Origin: Gammaproteobacteria bacterium
GTDB lineage: Bacteria > Pseudomonadota > Gammaproteobacteria > Steroidobacterales > Steroidobacteraceae
Reading direction: 5' to 3'
Length of the DNA: 40,044 nt
Assembly: GCA_024642505.1 (NCBI GenBank)
Contig: JAHEAZ010000021.1
Coordinates: forward strand, 1-40,044
Each line of letters opens with the position of its first letter. The stretch's first letter is position 1. Positions 1-40,044 of the stretch are shown piece after piece. The translations under genes and the position numbers were made by a program. The notes below the pieces were generated by a model. The model saw nothing but the letters and a program-made list of their open reading frames with translations, made no database searches and had not been told where the DNA came from.

Positions 1-31
1 ACAGGCAACCTGCTGCAGGAGGATGAAACAG

Positions 32-460
32 ATGAAGCGGACCGCATCGGCCGTATGGCACGGCGACCTGAAGAAAGGCCATGGCGCACTCGCCACCAAG
101 AGCGGGGTACTGAAGAACACGCCGTATTCCTTCGTGAACCGCTTCGAGAACGAGCCAGGAACCAATCCCGAGGAACTGCTGGCCGCTGCGCACGCAGGCT
201 GTTTCACCATGGCGCTGACGGCAGAGCTCGGCCGGGCCGGCTTCACGCCAACGCGCATGGCGACCCAGGCCACGGTTTCGCTCGAGCAGGTCGATGGCCA
301 GTGGACGGTCACCGCCGTGCATCTGGAGAACGAGGCCTGGGTTCCTGGCATCGCCAGCGATCAGTTCCAGTCGATCGCTGCCGGCGCGAAGGCCGGCTGC
401 CCGGTATCGCGGCTGTTCAGGGCGGCAATCACGCTTGCCGCCAGGCTCGAGCCCAGTTGA
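32..460 (+). CDS. osmC: OsmC family peroxiredoxin
   Basis: Thiol-dependent peroxidase of the OsmC/Ohr fold, a cytoplasmic enzyme that reduces organic hydroperoxides. The protein aligns from memory with E. coli OsmC over its whole length (142 residues here, about 143 there). It has the start-proximal block with WHGD and KGHGAL, the GTNPEELLAAAHAGCF motif with the first reactive Cys, and the second Cys in AGCPVSRLF. I chose the ATG at 32 because AGGAGG lies at 17-22, giving a 9 nt spacer. The ATG at 23 directly abuts that site. The gene probably stands alone. It fits the peroxide-defence theme with OxyR at 26.2 kb, but no OxyR site was identified upstream because only 31 bases are visible. Confidence 0.93.
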   Translation: MKRTASAVWHGDLKKGHGALATKSGVLKNTPYSFVNRFENEPGTNPEELLAAAHAGCFTMALTAELGRAGFTPTRMATQATVSLEQVDGQWTVTAVHLENEAWVPGIASDQFQSIAAGAKAGCPVSRLFRAAITLAARLEPS

Positions 461-556
461 TTCCGGCCGGGGCCACGCGTTGACCCCGCCGGCTCCTCAA
501 ACTGGCATTGCAGAAGGGGAACCGCGCCCCCATGTCCTGGCGGGAGGAGGAATTTG

Positions 557-1084
557 ATGAAAAGCACCTTGCCGGACAAGTTGAACCTGCCCACCGCACC
601 CGAGCTCTTGCTCGAGGACAATGTCGTGGCTCCGCCGGATGCCGAATCCGCGCTGATGTACTCGGCTGGTCTCGAGGACATACAGTCCTTGCTGTCTGAC
701 GCCGGGCATGCGATCGAGCCGCTCGAGGATCGCGCGCGCGGCTTCATGGCCCGATCCGGGAACGTGACCTATTCGGCTGTGCTGGTCTCGCCGAGCCCGG
801 AATGGCCGGAGCGCTTCGGCGGCATCCAGCTGTCCGCCTTCGCCCCGGTGCCGGAATCGCTGTCGCTGGCAGTGGCCGCAAGGCTCGCGCTCGACCTGCC
901 GGGCGCACGCCTCGGCATCGACCAGGATGGCGACCTGGCGTTGATGCAGACCATCGTGGTCACCGGCGGGGTGACGCGTGCCAACGTCAGCATCCAGTTC
1001 GGGTTCTGGCTGCAGAACCTGGAGCGGGTGCGGCAAGCAGTAGTCCGGCATTACGCCACGGGACCGGGCGTCGTCCTGCACTGA
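557..1084 (+). CDS. YbjN-like domain protein
   Basis: A 175-residue soluble acidic protein with no signal peptide or membrane segment. The pattern is an N-terminal helix (SALMYSAGLEDIQSLLSDAG), a beta-rich middle and a C-terminal helix (IQFGFWLQNLERVRQAV). This resembles the YbjN (putative sensory transduction regulator) / type III chaperone-like fold. The molecular role of that family is poorly known. The ATG at 557 is preferred over the in-frame TTG at 554 because GGAGG ends 6 nt before it. It lies 96 bp after osmC, possibly in the same transcript. Family assignment is by eye only. Confidence 0.5.
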   Translation: MKSTLPDKLNLPTAPELLLEDNVVAPPDAESALMYSAGLEDIQSLLSDAGHAIEPLEDRARGFMARSGNVTYSAVLVSPSPEWPERFGGIQLSAFAPVPESLSLAVAARLALDLPGARLGIDQDGDLALMQTIVVTGGVTRANVSIQFGFWLQNLERVRQAVVRHYATGPGVVLH

Positions 1085-1289
1085 GATCCCGGCCCGCGCA
1101 CCCCGGGCAGCAGCCATCTTGCGCCGACCGGGCGGGCCGTCTCTCATCCGAAGGAATCTGAATCCGCCGCCGGATCATCGTCGAAATTCCAGCCAGGCGG
1201 GCGGGCCGACGGCGGGTCGGTCATGATGCCGTGGCTCATACGGCCGGCGCCTGTCCGGGCGGAACACGGTCGGGAGGAGAAGAAGATCG

Positions 1290-2090
1290 ATGTTTGATCT
1301 CGGACTCTGGCTGCACGCGCTGGCCCTGCTCGCGGTATTTGCCGCCGCCGGCTGGCTGGTCAGCCTGCCCATCAGCAACGTCAGTATCGTCGACAGCATG
1401 TGGTCGCTGATGTTCCTGCTCGCCGCCGGCGCCTACGGCTGGGGGCAGGATGAGCTTGGACAGCGTGCCCTGCTGGTACTGGCAATGGTCGTGATCTGGG
1501 CGCTGCGGCTTGCCACCTACATCACCCGGCGCAATCGCGGTCACGCCGAAGATTTCCGCTACCAGCAGATCCGGGCGCGCAACCAGCCGGGCTTCGCGGT
1601 CAAGAGCCTGTACCTGGTGTTCGGCCTGCAGGCCGTGCTGGCCTGGATCATCTCGCTGCCGCTGCTGGCGGCGGTGAATTCCGCCGCGCCGCTCGGGCCG
1701 CTCGACTACGCCGGCGCTGCCCTGTGGCTGATCGGCATGGTGTTCGAGGCCGGTGGCGACGCGCAGCTTGCGCGCTTCAAGGCAGACCCGGCCAACCAGG
1801 GCAAGGTGATGGACCGCGGCCTGTGGCGCTATACGCGCCATCCCAACTATTTCGGTGACTTCTGCGTGTGGTGGGGATTCTTTCTCATCGCGCTCGCCGG
1901 CGGTGGCTGGTGGAGCGTCATCGGCCCGGCACTGATGTCGTTCCTGCTGCTGAAGGTGTCGGGGGTGGCACTGCTCGAGAAGGATATCAACGAGCGGCGG
2001 CCACAGTACCGTGAGTACGTCCGCCGTACCAACGCCTTCTTCCCCGGCCCGCCGCGCGAGGCCCCCGCCACCGGCGAGAGACGGCAATGA
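1290..2090 (+). CDS. DUF1295 / steroid 5-alpha-reductase-like membrane protein
   Basis: A 266-residue polytopic inner-membrane protein with about six hydrophobic segments. The C-terminal half carries the family signature: GLWRYTRHPNYFGDFCVWWGFF, then LLEKDINERRPQYREYVRRTNAFFPGPP. This is the DUF1295 / isoprenylcysteine methyltransferase-reductase superfamily, thought to act on lipid-like substrates with NAD(P)H or SAM. The actual substrate is unknown. The start has a strong GGGAGGAG about 10 nt upstream. The gene overlaps the next one by ATGA, so the two are probably translationally coupled. Together with the DUF6134-like and lipocalin genes it forms an envelope/lipid cluster. Confidence 0.85.
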   Translation: MFDLGLWLHALALLAVFAAAGWLVSLPISNVSIVDSMWSLMFLLAAGAYGWGQDELGQRALLVLAMVVIWALRLATYITRRNRGHAEDFRYQQIRARNQPGFAVKSLYLVFGLQAVLAWIISLPLLAAVNSAAPLGPLDYAGAALWLIGMVFEAGGDAQLARFKADPANQGKVMDRGLWRYTRHPNYFGDFCVWWGFFLIALAGGGWWSVIGPALMSFLLLKVSGVALLEKDINERRPQYREYVRRTNAFFPGPPREAPATGERRQ

Positions 2091-2806
2091 CCTGCATCCG
2101 GCCATACCTCTCCGCAGGCATGGTGCTCGCCGCTCTGCTGGCAGCGGGTATTGCCTGTGCGGAGCACCCGGATACGCGGCCACCCAGACAGTGGAACTTC
2201 GATGTCTACCTGGACGACCGCGAGATCGGCTTCCACCACTTCAGGCTTAGCGACTCCGGCGACGGCCTGCGCCTGGAAACGCGCGCAGAATTCCAGGTGA
2301 AGGTGCTGCTGGTGACTGCCTACACCTACGATCACGTCAACACCGAAATCTGGCGTGGCGACTGCCTGCGCGGCATCGAGGCACGCACCGACTCGAATGG
2401 CGAGCTATCCCACGTCAGTGGTGTCGAGCAGGACGGCAGGCTGGTGGTGTCCAGCAGCGCCGGCGCCACGCAGCTCGACGGCTGTGTCGCCAGCTTTGCC
2501 TACTGGGACCGCCGGCTACTCGAGCGCAAGCAGCTGCTCAATTCCCAGACGGGCGAGTACATGGCGGTGAAATTCCAGCCCTTGGGCGCGGCGAGCATGG
2601 TCATTGGTGGGCGGAGGATCGCGGTGCAGCGCTATGCGCTGACCGCCGACAGGCTGGACATCGAGCTGGCCTACTCCGCAAGCACCGGCGAATGGCTCGC
2701 GCTCGACAGCCAGCTCGAGAGCGGGCGCACGCTGCGCTACCGGCGCAGCGTGGACGACCTTGCTGACGTGGCCGGCCTCGCATTGACCGGCAACCTTTCC
2801 AGATAG
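2087..2806 (+). CDS. DUF6134-like secreted protein
   Basis: A 239-residue exported protein with a signal peptide (hydrophobic run around residues 8-24, cleavage likely after ACA). The mature part is beta-rich: WNFDVYLDDREIGFHHFRL, then RAEFQVKVLLVTAYTYDHVNTEIWRGDCLRGIEART, then a WDRRLL block and a late YRRSVDD. This matches my memory of DUF6134 proteins, periplasmic beta proteins of unknown function. It overlaps the DUF1295 gene by 4 nt and ends 8 nt before the lipocalin gene, so the three are almost certainly co-transcribed. A role in envelope lipid handling is inferred from neighbours only. Confidence 0.7.
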   Translation: MTCIRPYLSAGMVLAALLAAGIACAEHPDTRPPRQWNFDVYLDDREIGFHHFRLSDSGDGLRLETRAEFQVKVLLVTAYTYDHVNTEIWRGDCLRGIEARTDSNGELSHVSGVEQDGRLVVSSSAGATQLDGCVASFAYWDRRLLERKQLLNSQTGEYMAVKFQPLGAASMVIGGRRIAVQRYALTADRLDIELAYSASTGEWLALDSQLESGRTLRYRRSVDDLADVAGLALTGNLSR

Positions 2807-2814
2807 GAGGAGCG

Positions 2815-3357
2815 ATGAAGACATTGCATTCAGCCTGCATGGGAGCGACCGCGGCGGCGATCCTGGCCCTGTCAGGTTGCGCCGGGTCGTCGCAGCGCGA
2901 GCCGATACAGACGGTCGATTTCGTCGACCTGCAGCGCTTCATGGGCGACTGGTACGTCATCGCCAATATCCCGACCTTCATCGAGAAGGGCGCGCACAAC
3001 GCGGTGGAGTCATATCGCCTCGATGACGACGGGTCCATCGCGACTACGTTCACTTTCCGCCAGGACGGCTTCGAGGGCGAGCAGAAGACCTACACGCCAA
3101 GGGGTTTCGTACAGGACACCAAGAGCAACGCGATCTGGGGCATGCAGTTTGTCTGGCCGGTCAAGGGCGACTATCGCATCGTCTATCTTGATGAGGACTA
3201 CACCCGGACGGTGATTGGCCGGCAGAAGCGTGACTACGTCTGGATCATGGCGCGCTCGCCGTCGATTGCCGATACCGACTACCAGCAGATCCTGGTGATG
3301 CTCGCCGAACAGGGCTACGACACGTCCAAGATCGAGAAGGTGCCGCAGCGCTGGTAG
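2815..3357 (+). CDS. blc: Outer-membrane lipocalin lipoprotein (Blc type)
   Basis: A 180-residue lipoprotein with lipobox LSGC (Cys at residue 22). The lipocalin signature is FMGDWYVIANIPTFIEKGAHNAVESY, the first conserved region of the fold. It is followed by KTYTPRGFVQDTKSNAIWGMQF and the strand YRIVYLDEDYTRTVIG. Bacterial lipocalins such as Blc are small beta-barrels anchored in the outer membrane that bind fatty acids or lysophospholipids. GGAGG sits just before the ATG. The gene is third in a tight set after DUF1295 and DUF6134-like genes, so a lipid repair or modification pathway is plausible. The ligand cannot be predicted. Confidence 0.9.
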   Translation: MKTLHSACMGATAAAILALSGCAGSSQREPIQTVDFVDLQRFMGDWYVIANIPTFIEKGAHNAVESYRLDDDGSIATTFTFRQDGFEGEQKTYTPRGFVQDTKSNAIWGMQFVWPVKGDYRIVYLDEDYTRTVIGRQKRDYVWIMARSPSIADTDYQQILVMLAEQGYDTSKIEKVPQRW

Positions 3358-3414
3358 CGCCTTGCGGCAACAGGCGCGTTCCGCCTGCGGTGGCACTCTG
3401 CGATACTGACCTGC

Positions 3415-4875
3415 ATGGTGCACGGCCTCTCCAAGTCGAAGCTCATGTCCTTTCGCCAGTGCCCGAGGAAGCTCTGGCTGGAGAAGCATCGACCTGACCT
3501 CGCTGCGGAAATTCCCGGACAGCAAGCCGTGTTCGCACTGGGCCATGAAGTCGGCGACATCGCCCGGCGGCTCTACGATACGGGTGGAGGCGTGCTCATC
3601 GACTACGACGACGGCCTCAAGGTCGCGATGCAGCGCACGCGCGAGGTCCTGGCTGAACGCTCCTCGGCGCCTGTCTTCGAGGCGACTTTCGAGCGTAACG
3701 GGCTGCTGGTGCGGACTGACGTGCTGGAACGCGGCGGCCCCGCGGCGCGCCTGGTCGAGGTGAAGGCCTCGACCAGCGTGAAGCCCGAGCACGTCGTGGA
3801 TTGTGCAATCCAGTCCTGGGTCCTCGACGGGTCCTCTGTGCGACCGCGTTCGGTGGCGCTCGCGCACGTGGACAATCGCTTCATTTATGCCGGTGCGGGC
3901 GACTATTCGGGCCTGCTCACGGAACAGGACCTGTCGGCCGAAATCGCACCGATCAAGGAGAAGGTGCCGGCATGGGTCGGTAGCGCCAGGGGGGTGCTGG
4001 CAGGCGGCGAGCCGGCCGCCGCGATTGGCACGCGCTGCTGGACGCCATACGAATGCCCCTTCCAGGATCACTGCTGGAAGCCGGTGGATCATTCCATTGC
4101 GGACCTCCCCGGCATCGGCGGGCGGCTCGACCAGCTGCTCGCCGAGGGGCACTTCGAGCTCGGGGCGCTGCCGGAAGATCTGCTTAACACCGCCGACCAG
4201 CGGCGTGTCTGGCGCGCGGTGCGGCGCGGAACGCCCGAGCTGTCGCTGGCCGCACGACGGGAATTCAGCGGCCTTGGGTATCCACGCTGCTATCTCGACT
4301 TCGAAACCATCAACTTTGCGGTGCCGCGCTGGGCCGGTACCCGACCTTACCAGCAGCTTCCGTTCCAGTGGTCGCTGCACGTCGAGGGCGCACACGGCGA
4401 ACTCGAGCACGCCGAGTTCCTCGACCTTAGCGGTGAGCTGCCGTTGCGGGCAGCGGCGCAATCATTGCTGGCGGCCGCCCGCGGCAAGGGACCGGTGTTC
4501 ATGTACACGGCCTTCGAAAGAACCTGCCTGAAGACGCTCGCCGAGTTCTGCCCGGACCTGCGAGAGCAACTCGAGACACTCTCGGCGCGCCTCGTCGACC
4601 TGCTGCCGATCGCGAAGCGGCACTACTACCATCCAGACATGCATGGCAGCTGGTCGATCAAGAAGCTGCTGCCGACCATCGCGCCGGAACTGGACTATTC
4701 CCGCCTGGGCGGGATCCAGGAAGGCGGCGCGGCACAGCAGGCGTTCCTGGAGGCCATCGCACCCGGGACGAGCGCCACGAGACGCAATGAGATCCGCCGC
4801 GAACTGCTCGCCTACTGCGGGCAAGACACGCTCGCCATGGTGACCGTGGCGCGCTACCTGGAGGGCCGCTCTTGA
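3415..4875 (+). CDS. DUF2779 protein: Fe-S PD-(D/E)XK nuclease fused to RNase H-like domain
   Basis: A 486-residue two-domain protein. The N-terminal part resembles Cas4/RecB-type nucleases: C16 in SFRQCPRKLWL, the catalytic set D102, E115 and K117 (VEVKAS), and three later cysteines C208, C214 and C220 (CWTPYECPFQDHC) that could complete a 4Fe-4S cluster with C16. The C-terminal part starts with CYLDFETI (D295, E297), a DEDD-type RNase H-like exonuclease motif, with a late CGQD. This matches the DUF2779 architecture. A nucleic-acid processing role is expected, possibly repair or defence, but no partner helicase is next to it. The following membrane gene overlaps its stop codon. Confidence 0.8.
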   Translation: MVHGLSKSKLMSFRQCPRKLWLEKHRPDLAAEIPGQQAVFALGHEVGDIARRLYDTGGGVLIDYDDGLKVAMQRTREVLAERSSAPVFEATFERNGLLVRTDVLERGGPAARLVEVKASTSVKPEHVVDCAIQSWVLDGSSVRPRSVALAHVDNRFIYAGAGDYSGLLTEQDLSAEIAPIKEKVPAWVGSARGVLAGGEPAAAIGTRCWTPYECPFQDHCWKPVDHSIADLPGIGGRLDQLLAEGHFELGALPEDLLNTADQRRVWRAVRRGTPELSLAARREFSGLGYPRCYLDFETINFAVPRWAGTRPYQQLPFQWSLHVEGAHGELEHAEFLDLSGELPLRAAAQSLLAAARGKGPVFMYTAFERTCLKTLAEFCPDLREQLETLSARLVDLLPIAKRHYYHPDMHGSWSIKKLLPTIAPELDYSRLGGIQEGGAAQQAFLEAIAPGTSATRRNEIRRELLAYCGQDTLAMVTVARYLEGRS

Positions 4876-5531
4876 TTGTCCACATACTCCTGATCACGCA
4901 TATCGTGGTGCTGGGCTACTGGCTCGGCTCCGAATTCGTGATCAACAGCACCTTTCGCTACGTGTCCCATGCCGGCGCCTTGCCGTTCGCCGAGCGGGAC
5001 CGGCTGATGGATCACGTCATGGACGTCGACCAGCACGTGCGCTACGCGCTGGTGCTGCAGGCCGGGCTCGGCACGGTGCTTGCAGCGCTGTTCGGCTACT
5101 TCCCCGGCGGGGCGGCGCTTGCCTGGGCAGCCACCGCCGGCGCGATCGCCTGGTTGGCGCTGGTAGAGGCGACGCACCGCTGGCGGGCCTCGGCCCGGGG
5201 CCAGTGGCTTGCATCCATCGACCGCGGCATCCGTTACTCGGCAATCGCGGTGCTCGTCGGCAGCGGGCTTCTGTCGCCGACAGGGCTCGTCGAGTTGCCC
5301 GGATGGCTTGCCTGGAAGCTGGTTGCGTTCGCCGGTGTGATCGGCTGCGGGCTGGGTATCCGCTACGCGATGATGGACTTCTATGGCGTCTGGTCGGTCA
5401 TCGAGCGTGAGGGTTCGAGCAATGAACGCGAGCTCGAAATCCACCGGATCTACATCCGCGCCACCGGTGTGCTGGGCCTGCTATGGGTGTTCATCGCGGC
5501 CGTTGTCGCATTGAGCGTGATCAAGCCTTGA
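4872..5531 (+). CDS. Polytopic membrane protein of unknown function
   Basis: A 219-residue integral membrane protein with about five or six hydrophobic segments, starting with VHILLITHIVVLGYWLGSEFVI and ending with GVLGLLWVFIAAVVALSVI. The only start that fits is the TTG at 4872, which overlaps the upstream TGA as TTGA, indicating translational coupling to the nuclease gene. Polar residues inside membrane helices (the early H, the GSEF pair, DVDQHVRYAL) recall small redox or haem-binding membrane proteins, but I recognise no family. A functional link to the nuclease is possible only on the evidence of the overlap. Confidence 0.7.
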   Translation: MIVHILLITHIVVLGYWLGSEFVINSTFRYVSHAGALPFAERDRLMDHVMDVDQHVRYALVLQAGLGTVLAALFGYFPGGAALAWAATAGAIAWLALVEATHRWRASARGQWLASIDRGIRYSAIAVLVGSGLLSPTGLVELPGWLAWKLVAFAGVIGCGLGIRYAMMDFYGVWSVIEREGSSNERELEIHRIYIRATGVLGLLWVFIAAVVALSVIKP

Positions 5532-5747
5532 CCCGCGTCAGGTCAATCGATCCCATTCAAGGAATGATAACGAGCCTATAATCGCTTCAATTTCCTACTT
5601 TGTGCTAGTTTGATCCGTAATACCTAGCATATGTCCCCACATTAACGGGAGTATAGTAACTCGTTCGCAACGGCGGTCCCCCGGGGAGCTGGATTTGTTC
5701 CTCCTGGGAGACGACCGGCGTCTATGTACTGTTGGGGGGGGGATTCG
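5532..5747 (+). promoter_or_regulatory. AT-rich intergenic region with candidate promoter and inverted repeat
   Basis: This 216 bp gap is visibly AT-richer than the genes around it. A perfect -10 hexamer TATAAT lies at 5577-5582 with only a weak -35 match (around CATTCA, 5554-5559). A perfect inverted repeat TGCTAG / CTAGCA (5603-5608 and 5624-5629, 15 bp spacer) could be an operator for the lipoprotein gene at 5748. A G-run (about 5732-5742) just before that ATG serves as its ribosome site. No small ORF is convincing here. Confidence 0.4.
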
Positions 5748-6794
5748 ATGAAAAAGCACTCATTCATGCTGGTGCCGGTGATGGCATTAGCTGGCATTCT
5801 GATTGGCTGCAGCAACAAGAAGGCCGAGGAAGCCGCTGCGGCCGCCGCCGCCGCCGCAGCCAACGAGGCAAAGATCGCGGACGCGCTGTCGGCCATCCTG
5901 CCGTCCATGGCAGCTGATTCGAGCGTGATGGACTGGGACGGGACCATGCTGAAGCAGGGCACTGGACCCTACACCTGCATGCCGACCGCGCCGCACCAGG
6001 CGGAAGCCGGACTCAAGTCGCCGATGTGCATGGACGGGCCGTGGATGAACTGGGCACATGCCTGGGAGAACCACGAGATGCCCGAGATCACGTCGCTCGG
6101 CGTGTCGTACATGCTGGCCGGCGACAGTGGCGCCAGCAATATCGATCCGTACGCGACCGAGCAGACGAACGACAACCAGTGGATCGTCGAGGGTCCGCAC
6201 ATGATGATCCTGATGCCCGATCCGGCGATGCTCGAGGGCATCCCCACGGATCCGGCCAACGGCGGTCCCTACGTGATGTGGAAGGGCACGCCGTACGCGC
6301 ACGTGATGGTGCCGGTCAACATTCCGCCCAAGGCTGCCGCGGGTGACCCGATTGCCGATGCGCTGTCCGCGGGCAACGTCGCCATGGCCGCCGACTCGAG
6401 CGTCATGGACTGGGGCATGAAGACCCTGCGCGAGGGCACGGGCCCTTACACCTGCATGCCGACCCCGCCGATGCTGCAGGGCACCGCGCCGATGTGCATG
6501 GACGGGCCCTGGATGAACTGGGCGCACGGGTGGATGACCAAGGGCGACGTCAAGACCGAGGCGCTGGGCATCTCCTACATGCTGGCGGGCGATGAAGGGG
6601 CGAGCAACATCGATCCCTTCGCCGAGGGGCCGACCGACGACAACCAGTGGGTCGTCGAAGGCCCGCATTTGATGCTGATCGTCCCGGATCCGGCGATGCT
6701 GGAAGGCATCACGACGGACTTCAACCGGGGCGGGCCCTACGTGATGTGGAAGGGCACGCCGTACGCGCACGTGATGGTGCCCGTCGCCGACTGA
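5748..6794 (+). CDS. Lipoprotein with two tandem copies of an uncharacterised domain
   Basis: A 348-residue exported lipoprotein: signal peptide with lipobox LIGC (Cys21), then a ten-alanine linker (29-38), then two copies of one domain, about residues 43-190 and 202-346, offset by 156 residues. Each copy contains IADALSA, AADSSVMDW, GTGPYTCMPT, PMCMDGPWMNWAH, a SYMLAGD-GASNIDP block, DNQW-VEGPH, PDPAMLEGI and GGPYVMWKGTPYAHVMVPV. Two cysteines per copy (C77/C94 and C236/C250) may form disulfides. The ATG at 5748 is chosen over 5724 because it begins MKKHS before the hydrophobic core. I do not recognise the family. The WNWAH, GPH and YAHVM residues could bind metal or ligand. A repeat hairpin follows the stop. 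Confidence 0.85.
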   Translation: MKKHSFMLVPVMALAGILIGCSNKKAEEAAAAAAAAAANEAKIADALSAILPSMAADSSVMDWDGTMLKQGTGPYTCMPTAPHQAEAGLKSPMCMDGPWMNWAHAWENHEMPEITSLGVSYMLAGDSGASNIDPYATEQTNDNQWIVEGPHMMILMPDPAMLEGIPTDPANGGPYVMWKGTPYAHVMVPVNIPPKAAAGDPIADALSAGNVAMAADSSVMDWGMKTLREGTGPYTCMPTPPMLQGTAPMCMDGPWMNWAHGWMTKGDVKTEALGISYMLAGDEGASNIDPFAEGPTDDNQWVVEGPHLMLIVPDPAMLEGITTDFNRGGPYVMWKGTPYAHVMVPVAD

Positions 6795-6818
6795 CCGTCA
6801 CGGCAACCGTGGCCTCCA

Positions 6819-6850
6819 GGGGACAGTCCCAAAAGGGGACTGTCCCCTTT
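6819..6850 (+). repeat. GGGGACAG-family hairpin, likely also a terminator
   Basis: A perfect 12 bp stem: GGGGACAGTCCC (6819-6830) pairs with GGGACTGTCCCC (6836-6847) around an AAAAG loop, followed by TTTCT. It starts 25 bp after the lipoprotein stop, so it can act as a factor-independent terminator. The same core recurs at 7398, 18069, 26090 and 33827, so it is a dispersed repeat and not only a local terminator. Confidence 0.8.
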
Positions 6851-6910
6851 CTGTAAGCGCTTGATAGCTGCCGGCTTGCGTTTGGCGACCAGCCGCGGCG
6901 TAATGAGTCG

Positions 6911-7378
6911 ATGAGCACACCCGACGCGCCCAAGCCGGCCAATGTCTTCGATCGGCTGTTCAATCGCGACAAGTTCCGCCGCCGTGCGCTGAAATTCTAC
7001 CGCGTGGCAGGACCCGTGGTGCTTGTGTATTTCGCGCTGATGTTGCTGCAGTCGGGGGGCCTGCTGGGCAAGCTGTCGGCCGACGACGTTCCGCACTGGA
7101 TGCTGGTGATCTATTCGCTGCTCACCTTCGGCGTGGCGCTGGCCACACCGGTGTTGTTCGTCCTCGCGAGTGTCGGCGGCCTTGCGCTCAAGACGGATTG
7201 GCGCTTCGCCGTGCCACTGTGGTTGTTCGCGTTTGCGGCGGGACTGTTCCTGGTCACGATCTTCATGGTCAGACAGCTAACGCTGTCGGACCAGCAGCAG
7301 GTGTGGACGACTGCCCAGGCGCTGCTGCTGGTCAGTGCGGCCTGGGCGACGGTCGTCGGATACCAGCGGAGGCCCTGA
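6911..7378 (+). CDS. Small four-helix membrane protein, unknown
   Basis: A 155-residue protein with a charged N-terminal tail (NVFDRLFNRDKFRRRALKFYR) and about four membrane segments: VAGPVVLVYFALMLLQ, WMLVIYSLLTFGVALATPVLFVLA, FAVPLWLFAFAAGLFLVTIFMV and TTAQALLLVSAAWATVVGY. The amphipathic basic N-terminus is probably cytoplasmic. No motif allowed a family assignment. It sits between two repeat elements, after the duplicated-domain lipoprotein and convergent with the AGCS symporter gene. Confidence 0.65.
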   Translation: MSTPDAPKPANVFDRLFNRDKFRRRALKFYRVAGPVVLVYFALMLLQSGGLLGKLSADDVPHWMLVIYSLLTFGVALATPVLFVLASVGGLALKTDWRFAVPLWLFAFAAGLFLVTIFMVRQLTLSDQQQVWTTAQALLLVSAAWATVVGYQRRP

Positions 7379-7397
7379 CCATAGGGGGCAGTAAACA

Positions 7398-7480
7398 GGG
7401 GACAGTTTACTGAATTCGCCAGCCGCTCTTGTCCGAAGCAGGCATCGGTTCGGCGCTCGCGAATTCAGTAAACTGTCCCC
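7398..7480. repeat. 83 bp element with perfect 22 bp inverted arms (GGGGACAG family)
   Basis: The left arm 7398-7419 begins GGGGACAGTTTACTGAA and is the exact reverse complement of the right arm 7459-7480, which ends in AACTGTCCCC. The 39 bp centre is unrelated to the centre of the 26082 element. It lies in the 127 bp gap between two convergent genes. It is non-coding and has the form of a REP/MITE-like unit that could fold into a long hairpin in RNA from either strand. No transposase is nearby. Confidence 0.85.
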
Positions 7481-7505
7481 GAATTACGCCCGACTGCGGC
7501 CCGCC

Positions 7506-9239
7506 TCAATCCTTCTTTATTTTCAGGTTGCGGCCGCTGACGACGTCGTCCAGCGACGGTTTCGGGTGATCAGGCCCCATCTGCCCCGCCCTGAGCCGGC
7601 CGACATAGTTGTGATAGGCCCGCATGGCCTGGCCGCCGAACAGCAGCATGATCGGGATATTGGCGAACAGCATCACGCCGGTGCCAATGCCCGTCAGGTT
7701 GTCGAGCTCGGCATCGGTCTTCAGCAGCCCCATCGTGGCGACCACGATCAGGGCGCAGTACACGATCTTGTATGGCAGCACTGATCTTTCGCCCGCCAGG
7801 TAGACCATGCCTTGTTCGCCGTAGTAGCTCCAGGAAATCATGGTCGACACCGCGAACAGCCAGGCCGCGATCGTCACCAGCCACTTGCCGAGACCCGGTG
7901 CCGCGGTGTCGAAGGCCTTCGCGGTAAGCGTCGCGCCAACGTAGTTGGCATAGATACCAGGGTCGACCAGCGACGGCTGAACCGGGCTCTCCAGCGTTCC
8001 CCACTCGATGATCGTCTGCCCATCGACGATGTGCACCACGCCACTGATGCGATGACGCTCATTGCCGGAACTCTTGTTGGCGTGCGCAGCAACGATCGTG
8101 TAGACCGGATCACCTTCCAGCCATTGGTCCTTGCCCAGGACCGGCGGCCTGCGGGTCTCGATCGTCCACACGCCATCGCTGACCTGCACGACATCCGGTA
8201 GCACGGCGTAGGTCGCATCCGGGCCACGGTTCCAGATTCCGGTCGACAGGATCACCAGTGCGGTAAAGGTGCAGACGATGATGGTGTCGATGAACGGCTC
8301 GAGTCCGGCCACTACGCCCTCGCGCACCGGCTCGTCGGTCTTCGCGGCCGAGTGGGCGATCGGCGACGAGCCTTGACCCGCCTCATTGGAGAACAGCGCC
8401 CGCTTCATGCCGAACAGGAATGCGTAGCCAGCAGTGCCGCCGATGAAAGCTCCGGAGGCCTCGGACGCAGAGAAGGCGCTGTTGAAAATCAGCACGAAAA
8501 TGTCCGGGATGTGCACGATGTTCATCGCCAGGACATACAGGCCGCCAATGATGTAGAGCGCCATCATCACTGGCACCAGGTGGCCGGCGACGTTGCCGAT
8601 GCGCTTGATGCCGCCGATGATCACCAGCCCGACGACGATGGCGAGCACGATGCCCGTGAACACGCTGGGGATGCCGAAGTAGCTCTCGGTGATTTCTCCC
8701 ACGTTCCAGGCCTGGAACATGTTGCCGCCGGTAATCGTGGAGATCAGCAGTGTGATGCAGAAGATTCCGCCGATCAGCGAACCGAGCCAACCAAGCTTCG
8801 GGTTGAGCCGGGCGATGCCCTGCCTTGCTACCCACATCGGTCCGCCGTGTGGATTGTCCGGGTCGTCGGTGTTGCGATAGAGCATGGCCAGCGTGACTTC
8901 GGTCATCTTGAGCGCCATCCCAACCGCACCGACCACCCACATCCAGAACACAGCACCCGGACCACCAAGCGCGATGGCCAGCGCCACCCCGCCAATGTTG
9001 CCGAGGCCGACGGTCGCCGATAGCGCAGCAGACAGGGCCTGAAAGTGGTTGATCGCGCCCGGATCGGCCGGGTCGTCGTACTGGCCGCGGATGACCTTCC
9101 AGCCGTGGGTCAGCGCAGTCCCCTGGCCCAAGCGGCTCCAGATCGTGAACAGGATGCCGGTTGCCAGAACGATGTAGAGCACCCAGTTGGCCCAGAGGAA
9201 GTCGTTGAGCGCCACCATCCAGTTGTTGAACGTTTCCAT
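7506..9239 (-). CDS. AGCS family alanine/glycine:cation symporter with extra loop domain
   Basis: Sodium-coupled importer of alanine or glycine in the inner membrane. Family hallmarks: QALSAALSATVGLGNIGGVALAIALGGPGAVFWMW, GGPMWVARQGI, FSNEAGQGSSPIAHSAAKTDEPVREG and the late TMISWSYYGEQ. Membrane segments run through the length. At 577 residues it is roughly 100 longer than usual family members. The extra stretch is about residues 337-434 between ILSTGIW and GATLTAKAFD; it is hydrophilic and beta-like, placed where the helix pair would have a non-cytoplasmic loop. A GGGGGA ribosome site precedes the ATG. It is transcribed alone or after the small membrane gene at 9378. Confidence 0.93.
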   Translation of the reverse strand: METFNNWMVALNDFLWANWVLYIVLATGILFTIWSRLGQGTALTHGWKVIRGQYDDPADPGAINHFQALSAALSATVGLGNIGGVALAIALGGPGAVFWMWVVGAVGMALKMTEVTLAMLYRNTDDPDNPHGGPMWVARQGIARLNPKLGWLGSLIGGIFCITLLISTITGGNMFQAWNVGEITESYFGIPSVFTGIVLAIVVGLVIIGGIKRIGNVAGHLVPVMMALYIIGGLYVLAMNIVHIPDIFVLIFNSAFSASEASGAFIGGTAGYAFLFGMKRALFSNEAGQGSSPIAHSAAKTDEPVREGVVAGLEPFIDTIIVCTFTALVILSTGIWNRGPDATYAVLPDVVQVSDGVWTIETRRPPVLGKDQWLEGDPVYTIVAAHANKSSGNERHRISGVVHIVDGQTIIEWGTLESPVQPSLVDPGIYANYVGATLTAKAFDTAAPGLGKWLVTIAAWLFAVSTMISWSYYGEQGMVYLAGERSVLPYKIVYCALIVVATMGLLKTDAELDNLTGIGTGVMLFANIPIMLLFGGQAMRAYHNYVGRLRAGQMGPDHPKPSLDDVVSGRNLKIKKD

Positions 9240-9377
9240 CCAGCGGTCCCCCGGATTCAGATGGCCGACATCATGTTGGGTGCGCAGCGCGATGGCAACC
9301 CGCGGCAGGTCGCCCAGCCAATCAATCGAAGTGGTCGTTTGCCGACAGGGGCGGGATTTGCCGCGCGCCTGGAGAGC

Positions 9378-9725
9378 TCATTCCTCGGGGTTCGCTGCGT
9401 ACCAGCGGCGGACTTTCGGCGACCAGGCGGACAGGGCGGCGAGCAGCGTGAGCAACGCGATCGCAAGCAGGATGATAACCAGCCTCGCGTAGGGCTGGCC
9501 TGCCTCGATCCGCTCGCCTGTCAGTATGATCAAGGTCCGCAGCCACTCACCGCCGGCAAGCGCCAACGCCAACGCCAACACCGCCGGCACCCAGGCAAGG
9601 CGGACGAAGGTCAGGGCTGCCAGACCAATGCACACCGGCACGAGCAAGACCAGCCCTGCGCGGTAAAAGTGTGCGGCGGCGACCAGTAGCGCGAGCTGGG
9701 CAGGCAGGAGCCGAATGAGTGGCAT
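9378..9725 (-). CDS. Small hydrophobic membrane protein, unknown
   Basis: A 115-residue protein with about four hydrophobic stretches and the ending SPKVRRWYAANPEE. The ATG at 9725 is chosen because upstream in-frame sequence reads as non-hydrophobic non-coding protein and overlaps the divergent DUF4242 gene. A hexanucleotide run (GCCAAC units near 9561-9580) encodes an LALALALA stretch. It lies 138 bp upstream of the AGCS gene on the same strand, so they may share a transcript. No family was recognised. Confidence 0.55.
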   Translation of the reverse strand: MPLIRLLPAQLALLVAAAHFYRAGLVLLVPVCIGLAALTFVRLAWVPAVLALALALAGGEWLRTLIILTGERIEAGQPYARLVIILLAIALLTLLAALSAWSPKVRRWYAANPEE

Positions 9726-9882
9726 GAGCGGATTCTCGATCGAATGAACGTGGCAGGCAACCGCACCAATGCTTCGATACGCTGGCCTCTTGCAGTGCAG
9801 GATTGCCACGGCAGGTCTGGTGGCGTTGAATAGCGGCTCGCTACGCAACGGCAGATTCGCCACGCGAGCAAGAGGGGGATAT
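9726..9882. promoter_or_regulatory. Divergent promoter region
   Basis: This 157 bp gap separates the minus-strand membrane protein gene from the plus-strand DUF4242 gene and must hold both promoters. I could not place convincing -35/-10 pairs. The only clear element is the AGAGGGGG ribosome site just before 9883. Confidence 0.3.
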
Positions 9883-10155
9883 ATGCCAAGATTTGTCATT
9901 GAGCGCGACATGCCCGGTGCGGGCAAGCTGTCGGTCAGCGACCTACACGACGCCGCACAGAAATCCTGTAACGTCATCCGTAAGATGGGGCCCGAAACCC
10001 AGTGGGTCCAGAGCTTCGTCACCGACGATCGCATCTATTGCGTCTACATTGCGCCGAACGAAGAAGCGATCCGCGAGCACGCCAGGCTGTCCGGTTTCCC
10101 GGCCAACAAGATCTCGCAGGTGCGGAACGTCATCGACCCGACCACGGGTGACTGA
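9883..10155 (+). CDS. DUF4242 (SCO4226-type) small protein
   Basis: A 90-residue protein beginning PRFVIERDMPGAGKLSVSDLHDAAQKSCNVI, then WVQSFVTDDRIYCVYIAPNEEAIREHARLSGFPANKISQVRNVIDP. This is the DUF4242 pattern: a small ferredoxin-like alpha/beta barrel that forms dimers. A Streptomyces member (SCO4226) binds nickel. Its cellular role here is unknown. The ATG at 9883 has AGAGGGGG 4 nt upstream and matches the usual family length, whereas the longer in-frame extension back to 9769 lies in the promoter gap. A strong inverted repeat follows downstream. Confidence 0.85.
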   Translation: MPRFVIERDMPGAGKLSVSDLHDAAQKSCNVIRKMGPETQWVQSFVTDDRIYCVYIAPNEEAIREHARLSGFPANKISQVRNVIDPTTGD

Positions 10156-10255
10156 AGGGTTTTCCCGGTAGCTGCAGGGGACGAGGCGGCGCTGAATGCC
10201 GGGCAGAAGCGCATGAACTGCGAGTTGTTGCAGGCGCTGAGGTGTCGCGTGTCGG

Positions 10256-10300
10256 GCCGGGGTTTCGGAGGTTTCACCAACCTCGAACCTCCGACCCGGC
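10256..10300. terminator. Bidirectional terminator-like inverted repeat
   Basis: A perfect 8 bp inner stem CGGAGGTT / AACCTCCG is flanked by GCCGGG / CCCGGC, giving a long interrupted hairpin around a 12-base loop. It lies 100 bp after the DUF4242 stop and 8 bp before the stop of the convergent thioredoxin-fold gene, so it could stop transcription from both sides. There is no strong U-tract. The sequence GACCCGGCACC recurs at about 11986. Confidence 0.5.
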
Positions 10301-10307
10301 ACCGTAG

Positions 10308-11879
10308 TCAGGCCGGTGCGAGGAAGCCTTCGCAGGTCGCGCGGGCCGGCTCCTCTGCGGGAATCGTGACGCAGATCGACTGGACGTTCTTGCGGATGTA
10401 GGCGAGCCCGGCCTCGCGCTCGGATCCCTCGCCCCAGGCAACCAGCTTCTTCTCCAGGCGCTGCAGCTGCCCCTTGGGGCGCTGGTAGAACGCCCTGCCT
10501 TTCTCCAGTTCTCGCACGACAGTGACCGTTTCCGCCTGGATGCGCTCGACGTCGTCGGGCGCCATCTCGAGCAGTCCCGATACGTAATAGGTGCCCCACT
10601 GGAAACGGGTGGCGGGTCCGGTCGCCGCATCATAAGCACGCTTCAACCAGTCGATCGCCGCCTCATTGTTGCCCGCTTCCTGTTCGATGCCTGCAAGGCT
10701 CACCATGAAATAGTAGGGCTGTTCCGACTTGTCGAGCTCAGCCAACAACAGCTGCTTGGCCTGTTCCGTCATGCCGGCCGAATCCAGGACGTTCGAGGCG
10801 GCATTGATGACCGTCTGCCGTTCGTAGACGTCTGTCGTCTGCTCGTCGGCCTTCGCTACCATCGCGTTGATCTCTGCTCTCAGGCCCGGCGAGATCTCCT
10901 TCTCGGCATCGTCGATGCGCTCGAAGCGGATCTTGCCGATCGCCGTATACAGCCGCTCGGTGGCGAACAGACTCTCGTCCTTGGCAAGCCTGTCGAGGAC
11001 GGTCAGGAACTGCGCCTGTAGCGCCGCGCGTTCTTCGCTGCCCGGCGCAGTGATTGCGGTCGTGATCGAAGCGCCGGAAATCAGCACCGGGTAGATGTTC
11101 GCCCTTACCAGCAGCGGATCGTCAAGCAGGCCGTTCACCAGCGACAGCGCGGCCGCCTTCTCGGCATCGGTCAGCGCAACCGGATTCTCCTTGTCCGTGG
11201 ACTGGGCAATGGCCGCCCCGAGAGCGCCCATGCGGAGCATCGAGCGTTCCACAACAGATTCCTCAGGGCAGGCGTCAGCCAGCGCATTGAAGACCGTCTT
11301 CTTGTTGCGTTCTGCAAGCAGCTTCTCGTTCTGCTCCCAGGAGTTATAGGCGATCAGACGGCACTCCCCGGGGGAAAGCTTCACGCCCTCGTCCAGGGTA
11401 CGCAGCAGCAGGGCGGATACCGGCTGCAGGTTGGTCTGCGTCAGGTCGAGGATATTGGCGTAGGCCTGGATGTCGATGCCGCCGGGGATACGCGTGATCT
11501 CCTCACCCGCCGGTGAAAACACCAGCATGGTCGGATAACCCACCACCCCGAACTTCTCGCCAAGCTTCTGGGCGTTCTCCGTGTCGCCATCCAGGTAGAC
11601 CGGCACGAACAGGCGCGAGCGTTCGATGAATTCGCGGCTCTTGAAGACGGTCGCCTTGATTTCGTGGCACGGCGGGCACCAGACCGCGCCCCAGTACAGG
11701 AAGATCGGCTTGTCATTGGCCTTGGCGTAGGCGAAGGCTTCATCGACCGTGCCCTCGAACCAGGCAATTTCCTGGGCCGCGGCGGCATCGGCATCCGCCG
11801 CGGGTGCAGCGGGTTGGCGGCTGCAAGCGGCCAGCAGGGTCGTCACCAGCAGGGGCCAAACTATGTTCAGACGGGTCAT
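10308..11879 (-). CDS. Thioredoxin-fold lipoprotein with long helical C-terminus
   Basis: A 523-residue lipoprotein: lipobox LAAC with Cys19, a low-complexity Pro/Ala linker, then a thioredoxin-like domain at about residues 38-130 with the active site WCPPC (67-71) in GAVWCPPCHEIK and the cis-Pro region VVGYPTMLVFSPAGEEI. Residues 150-500 are helical and look like degenerate tetratricopeptide-type repeats (AIDWLKRAYDAAT and similar). It is expected to be periplasmic and to reduce or isomerise disulfides, or to act in a protein complex. It is transcribed in the same direction as the sulfur-type cluster and starts 124 bp after the rhodanese gene, so co-expression is possible but not certain. 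Confidence 0.85.
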   Translation of the reverse strand: MTRLNIVWPLLVTTLLAACSRQPAAPAADADAAAAQEIAWFEGTVDEAFAYAKANDKPIFLYWGAVWCPPCHEIKATVFKSREFIERSRLFVPVYLDGDTENAQKLGEKFGVVGYPTMLVFSPAGEEITRIPGGIDIQAYANILDLTQTNLQPVSALLLRTLDEGVKLSPGECRLIAYNSWEQNEKLLAERNKKTVFNALADACPEESVVERSMLRMGALGAAIAQSTDKENPVALTDAEKAAALSLVNGLLDDPLLVRANIYPVLISGASITTAITAPGSEERAALQAQFLTVLDRLAKDESLFATERLYTAIGKIRFERIDDAEKEISPGLRAEINAMVAKADEQTTDVYERQTVINAASNVLDSAGMTEQAKQLLLAELDKSEQPYYFMVSLAGIEQEAGNNEAAIDWLKRAYDAATGPATRFQWGTYYVSGLLEMAPDDVERIQAETVTVVRELEKGRAFYQRPKGQLQRLEKKLVAWGEGSEREAGLAYIRKNVQSICVTIPAEEPARATCEGFLAPA

Positions 11880-12003
11880 GGGCTAGTCCTTGGCGTGCGC
11901 GGGCCGCCTCTGTGGCGGCGAATCTTAGTCTTTTCCGCCGCTACAGGAAAACCGGAGCTCGTTGGTGAGAGTTCGAGGATTCGAGACCCGGCACCACTAA
12001 GGT

Positions 12004-12642
12004 TTAACAGCCTTCCCGCTTCTTGCCGCGTGGCGCGACCGGAATGGCAGGACCGGCCACTGGCGCGGCCATCTTGGGCAGCGCCGGCTGGTCGCCGGCA
12101 GCCTCCCCGGCCTTGGTCCGGGCCTGGCCGCCGAAGAAAGTGGCCATGGCGGTGGCGCGCTCGAAACGGGCCTTCTCCCGTGGGTCATCGCTGGCCGATG
12201 GCTCCGGGTAGAGCACCTCGTCGGTCCAGCCGTTCAATCCCAGCAGCACCGCGTAGACCGCCTTGAAGCCTTGCGCGCGCAGCAACATCCAGCCCTGGGC
12301 CGCGTGGATGCCGCCGCCGGAATACAGGACGATTTTCTCCCCCGGCAGCAGTGGGTACTCGGCCAGCCCCGCCAGCGGCACGTTCTCCGCGCCAGGGATG
12401 TGGTACTCCGCGTATTCCTCCGGCGAGCGCAGGTCGAGAAGCCGATAATCGGAGCGGCCTTCGACGATCCATGAGGCCAGCTCAACCGGCGTAACGTGGT
12501 CGACTTCCTGCCCGACGATCATGCCGAGCTCCTGCGCGTCGAGCTTCACGAACGGTCCGCGGTGCGGCTCGCTGAACAGGGCCACTGCGCCGAGCGCCAG
12601 CGCCACGAGTGCCAACCGCGGACCTATAGGCTTGCCGATCAC
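12004..12642 (-). CDS. Membrane-anchored rhodanese-like protein lacking the catalytic Cys
   Basis: A 212-residue protein with an N-terminal signal anchor (residues 9-24) and a rhodanese domain at about 49-145. The motifs are HVTPVELASWI, DYRLLDLRSPEEYAEYHIPGAENVPL, and GEKIVLYSGGGIHAAQGWMLLRAQGF. In active rhodaneses the loop begins with a persulfide-carrying Cys. Here that position reads YSGGGIH, with Ser or Tyr and no Cys. The only Cys of the whole protein is its last residue. The start overlaps the preceding YeeE/YedE gene by ATGA, so it is coupled to the sulfur-type cluster. It may bind sulfur species or partner proteins and not transfer sulfur itself. Confidence 0.82.
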   Translation of the reverse strand: MIGKPIGPRLALVALALGAVALFSEPHRGPFVKLDAQELGMIVGQEVDHVTPVELASWIVEGRSDYRLLDLRSPEEYAEYHIPGAENVPLAGLAEYPLLPGEKIVLYSGGGIHAAQGWMLLRAQGFKAVYAVLLGLNGWTDEVLYPEPSASDDPREKARFERATAMATFFGGQARTKAGEAAGDQPALPKMAAPVAGPAIPVAPRGKKREGC

Positions 12643-13229
12643 TTCGCACCCCCGACCCGGCGTTCGATGAGCGTGGCGCCGTAGAAACCGCCGACGGCGA
12701 CCAGAACCACTGCGAATACCACGACGCCCCAGGGCAGATTGAACGCTTCCGGCAGCGTCAGTGCACCTCGTGCACCGGCATTCACGAAATCCTTGATGGC
12801 CGTATAGGACTCGCCGTACACGATCGTTCCCGCGAAAATGCCGAGTGCGTAGGCCATGCCGTCAACACGACCCGTAGACAACGCCGCGACCGATGTGCCG
12901 GGGCAGTAACCCCCGACGACGAAGCCGACGCCGAGCAGCAACCCGCCCAGGATCTGCGGCCCGAGGTAGGTGGGCACGAGGTAAACGAGGTCGACGTCCA
13001 GCACACCCATCCAGCCCAGGTAGGTCACACCCAGCATCGCAGTCACGATTGCGCTGAACATCACCTTGAAGACTGCCATGTCGTCCAGGTAGAACTGGCT
13101 GACCAGCTTGCGCGCGCTGCCAAAGCCGGCGCGCTCGAGGAAGAAACCGAAGCCGATACCGATGACGAAGGCGATCAGCAACGACATCTCGTCGCCAAAC
13201 ATGCCGTATTTGTAGAGCGGAGCGTTCAT
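12639..13229 (-). CDS. YeeE/YedE family half-transporter (C-terminal type)
   Basis: A 196-residue inner-membrane protein of the YeeE/YedE (sulf_transp) family, which imports thiosulfate or related sulfur compounds. Visible motifs are FGFFLERAGFGSARKLVSQFY and GVGFVVGGYCPGTSVAALSTGRVDG, which contains the conserved pore Cys in the CPGT motif. The ATG at 13229 overlaps the upstream half-transporter gene by ATGA and starts at the expected place. The in-frame extension further upstream is a shadow of that gene. Two short genes, not one long YeeE, encode this transporter; they are probably paired subunits. Confidence 0.88.
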   Translation of the reverse strand: MNAPLYKYGMFGDEMSLLIAFVIGIGFGFFLERAGFGSARKLVSQFYLDDMAVFKVMFSAIVTAMLGVTYLGWMGVLDVDLVYLVPTYLGPQILGGLLLGVGFVVGGYCPGTSVAALSTGRVDGMAYALGIFAGTIVYGESYTAIKDFVNAGARGALTLPEAFNLPWGVVVFAVVLVAVGGFYGATLIERRVGGAK

Positions 13230-13759
13230 CGCCACTGCCACCTCATGAAGTACGCCGTGGCATAGCCGCCGACGAAGACCATCAACATGAAAGCCCAGCT
13301 GCCGGCGTTGAGCAGCGCGCCACCGCTGAGCGCCTGGCCGCTGGTGCAGCCGCGGGCCAGGTGGGCGCCGATAGCCATCAGCATGCCGCCGGTGAAGGCC
13401 GCCGCAAGCCTGGGCCCGTTGCTGACCCGCGGCCCCTTCTCCACCGAGAGACGCACTCGTCCGGCCAGCAAGCCGGAGAACAGTGCGCCGGCCATCACGC
13501 CGAGTACCTCGAATACCAGCCATGCCTTCAGCGGGTGGGTCCCGTCACTCAGGTATCCCTGGTAGTACTCGCTGGCCTGCGCATGCGCAGGTGCGAACAC
13601 GCTCATCAGCCAGGCGACGGTGGAGCTGAATGCGCCAGAGGCCCCGAGGCCGCGGCCCATCAGCACGAACGCTGCCAGCAGCACCAGGCCGAGCCCGACG
13701 CCCGCGAGGTAGGGATTCATGTACGGGCTGTCGCCCGGGCTTGGCTCGTATTCCGACAT
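13226..13759 (-). CDS. YeeE/YedE family half-transporter (N-terminal type)
   Basis: A 177-residue membrane protein with a hydrophobic start after a Pro-rich lead, a non-cytoplasmic segment (SEYYQGYLSDGTHPLKAW) and the family motif MAIGAHLARGCTSGQALSGGALL, with the conserved Cys in GCTSG. It pairs with the next gene as the second half of a YeeE/YedE-type sulfur-compound channel. I chose the ATG at 13759, preceded by GAGGTG at a normal distance. A TTG at 13792 overlapping the NrfD stop as TTGA is a real alternative, adding 11 residues. Confidence 0.85.
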   Translation of the reverse strand: MSEYEPSPGDSPYMNPYLAGVGLGLVLLAAFVLMGRGLGASGAFSSTVAWLMSVFAPAHAQASEYYQGYLSDGTHPLKAWLVFEVLGVMAGALFSGLLAGRVRLSVEKGPRVSNGPRLAAAFTGGMLMAIGAHLARGCTSGQALSGGALLNAGSWAFMLMVFVGGYATAYFMRWQWR

Positions 13760-13788
13760 CAGGTCATCACCTCTATTCAGCAATTCGC

Positions 13789-14718
13789 TCAAGGCCAGAA
13801 ACTCGCCTGGCCAGCGGCCACGACGACGAAGCGCAAGGCGAGCCCGCCACCCATCACCAGCATCGGCGCCACCAGCGTGTGGCCGATTCGACGCGTCGCC
13901 ATCAGCGACTGGATTGCGAGCGGCAGCACGATGCCGAGCCCCACCACCAGTACCCAGAACGCAGCCGTATAGGGCCCGCCCAGTAGCAGCGACGCCGCCT
14001 GCGCCTGTGCCACGCCCGAGGTCGCCAGCCCGATCAGGAACAGCGCAATCAGCGCGAGTTCCGTCAGCAGGAACAGATTGTCCGAGCGCAGCAACGCCGA
14101 CTGCTCGTCCGGGTCGCGCGCGATCATGTGCGCGAACGCCGCGCCGGTGGAAAGGCCGGAGACCAGGAACAGCGGGCCGAGCACGCCGCTGGCCCAGAGC
14201 GGCCGCGCGCCGAGGCTCGATAGCAGTATCCCGGTATAGATACCGAGCCCGACGCCGAAGGTGATGTTGGCCAACACCAGTGCACGGCGTGCGTCCGATT
14301 GTCGCAACCGCCGCGCCAGCGTGCCCAGTGGTGCCCAGGCATCGGCCAGCGCCGGCGGCAGGCCAGCGATGCCCGCCAGCAACAGCACCGGATAGACACC
14401 GATCAGGATCCAGCCACCCCAGGACATCGGCGAGGTCGGCTGGAAGGTCGCATACATGCGCCAGACGTACAGCTTGTGCTCGAGATCAAGGAACAGCGCC
14501 ACCATACCGAGACTGATCAGCACCAGTCCGACCCAGGGCAGCAGCCGCGTGACGCTTGGCCGCTCCGTACCCGGATCGCGGTGCATCAGCCAGCCCGACA
14601 GCACCATCGCGCCCGCGACCCAGCCGCCGAGAAACAGGTAAACCGGGATCTCCCAGCCCCAGACGTGCAGGCTTGGGTCGATCATCGGGTTGTTGCGCGT
14701 GGTCAGCAGCTCCAGCAT
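13789..14718 (-). CDS. NrfD/PsrC family membrane subunit
   Basis: A 309-residue protein with eight to nine membrane segments. The start MLELLTTRNNPMIDPSLHVWGWEIPVYLFLGGWVAGAMVLSGWL is typical of NrfD/PsrC quinone-interacting subunits. Later WRMYATFQPTSPMSWGGWILIGVYPVLLL and SGLSTGAAFAHMIA carry conserved polar residues. It exchanges electrons between the quinone pool and the Fe-S subunit encoded just upstream. The ATG at 14718 lies 4 bp past the ferredoxin stop. It is third in the Mo-enzyme cluster. Confidence 0.9.
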   Translation of the reverse strand: MLELLTTRNNPMIDPSLHVWGWEIPVYLFLGGWVAGAMVLSGWLMHRDPGTERPSVTRLLPWVGLVLISLGMVALFLDLEHKLYVWRMYATFQPTSPMSWGGWILIGVYPVLLLAGIAGLPPALADAWAPLGTLARRLRQSDARRALVLANITFGVGLGIYTGILLSSLGARPLWASGVLGPLFLVSGLSTGAAFAHMIARDPDEQSALLRSDNLFLLTELALIALFLIGLATSGVAQAQAASLLLGGPYTAAFWVLVVGLGIVLPLAIQSLMATRRIGHTLVAPMLVMGGGLALRFVVVAAGQASFWP

Positions 14719-14722
14719 CGAC

Positions 14723-15262
14723 TCATTCCAGGTAGAAGATGCGTGGCCCGGTGCCAGCATCCGGCTTCAGCACGAAGTGCTTGCGACCGGCGACGAGCCG
14801 ACTGACCTCGGATTGCGGATCGTCCAGATCGCCGAAGGTCATGCAGCGTGTCGGGCAGACCTCGACGCAGGCAGGTAGCTGGCCCTTGTCGACGCGGTGA
14901 ATGCAGAAAGTGCACTTGTCTGCATATCCGTCCGGGTGCATGAAGCGCGCGCCATAGGGGCAGGATGCAACGCAGGCCTTGCAGCCGATGCACTTGCCGT
15001 GGTCAACCAGTACGATCTTGCCGTACACGTGCACGTGGCTCGCGCCGGTCGGGCAGCAGGTGACACAGGGCGGGTTGTCGCAGTGGTTGCAGCGCTCGGA
15101 GGTGATCGTCATGCGCAGGTCGGGCATGCGGCCCTCGACGCGCTTGGCAATCCAGTCACGGCAGTAACCGTCCGGAACGTCGTTCTCGGTCTTGCAGGCC
15201 ACTATGCAGTCCATGCAGCCGACGCACTTTGTGGTGTCGATCGCCATGCCGAAGCGCGCCAC
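14723..15262 (-). CDS. Four-cluster [4Fe-4S] ferredoxin subunit (PsrB/TtrB-like)
   Basis: A 179-residue electron-transfer subunit with sixteen ordered cysteines in four groups: CVGCMDCIVAC, CNHCDNPPCVTCCP, CIGCKACVASCP and CTFC...CVEVCP. This is the DMSO reductase-family beta subunit that passes electrons between the Mo subunit and NrfD. It has no Tat signal of its own, so it would be co-exported with the catalytic subunit. I chose the GTG at 15262 because GGGAGAA lies 7 nt upstream. The ATG at 15247 is an alternative. It starts 3 bp after the Mo-subunit stop. Confidence 0.93.
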   Translation of the reverse strand: MARFGMAIDTTKCVGCMDCIVACKTENDVPDGYCRDWIAKRVEGRMPDLRMTITSERCNHCDNPPCVTCCPTGASHVHVYGKIVLVDHGKCIGCKACVASCPYGARFMHPDGYADKCTFCIHRVDKGQLPACVEVCPTRCMTFGDLDDPQSEVSRLVAGRKHFVLKPDAGTGPRIFYLE

Positions 15263-15265
15263 GGA

Positions 15266-17455
15266 TCAGTTCTCCCGTTCGATGGAAACGAAGTTGACGT
15301 TCATACCCGTCCCGCCCATCAGCGGATCGGTCTCGTAGCGCGTGATCAGCTGCGCGTCGCTGGCGCCGACGCCGAAGGCGCTGCGCAGGCCCTTCGCGGT
15401 GTGACCGAAGCCGTGGACCATGTAGACGCAGTCCGGTCGGATCGCCTCCGTCACGCGTACCTTGATCGGGCTGCTGAGCACGTCGTCCTGGTTGCGCAGG
15501 CGGACGTAGTCGCCCGACCTGAGGCCGAGCCGCGCGCCGACACTGGCATTCAGCCACACGTCGTTCTCAGGCATAGCGTCGCGCAGGATCGGATTGGTCT
15601 GTGTGCGGCTGAACGAGTGCACCGGTGCGCGGCCGTAGAGCAGGCGGAAGCTGCCCGGCGGCCCTTCCTTCTGGCGCTGATGGCGCGGGACCGGGTCGAA
15701 GCCGGCCCGCTCCAGCTGCAGGGAGTAGAACTCGACCTTGCCGGAAGGCGTCGGCCATAGGGCCTCGACGCCCTCGTCGAAGAACGCCGGCGCAGGGGTT
15801 CCCTTCACCAGGCCCTTCTCTTTCAGTGTACCGAGGCTCAGTCCCGCGCCCGCGAGGCGGTAATCGAGGTACTCCTCGATGTCCTGCCAGGGGTAGTACT
15901 CGCCGAGGCCGAGCTTGAAGGCCAGCTCGCGGGCAATCCACCAGTTCGGCTTCTGGTCGCCCGGTGGCTCGACAACCGGCTGGCGCAGCGCCACGAAGGG
16001 GTCGCGGAAGTACTCCACGTTCAGCTCGTCGTAGCGCTCGAGGTAAGTCGCCTCCGGCAAGACCACGTCCGCCCAGCCGGCAATCTCGGAGGGAATGACG
16101 TCCACGACGACCAGCAGATCGAGTGCCTGGATAGCCTTGAGGGTTTCCGCCTCGTTCGGCAACGCATGGATCAGGTTGGTCGCATACACGAACCAGCCCT
16201 TGACCGGATATGGCTGACCGCTGATCGTCGCCTCGCGGATGCCGGTACTGATGGTCTCGTGCGCGAACGGGTACTTCTTGCCCGGGTTGTCCACCTTGCC
16301 GCGCCCCGACTTCGGGTATGGCTGGTAGGGGTAGCCGGGCACGTCCATGCTCGACGGGTAGTAGAAGCCGCCCTTGCGGCCCCAACTGCCGAGCAATGCA
16401 TTAAGCAGCGCGATCGCGCGGCTGCGCTGGGTGTCGTCGCCGTACCAGGTGGCGTGGCGTCCAGGATGTACCAGAGTCGCCGGGCGGTGACGTGCCATCT
16501 CGCGTGCCGACTCGCGGATCTTCTCCGGCGGGATGCCCGTTTCCAGGTACGCCCATTCCGGCGTGCGCTCAACGATCTCGGCCTTGAAGTTTTCGAATCC
16601 GAAACCATGCTGTTCGACGAAAGCCTGGTCGTACAGTTCCTCGGTGACGATGACATTCATCCACGCCAGCAACAGCGCGATGTCGCTGCCGGGCTTGACC
16701 GGCAGGTAGTACTTCGCCTTGCTGGCGGCCACCGAGAAGCGCGGATCGGCGACGATCACCGTCGCGCCCTTGCCAAGCGCCTCGGCGAACTCCTGCACCT
16801 GGGTGTTGTGCATGTTCTCGCCGAGGTGCGACCCAATCAGCACGATGCAGCGCGCATTCCTGATGTCCGTTCGTTCGGGCGAGCCAATATCCTCTCCGAA
16901 GGTCAGCAGGAATCCGGCGTCGCGCGGGCCGCGACACTGGGCGAAGGAAGGCGCCGCGATGTTCGGCGTGCCATAGGCTTTGAACGTGTGCTTGAGGAAG
17001 GCGCCACCGATGCCGTGGCTGAACAGCGCCACGGCCTCGGGCCCGTGCTCCACCTTGATCTTCTGCAGCTTCCCGGCGATGTAGTCGAACGCCTCGTCCC
17101 AGGTGACCTCGACCCACTCTTCCCCGCCGCGAGCCTTGCGACGGATCAGTGGCGACTGCAGTCGGTCAGGATCGGTGACGGTGCCGATTCCGCCCGTGCC
17201 GCGCGGACACAGACGGCCGCGTGATAGCGGGTCTTCGGGGTTGCCGGTGATCTTCCATAGCCTGCCGTCGCGCACGTGGGCGATGGCATTGCACTTCCAG
17301 AAGCAGATGTCGCAGTAGGTCGGCACCGCACGCACGGTTCCGGCAGACGCTGCCGCGGTCGCCCCCAGCCGGCGGGGAGAGAGTCCTGCCAGGCTGGCCG
17401 CGCCCAGACCGAGACCAGAGATCTTCAGGAAGCGCCGTCGGGAAATCGTGTTCAT
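15266..17455 (-). CDS. Tat-exported molybdopterin oxidoreductase, polysulfide/thiosulfate reductase type
   Basis: Catalytic subunit of a DMSO reductase-family complex, 729 residues. The Tat signal is SRRRFLKISG. The FS0 cluster ligands are C48, C51, C55 and C83 (CDICFWKC...CPRG). The likely Mo ligand is C174 in SFAQCRGPRDAG, as in PsrA/PhsA/NapA-type enzymes. The size and the partners (four-cluster ferredoxin, NrfD) are those of Psr/Phs complexes. The adjoining YeeE/YedE and rhodanese genes point to a sulfur substrate. Direction (polysulfide or thiosulfate reduction versus oxidation) and exact substrate cannot be read from sequence. It is the first gene of the minus-strand cluster, with a palindrome 28 bp upstream. 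Confidence 0.93.
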   Translation of the reverse strand: MNTISRRRFLKISGLGLGAASLAGLSPRRLGATAAASAGTVRAVPTYCDICFWKCNAIAHVRDGRLWKITGNPEDPLSRGRLCPRGTGGIGTVTDPDRLQSPLIRRKARGGEEWVEVTWDEAFDYIAGKLQKIKVEHGPEAVALFSHGIGGAFLKHTFKAYGTPNIAAPSFAQCRGPRDAGFLLTFGEDIGSPERTDIRNARCIVLIGSHLGENMHNTQVQEFAEALGKGATVIVADPRFSVAASKAKYYLPVKPGSDIALLLAWMNVIVTEELYDQAFVEQHGFGFENFKAEIVERTPEWAYLETGIPPEKIRESAREMARHRPATLVHPGRHATWYGDDTQRSRAIALLNALLGSWGRKGGFYYPSSMDVPGYPYQPYPKSGRGKVDNPGKKYPFAHETISTGIREATISGQPYPVKGWFVYATNLIHALPNEAETLKAIQALDLLVVVDVIPSEIAGWADVVLPEATYLERYDELNVEYFRDPFVALRQPVVEPPGDQKPNWWIARELAFKLGLGEYYPWQDIEEYLDYRLAGAGLSLGTLKEKGLVKGTPAPAFFDEGVEALWPTPSGKVEFYSLQLERAGFDPVPRHQRQKEGPPGSFRLLYGRAPVHSFSRTQTNPILRDAMPENDVWLNASVGARLGLRSGDYVRLRNQDDVLSSPIKVRVTEAIRPDCVYMVHGFGHTAKGLRSAFGVGASDAQLITRYETDPLMGGTGMNVNFVSIEREN

Positions 17456-17482
17456 CGTGGCAGGAACGAAGCCGGGCCATCA

Positions 17483-17500
17483 CATTAGTAAAATCTAATG
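17483..17500. promoter_or_regulatory. Perfect palindrome, candidate operator of the sulfur-type cluster
   Basis: CATTAG-TAAAAT-CTAATG, two perfect 6 bp half-sites around a 6 bp AT spacer, ends 28 bp upstream of the Mo-subunit ATG. On the minus strand a weak promoter could be TTGCGG (17512-17507), 17 bp, ACTAAT (17489-17484), so the palindrome would cover the -10 region, the usual place for a repressor site. The local region (17483-17570) is AT-rich against a GC-rich background. Confidence 0.5.
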
Positions 17501-17645
17501 GGTGCACCGCAACAATGCACCGGTACAATCCGTATGCAGTGCAAAATAACTTTTTTTACAAGGTGTTAGGCGCGTCCACTGGGGTCAGCGCGGCGACTGA
17601 GTGACTGAGGTCACTGACGCGATGGGACTCGAGCTTCGCACCCGA

Positions 17646-18011
17646 CTACTTGCGCCTCAGCAGCTCCGCAAGATCGCCGAAGGCCGTAAACGTCGCGCCC
17701 ACCTGCCTGGCCTCACCGGGCGCCGATGGATCCACGGACCGCGCATGCTCGTTGTCGTGGCAATAGATGCACAGCAGCTCCCAGTTGCTGCCGTCGGCCG
17801 GGTTGTTGTCGTGGTCGTGGTCGCGATGATGCACGGTCAGCTCGCGCAGATTCTCGCGCGTAAACTCGCGGGCGCAGCGACCGCAGATCCAGGGATAGAT
17901 CTTCAGGGCCTGCTCGCGGTAGCCCTGGTCGCGCAGGAGACGATCCCGCTGCGCCTTGGCGACGACCCGGTCGAGGTTGGAGGGGCCAGACTTGGGGTCG
18001 CGGTTGGACAT
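17646..18011 (-). CDS. yajD: HNH endonuclease-fold protein, YajD type
   Basis: A 121-residue cytoplasmic protein. A basic N-terminal helix (NLDRVVAKAQRDRLLRDQGYREQALKIYP) leads to a zinc pair ICGRC, the HNH core HHRDHDHDNNP, and a second zinc pair LCIYC with HDNEH. The match to E. coli YajD (about 115 residues) is good over the full length. The fold is that of HNH nucleases. The cellular role of YajD is not established. The ATG at 18011 gives the family length; the longer in-frame extension is a shadow of the lipoprotein gene on the other strand. Confidence 0.9.
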   Translation of the reverse strand: MSNRDPKSGPSNLDRVVAKAQRDRLLRDQGYREQALKIYPWICGRCAREFTRENLRELTVHHRDHDHDNNPADGSNWELLCIYCHDNEHARSVDPSAPGEARQVGATFTAFGDLAELLRRK

Positions 18012-18038
18012 CGCGCAATGGTACCGGAGCCTGCCGGA

Positions 18039-18080
18039 GGGGTCAGACCCCGTTTCGCAAGGGGCGACGGGGACTGTCCC
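18039..18080. repeat. Palindrome GGGGTC-A-GACCCC and single GGGGACTGTCCC copy
   Basis: A perfect 13 bp palindrome (18039-18051) followed by one copy of the GGGGACAG-family core in reverse orientation (18069-18080). Both sit in the 105 bp gap between divergent yajD and the small lipoprotein gene. Unlike the other members this copy has no second arm, so it looks like a decayed or partial element. Confidence 0.55.
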
Positions 18081-18116
18081 TGCAATCGCGCCTCTCCGAT
18101 CGTTTAACGTACTGGG

Positions 18117-18563
18117 ATGCTGCGCAGAATCGCATGCCTGCTGCTGTGCCTCGCGCTTCCCGGCTGCGGGCGGGAGACCGGTCCGGAAGAAGAACTCCGC
18201 GGCGTCGTCGCCGCGGCCGAGGAGGCCGCGGAGGCGCGCGATGCTGCCGCGCTGTTCGAGCTGATCGCCGCCGATTACCGCGATGGCCAGGGCAACGGCG
18301 CCGAGGAAATCCGGCGCTACGTGCGTGGCTACCTCGTCGCGCATCAGTCCATACACCTGCTGGTACGCATCGACAAGATCGAACTGCCGGCGACCGGCCT
18401 CGCGCGCCTGCGCGCGACCGTCGGAATGCTTGGGCAGGAAACGGACAGCGCCGCGGCCTGGGACCTGGCCGCAGACGTCTATGAGTTCGACCTGACCTTG
18501 GCGCGCGAAGCCGGCGCCTGGCAGGTCACGCGCGCTGACTGGCGTCGTGCCGTGGCAGACTGA
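18117..18563 (+). CDS. Small lipoprotein, possibly NTF2-like fold
   Basis: A 148-residue lipoprotein with lipobox LPGC (Cys17), followed by a helix-rich acidic stretch EEELRGVVAAAEEAAEARDAAALFELIAADYRD. The rest is beta-rich and ends VYEFDLTLAREAGAWQVTRADWRRA. The pattern (helices, DAAALFELIAADY, then strands ending in a W-V-T-AxW motif) recalls the SnoaL/NTF2-like fold, but I assign no function. The gene is 40 bp upstream of the channel gene and probably co-transcribed. Confidence 0.65.
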   Translation: MLRRIACLLLCLALPGCGRETGPEEELRGVVAAAEEAAEARDAAALFELIAADYRDGQGNGAEEIRRYVRGYLVAHQSIHLLVRIDKIELPATGLARLRATVGMLGQETDSAAAWDLAADVYEFDLTLAREAGAWQVTRADWRRAVAD

Positions 18564-18603
18564 AGGGACGGCGATACCGCGCAATTGCTGACGAGGGCCT
18601 GCA

Positions 18604-19041
18604 ATGATTCGTCAATTACTCGACGGCGTCCTGATGGTGGTGCTCAACGTGGCAATCCACGGCCTGGTCCTGGGCTGGTGCATTCGCCAGTTGCGCCTCG
18701 ACCGGAGCGGCGAGAAGCGCTCGTTTCTTGGAGACACCTGGCTGCTCTCACGTCTGGCGGTCTGGGCCATCCTGGCGCACCTGGTTGAGATCGCCGTGTG
18801 GGGCGTGTTCTACAACTGGCGCGGCGTAATGTCCGGTCCGGAAATGAGCTTCTATTTCAGCGCGGTGACCTACGCGACCATTGGCTATGGCGATGTCGTA
18901 CCGCCGGAGGACTGGCGGCTGCTGGCGTCAATGGAAGGCCTGATCGGGATCCTGATGTGCGCCTGGTCCGGGGGTTTCTTCTTCGCCACCGTTGCCCGCC
19001 TGTACGGCCTTCAACAGTTCGACAGAGCCACGGGGAGATGA
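18604..19041 (+). CDS. Two-pore-helix ion channel (K+ channel filter TIGYGD)
   Basis: A 145-residue inner-membrane protein. It has an N-terminal membrane segment, a second one (LAVWAILAHLVEIAVWGVFYNW), a pore loop with the potassium selectivity filter TYATIGYGDVVPP, and a last helix (GLIGILMCAWSGGFFFATVARLYG). This is the Ion_trans_2 family and would act as a tetramer. It lacks a cytoplasmic RCK/TrkA-N gating domain. The ion preference follows from the TIGYGD filter. Gating and physiological role are not visible. Confidence 0.9.
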   Translation: MIRQLLDGVLMVVLNVAIHGLVLGWCIRQLRLDRSGEKRSFLGDTWLLSRLAVWAILAHLVEIAVWGVFYNWRGVMSGPEMSFYFSAVTYATIGYGDVVPPEDWRLLASMEGLIGILMCAWSGGFFFATVARLYGLQQFDRATGR

Positions 19042-19102
19042 TCATGGCTATCCCCTCCGGGCCGGCGCAGAGGAGGATGTCGGCGGTTCCTGACGACAGC
19101 GT

Positions 19103-19840
19103 TCAGCCAAAGAGTTCCGTCCAGAACGACTTCATTTCCTGCCAGGACTCACGGTCTACCGTCTCGTTGTACTCGAGCGGCAGGCCGTACTTACGGCCGT
19201 TTTCGGTCGCATCCGGATTGGTGAAGCCGTGCCTGGCGCCCGGGTAGGTGACGAACCTGTAGTCGACGCCTAGCTCATCCATTTCCTGGCGAAAGCCGGC
19301 CTGCTCCTCGGCCGAGACGAAGCTGTCGTCCTCACCGTGGCAAACGAGTACCCGTGCCTTCACGTCGCCCTTGCTGGCGGTATGGGTTTTGCCAAGCGAG
19401 CCGTGGAAGCTGACCACGCCGTGGAGATTGAGGCCCAGGCGTGCCGCATGCAGCGCCAGCGCGCCGCCGAGGCAATATCCCATCGCGCCGAGCTGACCGG
19501 CATCGGCTTCCGGGCGCCTTCCCAGCTGCTCGACGGCAGTGCGCACCTTGGCGCTGGTTGCGTCCATGTCGGCGAACAGGCCGTTCATCAGCTGGCCGGC
19601 CTCGGTCGCATCCGCAGCGGTCTTGCCGCCGCCGTACATGTCGGCCGCCAGCGCAACGTAACCAAGTTCCGCGAGCTGACGTGCGCGGCGCTTCAGGTAT
19701 TCCGTGACTCCCCACCATTCACCAAACACCACGATGCCCGGCCGCGGCCCGGCCTGCGAGGCGTCCCAGGCGAGGTAGCCGACCAGGCTTGCGCCGCCCG
19801 CCGTGTAGGTCACCGTCTCCGTCCTGATATCCGCTGCCAT
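19103..19840 (-). CDS. Dienelactone hydrolase family protein
   Basis: A 245-residue alpha/beta hydrolase with the Cys nucleophile of this family: C123 in AMGYCLGG, acid D171/D172 in CHGEDD, and H204 in GARHGFT. Near the start VFGEWWGVTEYLKRRARQLAELGYVALAADMYG is typical of DLH proteins. Members hydrolyse dienelactones or other cyclic esters, but many paralogues have unknown substrates, and no aromatic-degradation genes are nearby. It is last in a minus-strand series after the VOC gene (36 bp gap). Confidence 0.9.
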   Translation of the reverse strand: MAADIRTETVTYTAGGASLVGYLAWDASQAGPRPGIVVFGEWWGVTEYLKRRARQLAELGYVALAADMYGGGKTAADATEAGQLMNGLFADMDATSAKVRTAVEQLGRRPEADAGQLGAMGYCLGGALALHAARLGLNLHGVVSFHGSLGKTHTASKGDVKARVLVCHGEDDSFVSAEEQAGFRQEMDELGVDYRFVTYPGARHGFTNPDATENGRKYGLPLEYNETVDRESWQEMKSFWTELFG

Positions 19841-19876
19841 GGTCGTTGTCCTGCCGTCCCCGGTTCCGGATTGCAG

Positions 19877-20281
19877 TCAACCTCCCCCGGGTGGCGCTGT
19901 CAACCCGTCCACGCGCCAGGGGGGGAAACGCCGGTTTGTGCCGGCATGAAACAGCACGATCAGGTTGCCGGCTGGGTCGCGCAGGCGCGCTTCCCGCCAC
20001 AGCCAGGGCTGGTCCTTCGGGCCGTGATCGAACTCCAGGCCGCGATGCTTGAGCCGCTCGACCGTCGCGTCGAGGTCATCGCACTCGAAGTACACCTCGG
20101 GGCCCTCGCCGACGGCCGGATGTTCGGCGAGCTCCACCGAAAAAGTCGCGCCGCCTTCCGGACTCTCGAAGCGGACGTAGCGCGGCCGGCTGTCCACGAT
20201 CAGGACGAAGCCGAGGCGCTCGTAGAATTCCGCGCAGATGCCGACATCGCGCGCCTTGAGCGTTACCTGGTTGAGCTTCAT
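19877..20281 (-). CDS. VOC / glyoxalase-bleomycin resistance fold protein
   Basis: A 134-residue single VOC module: MKLNQVTLKARDVGICAEFYERLGFVLIVDS, then FSVELAEHP, GPEVYFECDDLDATVERLKHRGLEF and WREARLRDPAGNLIVLFHAG. This is the glyoxalase/dioxygenase superfamily, small metal-binding enzymes or binding proteins. Candidate metal ligands cannot be fixed by eye because the first strand has Q where glyoxalase I has H. The substrate is unknown. It sits between the MBL hydrolase and DLH genes on the same strand. Confidence 0.85.
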   Translation of the reverse strand: MKLNQVTLKARDVGICAEFYERLGFVLIVDSRPRYVRFESPEGGATFSVELAEHPAVGEGPEVYFECDDLDATVERLKHRGLEFDHGPKDQPWLWREARLRDPAGNLIVLFHAGTNRRFPPWRVDGLTAPPGGG

Positions 20282-20333
20282 AAGTGCAGGTTACCGCGGC
20301 AACGCGATGGCCGGCACCCGCGGGCAGGAGTCA

Positions 20334-21296
20334 TCATGTGCCGCCTGCCACCAGTGGATAGCAGGCCAGGTCAGTCGCGACCTCTACCGGCCCGTCAAAG
20401 CGCTTGCGCAATGCTGCAAGGTTGGCTTCGAGATCGAGTTCACTGCGCTTCATGAGGTGCGTCAGTACCACCCGGTGAACCTTCGCCTCCGCGGCGATCC
20501 GCCCGATCTCCGAGGGCGGCATGTGCAGCCGCCGGGCCACGGAATCATCGTCAGCCTCACCGATGGCGTGGTGCGCCAGCAGCAGGTCGGCATCGGCAGC
20601 CAGCCTTTCCAGCGTGCCAAGCCGGCCATTCATGTCGCCACTGAAAGCGATGCTCAGGCCGCCAATATCGACGCGCCAGGCGAGCGCCGGCAACGGCCCG
20701 TGCTCGACGCGTACGGCTGCGATGCTGAGGTTGCCAGGCAGGTCCATGCTCCAGATGGACTGACCCTCGGGCGACACCACCCGCGGCACCAGCTTCCAGC
20801 CTGCGGAGCCATCAAGCATGGCGTGCAGGTACGGATAGACGCCCTGCTCGCCGAACAGCAGTTCAAGGAACCGGTCGGTCGCAGGCAGCAGCGCGTTTCC
20901 GCCGGGTCCAAGTACCGGCAGGTCGGCGTCGCGCCCCTCGAAGAAGCTCGCTTTGACCAACGCAGGGAAGTCAGCATTGTGGTCGGCGTGCAAATGGGTG
21001 AATAGCACAGCATGCAAGTCGTGAAATCGCGCGCCAGACTCGCCAAAGCGTAGCGCGCTGCCGCCGCCGGCATCGATGAGCACGACCGCACGGCCCTCGC
21101 GCCATACGACATAGGATGTCGACGCGCGTTCGCCACGGAGTTCGGGTCCGCCGGAGCCCAGTACCTGCACGGCAACCCCGTGCGCACCACACACCTCCCC
21201 GGCGGCGGGACCCGCGAAAGCCTGCGCGCAGAGCAGGCACATCGCCAGGGCCGACATCCGCATGGACTGCGGCTTATCCTCCGGACAGGGGCTCAT
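20334..21296 (-). CDS. Exported metallo-beta-lactamase-fold hydrolase
   Basis: A 320-residue protein with a signal peptide (residues about 13-28) and the MBL metal motif THLHADHNAD (H101, H103, D105, H106). Other fold landmarks are SYVVWREGRAVVLIDAGGGSALRFG, IAFSGDMNG and LLLAHHAIGEADD, and a late VVLTHLMKR. It looks closest to the RNase Z/arylsulfatase-like branch of periplasmic MBL hydrolases. The substrate is unknown. Its ATG overlaps the stop of the upstream secreted-protein gene (ATGA), so the two are co-translated. Confidence 0.88.
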   Translation of the reverse strand: MSPCPEDKPQSMRMSALAMCLLCAQAFAGPAAGEVCGAHGVAVQVLGSGGPELRGERASTSYVVWREGRAVVLIDAGGGSALRFGESGARFHDLHAVLFTHLHADHNADFPALVKASFFEGRDADLPVLGPGGNALLPATDRFLELLFGEQGVYPYLHAMLDGSAGWKLVPRVVSPEGQSIWSMDLPGNLSIAAVRVEHGPLPALAWRVDIGGLSIAFSGDMNGRLGTLERLAADADLLLAHHAIGEADDDSVARRLHMPPSEIGRIAAEAKVHRVVLTHLMKRSELDLEANLAALRKRFDGPVEVATDLACYPLVAGGT

Positions 21297-22033
21297 TTCA
21301 GCTTGCGGTATTCGTCGAAGCGCATCGAAACATCGGTAGACACATTGAAGAACGTGATCACCGTCAGGTTCAGGTTGACCTCAAGACCCCGCAGCAGCTT
21401 GGCGCCGCTCGCCAGGTCGGGCCCGTATGTATAGACGATGTCGAGACGCTTGAGCTTCGCCAGCATGTTCCCTGAGGGCTCCTTCAGCGTGAATTCCAGG
21501 CGCTCGACGTAGGGTGCACCGGGGCCGGCCTTCACGACATGCACCGTGCCGCGCAGGTTCTTCGAACCATCGTCGCCGATGTCGACGTGCCGCCCGCCCA
21601 TGCTGAAACCGTGGTCCTTGTCCTTCGGTTCGATGCGATAGACGGCAAGCTGGTCGTCCTCGGAGACCGTCTCGATCAGCGCGTCTTCGAGCAGGGGGTG
21701 CAGCTCGCCATACAGCTCGCGGTCGTGTTCACCCTCGCAGGGGTCCTCGTCTCTGTCTGGCTTGCCCTCCTTGGTGACCGCCACCGGCGTGCACTGCTCT
21801 CCGGCAGGCTGCGACGGGTCCCAGCGCGTGACCGCGGTCATTGCGGGCTCATTCAGGGCCTGGACAGCCTGGGTCTGGCGAAATGCCCACCCGTCGGCGG
21901 TATCCAGTTCCGCGCCTTCCAGTGCCGCCGCCAGGGTCGCCGGCAGGCCGACGTCCGCGGCGTGGGCGACCGCGGGAACTCCCACCCCGAGGCCGAGGCA
22001 AACCAGTGATACGGCCCCGATTCCGAGCTTCAT
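21293..22033 (-). CDS. Secreted protein of unknown function
   Basis: A 246-residue exported protein with a clear signal peptide (MKLGIGAVSLVCLGLGVGVPAVAHA). It has an acidic mid-section (EDPCEGEHDRELYGELHPLLEDALIETVSEDDQ), then MGGRHVDIGDDGSKNLRGTVHVVKAGPGAPYVERLEFTL and an amphipathic beta C-terminus (LDIVYTYGP, LEVNLNLTVITFFNVSTDVSMRFDEYRKL). The last part looks like beta strands facing membrane or lipid. The ATG at 22033 is chosen because it opens the signal peptide. It is first in the minus-strand set with MBL, VOC and DLH genes and divergent from ggt. No family recognised. Confidence 0.7.
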   Translation of the reverse strand: MKLGIGAVSLVCLGLGVGVPAVAHAADVGLPATLAAALEGAELDTADGWAFRQTQAVQALNEPAMTAVTRWDPSQPAGEQCTPVAVTKEGKPDRDEDPCEGEHDRELYGELHPLLEDALIETVSEDDQLAVYRIEPKDKDHGFSMGGRHVDIGDDGSKNLRGTVHVVKAGPGAPYVERLEFTLKEPSGNMLAKLKRLDIVYTYGPDLASGAKLLRGLEVNLNLTVITFFNVSTDVSMRFDEYRKLK

Positions 22034-22178
22034 GATTCGTACCCCATTCGAGGTGAGATCCCGTATGGTGTCCGTCGCTGGCTGAGTGTCAAGCCCGGGC
22101 GCCGGCTGGACGATCCAAATCCACCCTGGCAATCCCGCTGCGGCTAGAATCGCGGACTCCGGACGTTGAGGATTCCGC
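22034..22178. promoter_or_regulatory. Divergent promoter region between the secreted protein and ggt
   Basis: A 145 bp gap serving two divergent genes. It is GC-rich and I see no convincing -35/-10 pair or palindrome. It must hold both promoters. Confidence 0.25.
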
Positions 22179-23906
22179 ATGCCGAGAGCCGACCTCCGCG
22201 CCCTGCGAACCATGTTTCTGTACGCCGCCAGCGCCTTCGCCCTTGCGGCTTGCCAGCCTGCGGCGCTGCGTCCGGCATCCCCGGCACCCGCTGCTACCTG
22301 GAACGCCGGGGTCGCAGCTGCCAACCCGTATGCGGTCGAGGCGGGCCTCGAGATCCTGCGGTCCGGCGGTAGCGCGGTGGATGCGGCGGTCGCGGTGCAG
22401 GCCATGCTGGGGTTAGTCGAACCGCAGAGTTCCGGCCTGGGTGGTGGCGCCTTCCTGATGTACTACGACGCAGCGACCGGCCAGGTCACTGCCTTCGACG
22501 GCCGCGAGGCCGCGCCCGCTGGCGCTACGCCTGACATGTTCTTGAATCCGGATGGCAAGCGGATGAGGTTTGTCGACGCGGTCACCAGCGGCCGCTCGAC
22601 CGGAGTCCCCGGCGCCGTGGCCATGCTCGGCGCCGCCCACCAGCGATTTGGCAAGAAGCCCTGGCCCGAACTGTTTGATCCAGCCATCCGCGCCGCCGAT
22701 GAAGGCTTCAGGGTGCCGGGCCGCCTTGGGCGATTCGCCAACAGCAACTACCCACAAGCCAACCTCCCGGACGCGCGGGCACTGTTCACGCACCCGGACG
22801 GCCGGCGCATCCAGGCTGGCGATTCATTCAGCAATCCTGCTTACGCCGCGACACTGCGCGCACTGGCATCCGGTGGACCGCGTACGCTGCTGAGCCCCCC
22901 CTACTCGACCCGTATCATCGAGCGAACGCATGCCGAACCACTGCCGGGAACCCTGACGCAGGCCGATTTCGACGGTTACCAGCCACGCGTCAGCGAGCCC
23001 ATCTGCGGCCCGTATCGCGTCTACCTCGTGTGTGTGCCACCACCACCGTCGAGCGGTGTGGCGCTGCTGCAGGTGCTGGCGATCCTGGACCACACCGACA
23101 TCGCCGAGCGCGGCCCGGACGATCCGCAGGCCTGGTTCCTGTTCGCCGAGGCGAGTCGGCTGATGTACGCCGACCGGGACCACTATGTTGGCGACCCAAA
23201 GTTTGTCGAAGTGCCGGTGAAGGGCCTGCTCGATCCCGACTACGTCGCATCGCGTGCAGCGCTCATAGGCGAGCGCGCCGGCCCGCCACCCGAACCCGGT
23301 ACACCCCCGGGTTTCAAGCGTGGCCAGGATGCGACACGCGAGCCTGGCGGAACCAGCCACTTCGTGGTGGTCGACGCCGCGGGCAACGCCGTGTCGATGA
23401 CGACGACTGTCGAAAGTGTTTTCGGATCCGGGCGTATGGTCGGCGGCTTCTTCCTGAATAACCAGCTGACGGATTTTTCCTTCGTGCCGGTCGAGGCTGG
23501 CAGGCCGGTGGCCAACGCGATTGCCGGCGGCAAGCAACCGCGCTCGTCCATGTCGCCCGTCATCGTGCTCGACCGGGACGGCAGGCTGGTCGCGGCCTTG
23601 GGTTCACCCGGTGGTTCGGCCATCCTGGCATACAACACCAAGACGCTGGTCGGGTTGCTGGCGTGGAACCTGCCGATACAGCGGGCCATCGACCTGCCGA
23701 ACCTCATCGCCTCGGGCAGCAACCACTTCGGCGAGGCGCCGAAGTTCTCGCCGGCCGTGCTGGCGGCGCTGGCTGCGCGTGGGGTCGAGATCAAGTCCGG
23801 GCGCGGCGAGGAATCGGGGCTACACGTTGTCGTGGTTCGCACCGGAAACACGCTCGAGGGTGCGGCAGACCCACGGCGCGAGGGACAATGGCGAACCATC
23901 GAGTGA
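22179..23906 (+). CDS. ggt: Gamma-glutamyltransferase precursor (lipoprotein signal)
   Basis: A 575-residue Ntn-hydrolase that self-cleaves and transfers or hydrolyses gamma-glutamyl groups, mainly of glutathione. Family marks: AVEAGLEILRSGGSAVDAAVAVQAMLGLVEPQSSGLGGGAFLMYYDA, then RLMYADRDHYVGDP, and the autocleavage/nucleophile Thr392 in GGTSHFVVVD. Oxyanion-type glycines are visible in ALGSPGGSAIL. The signal region ends in LAAC (Cys25), so the protein is probably a lipoprotein facing the periplasm. It appears to be a single-gene unit; the next gene is convergent. Confidence 0.95.
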   Translation: MPRADLRALRTMFLYAASAFALAACQPAALRPASPAPAATWNAGVAAANPYAVEAGLEILRSGGSAVDAAVAVQAMLGLVEPQSSGLGGGAFLMYYDAATGQVTAFDGREAAPAGATPDMFLNPDGKRMRFVDAVTSGRSTGVPGAVAMLGAAHQRFGKKPWPELFDPAIRAADEGFRVPGRLGRFANSNYPQANLPDARALFTHPDGRRIQAGDSFSNPAYAATLRALASGGPRTLLSPPYSTRIIERTHAEPLPGTLTQADFDGYQPRVSEPICGPYRVYLVCVPPPPSSGVALLQVLAILDHTDIAERGPDDPQAWFLFAEASRLMYADRDHYVGDPKFVEVPVKGLLDPDYVASRAALIGERAGPPPEPGTPPGFKRGQDATREPGGTSHFVVVDAAGNAVSMTTTVESVFGSGRMVGGFFLNNQLTDFSFVPVEAGRPVANAIAGGKQPRSSMSPVIVLDRDGRLVAALGSPGGSAILAYNTKTLVGLLAWNLPIQRAIDLPNLIASGSNHFGEAPKFSPAVLAALAARGVEIKSGRGEESGLHVVVVRTGNTLEGAADPRREGQWRTIE

Positions 23907-24093
23907 CCGGCAACATGCATTCCGCCTGATCGGCCGAGAGAAGATCATGGCGACTTCCCGGACCTCGGCGACACGGCTTGAACAGCTGTTCGAATCGGAT
24001 CGTCAGTGTCGATCATCAGCAAGAAGAGCGGCTGACCCAGAGAGGCCAGCCGCCCTGAGTGGGCCGGCAGCGGGGGGAAGCCGCCGGCTCGTG
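23907..24093. terminator. Convergent gap with weak GC hairpin
   Basis: The 187 bp between convergent ggt and the cytochrome c peroxidase gene contains GCCGGC twice near 24060-24090 in a layout that could pair as a short stem, without a U-tract. An ORF-like start at 23947 has no coding character beyond the overlap with the opposite gene. The call is weak. Confidence 0.25.
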
Positions 24094-25122
24094 CTAGTCG
24101 AGCAGATCGCCCGGCGTCGCTGGCAGGCGCGGCATCGTCTGCAGCGGGAATGGCCCGGATAGTGACATCAGGAACGCGACCATCTCGTCGACCTGCTGAT
24201 CGTCGAGCGTCTGCCCAAGCTGCGTCGAGGCCATCACCCGCACGGCCTCGGGCAGCGTCTTGACCGCACCGTTGTGCATGTAGGGCGCCGTGAACTCGAG
24301 ATTCCTGAGCGTCGGCACCCGCCACAAGTGGCGATCGCCCTCAGCCGAAGTTGAGACAAAGCGGCCGTCGTCGGCGACAAGATCATACTTGGTAACGTAC
24401 GGGCTGCCGGCGATGGTCGGGAATTTCATGAAGAAACCGGTGCCGATCGGCAGCGCTGGTCCGTTGAAGGCCGGCCCCTGGTGGCAGCTGGTGCAGCCCA
24501 CCGCCTGGAGTGCTTCCATGCCGCGCTGCTGCCCGGCGGTAAGCGCCGCGGTCTCACCTTTCGCAAAGCGATCATAGGCGCTGCCCGGAGTGATGAGCGT
24601 CCGCTCGTAGGCGGCAATGGCCTTGGCGGCATTGTCCATCGTGACCACCTCGCCCGGGCCGAACGCTGCCTCGAAGTAGGGCTTGTAGCCGGGAATCGCC
24701 CGGACCCGGTCGATGACTGCACCAAGGCTCGTCATACCCATTTCGATCGGGTTCACCGGCGGCCCCTTGGCCTGGTCCTCCAGGCTGGCCGCGCGGCCGT
24801 CCCAGAATTGCACCGAGTGGAAGGCGGCGTTCCAGACCGTAGGCGCGTTGCGTCCACCTTTCTGGCCGTGCACGCCGATCGATGTCGGCATGTGATCGTC
24901 GCCGCCTTCCATGACGTTGTGGCAGGAGAAGCATGACACCGACCCGGTAGACGAGAACCTCGGATCGAAGTACAGCATCTTGCCGAGTTCCACCTTGGCC
25001 ACGGTGGTCGGGTTGTCGGCCGGCTCAGGCGCCTTGTCGGGCAGCGCCTCCCACGCCTGGGCCTGCCCCGTGACGATCCCGGCCATGGCGGCAATTGCAA
25101 CCAGCAGATTTACGGTACGCAT
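24094..25122 (-). CDS. Di-haem cytochrome c peroxidase (MauG/CcpA family)
   Basis: A 342-residue periplasmic enzyme that reduces hydrogen peroxide using cytochrome c or a similar donor. The signal peptide ends near residue 23 (GQAQA). The two haem motifs are C64-FS-C67-H68 and C210-TS-C213-H214. Other landmarks are LGKMLYFDPRFSSTGSVSC, RNAPTVWNAAFHSVQFWDGRAASLEDQA and the C-terminal VPTLRNLEFTAPYMHNGAVKTLPEAV, the usual CCP/MauG signatures. It adds a periplasmic peroxide sink to the OxyR/OsmC theme. It lies 83 bp upstream of the SDR gene on the same strand. Confidence 0.93.
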   Translation of the reverse strand: MRTVNLLVAIAAMAGIVTGQAQAWEALPDKAPEPADNPTTVAKVELGKMLYFDPRFSSTGSVSCFSCHNVMEGGDDHMPTSIGVHGQKGGRNAPTVWNAAFHSVQFWDGRAASLEDQAKGPPVNPIEMGMTSLGAVIDRVRAIPGYKPYFEAAFGPGEVVTMDNAAKAIAAYERTLITPGSAYDRFAKGETAALTAGQQRGMEALQAVGCTSCHQGPAFNGPALPIGTGFFMKFPTIAGSPYVTKYDLVADDGRFVSTSAEGDRHLWRVPTLRNLEFTAPYMHNGAVKTLPEAVRVMASTQLGQTLDDQQVDEMVAFLMSLSGPFPLQTMPRLPATPGDLLD

Positions 25123-25205
25123 TTCTGGTCCCCCGTGACTGTGCGTATGGCGACAGTCTCGGAGCCACAGCTTAGGGCTGGCTTAAGCCGCGCCCCGGCA
25201 TGTAC

Positions 25206-26072
25206 CTAGGAACCGCCATCGCGGTTGCGAGCCCGTGCCTCCTTCCTCTCGCGGAAGCGGATCATGAAGCGCTGGAAAGAGACTGGCGCCAGGCGCTTGA
25301 AGCGCCACAGGAAGCGGTACTCCTGAGGCAGCACGATGTAGGTCCTGCCGGCCGCGGCGCCGGTCAGGATCTCGAGAGCGACAGGCTCCGCCTCGAGCCC
25401 GGACGTGTGCATGATTTTTTTCGCCGTGCCGAGCGCGCCATCCGGCGCACGCGCGTGCTCGAGCAGGCGGGTGCGGAAGAACCCGGGCATCGCGCAGGTC
25501 ACCTGGATGTTGTCACGGCGGTGCTCCTGCTCCAGCGTCTCTGACAGCGCCACGACGGCGGCCTTGCTGGCGTTGTAAGCGCTCATGTCGGCGCCGCTGA
25601 CGAAGCTCGCCGCGCTCGCGACATTGATAATCAATCCGCCGCCGGACGCCAACATGTGCGGCAGCTCGGCACGACAACTGTTGGCCACACCGAGCACGTT
25701 GATCCGCAGGATCCACTCCCAGTCAGAGGGCGGCGTTTCCAGGAAGCGTCCGGCCACGGCGACGCCGGCAGCATTCAGCGCGAAGTCCAGGCCATCATGG
25801 CGCGAGGCGAACAGGTCGATCGCTGCCTGCACGGCGACTTCGTCACCGGTGTCCACCTCGTGCGGGGAAACATCGCTCGCCCCGAGGTCAGCCAGGCTGC
25901 GGATCGACTCGCGGAGCCTGGCCCGGTCACAGTCGAGCAGCGCCAGCCTCCAGCCGCGCTTGGCCAGGAGTTCCGCCGTAGCGTAGCCGAGCCCGCTGGC
26001 ACCGCCGGTAATGACCGCCCGCTTGAACGGAAAACGTGTATCCAGGCGCGTGAGCGCCGTGTCGTTGAGCAT
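25206..26072 (-). CDS. Short-chain dehydrogenase/reductase
   Basis: A 288-residue classical SDR. The nucleotide-binding motif is AVITGGASGLGYATAELLAKRGW, the NAAG-type motif is ALNAAGVAVAG, and the catalytic residues are in ASAASFVSGADMSAYNASKAAV (Ser then YNASK). The C-terminus is basic (RFMIRFRERKEARARNRDGG), longer than minimal SDRs. The substrate is unknown. The ATG at 26072 is chosen because the in-frame extension upstream runs through a palindromic repeat. The gene is divergent from oxyR. Confidence 0.9.
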   Translation of the reverse strand: MLNDTALTRLDTRFPFKRAVITGGASGLGYATAELLAKRGWRLALLDCDRARLRESIRSLADLGASDVSPHEVDTGDEVAVQAAIDLFASRHDGLDFALNAAGVAVAGRFLETPPSDWEWILRINVLGVANSCRAELPHMLASGGGLIINVASAASFVSGADMSAYNASKAAVVALSETLEQEHRRDNIQVTCAMPGFFRTRLLEHARAPDGALGTAKKIMHTSGLEAEPVALEILTGAAAGRTYIVLPQEYRFLWRFKRLAPVSFQRFMIRFRERKEARARNRDGGS

Positions 26073-26081
26073 CCGCCGATT

Positions 26082-26168
26082 GTAAACCGGGGACAGTGTA
26101 CTTATATCAGGGCCATCACTCGGCAACCGTGGCGTAGCGCCGATATAAGTACACTGTCCCCGGTTTAC
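26082..26168. repeat. 87 bp element with perfect 27 bp inverted arms in the SDR-oxyR gap
   Basis: The left arm 26082-26108 (containing GGGGACAGTGTACTTATATC) is the exact reverse complement of the right arm 26142-26168. The core shares GGGGACAGT and TACT with the 7398 element. It occupies more than half of the 164 bp divergent promoter region of the SDR and oxyR genes. It has no coding potential and no transposase nearby. Its insertion here could alter the expression of either gene. Confidence 0.85.
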
Positions 26169-26236
26169 CACTGTCCCTTGATTTACACGACGGATTGACC
26201 GGATCATTACCATAGACGTTGTCAATCGGCAGACCA

Positions 26237-27124
26237 ATGAACCTCCGCGACCTGCAATACCTCGTGGCGCTGGCCGAGACCGGACACTTCGGCGAAGCAG
26301 CCGAGCGCTGCCACGTCAGCCAGCCGACCCTTTCCGCCCAGATCAAGAAGCTGGAGGACTACCTCGGAGTCCAGCTGTTCGAGCGCCAGCCAAAGAAGGT
26401 GTCACTGACCGAAGTCGGCCGGCTGATCGTCGAACGGGCGCGCCACGTCACGCAGGAGGCCGCGGACATCCGCGAACTCGCCCGCGCCAGTCGTGATCCG
26501 CTGACCGGCAGGCTGCGGGTCGGCCTGATCCCGACCATCGCTCCCTACCTGTTGCCGCGGGTGACCGTGAAGCTCCGGCGCCAGCTGCCGGATCTGTTGC
26601 TGATGCTGTACGAATACCAGACCGGACCGCTGCTGCAGAAGCTGCGCGACGGCGAGCTCGACCTGGCGATCCTGGCGCTGCCGGCGGACACCAGCGGGCT
26701 GGAGACGCGCTCGCTGTTTGCGGAGTCTTTCGTGGTGGCGATGCCGCGCAATCACGCGCTCGCCGCGCGCAAGCGCCTGAAGCCCGCCGACCTTGCCGGC
26801 GAGAAGATCCTGCTGCTGGAAGAGGGCCATTGCTTGCGCGACCAGGCACTCGAGGTCTGCGGCACGGTTGCGCTGAGCGAGGAGCAGGACTTCCGCGCCA
26901 CCAGCCTGGAGACGCTGCGGCAGATGGTTGCCGCGGGGCACGGCGTGACGCTCCTGCCCCGACTTGCCGCGGAAGGCCCGATCGCCAGCGCCCGGGGTCT
27001 CGAGTACCGTCCGTTTTCGCCACCATCGCCATCCCGCATGGTGGGCGCCGCCTGGCGCAGGTCCTCGACCCGCGGGACAGCAATCACTGCCGTCTGCGAC
27101 GTGATTGCGTCGGCCGGCCGCTGA
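26237..27124 (+). CDS. oxyR: OxyR, hydrogen-peroxide-sensing LysR regulator
   Basis: A 295-residue LysR-type regulator that activates peroxide-defence genes once its cysteines form a disulfide. The HTH is at residues about 18-40 (GHFGEAAERCHVSQPTLSAQIKKLEDYLG). The redox loop GHCLRDQALEVC places the cysteines at 199 and 208, the same numbers as E. coli OxyR. The C-terminal TSLETLRQMVAAGHGVTLLPRLA is conserved. The ATG at 26237 gives the usual start MNLRDLQYLVALAE; the upstream TTG at 26219 is less likely. No katG or ahpC is in the window. A receiver fragment starts 1 bp after the stop. Confidence 0.96.
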   Translation: MNLRDLQYLVALAETGHFGEAAERCHVSQPTLSAQIKKLEDYLGVQLFERQPKKVSLTEVGRLIVERARHVTQEAADIRELARASRDPLTGRLRVGLIPTIAPYLLPRVTVKLRRQLPDLLLMLYEYQTGPLLQKLRDGELDLAILALPADTSGLETRSLFAESFVVAMPRNHALAARKRLKPADLAGEKILLLEEGHCLRDQALEVCGTVALSEEQDFRATSLETLRQMVAAGHGVTLLPRLAAEGPIASARGLEYRPFSPPSPSRMVGAAWRRSSTRGTAITAVCDVIASAGR

Positions 27125-27125
27125 G

Positions 27126-27308
27126 ATGAAAGTCCTGATTGCCGATGACCACCCGCTGGTTCGCGCCGCCTGCCTGGCTCAGGAGCCAGTACCCGGGTAC
27201 CGCGGTCATGATTGTCTCGGCGGCGCTGGCCAAGCTCGGCGTACGCAGGCGTCGCTGGTGTTCTGTGAGCTCGAGATCCAGGACTCGGATCAGCTGGCGC
27301 TCGACTGA
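27126..27308 (+). pseudogene. Truncated response-regulator receiver remnant
   Basis: A 60-residue ORF starting MKVLIADDHPLVRAA, the classic first strand and acidic pair of a NarL/FixJ-type receiver, directly after oxyR. Later SLVFCELEIQDSDQLAL resembles the phospho-acceptor strand (usually CDLEMPxxDGL), but position 48 is Glu where Asp is expected. The middle has no recognisable helix, and the protein stops before the last receiver strands and any DNA-binding domain. This is most likely a decayed gene. A small functional phospho-independent peptide is a remote alternative. The kinase fragment at 32301-32810 may be its former partner. Confidence 0.6.
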
Positions 27309-27321
27309 GCTGGCTGACCGA

Positions 27322-28527
27322 TCAGAGGATGTCGAGCCCGGGCATCCCGCCGCCGCCCTCCAGGCAGTGCCACAGGTAGACCGCCAGACCCGCGTCACCG
27401 GTCCACAAGCTATACCGTCCCATGCCATGTTCCTGGCGCATGCGCTCGCGCTGGTCAATGGCATGCATGGCAAAGGCCCGTGCCCGCTCGAGCCAGGTCG
27501 GGTCTCCTGTACGCGCGTGAAGCTTCAGGAAAGCGTAACCGTTTCCGGCGGTGCCGTGACACAAGCCGTAGCCCTTGGACAGTGGACCGGCTTGCCAGGT
27601 CGTGGCACCGGCCTGCAGCAGCAGTTCGTCCATTCCGGCAGACCAGCCGCGCGGGAAGTCCGCAGTCGCGGTGATGATGCCGGGTGCGCCGTGGCACCAC
27701 TGCACCAGCACTGCGGTTCGACCGGGCCGCGAGGGACCAACGCCCGGTGGCCAGTTGACACAGTCATCGTCGGTCAGCGCCGAGACCCGAAGCGTCTGCA
27801 GGCACCGCTGGTAGAGCGTCTCGCGCCTGTCCGCCGGCAACAGGGTCGCGCCGCGCAACAGGGGATAGACGTTACCGGCAAAGCCGTGACCTGCGCCCAG
27901 CAGTTGCACGACGCTTCCGTACAGATCCTGCGTCCACAGGTAGCAATCGGCATGGGGACTGGGCAGCCAGGTGTCCCATAGTTGCTCGACGTTCTCCAGG
28001 TACAGGCCCCGCCAGCGATCCTCTCCGGTCCAGTCGAGCATGTGCAGGGCGCCGACCATCGTGCCGGGCGCCGCCCACAGCGCCTCGTTGGTCGGGTTCG
28101 GGATATTTTCACGGATCAACTGGTGCAGACGGTCCGCTGCAGCGGCGCTGCCGGTCATCCGCCAGAGGATCAGCAGGATGCCGACTTCACCGAGGTAGTA
28201 GGACGGCACGACCTCGCCGGTGTCGGGTGCCAGCAGATAATTGTCGTGGACCCGCTCGATCAGCTGCGCCGGCTCGACCTCAAGCTGCACGGCGCCCTGG
28301 CGCGCCAGGTACCACATCGCCCACATCGCCCCGGCGGCGCCGAGGTACAGGGACTTGTGGCTGGCCGCGGACTCGATATCCGCATCCAGGGGGTGGATCG
28401 GCCAAACACTTTCGCCGTCCAGCTTGCGCTCGAGGTCCGCGACGATGGAATGAACCTGCGCCTCCGCCACGGCCGGGTCCCAGGACCCGACGGACAATGT
28501 TTCGTGCCGACCCGGTTCGAACAACAT
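27322..28527 (-). CDS. LanC-like zinc protein (LANCL type), no lanthipeptide partner
   Basis: A 401-residue alpha/alpha-toroid protein of the LanC/LANCL family. The zinc ligands are C278 in QWCHGAPGI and C323-H324 in GLCHGTAGNG, almost the same numbering as human LANCL1. H214 in GAGHGFAGN and the GAAGAMWAMWYL and YYLGEVGILLILW helices are further family marks. LanC enzymes add Cys thiols to dehydroamino acids; LANCL proteins add glutathione to dehydrated protein residues. No LanB, LanM or precursor peptide is nearby, so a stand-alone role is more likely. The ATG at 28527 lacks a clear ribosome site. It follows ygiD by 46 bp. Confidence 0.88.
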   Translation of the reverse strand: MLFEPGRHETLSVGSWDPAVAEAQVHSIVADLERKLDGESVWPIHPLDADIESAASHKSLYLGAAGAMWAMWYLARQGAVQLEVEPAQLIERVHDNYLLAPDTGEVVPSYYLGEVGILLILWRMTGSAAAADRLHQLIRENIPNPTNEALWAAPGTMVGALHMLDWTGEDRWRGLYLENVEQLWDTWLPSPHADCYLWTQDLYGSVVQLLGAGHGFAGNVYPLLRGATLLPADRRETLYQRCLQTLRVSALTDDDCVNWPPGVGPSRPGRTAVLVQWCHGAPGIITATADFPRGWSAGMDELLLQAGATTWQAGPLSKGYGLCHGTAGNGYAFLKLHARTGDPTWLERARAFAMHAIDQRERMRQEHGMGRYSLWTGDAGLAVYLWHCLEGGGGMPGLDIL

Positions 28528-28573
28528 GACGAATACGCGTAATAGCTGCCATTGCGGCCGGGGTCGAAAAGTA

Positions 28574-29368
28574 TCACGCGGACGAGTCCTCGAACACGAA
28601 CGCATCCATCGCCAGCACGCCGTGGGTCACGCCGCCCCGGACCCGACGGCCCGTTGCCCCCTCGCCCGCTGCGCCGAGTGCAACCAGCAGCGGCAGGAAA
28701 TGCTCCTCGGTCGGATGATTCCTGGCAGCCTGCGGCCCGCGCACGCGGTAGTCGGCCAGCGCGCCGGCGTCGCCCGACGCCAGCGATTCGGCGGCCCAGT
28801 CGGCGAATTCCGTAACCCAGTCCGGCGCCGGCGCATCAGCGGCTTGCCCGTGGAACGCACCGAGGTTATGGGTGAGCCCGCCCGAACCCAGGATGAGCAC
28901 ACCTTCAGCCGCCAGCGGCGCCAGGGCATGGCCGAGTCCGAGGTGAAACGCGGCGCCGTGCGCGGGCGAAATCGCCAGCTGGGTGACGGGAATATCGGCT
29001 ATCGGGTACAGATAGCGCAACGGCATCCACGCGCCATGGTCGAGGCCACGGCTGCTGGAAAGGCGCGGCGCCATCCCGGCATCCTGCAGCAGTCCGGACG
29101 CCTGCAAGGCGAGCGCCGGCGCGCCAGGCGCATCGTAGCCAAGATCGTAGAGCGCTGGCGGAAAGCCGTAGAAATCGTGAATGACTCGCGGTCGCGGGGA
29201 CGTGCTGACCGTTGGCTCCGGGGCTTCCCAGTGCGCGGAGACGACGAGTATTGCCTCGGGCCGGGGCAACTCCACCCCAAGGCCAGCGAGCATGGGCCCG
29301 ACGTCCCCCGGCTCGACCGCCAGCAGCGGCGAACCATGTGAGACGAAGACCGGCGGCATCCTGTTCAT
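28574..29368 (-). CDS. ygiD: YgiD-type extradiol dioxygenase (LigB fold)
   Basis: A 264-residue class III extradiol ring-cleavage dioxygenase of the 4,5-DOPA dioxygenase type. Metal and catalytic histidines appear in order: FVSHGSPLLAV, VVSAHWEAP, RGLDHGAWMPLRYLYP and GSGGLTHNLGAF. YDLGYDAPGAPALA is typical of YgiD. It should cleave catechol-like substrates in the cytoplasm with Fe or Zn at the site. The ATG at 29368 was chosen over 29422 (extension lacks similarity); 29359 is possible. It lies between doxX and the lanC-like gene, all on one strand. Confidence 0.9.
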   Translation of the reverse strand: MNRMPPVFVSHGSPLLAVEPGDVGPMLAGLGVELPRPEAILVVSAHWEAPEPTVSTSPRPRVIHDFYGFPPALYDLGYDAPGAPALALQASGLLQDAGMAPRLSSSRGLDHGAWMPLRYLYPIADIPVTQLAISPAHGAAFHLGLGHALAPLAAEGVLILGSGGLTHNLGAFHGQAADAPAPDWVTEFADWAAESLASGDAGALADYRVRGPQAARNHPTEEHFLPLLVALGAAGEGATGRRVRGGVTHGVLAMDAFVFEDSSA

Positions 29369-29439
29369 CGGTTGCGTTTCCACTGTGGGCTGCACCAGCA
29401 CGCCGGCCCGGTTCGTGTGCACCGGGCCGGCATCATGAC

Positions 29440-29871
29440 TCAGGCGGCTTCGGCGGCGTAGTCCTGCCGCAGGTCGCCGCGCCTCTCGGGCGCGAGTGCA
29501 TAGAATCCGTCACCCAGCAGTACCTGGACGACGGTGGACAGCGCCAGGAAGACCGGGTACTCCCAGCCGCCGTTCGGCGCCGAGAACACCCAGCCGTTAC
29601 CCCAGTGGACAAAGGCCGCTCCCAGCAGCACGGGGAGCAGTGCCACCGACACCAGGCGGGTGCGCACCCCTAGCAGCAGGGCAACGCCACCGGCGACTTC
29701 GGCCAGGATGACCAGGTAGGCCGTCCAGCCGGGGAAGCCGATCGACTGGAAGAAGTCGACCGTGCCCGGCACGGTGAAGACAAAGATCTTCAGCAGCCCG
29801 TGCGAGAGGAACATCGTGCCAAGCGCAAGGCGGTTCACCAACGCGGCGGTCATGGCGTGATCTTGGTTCAT
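29440..29871 (-). CDS. doxX: DoxX family membrane protein
   Basis: A 143-residue inner-membrane protein with four helices: LALGTMFLSHGLLKIFVF, GWTAYLVILAEVAGGVALLLGVRTRLVSVALLPVLLGAAF, and a last helix VFLALSTVVQVLLGDG. The opening SHGLLKIF and the EVAGGVALLLG-R block are typical of DoxX/DoxD. Members are linked to redox stress and thiosulfate:quinone chemistry, but function here is unknown. AGGAGAC precedes the ATG at 29871 at normal spacing, so this start is well supported. It is the first gene of the doxX-ygiD-lanC-like set and divergent from a LysR gene. Confidence 0.9.
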   Translation of the reverse strand: MNQDHAMTAALVNRLALGTMFLSHGLLKIFVFTVPGTVDFFQSIGFPGWTAYLVILAEVAGGVALLLGVRTRLVSVALLPVLLGAAFVHWGNGWVFSAPNGGWEYPVFLALSTVVQVLLGDGFYALAPERRGDLRQDYAAEAA

Positions 29872-30008
29872 GCGGAGTCTCCTGATTGGGTCGCGCGCCA
29901 CGTCGGCCACGCGTCGCATGAAACCTTACTGATAACCATATCGGTGATAAACTAGGTTTTTTGCAATTGATTGGTCCTAATTTGTCAATTATACGGTGAG
30001 CGCCTACC
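29872..30008. promoter_or_regulatory. AT-rich divergent regulatory region of doxX and the LysR gene
   Basis: A strongly AT-rich stretch (about 29930-29997) between divergent genes. An inverted repeat AATTGA / TCAATT (29965-29970 and 29985-29990, 14 bp spacer) is a candidate LysR site. A plus-strand promoter TTGATT (29967-29972), 17 bp, TATACG (29990-29995) would serve the LysR gene. On the minus strand a perfect TTGACA (29988-29983) is a candidate -35 for doxX, though with a poor -10. Divergent promoters overlapping the regulator's site are the usual LysR arrangement. Confidence 0.5.
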
Positions 30009-30947
30009 TTGGATCTGATCGGCTGCATGCGGACCTTCGCGCGGGTCGCGGAACATAGGAGCTTCACGGCGGCGGCCGAGCGCCTGGGCGTCTCACGCGG
30101 TATGGCGACCCGCTATGTCGCTCAGCTGGAAGATCACCTGGGGGCGCGGCTGCTGAATCGCACCACCCGCCGGGTCAGCCTGACCGAGGCCGGTACCGCC
30201 TACCTCGAGCGTTGCACGCAAATCCTGGCGGACCTGGAGGAAGCTGAAGAGCTCGCCTCGTCGCAGCTTGCGGATCCGCGCGGCACACTCCGTGTGACCT
30301 GCGCACTGGCGTTCGGGGTTCGTTACGTTGCTCCGCAGCTCGGCGGCTACATGCAGCAGCATCCTCGCGTCGTGGTGGACCTGTCATTCAATGACCGCAC
30401 CGTCGACATCGTCGAGGAGGGCTACGACCTCGCCGTTCGCATCGGCACGCTGGCGAGCTCGTCGCTGAGCGCCCGACGCCTCGCTTCCACCCGCATGATC
30501 GTCTGCGCGGCCCCGGCCTACTGGCAGGAGCGAGGGAAGCCGGCCGCGCCTGAAGATCTTGCCAGGCACGACGCGCTGCATTACGTGTATTCCTCGACCA
30601 GCGACGAGTGGCGTTTCGTCGATGCCTCCGGCGCCGCGCGCAATGTCCGGATCCGTCACCGGCTACGCGCCAACAACGGGGAGGCGCTGCTGCGCGCGGC
30701 ATCAAGCGGACTGGGGGTGGTGCAGCTGCCCGCGTTCATGGTTCACGAGTCGATCGCCCGCGGCGAACTCGAACCTGCACTCGACGACTATTGCGCACCC
30801 GAACTCGGAGTCTACGCGGTCTATCCGGCGCGGCGGCTGCTGGCCGCGAAGGTAAGGACCTTCATCGATTTCATGGCCGCGAGTCTCCGCAACCCACCCT
30901 GGGATCACACCACCTTGCCGTCGGCTACGACGCGTGAGCGGCGGTGA
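30009..30947 (+). CDS. LysR family regulator (divergent from doxX)
   Basis: A 312-residue LysR-type regulator. The HTH is at about residues 17-40 (RSFTAAAERLGVSRGMATRYVAQLEDHLG), followed by ARLLNRTTRRVSLTEAG. The effector domain contains GTLRVTCALAFGVRYVAPQL and DLAVRIGTL. It belongs to the CrgA/AaeR-like branch by eye. The TTG at 30009 gives the usual opening DLIGCMRTFARVAEHRSF; the ATG at 30027 is the alternative and would leave a leader after the predicted promoter. It probably controls the divergent doxX-ygiD-lanC-like genes, inferred from position. Confidence 0.93.
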   Translation: MDLIGCMRTFARVAEHRSFTAAAERLGVSRGMATRYVAQLEDHLGARLLNRTTRRVSLTEAGTAYLERCTQILADLEEAEELASSQLADPRGTLRVTCALAFGVRYVAPQLGGYMQQHPRVVVDLSFNDRTVDIVEEGYDLAVRIGTLASSSLSARRLASTRMIVCAAPAYWQERGKPAAPEDLARHDALHYVYSSTSDEWRFVDASGAARNVRIRHRLRANNGEALLRAASSGLGVVQLPAFMVHESIARGELEPALDDYCAPELGVYAVYPARRLLAAKVRTFIDFMAASLRNPPWDHTTLPSATTRERR

Positions 30948-30995
30948 GCGCTGGTCGGATTACCGAGGCAACGCGGCTGATTGATTGCTCTCTGG

Positions 30996-31631
30996 CTAGT
31001 ACTCGACGACGCGATCGACCCGCAGCACCCAGCCAGCCTCGCCTTTGGCCAGCTTGTACTGCAACTGGCGAGTGCCACCGGTGGGTTCCGCGTTGGTATC
31101 CCCCTGCTTATAGACCGGGAAGCGCTGCACAAGCGTGCTCTCGACCACCCGGAATTCGTCGTGGCCCATATAGCCGGTGGAGGCTTGCGGAATTTCCGCA
31201 ACCGGCGGCAGATAGATCTCACTCAGCGACTTGCGGTCGTTGGCAGCGTAGGCGATCAGCCCGCCGTAGGAGCCGCTTCCCGCGGATTGGGTGTAGACAT
31301 AGATCTCCGGCGAGTTGTCGATGTTGAGGTCGGCAATCTCGGCCAGCACCACCTGGCCGTCGGTTTCGCGGGTGATCGGGCCATTGTCGATCTCGAGACC
31401 AGACGGCGTGATGGTCACCGTACCAATCGAGCCATCGCCGGTCGCAGCCACGCGAAAGGTGATGCCGGCGTACTCCAGCGTCTCGTCGTAGACCACCCTG
31501 TCGCCCTGTTCTGCCACGGCCGGCGGAGAAGAACCGGCTGTCTCGGGCGGATCCGCAGGTGGGCTTTCCTTGTTGCCACAGGCGCCAAGTACCGCGGAAG
31601 CGGAAACCGCAACGATGGTTCGCGTCAGCAT
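30996..31631 (-). CDS. PliI-like lipoprotein (i-type lysozyme inhibitor family)
   Basis: A 211-residue lipoprotein with lipobox LGAC (Cys18) and a Pro/Ser-rich linker. The domain contains GSIGTVTITPSGLEIDNGPITRE, DLNIDNSPEIYVYTQSAGSGSYGGLIAYAANDRKSLSEIYLPP and GYMGHDEFRVVESTLVQRFPVY. I associate the SGSYG loop and these blocks with the PliI family, periplasmic inhibitors of invertebrate-type lysozyme, but this rests on memory. The ATG at 31631 opens the signal peptide. A 6 bp hairpin overlaps its ribosome site. The secreted unknown at 31656 ends 24 bp upstream, so they are probably co-transcribed. Confidence 0.6.
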   Translation of the reverse strand: MLTRTIVAVSASAVLGACGNKESPPADPPETAGSSPPAVAEQGDRVVYDETLEYAGITFRVAATGDGSIGTVTITPSGLEIDNGPITRETDGQVVLAEIADLNIDNSPEIYVYTQSAGSGSYGGLIAYAANDRKSLSEIYLPPVAEIPQASTGYMGHDEFRVVESTLVQRFPVYKQGDTNAEPTGGTRQLQYKLAKGEAGWVLRVDRVVEY

Positions 31632-31634
31632 GAC

Positions 31635-31650
31635 TGCTTCCCCTGAAGCA
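31635..31650 (-). promoter_or_regulatory. Hairpin over the PliI-like gene's ribosome site
   Basis: On the minus strand TGCTTC-AGGG-GAAGCA forms a perfect 6 bp stem with the purine-rich AGGGGAAG ribosome site half in the loop and half in the stem, 3 nt before the ATG. It spans the stop region of the preceding gene. It could limit translation unless opened by ribosomes finishing the upstream gene. Confidence 0.4.
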
Positions 31651-31655
31651 TGCAT

Positions 31656-32279
31656 TCAGCGTTGGCAGTCGAATTCAGGGCCCGAAATGATGGAACGGAC
31701 ATGGCGCTCGCGGTCGAGGCGGACCGTCACGCAGTTGCCGTGTCCCTTGTAGTAGCTATAGACATCGTTGCCCGCGACTTCGTCTCGCACGCTGTGGTAG
31801 CCGCGCCGACTCATCTCGTCTGCAACCTCGCCGCCCACATAACCGCCGTCGACCAGGTCGCGCAATTCATGAGGCGTCTGGCCGTAACCCGCCGGGTTGC
31901 CGCCGTGGTTATTGTGATTCTCGTAGTCGCCGCCGTTGTGCCCGTGCTGCTGGTTGAAACTGACGATGATCTTGCGGTGTGGCCACTTGTAGATGTGGTC
32001 GCCACCCTCGACGGTGCGCACGACCTGGTTGCCTTTCTGGTCGCGGTAGTGATTAGCCTTGTTGCCCGGGCTCAGCTCCCAGGTCTCGCCATTGCGAAGG
32101 TCGATGGACACATAGCCCTGACGCTGCGAGAAGCTGCACGGCCCGGAGGCACCCTTACGGGTATCGCCGTCCTTACGTGCCTCGCACATCGCGTCAGCGG
32201 TGTCGGCCGCAGCGGCGGGAATCCAGCCAGCCATTCCCAGCACGAGGGACGTGATCGCAAGCAACTTGTCTGCCTTCAT
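31656..32279 (-). CDS. Secreted hydrophilic protein of unknown function
   Basis: A 207-residue exported protein with a signal peptide (MKADKLLAITSLVLGMAGWIPAAAA). The mature part is rich in His, Asn and Gly: HRKIIVSFNQQHGHNGGDYENHNNHGGN, then a helix TPHELRDLVDGGYVGGEVADEMSRRGY and a C-terminal strand pair with NCVTVRLDRERHVRSIISGPEFDC. Cys pairs near residues 32/48 and at 183/205 may form disulfides. The His/Asn stretch suggests metal binding but no family is recognised. GGAGG precedes the ATG. It is upstream of the PliI-like gene. Confidence 0.7.
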   Translation of the reverse strand: MKADKLLAITSLVLGMAGWIPAAAADTADAMCEARKDGDTRKGASGPCSFSQRQGYVSIDLRNGETWELSPGNKANHYRDQKGNQVVRTVEGGDHIYKWPHRKIIVSFNQQHGHNGGDYENHNNHGGNPAGYGQTPHELRDLVDGGYVGGEVADEMSRRGYHSVRDEVAGNDVYSYYKGHGNCVTVRLDRERHVRSIISGPEFDCQR

Positions 32280-32300
32280 GGAGCCTCCATGGTGGTGAGA

Positions 32301-32810
32301 TCACTCACACACATAGGTCGGAAAGAACGTGGTTTCGAATTGCGAATCCGCCACTGAAGCCAGGCGGATGACCGATGATTCTAGCCGCGGTCCACCGCCG
32401 GTGAAACCATCGCGTTGTCCAGTACAGGCGAGTCCGGCGCGCACCTGATCGTTGCCATCGGCCGACACCATCGACGCCGGCGCCGCTACGCCCCCGAGGT
32501 GGTAGTCCGCCAGCAGCAGTTCCGGCGTGAAACTGGCGACGCCTCCACCCGCGATGAGCTCCGCGACGCCCGCGTGCCCCAGCACGCCGCAGCCCCAGGT
32601 CTCGGGCAGCAAGACGAGCCCCTTCAGCGCCACCGGATCATTGTCGATGCACAGCCCGCGCAAGCCCTCCAGGCCGCCCGCAGGCTGAACGTCGATGATC
32701 TTGGACGCAGGTGACACGGTTGCGACGCCGTATGGCAGCTCCATCCAGAAGACCGAACCATGCCCGGGCCACGAGCGCACGCCTTTGATAGGCTGCCAGC
32801 CTGGCCTGCA
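32301..32810 (-). pseudogene. C-terminal remnant of a hybrid histidine kinase
   Basis: Minus-strand reading shows VRSWPGHGSVFWMELPYG, the G2 end of a histidine kinase ATPase domain, then LRGLCIDNDPVALKGL, VLLPETWGCGVLGHAGVAELIA and ELLLADYHLGG, the first three strands of an attached receiver with Asp in ADYHL. The upstream ATPase, dimerisation and sensor parts are missing (the region runs into the esterase gene's promoter). After YHLGG the receiver signature is lost. The ORF stays open to 32301 but has no start of its own kind. I read it as a decayed hybrid sensor kinase, possibly once paired with the receiver fragment at 27126. Confidence 0.65.
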
Positions 32811-32826
32811 GGCCGCGGGGGACGAC

Positions 32827-33822
32827 ATGCGACGCATCATCGGCTTTCTGGCTGCAATGTCCTGTTCGTGGCCGGCGCTCGCGGCCGATGCCCTGCCCGC
32901 GCTGAAGCTTGACCCGGACAGCCTGACCGTATCGGGCGTTTCCTCCGGCGGCTACATGGCCGTGCAGTACCAGGTTGCCTACTCGGGCAAGGTGGCCGGC
33001 GCCGGCATTGTTTCCGCGGGCCCCTGGTATTGCGCGCAGGAATCCGTCACCCGCGCGCTTGGCGAGTGCATGAAGGGCGTGGATCCTGCGCCGGATACCG
33101 CTGCGCTGGTCGCCGCCGCCCGCAAAGCCGCCGCGGCCGACACGATTGACGACCTGAACGGCCTGGCTGCCGACCGCGTGTGGGTCTTTCATGGCAGCAA
33201 GGACACCAAGGTTGGCCGTCCGGTCAGTGACGCGTTGGTCGGGTTCTACCGGGCTTTCATGCCGGCCGAGAACATCCGCTACGAGACCGGCGTCGCCGCG
33301 GCACACGGCTTCCCGACGCTCGACGACGGCATAGCCTGCGACACGTCTGCCGAACCCTGGCTCAACGACTGCGACTATGACGCGGCCGGCCGCTTGCTGG
33401 AGCAACTCTACGGCCCGCTCCAGCCGCGCGGCAAAGCCTCCGGCGACAGGCTGCGGGCGTTTGACCAGCACCGCTATGCCCAGTCTGCCGCACTGTCCAC
33501 ACTCGAGCCTTTCGGTTTTGTCTATGTCCCGAAGCGATGCGAGAAAGGTGCCGCATGCAGGATTCACGTGGCCTTCCACGGCTGCCGGCAGGGCACTTCC
33601 TTCGTCGGCAAGGCCTTCGTGCGGAACGCCGGCTACAACGACTGGGCGGAGTCGAACGACATCGTGGTGCTCTATCCGCAGGCGGCCAAGAGTGTGTTCA
33701 TGCCCTTTAACCCCCAGGGCTGCTGGGACTGGTGGGGCTATACCGGCGCCGCTTACGCCACCCGCGACGGTGCGCAGCTGGTCACCGTCCGGCGCATGCT
33801 CGAGGCCCTGGGCCTCCACTAA
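32827..33822 (+). CDS. PHB depolymerase-type extracellular esterase
   Basis: A 331-residue secreted alpha/beta hydrolase. The signal peptide is residues 1-20 (ending ALAA). The nucleophile motif is GVSSGGYMA with Ser39. Other marks are VFHGSKDTKV, the HGFPT block, a Cys-rich part (CDTSAEPWLNDC and CEKGAACRIHVAFHGCRQG) and the end FNPQGCWDWWGYTG. This is the pattern of short-chain-length polyhydroxyalkanoate depolymerases with the second extracellular catalytic domain type. It would release 3-hydroxybutyrate units outside the cytoplasm. The ATG at 32827 opens the signal peptide. The 3HB-oligomer hydrolase gene lies nearby on the other strand. Confidence 0.85.
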   Translation: MRRIIGFLAAMSCSWPALAADALPALKLDPDSLTVSGVSSGGYMAVQYQVAYSGKVAGAGIVSAGPWYCAQESVTRALGECMKGVDPAPDTAALVAAARKAAAADTIDDLNGLAADRVWVFHGSKDTKVGRPVSDALVGFYRAFMPAENIRYETGVAAAHGFPTLDDGIACDTSAEPWLNDCDYDAAGRLLEQLYGPLQPRGKASGDRLRAFDQHRYAQSAALSTLEPFGFVYVPKRCEKGAACRIHVAFHGCRQGTSFVGKAFVRNAGYNDWAESNDIVVLYPQAAKSVFMPFNPQGCWDWWGYTGAAYATRDGAQLVTVRRMLEALGLH

Positions 33823-33845
33823 GAAAGGGGACAGTCCCCTTTCTT
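33821..33845. terminator. 25 bp perfect palindrome (GGGGACAG family) between convergent genes
   Basis: AAGAAAGGGGAC-A-GTCCCCTTTCTT is symmetric about one A and begins inside the esterase stop codon. It ends 5 bp before the stop of the convergent GST gene. The GC stem flanked by AAGAAA/TTTCTT can stop transcription from both directions. It shares the GGGGACAG core of the window's repeat family. Confidence 0.75.
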
Positions 33846-33850
33846 GTTGA

Positions 33851-34546
33851 CTAGTCCTTGTCCTGCCCGAATTCCACCATCTTGCGCGCCTCTTCGGCGA
33901 ACTTCCTGGCGGCGTCGCCATCGTCTACCCTCACCGGCCGCGGCGGGATCTCGATGCCGCGCTGGCAGGCCGGCCGTGCGGCAAGCTGATCCAGCCAGCG
34001 GGCCAGGTGCGGCAGGCCGTCGATCGATACGCCTGACCACTTGTGAGTTCGAGCCCAGGCCCAGTTGGCGATGTCCGCAATGGAGTAGTCGCCGGCGAGG
34101 TACTCGTGGTCCGCGAGCCGGCCGTCGAGCACATGGAACAGGCGCCGCACCTCGCCCTGGTAACGGTCGATGGCCGCCTGGATCTTTTCCGGGAAGTAAC
34201 GGTAGAAGACGTTGGCTTGCCCCATCATCGGGCCTATACCACCCATCTGGAACATCAGCCACTGAATGACGAGCGACCGCCCCTTCGGGTCCGGAGGCAT
34301 CAGCCGGCCGGTCTTCTCGGCCAGGTAGATCAGGATCGCGCCAGATTCGAACACCGCGAAATCATCGGCGTCCCGGTCGACGATGACCGGGATGCGGCCG
34401 TTAGGGTTCAGCTTCAGGAACTCCGGCTTGCGCTGCTCGAGCGCCGACAGCTCCACCTTGTGCAGGGTATACGGCAACACGAGTTCCTCGAGCACGATGG
34501 ATACCTTGTGCCCGTTCGGCGTAGCGGCGGTGTAGAGGTCAATCAA
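33851..34546 (-). CDS. Glutathione S-transferase (Nu class, YfcG/YghU-like)
   Basis: A 231-residue cytosolic GST. The thioredoxin-like N-terminal domain is [25 protein letters not shown], with [13 protein letters not shown] (cis-Pro) and [17 protein letters not shown] (the Ser of the glutathione gamma-glutamyl site). The C-terminal helical domain has [20 protein letters not shown], with the conserved N-capping DYSIAD. The TPNGHK start is typical of YfcG/YghU disulfide-bond reductases using glutathione. It starts 10 bp after the 3HB-oligomer hydrolase gene, so they are probably co-transcribed. Confidence 0.93.
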
Positions 34547-34556
34547 CGGCGCTCTC

Positions 34557-36593
34557 CTAGTCCGGCACCTGCAGTGTAATGCCCGTCAGCCGGATCGCAT
34601 TGGCACCCGGTTCGTCTTCCAGGACGCCCAGGTTCGTCTTCCACAGGGCTTCGACGCCATTCTCGCCGGCGCGGCGCGGAAAGGAGCGTACGACCTGGCT
34701 CGGCGGCAGGGTCGCGCCTTCAGTCAGGTGACGATGCATGCGCTCCATCGCCGCCACGAGCAGCGGCTGCATCGGCACGAAACTGGCGCTCCATCCTGGC
34801 AGCAGCGGTATGAATGCGTCGAAATGCTGGCCGTGCTCGACTTCGTAGTAGTGCGCAGACGATTCGCCCTGCATCACATGCCGACCGTAGTAGGCGCGGG
34901 AGCTGTGGTTGACGGGCACCAGCCCATCGCGCCTGCCGTGGAGGATCAGCACCGGAGTGCCGCGCAGGGCAGCGCTCATGCGCACTTCGTCCATGCCGGC
35001 GCGAACGCGCCGCGAAAGCTCCTCGAGGTCCGCCGGCAAGGCGCCACCCTCGGGCCAGTGCCCGGTGGCCAGCGCCCGGAAACAGCGGGCGGACTCGAGG
35101 CTGCCGAGGGACGCAACGAGGCCGTTCGTGCCGGGTACGTCGAGCACGAGCTGGATGCCGGCCGTCGGTGGCACGCCTGCGCCATCGGCCGCCAGCCGTG
35201 CCAGTTCCTCCGGGCCTAGTATCCGCGGCTTCAGTTCCGCACCGATCGCCGCAAACGTGATGCCGCAGGGGGGCGCCTCGACGGGCAGGCGTCCGTGTGC
35301 GCTGATGTAGGTCGCCGCGACGGCCGGCCACAGTCCGAACTGTACGTTGGATGGCCCGGCCTCGAGCGCCTCGGGCAGAAGCCCTGCGGCCTCGAGCCTG
35401 GCGCGGGCGTCGCGGCCCTGGGACGCGGCGTCATCGCCCGACACCAGGCCATGCTGCGCCAGGCCGGCCGCCCACTGTTGCCACAGCGGCAGCTGTACCG
35501 GATTGACCGCCGCGAGCGGCGTGACGGGATCCGCTGGCGCCAGCACGGCGGCCGGCTGCAGCAGGTAATGCAGCGTGGTGTAATCGAGCAGCGGACGCCC
35601 GATATCCCGCGCGGCGGGACGCGATCCCTGACGGACCTCGAGGCCTTCGACCGGCTTCGGCTGGGCATTGGGCTCTGACACGACGGCGCCGTCGATCAGC
35701 CCTTCATCATCGTGCTCGATCGCACGCAGCACCGCGCCGCCGCCATTCGATACGCCCGCTGCCAGGACCGTCGTGTTGGCGCGCGTGAAGCGCGCCCGGC
35801 CAGCCTCGTCCGGGAATTCCACGTTGAGCAACCCGAAGCCCACCTTGACGGCCTGCAGCACGTAGAGGCCCCAGTCCCTCTCCGGGTTGCTGCCCGCATG
35901 GGCGTGCTTCACGGCAATGCGATGTGGGTGCCGTTTCCGGAAGGCGTCGAGCGCCTCTGAGACACGCGGGCGGAAAGTGACCAGTGGATCGCCAGCGTCC
36001 GTGGTGGCGGCCAGGTCGATGCGATAGCCGGTAGCGCTGTCGAGATCGAAGAAACCGACGCCCGTGCCCTTGTCCGTGTGGGCAACGGCACAACCGTGCA
36101 GGAGCCCCCACTCACCCGCGGTTGGCAATGCACCGTATATACCGCGCGAGCCCGAGCTCGAGACGACGACAAGGCAGGGCTTGCGAAGATCAAACCCGGC
36201 CGGGACCTGTAGCATCACGGTGGTGGTGCCAGTGCCGTCCGGGGTGCGGACCGCAACCAGGTATTCCACGCCAGCGATACCCACACCACCGCGCGGACCG
36301 AACAGCCGCCCGAAGCCCCCGGCGTCGGTAACGTCCACGAGGCCGCGGTAGGCCGTGTAGATGGCCCGGCGGCGCAGCTCAAGCGCAGTTGGCGCCAACG
36401 GGTTGGCGAACGCCGGCGGATCCCCACGCAGGCCCTCGAGCCCGAGTCCCGCAGTCAGCAGGTCATCGGCGCACCCATCAAAGACTCTGCGCAAGGGTTC
36501 GCCGACAATCTCCGCAGGCACGCCGCCGGCATCCGCACCAAGTCCCGATGCTGCAATCGCCGCGGCTACCATCGCCGCCAGTTCATTGGCCAT
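34557..36593 (-). CDS. 3-hydroxybutyrate oligomer hydrolase family protein
   Basis: A 678-residue hydrolase that splits short 3-hydroxybutyrate oligomers to monomers during polyhydroxybutyrate use. The long family layout is present: [21 protein letters not shown] near the start, [39 protein letters not shown], the nucleophile region [22 protein letters not shown], and late [19 protein letters not shown] with [16 protein letters not shown] (Asp/His). Size matches family members of about 690 residues. Unlike some homologues it shows no signal peptide, suggesting cytoplasmic action. The nearby esterase would supply substrate. Confidence 0.9.
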
Positions 36594-36779
36594 CTGTTCC
36601 TCCCGGCGACTGTCATGGCCGTTGTGGGCGCCAGGACCATGCGGCGGAATAGTACTAACGTAGGAAGCCTGCTGAGGCGCGGCGTACTAGTGTAGCCACG
36701 AGGATCCAGTAATGCAGCGCAGTGAGTCCATCACCGGCGTGGTCAGCGCCACGCGACCGGAGCTTCCAGGAGATCGCGC
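36594..36779. promoter_or_regulatory. Divergent promoter region of oligomer hydrolase and acyl-CoA synthetase
   Basis: A 186 bp gap between divergent genes, mildly AT-rich at 36645-36700, where GTACTA / TACTAG motifs occur. No clear promoter pair was placed. CAGGAG precedes the ATG at 36780. Confidence 0.3.
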
Positions 36780-38324
36780 ATGATTCCAGGCCCCGTGCCC
36801 CTCATTCCGGATGTCCTGCGCCTGAACGGTCGCTGGCGGCGCGAGCGCGCCGCCGTCACCTGCGGCAGCACCACCCTGACCTGGGGTGAGTTCGACCGGC
36901 GCACCGAACGGGTCGCCAACGCGCTGCTGGCCCTCGGCCTCGGTCGCGGCGACGCGGTGGCGGTACTGATGAACAACGGCATCCCCATGGTCGAGGTCAT
37001 GTTCGGCGCGATGAAGGCCGGCGTGTGCGTGGTGCCGCTGAACCTGTCGGTGTCAGACGCGGGCATCGAGCGGATGATCGCCGACGCAGGTGCCCGCGCA
37101 GTGATCGCCACGCCCCTGCAGCGAGACCGGCTGGAGCGGATGCGCGCGCGACTCAACCAGGTCGTGGCGGGCGGCTGGGTCTGCGTCGACGGTAGCGCCG
37201 GCTGGACCGACTACCAGGGCTGGCGTGAGGCTGCCAGCGCGGAGCGCTGTCCGGTCGAACCGGCTCCTGACGAGCCCTGCAACATCATCTACAGCTCGGG
37301 TACCACAGCACTTCCCAAGGGCATCGTCCATTCGCACCGCCGACGGATCGAGTGGGCCTACGACGTCGGACTCGCGTTGCGCTACGGCTCCAATGCGGTT
37401 GCGATCTGCCCGGTCGGGCTGTTTTCCAACATCAGCTGGGCCGCGATGCTCTGCGCCTTCCTGCCCGGTGGCAGCATCGTGGTCATGGAGCACTTCGATC
37501 CAGCGGAATTCCTGGCGGAAATCGAGCGGCATCGCTGCACTCACGTCGCCATGGTGCCGCTACAGTTCCAGAAGATCGTCGAGGATCCCGCCTTTGGTCA
37601 CCATGATGTGAGTTCCATGAAGCACATGTGCACGGTCGGCTCGCCGATGCACGTGGACCTGAAGCGCCGCGCGGCACGCGACTTCGACTGCGAGCTCACC
37701 GAACTGTATGGCCTGACCGAGGGGATCATCACCACCCTCGACCCCGAGGACGTGGAGCCAAAGACCGCCTCGGTCGGCAAGCCGATCCCCGGCACGGACC
37801 TGAGGATCATCGACGACAATGGCCACGAGGTCCCCGTCGGCGAGTCAGGCGAGATCTGTGGCTGGTCGCGCTTCGTGATGAGCGGCTATCACAATCGCCC
37901 CGATGCGACGGTTGAGGCACTGTGGCACGACGAGCGGGGCAGGCCGTGGCTTCGCACCGGCGACATCGGCCGGCTGGACGACGACGGCTACCTCTACATC
38001 GTCGATCGCAAGAAGGACATGATCCTCTCCGGCGGCCAGAACATTTTTCCGGCCGACATCGAGGCCGTGCTCAAGAGTCACCCCGCCGTGTTCGACTGCG
38101 CGGTCATCGGCATCCCGCAAGAGAAATGGGGCGAGACGCCGCTGGGGCTGGTCATGCTGCGCGGCGGCCACGACGACACTGACCCCGAAGCCCTCAGGAG
38201 CTGGGCCAACCAGCGGCTCGGCAAGCAACAACGGCTCGCGCGCATCGAGTTCCGCGACGACCTGCCGCGAAACCCGAACGGCAAGCTGCTGAAGCGGGAG
38301 CTGCGCAAGCCCTACTGGCCCTGA
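36780..38324 (+). CDS. AMP-forming acyl-CoA synthetase/ligase
   Basis: A 514-residue member of the ANL superfamily that activates a carboxylic acid with ATP and CoA. The P-loop is IIYSSGTTALPKGIVHSH. Next come LTELYGLTEGIITTLDPED, then SGEICGWSRFVMSGYH, the hinge LRTGDIGRLDDDGYLYIVDRKKDMILSGGQNIFPADIEAVL, and the C-terminal catalytic Lys in PRNPNGKLLKRELRKPYW. All residues needed for both half-reactions are present. The substrate is unknown. Divergence from the oligomer hydrolase makes a hydroxy or short acyl acid an attractive guess. Confidence 0.93.
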   Translation: MIPGPVPLIPDVLRLNGRWRRERAAVTCGSTTLTWGEFDRRTERVANALLALGLGRGDAVAVLMNNGIPMVEVMFGAMKAGVCVVPLNLSVSDAGIERMIADAGARAVIATPLQRDRLERMRARLNQVVAGGWVCVDGSAGWTDYQGWREAASAERCPVEPAPDEPCNIIYSSGTTALPKGIVHSHRRRIEWAYDVGLALRYGSNAVAICPVGLFSNISWAAMLCAFLPGGSIVVMEHFDPAEFLAEIERHRCTHVAMVPLQFQKIVEDPAFGHHDVSSMKHMCTVGSPMHVDLKRRAARDFDCELTELYGLTEGIITTLDPEDVEPKTASVGKPIPGTDLRIIDDNGHEVPVGESGEICGWSRFVMSGYHNRPDATVEALWHDERGRPWLRTGDIGRLDDDGYLYIVDRKKDMILSGGQNIFPADIEAVLKSHPAVFDCAVIGIPQEKWGETPLGLVMLRGGHDDTDPEALRSWANQRLGKQQRLARIEFRDDLPRNPNGKLLKRELRKPYWP

Positions 38325-38336
38325 CTCCGAAGTCAG
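38321..38336. terminator. Short hairpin between convergent genes
   Basis: CTGACT-CCGA-AGTCAG is a perfect 6 bp stem with a 4-base loop that includes the synthetase stop codon. No U-tract follows, so terminator function is weakly supported. Confidence 0.3.
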
Positions 38337-38382
38337 CGCCGGGCCGGGGATGCAGCAACGTCTGCAGCGATGGGAGACCGCC

Positions 38383-40044
38383 TCAGTCTGGCGCGTAGTC
38401 CCTGCCGTCCAGGTCGCGGAAACGTTGCGTGCTGCGACGCTCCGGCGGTGGCGCGCGCAGGACGCCCAGCTCACGCCCGTAGTCCACCAGTGCCTGCGCA
38501 TAGTCGAGGAACGTGTCCTCGCGACGCTCCCCGGTGACGCTCGCCAGGCCGGCGTAGCCGTCGCGGCCCGCCGCGATATAGTCGTTGGCGACAACGCGAT
38601 ACGTGCGTCCGTCATCGAACGGCTCCCAGCTCGCGCCGCTCCAGAATTCGATCCCGTCGATCCGGCCCTGTTCGCGGCTTCGCGTCAGGTCCACCTTCCA
38701 GCGCAGTCCCGCGGCATAGGGATAGGCGCCGGTGTTGGCGCTCAGGTCCGCGAGGAAATAGTCGATCGCCTCCTCGAGCACTGCGCGCAACTCGCTGCCG
38801 CGCATTTCGAGGCGTACCAGGGTGTTCTTGAATGGCAAGGCCAGATAGGCATCGCCGACGGTGAAGTTGCCCTGGGCGAGGCCGTTGCGCACGCCGCCGG
38901 CGTTCTGGATCGAGATATCCGCGCCGCCGTAGCGCGCTGCCTGCGCCAGCAGTGCTTCGGCGGTGAAGCTCTGCATCAACCCACCCTGGGTATCGGTTAC
39001 CGCAGCGCAGCCCGGCGCGCCATCGCGGCTGCGGTCATGATGGCCCGGAACGCGCCGCAGGCAGAGTCGCTCCGGCACGGTTGCGACCTGCTCGCCGGCA
39101 AACTGCTGGATCTGCTGGCGATAGACATCCAGCACGCGTTGCGCATCGGGGTCGGGCGCGAAGCGGTGCAACGCCGGGCTGGCGTCGATGCGTGCCAGGG
39201 CAGCGTCCCTGGCGGGTCCGGTAAGCGCCGTCCCGTCGCGACGCAGGTCGTCCCCCAGCAGCAGGACCGGGTGCCCGCCGCAGTCGGTCACGCGGCCCGC
39301 GGCGTCGAAGCGGACATCAAGGATGCCAATCACCCAGGTGTACTGCCAGGCCTGCGCCACGCAGACCAGCTCGCCTGCCGCATTGCGCACGTCGGTCGGA
39401 TACGGGCCCTCGACCGTCAGCCCAAAGGCCTCGAACTCACTACCCAACAGGGAATGGGAGTCGCCGCCGACAATCACGTCCACGCCCGACAGCGACCGCG
39501 CCAGCTCCAGGTCCCTCTGGTAACCGACGTGGGTCAGCAGGATGACGATGTCCACCCCCTCGGCGTGCAGCTGATCGACCTGCGCTTGCGCGGTCGTAGC
39601 CTCGTCGAGAAACTGCGTACCCGCGTCGGGGCTGGAGGAGGCCTTGGTCTTGCCGGCCACGTCGATGCCGACGATACCGATGCGGCGCCCGCCGCGTTCC
39701 AGGACCACGCGCGGCAGCAGGTAGTCGCGTGCCGCGAAGCGTGCCAGCGGCGACGCCCCGGCCGCCGGCTGAACGTTGGCGCCTAGTGCCGGGGTGTTGC
39801 AGTCCCAGGTGCGCTTGCTCAGGAAGTCGAGGAAGCGCTTGAGCCCGATGTCGCCCGCGTCGAATTCGTGGTTACCGACCTCGAAGGCGTCAAAGCAGAC
39901 CTGGTTCATCAGGTCCGCGTCGGCCTCGCCGCCGAACAGCGTGAAATAAAGGTCGCCGGTTATGGCGTCGCCGGCGTGTAACTTGAGCACCGGCCCCGCT
40001 CCCTGCGCCAGTTCGCTGAAGGCTGTCACCAGCTGCGGAAAGCC
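38383..40044 (-). CDS. 5'-nucleotidase/metallophosphatase (5' end outside window)
   Basis: A UshA/5'-nucleotidase-type enzyme that removes phosphate from nucleotides, usually in the periplasm. The frame is open to the window edge, so the N-terminus and signal peptide are missing. Visible: KLHAGDAITGDLYFTLFGGEAD, FEVGNHEFDAGDIGLKRFLDFL (metal ligands, GNHEFD), VDIVILLTHVGYQRDLELA and VIVGGDSHSLLG in the catalytic domain. The C-terminal substrate domain follows with ISIQNAGGVRNGLAQGNFTVGDAYLALPFKNTLVRLEMRG and RTYRVVANDYIAAGRDGYAGL. It is at least 553 residues. It converges with the acyl-CoA synthetase gene. Confidence 0.92.
   Translation of the reverse strand, partial: GFPQLVTAFSELAQGAGPVLKLHAGDAITGDLYFTLFGGEADADLMNQVCFDAFEVGNHEFDAGDIGLKRFLDFLSKRTWDCNTPALGANVQPAAGASPLARFAARDYLLPRVVLERGGRRIGIVGIDVAGKTKASSSPDAGTQFLDEATTAQAQVDQLHAEGVDIVILLTHVGYQRDLELARSLSGVDVIVGGDSHSLLGSEFEAFGLTVEGPYPTDVRNAAGELVCVAQAWQYTWVIGILDVRFDAAGRVTDCGGHPVLLLGDDLRRDGTALTGPARDAALARIDASPALHRFAPDPDAQRVLDVYRQQIQQFAGEQVATVPERLCLRRVPGHHDRSRDGAPGCAAVTDTQGGLMQSFTAEALLAQAARYGGADISIQNAGGVRNGLAQGNFTVGDAYLALPFKNTLVRLEMRGSELRAVLEEAIDYFLADLSANTGAYPYAAGLRWKVDLTRSREQGRIDGIEFWSGASWEPFDDGRTYRVVANDYIAAGRDGYAGLASVTGERREDTFLDYAQALVDYGRELGVLRAPPPERRSTQRFRDLDGRDYAPD

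Follow-up and report, generated by a model that had tools for sequence, protein, structure and literature searches.

A Psr-type molybdoenzyme complex encoded with a split YeeE/YedE transporter and a rhodanese-fold protein ending in cysteine

How does sulfane sulfur, which is insoluble or toxic, reach Psr-type molybdenum (Mo) enzymes and cross the membrane? This open question is raised by a gene cluster from a Steroidobacteraceae gammaproteobacterium. The window—the whole stretch of DNA analyzed, 40,044 nucleotides long—contains an uninterrupted run of six minus-strand genes (17455-12004): three for the Mo, FeS, and NrfD subunits of a Psr-type complex, two for the halves of a YeeE/YedE transporter, and one for a membrane protein with a rhodanese fold (Table 1).

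Organization of the gene unit

A preliminary description had reported six closely packed genes, and all six coordinates and the spacing (gaps of -4 to 29 bp) were reproduced. Gene starts within the unit were picked from a list of possible starts; for YeeE1, ATG 13759 was chosen over TTG 13792. Pfam matched Molybdopterin, Fer4_11, NrfD, Sulf_transp (twice), and Rhodanese among the six products. The residues named earlier (C174, GCTSG, and GYCPGT) were all found, and the reading of the six genes as one sulfur-type unit, in which a split YeeE/YedE transporter accompanies a PsrABC-like complex, is supported. The inverted repeat upstream of the Mo gene is a possible candidate operator. A scan of the unit region found four terminator-like hairpins versus 3.0 expected in shuffles, and no sigma-70-like promoter was detected in 11850-17700.

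Table 1. Features of the gene unit and its surroundings in the window
Feature	Position	Strand	Remarks
Mo catalytic subunit	15266..17455	-	729 aa; Thermus-type PsrA clade
FeS subunit, PsrB-like multi-[4Fe-4S] ferredoxin	14723..15262	-	179 aa; GTG start
NrfD/PsrC-like quinone-reactive membrane subunit	13789..14718	-	Pfam NrfD
YeeE half 1 (YeeE1)	13226..13759	-	C-terminal half of Sulf_transp; motif GCTSG
YeeE half 2 (YeeE2)	12639..13229	-	N-terminal half of Sulf_transp; motif GYCPGT
Rhodanese-fold membrane-anchored protein	12004..12642	-	S108 at loop position; C212 C-terminal; tail predicted disordered
Thioredoxin-fold lipoprotein	10308-11879		Pfam Thioredoxin_7; 124 bp beyond the unit, outside it
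Inverted repeat	17501..17521	-	Between upstream gene and Mo start; possible operator

The thioredoxin-fold lipoprotein had also been counted with the unit, and here the comparison went the other way. In one same-genus genome (G005) it is solitary, without the cluster beside it; in another (G001) a further open reading frame (ORF) separates it from the cluster; and it was matched in 0 of 90 other loci compared. No named system corresponding to the six genes was found, as the preliminary description had suspected, nor was any description of them found in the open-licence literature. As far as that literature goes, this suggests a PsrABC-type system in a previously undescribed combination with a split YeeE and a tail-cysteine carrier.

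Placement of the Mo subunit

To which family does the catalytic subunit belong? It has a Tat-type start (SRRRFLK), FeS cysteines C48, C51, C55, and C83, and the Mo-ligand cysteine C174. All five cysteines are invariant in 8 aligned Mo sequences, and of 84 Mo ORFs with scores above 1000 bits, 76 show an AQCRGPR-type pattern. Among structures, the best match is Thermus thermophilus PsrA (PDB 2vpw; 736 bits, residues 5-727), followed by acetylene hydratase (222 bits) and ArrA (149). In a quick tree, midpoint-rooted for drawing and carrying a warning that its long reference branches meet, a clade of 88 Mo-subunit sequences lies beside T. thermophilus PsrA (SH-aLRT 99 for the branch uniting 2vpw with the 88), and Escherichia coli PhsA and one TtrA-like sequence fall outside that clade. 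These three—the E. coli PhsA being plasmid-encoded—were the tree's only references, Wolinella PsrA, Salmonella PhsA, SrrA, ArrA, and SoeA being left out; the nearest-family assignment to T. thermophilus PsrA draws on bit scores across families and on these references in the tree. An ArrA-type enzyme was ruled out by scores only, and a TtrA-type enzyme by score together with the one TtrA-like sequence. Family searches across the class matched PhsA in 0 of 229 members and ArrA in 0 of 143, no control registering in either, and TtrA in 1 of 143, under the cut-off.

Full-length homology, the cysteine set, and the accompanying FeS and NrfD subunits place the enzyme in the PsrA/PhsA/SrrA lineage. 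The Thermus PsrABC complex (PDB 2vpw-2vpz) has the same Mo/FeS/NrfD composition, matches the Mo subunit over its full length, and forms the nearest reference branch. In the present unit the complex comes with YeeE halves and a tail-cysteine rhodanese-fold protein.

Could the enzyme instead be a thiosulfate reductase, yielding sulfite and sulfide, with the YeeE pair moving thiosulfate or sulfite and the tail protein accepting the sulfane sulfur? The PDB labels the T. thermophilus enzyme a thiosulfate reductase, and TsuA, a full-length YeeE relative, transports thiosulfate according to the available text of PMC11582611. The PhsA profile also matches, at 514 bits, but that score (513.6 against the NCBIfam equivalog) is below the curated cut-off of 694. 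Moreover, E. coli plasmid PhsA is only ~32-33% identical and lies outside the clade, and the third subunit at its locus is annotated as cytochrome b rather than NrfD. We regard this role as quite unlikely.

Transporter halves and a rhodanese fold with a C-terminal cysteine

The two YeeE proteins cover both halves of Sulf_transp (177-309 for YeeE1, 2-147 for YeeE2), each with its own cysteine, as in split-type YeeE/YedE transporters. Among the best 80 of 574 relatives, GCTSG occurs in 66 of 70 matched YeeE1 ORFs and G[YFL]CPGT in 68 of 69 matched YeeE2 ORFs; YeeE2 alone found no match in the PDB (phmmer). In the accessible parts of PMC11582611 and PMC10812762, PmpAB/YedE1E2 likewise consists of two half-proteins with one conserved cysteine each. 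Those halves are, however, ~130 aa, as against ~177 and 196 aa here, and their neighbor is a persulfide dioxygenase rather than a respiratory complex; furthermore, 15 of 55 loci (best 80 of 574) have the present half 2 fused to the rhodanese domain. YTD clusters (YedE, TusA, DsrE) resemble the unit in pairing a YeeE/YedE transporter with sulfur-transfer proteins, but their partners are TusA and DsrE-like proteins, and the available portions of PMC12998232 and PMC13047784 describe them without a Mo enzyme. Neither TusA nor DsrE is among the six genes, and the sole TusA match in the genome lies on another contig.

Another conceivable reading is respiration of selenite or a selenium-sulfur species in the manner of SrrABC, served by a selenium transporter of the YedE type and by rhodanese-type selenium carriers. 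SrrA falls within the same PsrA/PhsA/SrrA lineage (PMC10100899, in its available text), the srr operon includes a rhodanese-domain protein (PMC12481199, likewise in part), and the YeeE halves weakly match YedE selenium profiles. Those scores are far under the cut-off, however, and no SrrD-type chaperone gene is among the six. We consider selenium respiration very unlikely.

The rhodanese-fold protein had been described as lacking cysteine altogether. This does not hold: its catalytic-loop cysteine is replaced by S108, and its single cysteine is the last residue, C212 (...KKREGC). How general is this arrangement? Using a tail-free domain profile, we took a census of complete ORFs for single-domain rhodaneses lying up to 6.5 kb downstream of the Mo gene in the window and the compared loci, and 54 of 57 have a cysteine among their last three residues. 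These 54 carry S (39), G (5), A (4), C (2), D (2), T (1), or N (1) at the loop position, so that 52 lack the loop cysteine. Among the three exceptions, L064 is the first piece of a broken frame whose second piece ends in EGC, and L073 and L099 are small, ordinary rhodaneses with a loop cysteine at loci that also hold a tail-cysteine protein. Cysteines are rare at the same place in the partner proteins (Mo, 0/94; FeS, 1/88; NrfD, 0/80; YeeE1, 1/70; unfused YeeE2, 1/52, that one also ending in EGC).

The fold itself is that of a rhodanese, without the loop cysteine of the active enzymes. Best Foldseek matches of the predicted structure are rhodanese-type entries (best E 7.4e-07), and confidence is high in the domain (pLDDT 92-96) and low in the tail (~47-63). 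A model of a fused protein repeats this pattern, and from the low confidence in both models, which carry no information on complexes, the carrier tail is predicted to be disordered. No SoxY model matched the protein in Pfam and NCBIfam scans. SoxYZ and DsrC also end a flexible C-terminal arm with a reactive cysteine; the arm principle is shared, but the fold is unrelated. Closer in fold is Sud of Wolinella, a periplasmic rhodanese-fold protein that passes polysulfide sulfur to the Psr enzyme, and the carrier profile matches PDB 1qxn, listed as "sulfide dehydrogenase," which we take to be Sud. Sud is soluble and uses its loop cysteine, whereas the present protein lacks that cysteine, ends in another, and is either held in the membrane by an anchor or part of a fusion with a transporter half.

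On which side of the membrane does the domain lie? A lipobox pattern occurs in five members of the window's own class (L041, L042, L045, L046, and L047), and K/R residues are more numerous before the anchor than after it in 35 of 58 proteins, equal in 11, and fewer in 12 (the 58 include one fragment); the protein encoded in the window, with 1 before and 2 after, goes against the majority. From the lipobox and these counts we infer a periplasmic domain. The terminal cysteine is unlikely to be a sorting or lipidation signal, because no membrane segment follows it, it is found in fused and separate forms alike, and the lipobox members have another cysteine near the N terminus. In the fused L084 protein, Pfam detects both Sulf_transp and Rhodanese. 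By entry names, the Spirochaeta thermophila TsuA-TsuB fusion (8j4c, 8k1r) likewise combines a YeeE protein with a sulfur-handling domain, a SirA/TusA-like one in that case, unlike the present rhodanese fold with its tail cysteine and probable periplasmic position.

Such a protein might alternatively be a maturation or repair factor that provides the Mo site with its sulfido ligand instead of carrying sulfur during turnover. Maturation of Tat-exported enzymes takes place in the cytoplasm, however, whereas the tail protein looks periplasmic, and the fusion to a transporter half would go unexplained. Dedicated sulfurtransferases do serve Mo cofactors, FdhD being one. XdhC is another, delivering sulfur to such a cofactor (PMC9516567, as far as its available text goes). 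Even so, we hold a maturation role to be most improbable.

Conservation of the unit and a possible sulfur relay

How widely is the six-part set kept? Of 574 confirmed relatives the best 80 were compared, so the counts apply to the nearest members of the family. By their titles, all relatives except L066 are metagenome-assembled or uncultured, and ORFs were called mechanically, with starts often placed too far upstream. Excluding 25 of the 80 loci, whose contigs end less than 4.5 kb from the Mo gene, leaves 55 that extend 4.5 kb or more beyond it, and 46 of these 55 (best 80 of 574), under nine phylum labels, contain all six parts. The transporter and rhodanese genes are thus retained beside the Mo gene in relatives, and the association is not a matter of chance. 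With the Mo subunit nearest T. thermophilus PsrA, neither of the two outcomes that the preliminary description had named as refuting was observed. The carrier is separate in 31 of the 46 and fused in 15 (best 80 of 574), although L064, counted as separate, is actually a fusion whose frame is broken. In L097 no carrier and no YeeE halves lie near the Mo gene, and in G119 the contig with the Mo gene also bears the tail-cysteine gene, ~23 kb away. Of 91 sources, 15 have a MobA-like gene in the neighborhood. Across the class, the carrier profile matches 6 of 274 genomes at 1e-20, five of them Mo-bearing. A clear Mo ortholog was found in 1 of 59 relatives, a count that understates the genus because G001 carries part of the unit at a contig end (YeeE1 and YeeE2, the rhodanese-fold gene, and a portion of NrfD, at ~80% DNA identity). 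That the contig is foreign to the metagenome-assembled genome was considered and rejected: the neighboring symporter is 82% identical to that of G001, which holds the ~80% identical cluster genes.

Ten loci labeled Pseudomonadota and forming one tree clade (L101, L104-L107, L109, L110, and L112-L114) represent a variant that weighs against the relay proposed below. A tail-cysteine protein was found in none of the ten (the contigs of L101 and L106 being short), and six have two- or three-domain rhodaneses with a loop cysteine within 6.5 kb instead. The psr operon of Desulfurivibrio, with its signal-bearing three-rhodanese-domain sulfurtransferase, resembles this variant; the available text of PMC12142623 mentions neither a tail-cysteine carrier nor YeeE halves there.

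What might the unit do? We tentatively favor, as slightly short of probable, a polysulfide or sulfane-sulfur respiratory oxidoreductase with a tethered persulfide arm that serves the Mo site and a sulfur channel. For the substrate, the direction, and the function of the arm, including persulfide carriage and hand-over to Mo, we infer the following scheme. The six products would form one inner-membrane respiratory unit, in which the Tat-exported Mo subunit would join FeS and NrfD in an oxidoreductase of the Thermus PsrABC type that acts on sulfane sulfur in the periplasm and is coupled to quinone. Its likeliest reaction would be to form sulfide by reducing polysulfide or sulfane sulfur bound to protein. 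A single sulfur channel would be built jointly by YeeE1 and YeeE2. The rhodanese-fold protein would sit in the membrane beside YeeE2, or fused to it, with its domain on the periplasmic side and its active-site loop presumably no longer catalytic; the terminal cysteine, on a flexible tail of ~30 residues, could bear a persulfide and swing between the cysteine-lined channel and the Mo site. It is conceivable, though not yet the better bet, that a rhodanese fold has become a swinging-arm carrier, its C-terminal cysteine replacing the loop cysteine, with sulfur passing directly between channel and Mo in one relay machine found in about nine phyla. A precedent for the tail-cysteine carrier is the Caldithrix ergothioneine synthase, where, in the accessible text of PMC9516567, Cys1074 and a second essential cysteine close to the terminus, Cys1135, are both required and are thought to pass sulfur on to the bis-MGD Mo site.

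Flow could also run in reverse, the Mo complex oxidizing sulfide, with the resulting sulfane sulfur placed on the tail cysteine and electrons going to quinone, and the YeeE pair importing the sulfur to be assimilated, detoxified, or oxidized further. YeeE-family proteins are importers in the available text of PMC11582611 and PMC10812762, a TusA acceptor is encoded in the genome, and several relatives are titled as soil, groundwater, or lake samples, not classical sulfur reducers. Yet PsrA and PhsA, the nearest relatives with a recorded function, are listed as reductases (PMC10100899, in part), and the genome matched neither SoxY (no control registering) nor DsrA (no control above cut-off). On balance we think this direction unlikely. 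Counting against the favored reading, YeeE neighbors are usually read as sulfur import, with which oxidative or assimilatory flow would fit equally.

To annotate the tail-cysteine protein as nothing more than a "rhodanese" would be misleading. The unit could mark sulfur respiration in, among others, Ignavibacteria, Acidobacteria, Opitutaceae, and Myxococcota, and its compact set of enzyme, channel, and carrier makes sulfane-sulfur delivery testable, with the conserved tail cysteine as the obvious target for mutation.

The six-gene unit and its Mo subunit

How widely is the gene arrangement of the window shared? The six close-set minus-strand genes that the preliminary description recognized as a Mo complex, two YeeE halves and a rhodanese were confirmed by coordinates and Pfam, and neighbouring genes are spaced from -4 (an overlap) to 29 bp. 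Because their matches cover opposite halves of Sulf_transp, YeeE1 and YeeE2 should form one transporter, with the motifs GCTSG and GYCPGT.

Genes of the six-gene unit and the lipoprotein gene that follows it in the window
Feature	Position	Strand	Pfam match
Mo subunit	17455-15266	minus	Molybdopterin
FeS subunit	15262-14723	minus	Fer4
NrfD	14718-13789	minus	NrfD
YeeE1	13759-13226	minus	Sulf_transp, C-terminal half (177-309)
YeeE2	13229-12639	minus	Sulf_transp, N-terminal half (2-147)
Rhodanese-like protein	12642-12004	minus	Rhodanese
Trx-fold lipoprotein, after the rhodanese-like gene	11879-10308	minus	Thioredoxin_7

A genome-collection scan with a Mo alignment yielded 80 loci (L-numbers denote loci of relatives), the best 80 of 574 relatives, in which partner genes were sought with profiles seeded from the window proteins. 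Among the 55 of these 80 that extend at least 4.5 kb beyond the Mo gene, FeS, NrfD, both YeeE halves and a rhodanese protein with a tail Cys (the putative carrier, hereafter the carrier) stand beside Mo in 46. The six-gene unit is real, and the Mo complex, YeeE pair and rhodanese belong together as first proposed. The carrier is a separate ORF in 31 full loci, including L064, a fused gene with a broken frame, and is fused to YeeE2 in 15. By record titles, nearly all of them of metagenome-assembled genomes, the 46 belong to Acidobacteriota (8), Myxococcota (8), Ignavibacteriota (7), Bacteroidota (6), Verrucomicrobiota (5), Calditrichota (3), Chlorobiota (2), Gemmatimonadota (1) and Armatimonadota (1), with 5 unlabelled. 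The other nine loci are incomplete: both YeeE halves occur with a long multi-domain rhodanese in L104, L109, L112 and L113 and with no detected rhodanese in L105 and L114, and in L097, L107 and L110 a YeeE half was not found nearby, L107 having a multi-domain rhodanese.

The PsrA-like character of the Mo subunit was borne out by scores and tree. It matches Thermus thermophilus PsrA (2vpw) over its full length at 736 bits, followed by acetylene hydratase (222 bits) and ArrA (only 149 bits), and its PhsA model score (514 bits) lies below the curated cut-off of 694. A quickly built tree with 107 rows places the 80 loci (best 80 of 574), the window and seven members of its own class in one clade of 88 (SH-aLRT 97). 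T. thermophilus PsrA is the next branch to join (SH-aLRT 99), and Escherichia coli plasmid PhsA falls outside, grouped with two own-class rows (SH-aLRT 91); its long reference branches leave the deeper joins unsure, and ArrA, SrrA, SoeA and Wolinella PsrA are not among its rows.

Mobility and neighbourhood

In the window's own genus, a contig end of genome G001 carries the rhodanese, both YeeE halves and a portion of NrfD, ~80% identical to the window at the DNA level. In G005, the lipoprotein is followed ~1.2 kb later by the next conserved gene, and the six-gene unit is absent between them (genome ~74% complete). From the gene content of these two genomes, the unit appears to be gained or lost as a block that stops short of the lipoprotein; the Trx-fold lipoprotein, once counted as an associate, stands without the unit in G005. 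The Mo subunit of the window shares 75% identity with that of L060, an acidobacterial MAG, but 53% with its closest detected counterpart from the same order, in G055; this pattern suggests that the gene moved between phyla.

Flanking families were defined by clustering over 91 sources, each cluster named from one Pfam-checked representative; some of the rows resemble stray frames. They include MerR regulators (23 loci), cytochrome b or multihaem cytochrome c (18), OMPP1/FadL-type outer-membrane proteins (16) and MobA-like (15), Rieske (8) and ArsR (5) proteins. In 18 loci, among them L058 7146-9911, L064 16063-18840 and L080 6955-9903, a cytochrome b fused to an extended multihaem c region is encoded near the Mo unit (the L058 protein was checked with Pfam), and in 8 loci a Rieske gene adjoins it; possibly this is the electron partner. 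An OMPP1/FadL-type gene lies near the unit, upstream of Mo, in L062, L064-L067, L078, L079 and L087 (Pfam checked for L067), and its product could admit hydrophobic sulfur. A MerR gene lies upstream of Mo in many Ignavibacteria/Bacteroidetes loci. Immediately upstream of the window's Mo gene, an inverted repeat, GGTGCATTG-TTG-CGGTGCACC (17501-17521), is perhaps a regulator site. By eye, we also noted a putative lipoprotein at window 5724-6794 with two copies of a ~100-residue unit (SSVMDWD/SSVMDWG...GTGPYTCMPT) and, in G001, a long ORF of subtilisin-type protease appearance that separates the rhodanese from the thioredoxin lipoprotein (L139 2524-4611).

The terminal Cys of the putative carrier

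The window rhodanese had been described as Cys-less. This holds for the active-site loop, which has Ser (S108) at the Cys position, and fails at the tail (...APRGKKREGC), whose last residue is Cys (C212). For the count we used a profile of the rhodanese domain alone, so that the tail was not favoured, and collected from the window and from the loci of the profile comparison every Mo-strand ORF up to 6.5 kb downstream of the Mo gene. These 67 ORFs comprise 3 that run off the contig, 7 multi-domain and 57 single-domain proteins. Cys occurs within the last three residues of 54 of the 57, and their loop residue is Ser (39), Gly (5), Ala (4), Cys (2), Asp (2), Thr (1) or Asn (1). The three exceptions are the first piece of the broken frame in L064, whose second piece ends EGC, and small rhodaneses with a loop Cys in L073 and L099, both of which also contain a tail-Cys protein. 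None of the seven multi-domain proteins has a tail Cys, and each retains one or more domains with a loop Cys. Counted over single- and multi-domain ORFs, tail and loop Cys are thus nearly mutually exclusive. Partner proteins seldom end in Cys (Mo 0/94, FeS 1/88, NrfD 0/80, YeeE1 1/70, unfused YeeE2 1/52); the one unfused YeeE2 (L045 4520-5440) ends EGDEGC in a locus that also has a separate tail-Cys protein. Six mostly myxococcotal loci (L111, L117, L120, L121, L123 and L125) retain a GGGC tail although their fused rhodanese domain receives a low score (71-95 bits), as though the tail mattered more than the domain.

Carrier and Mo enzyme occur together even when their genes are not adjacent: G119 has the two on one contig, ~23 kb apart, and its carrier still ends EGC. 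Its profile matches 6 of 274 class genomes at E <= 1e-20, five of which have the Mo clade (the window's own, G119, G191, G252 and G261); the sixth match, in G076, is weak and to a 155-residue frame. Against this association, the tail-Cys protein is absent from the examined locus DNA of all ten named Pseudomonadota loci, which form one tree clade. Two- or three-domain rhodaneses with a loop Cys replace it in L101, L104, L107, L109, L112 and L113, and the rhodanese protein of the Desulfurivibrio psr operon resembles these.

AlphaFold2 models the window carrier as an N-terminal helix (7-23), a rhodanese domain (pLDDT 92-96), a helix (154-169) and a tail in which pLDDT drops to about 47-63 over the final ~30 residues. 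In the model of the fused L084 protein (Verrucomicrobia), the same domain and tail follow a YeeE half and one extra helix, and in Foldseek both models match rhodaneses. A lipobox pattern occurs in five own-class members (L041, L042, L045, L046 and L047). Of 58 proteins, one of them a fragment, 35 have more K/R before the anchor than after it, 11 have the same number on both sides and 12 have fewer before it, the window carrier being one of these 12. Together, lipobox and K/R counts make a periplasmic rhodanese domain likely.

A possible route for sulfur

Established family knowledge points to a periplasmic, quinone-coupled enzyme for the Mo/FeS/NrfD part and to a sulfur path lined with Cys for the YeeE pair. 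Split YeeE pairs are reported as importers of zero-valent sulfur (PMC10812762); PmpA and PmpB, proposed to form a heterodimer, have one Cys each, matching a TsuA Cys indispensable in TsuA (PMC11582611). Caldithrix ergothioneine synthase, in which Cys1074 and Cys1135 are essential, offers a precedent for a near-terminal Cys bringing sulfur to a bis-MGD Mo site (PMC9516567). Given YeeE sulfur import, a tethered tail Cys and this precedent, we favour a scheme in which the Mo/FeS/NrfD complex would carry out quinone-coupled periplasmic reduction of sulfane sulfur, the YeeE pair would provide a Cys-lined path, and the tail Cys, tethered at the channel as a sulfur-shuttling arm, would carry persulfide between channel and Mo site. 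Rival readings are reverse, oxidative flow through the unit, thiosulfate or selenium as substrate, and a carrier role in cofactor maturation.

In a library of open-licence papers, which does not extend to subscription papers, we found no description of the six-gene unit or the tail Cys, in keeping with the initial impression that no named system matches. The closest accounts concern a psr operon that includes a three-rhodanese-domain sulfurtransferase (PMC12142623) and, separately, the YTD cluster (PMC12998232, PMC13047784). We file the unit with the PsrABC kind and regard its accessory carrier as being of a new type.
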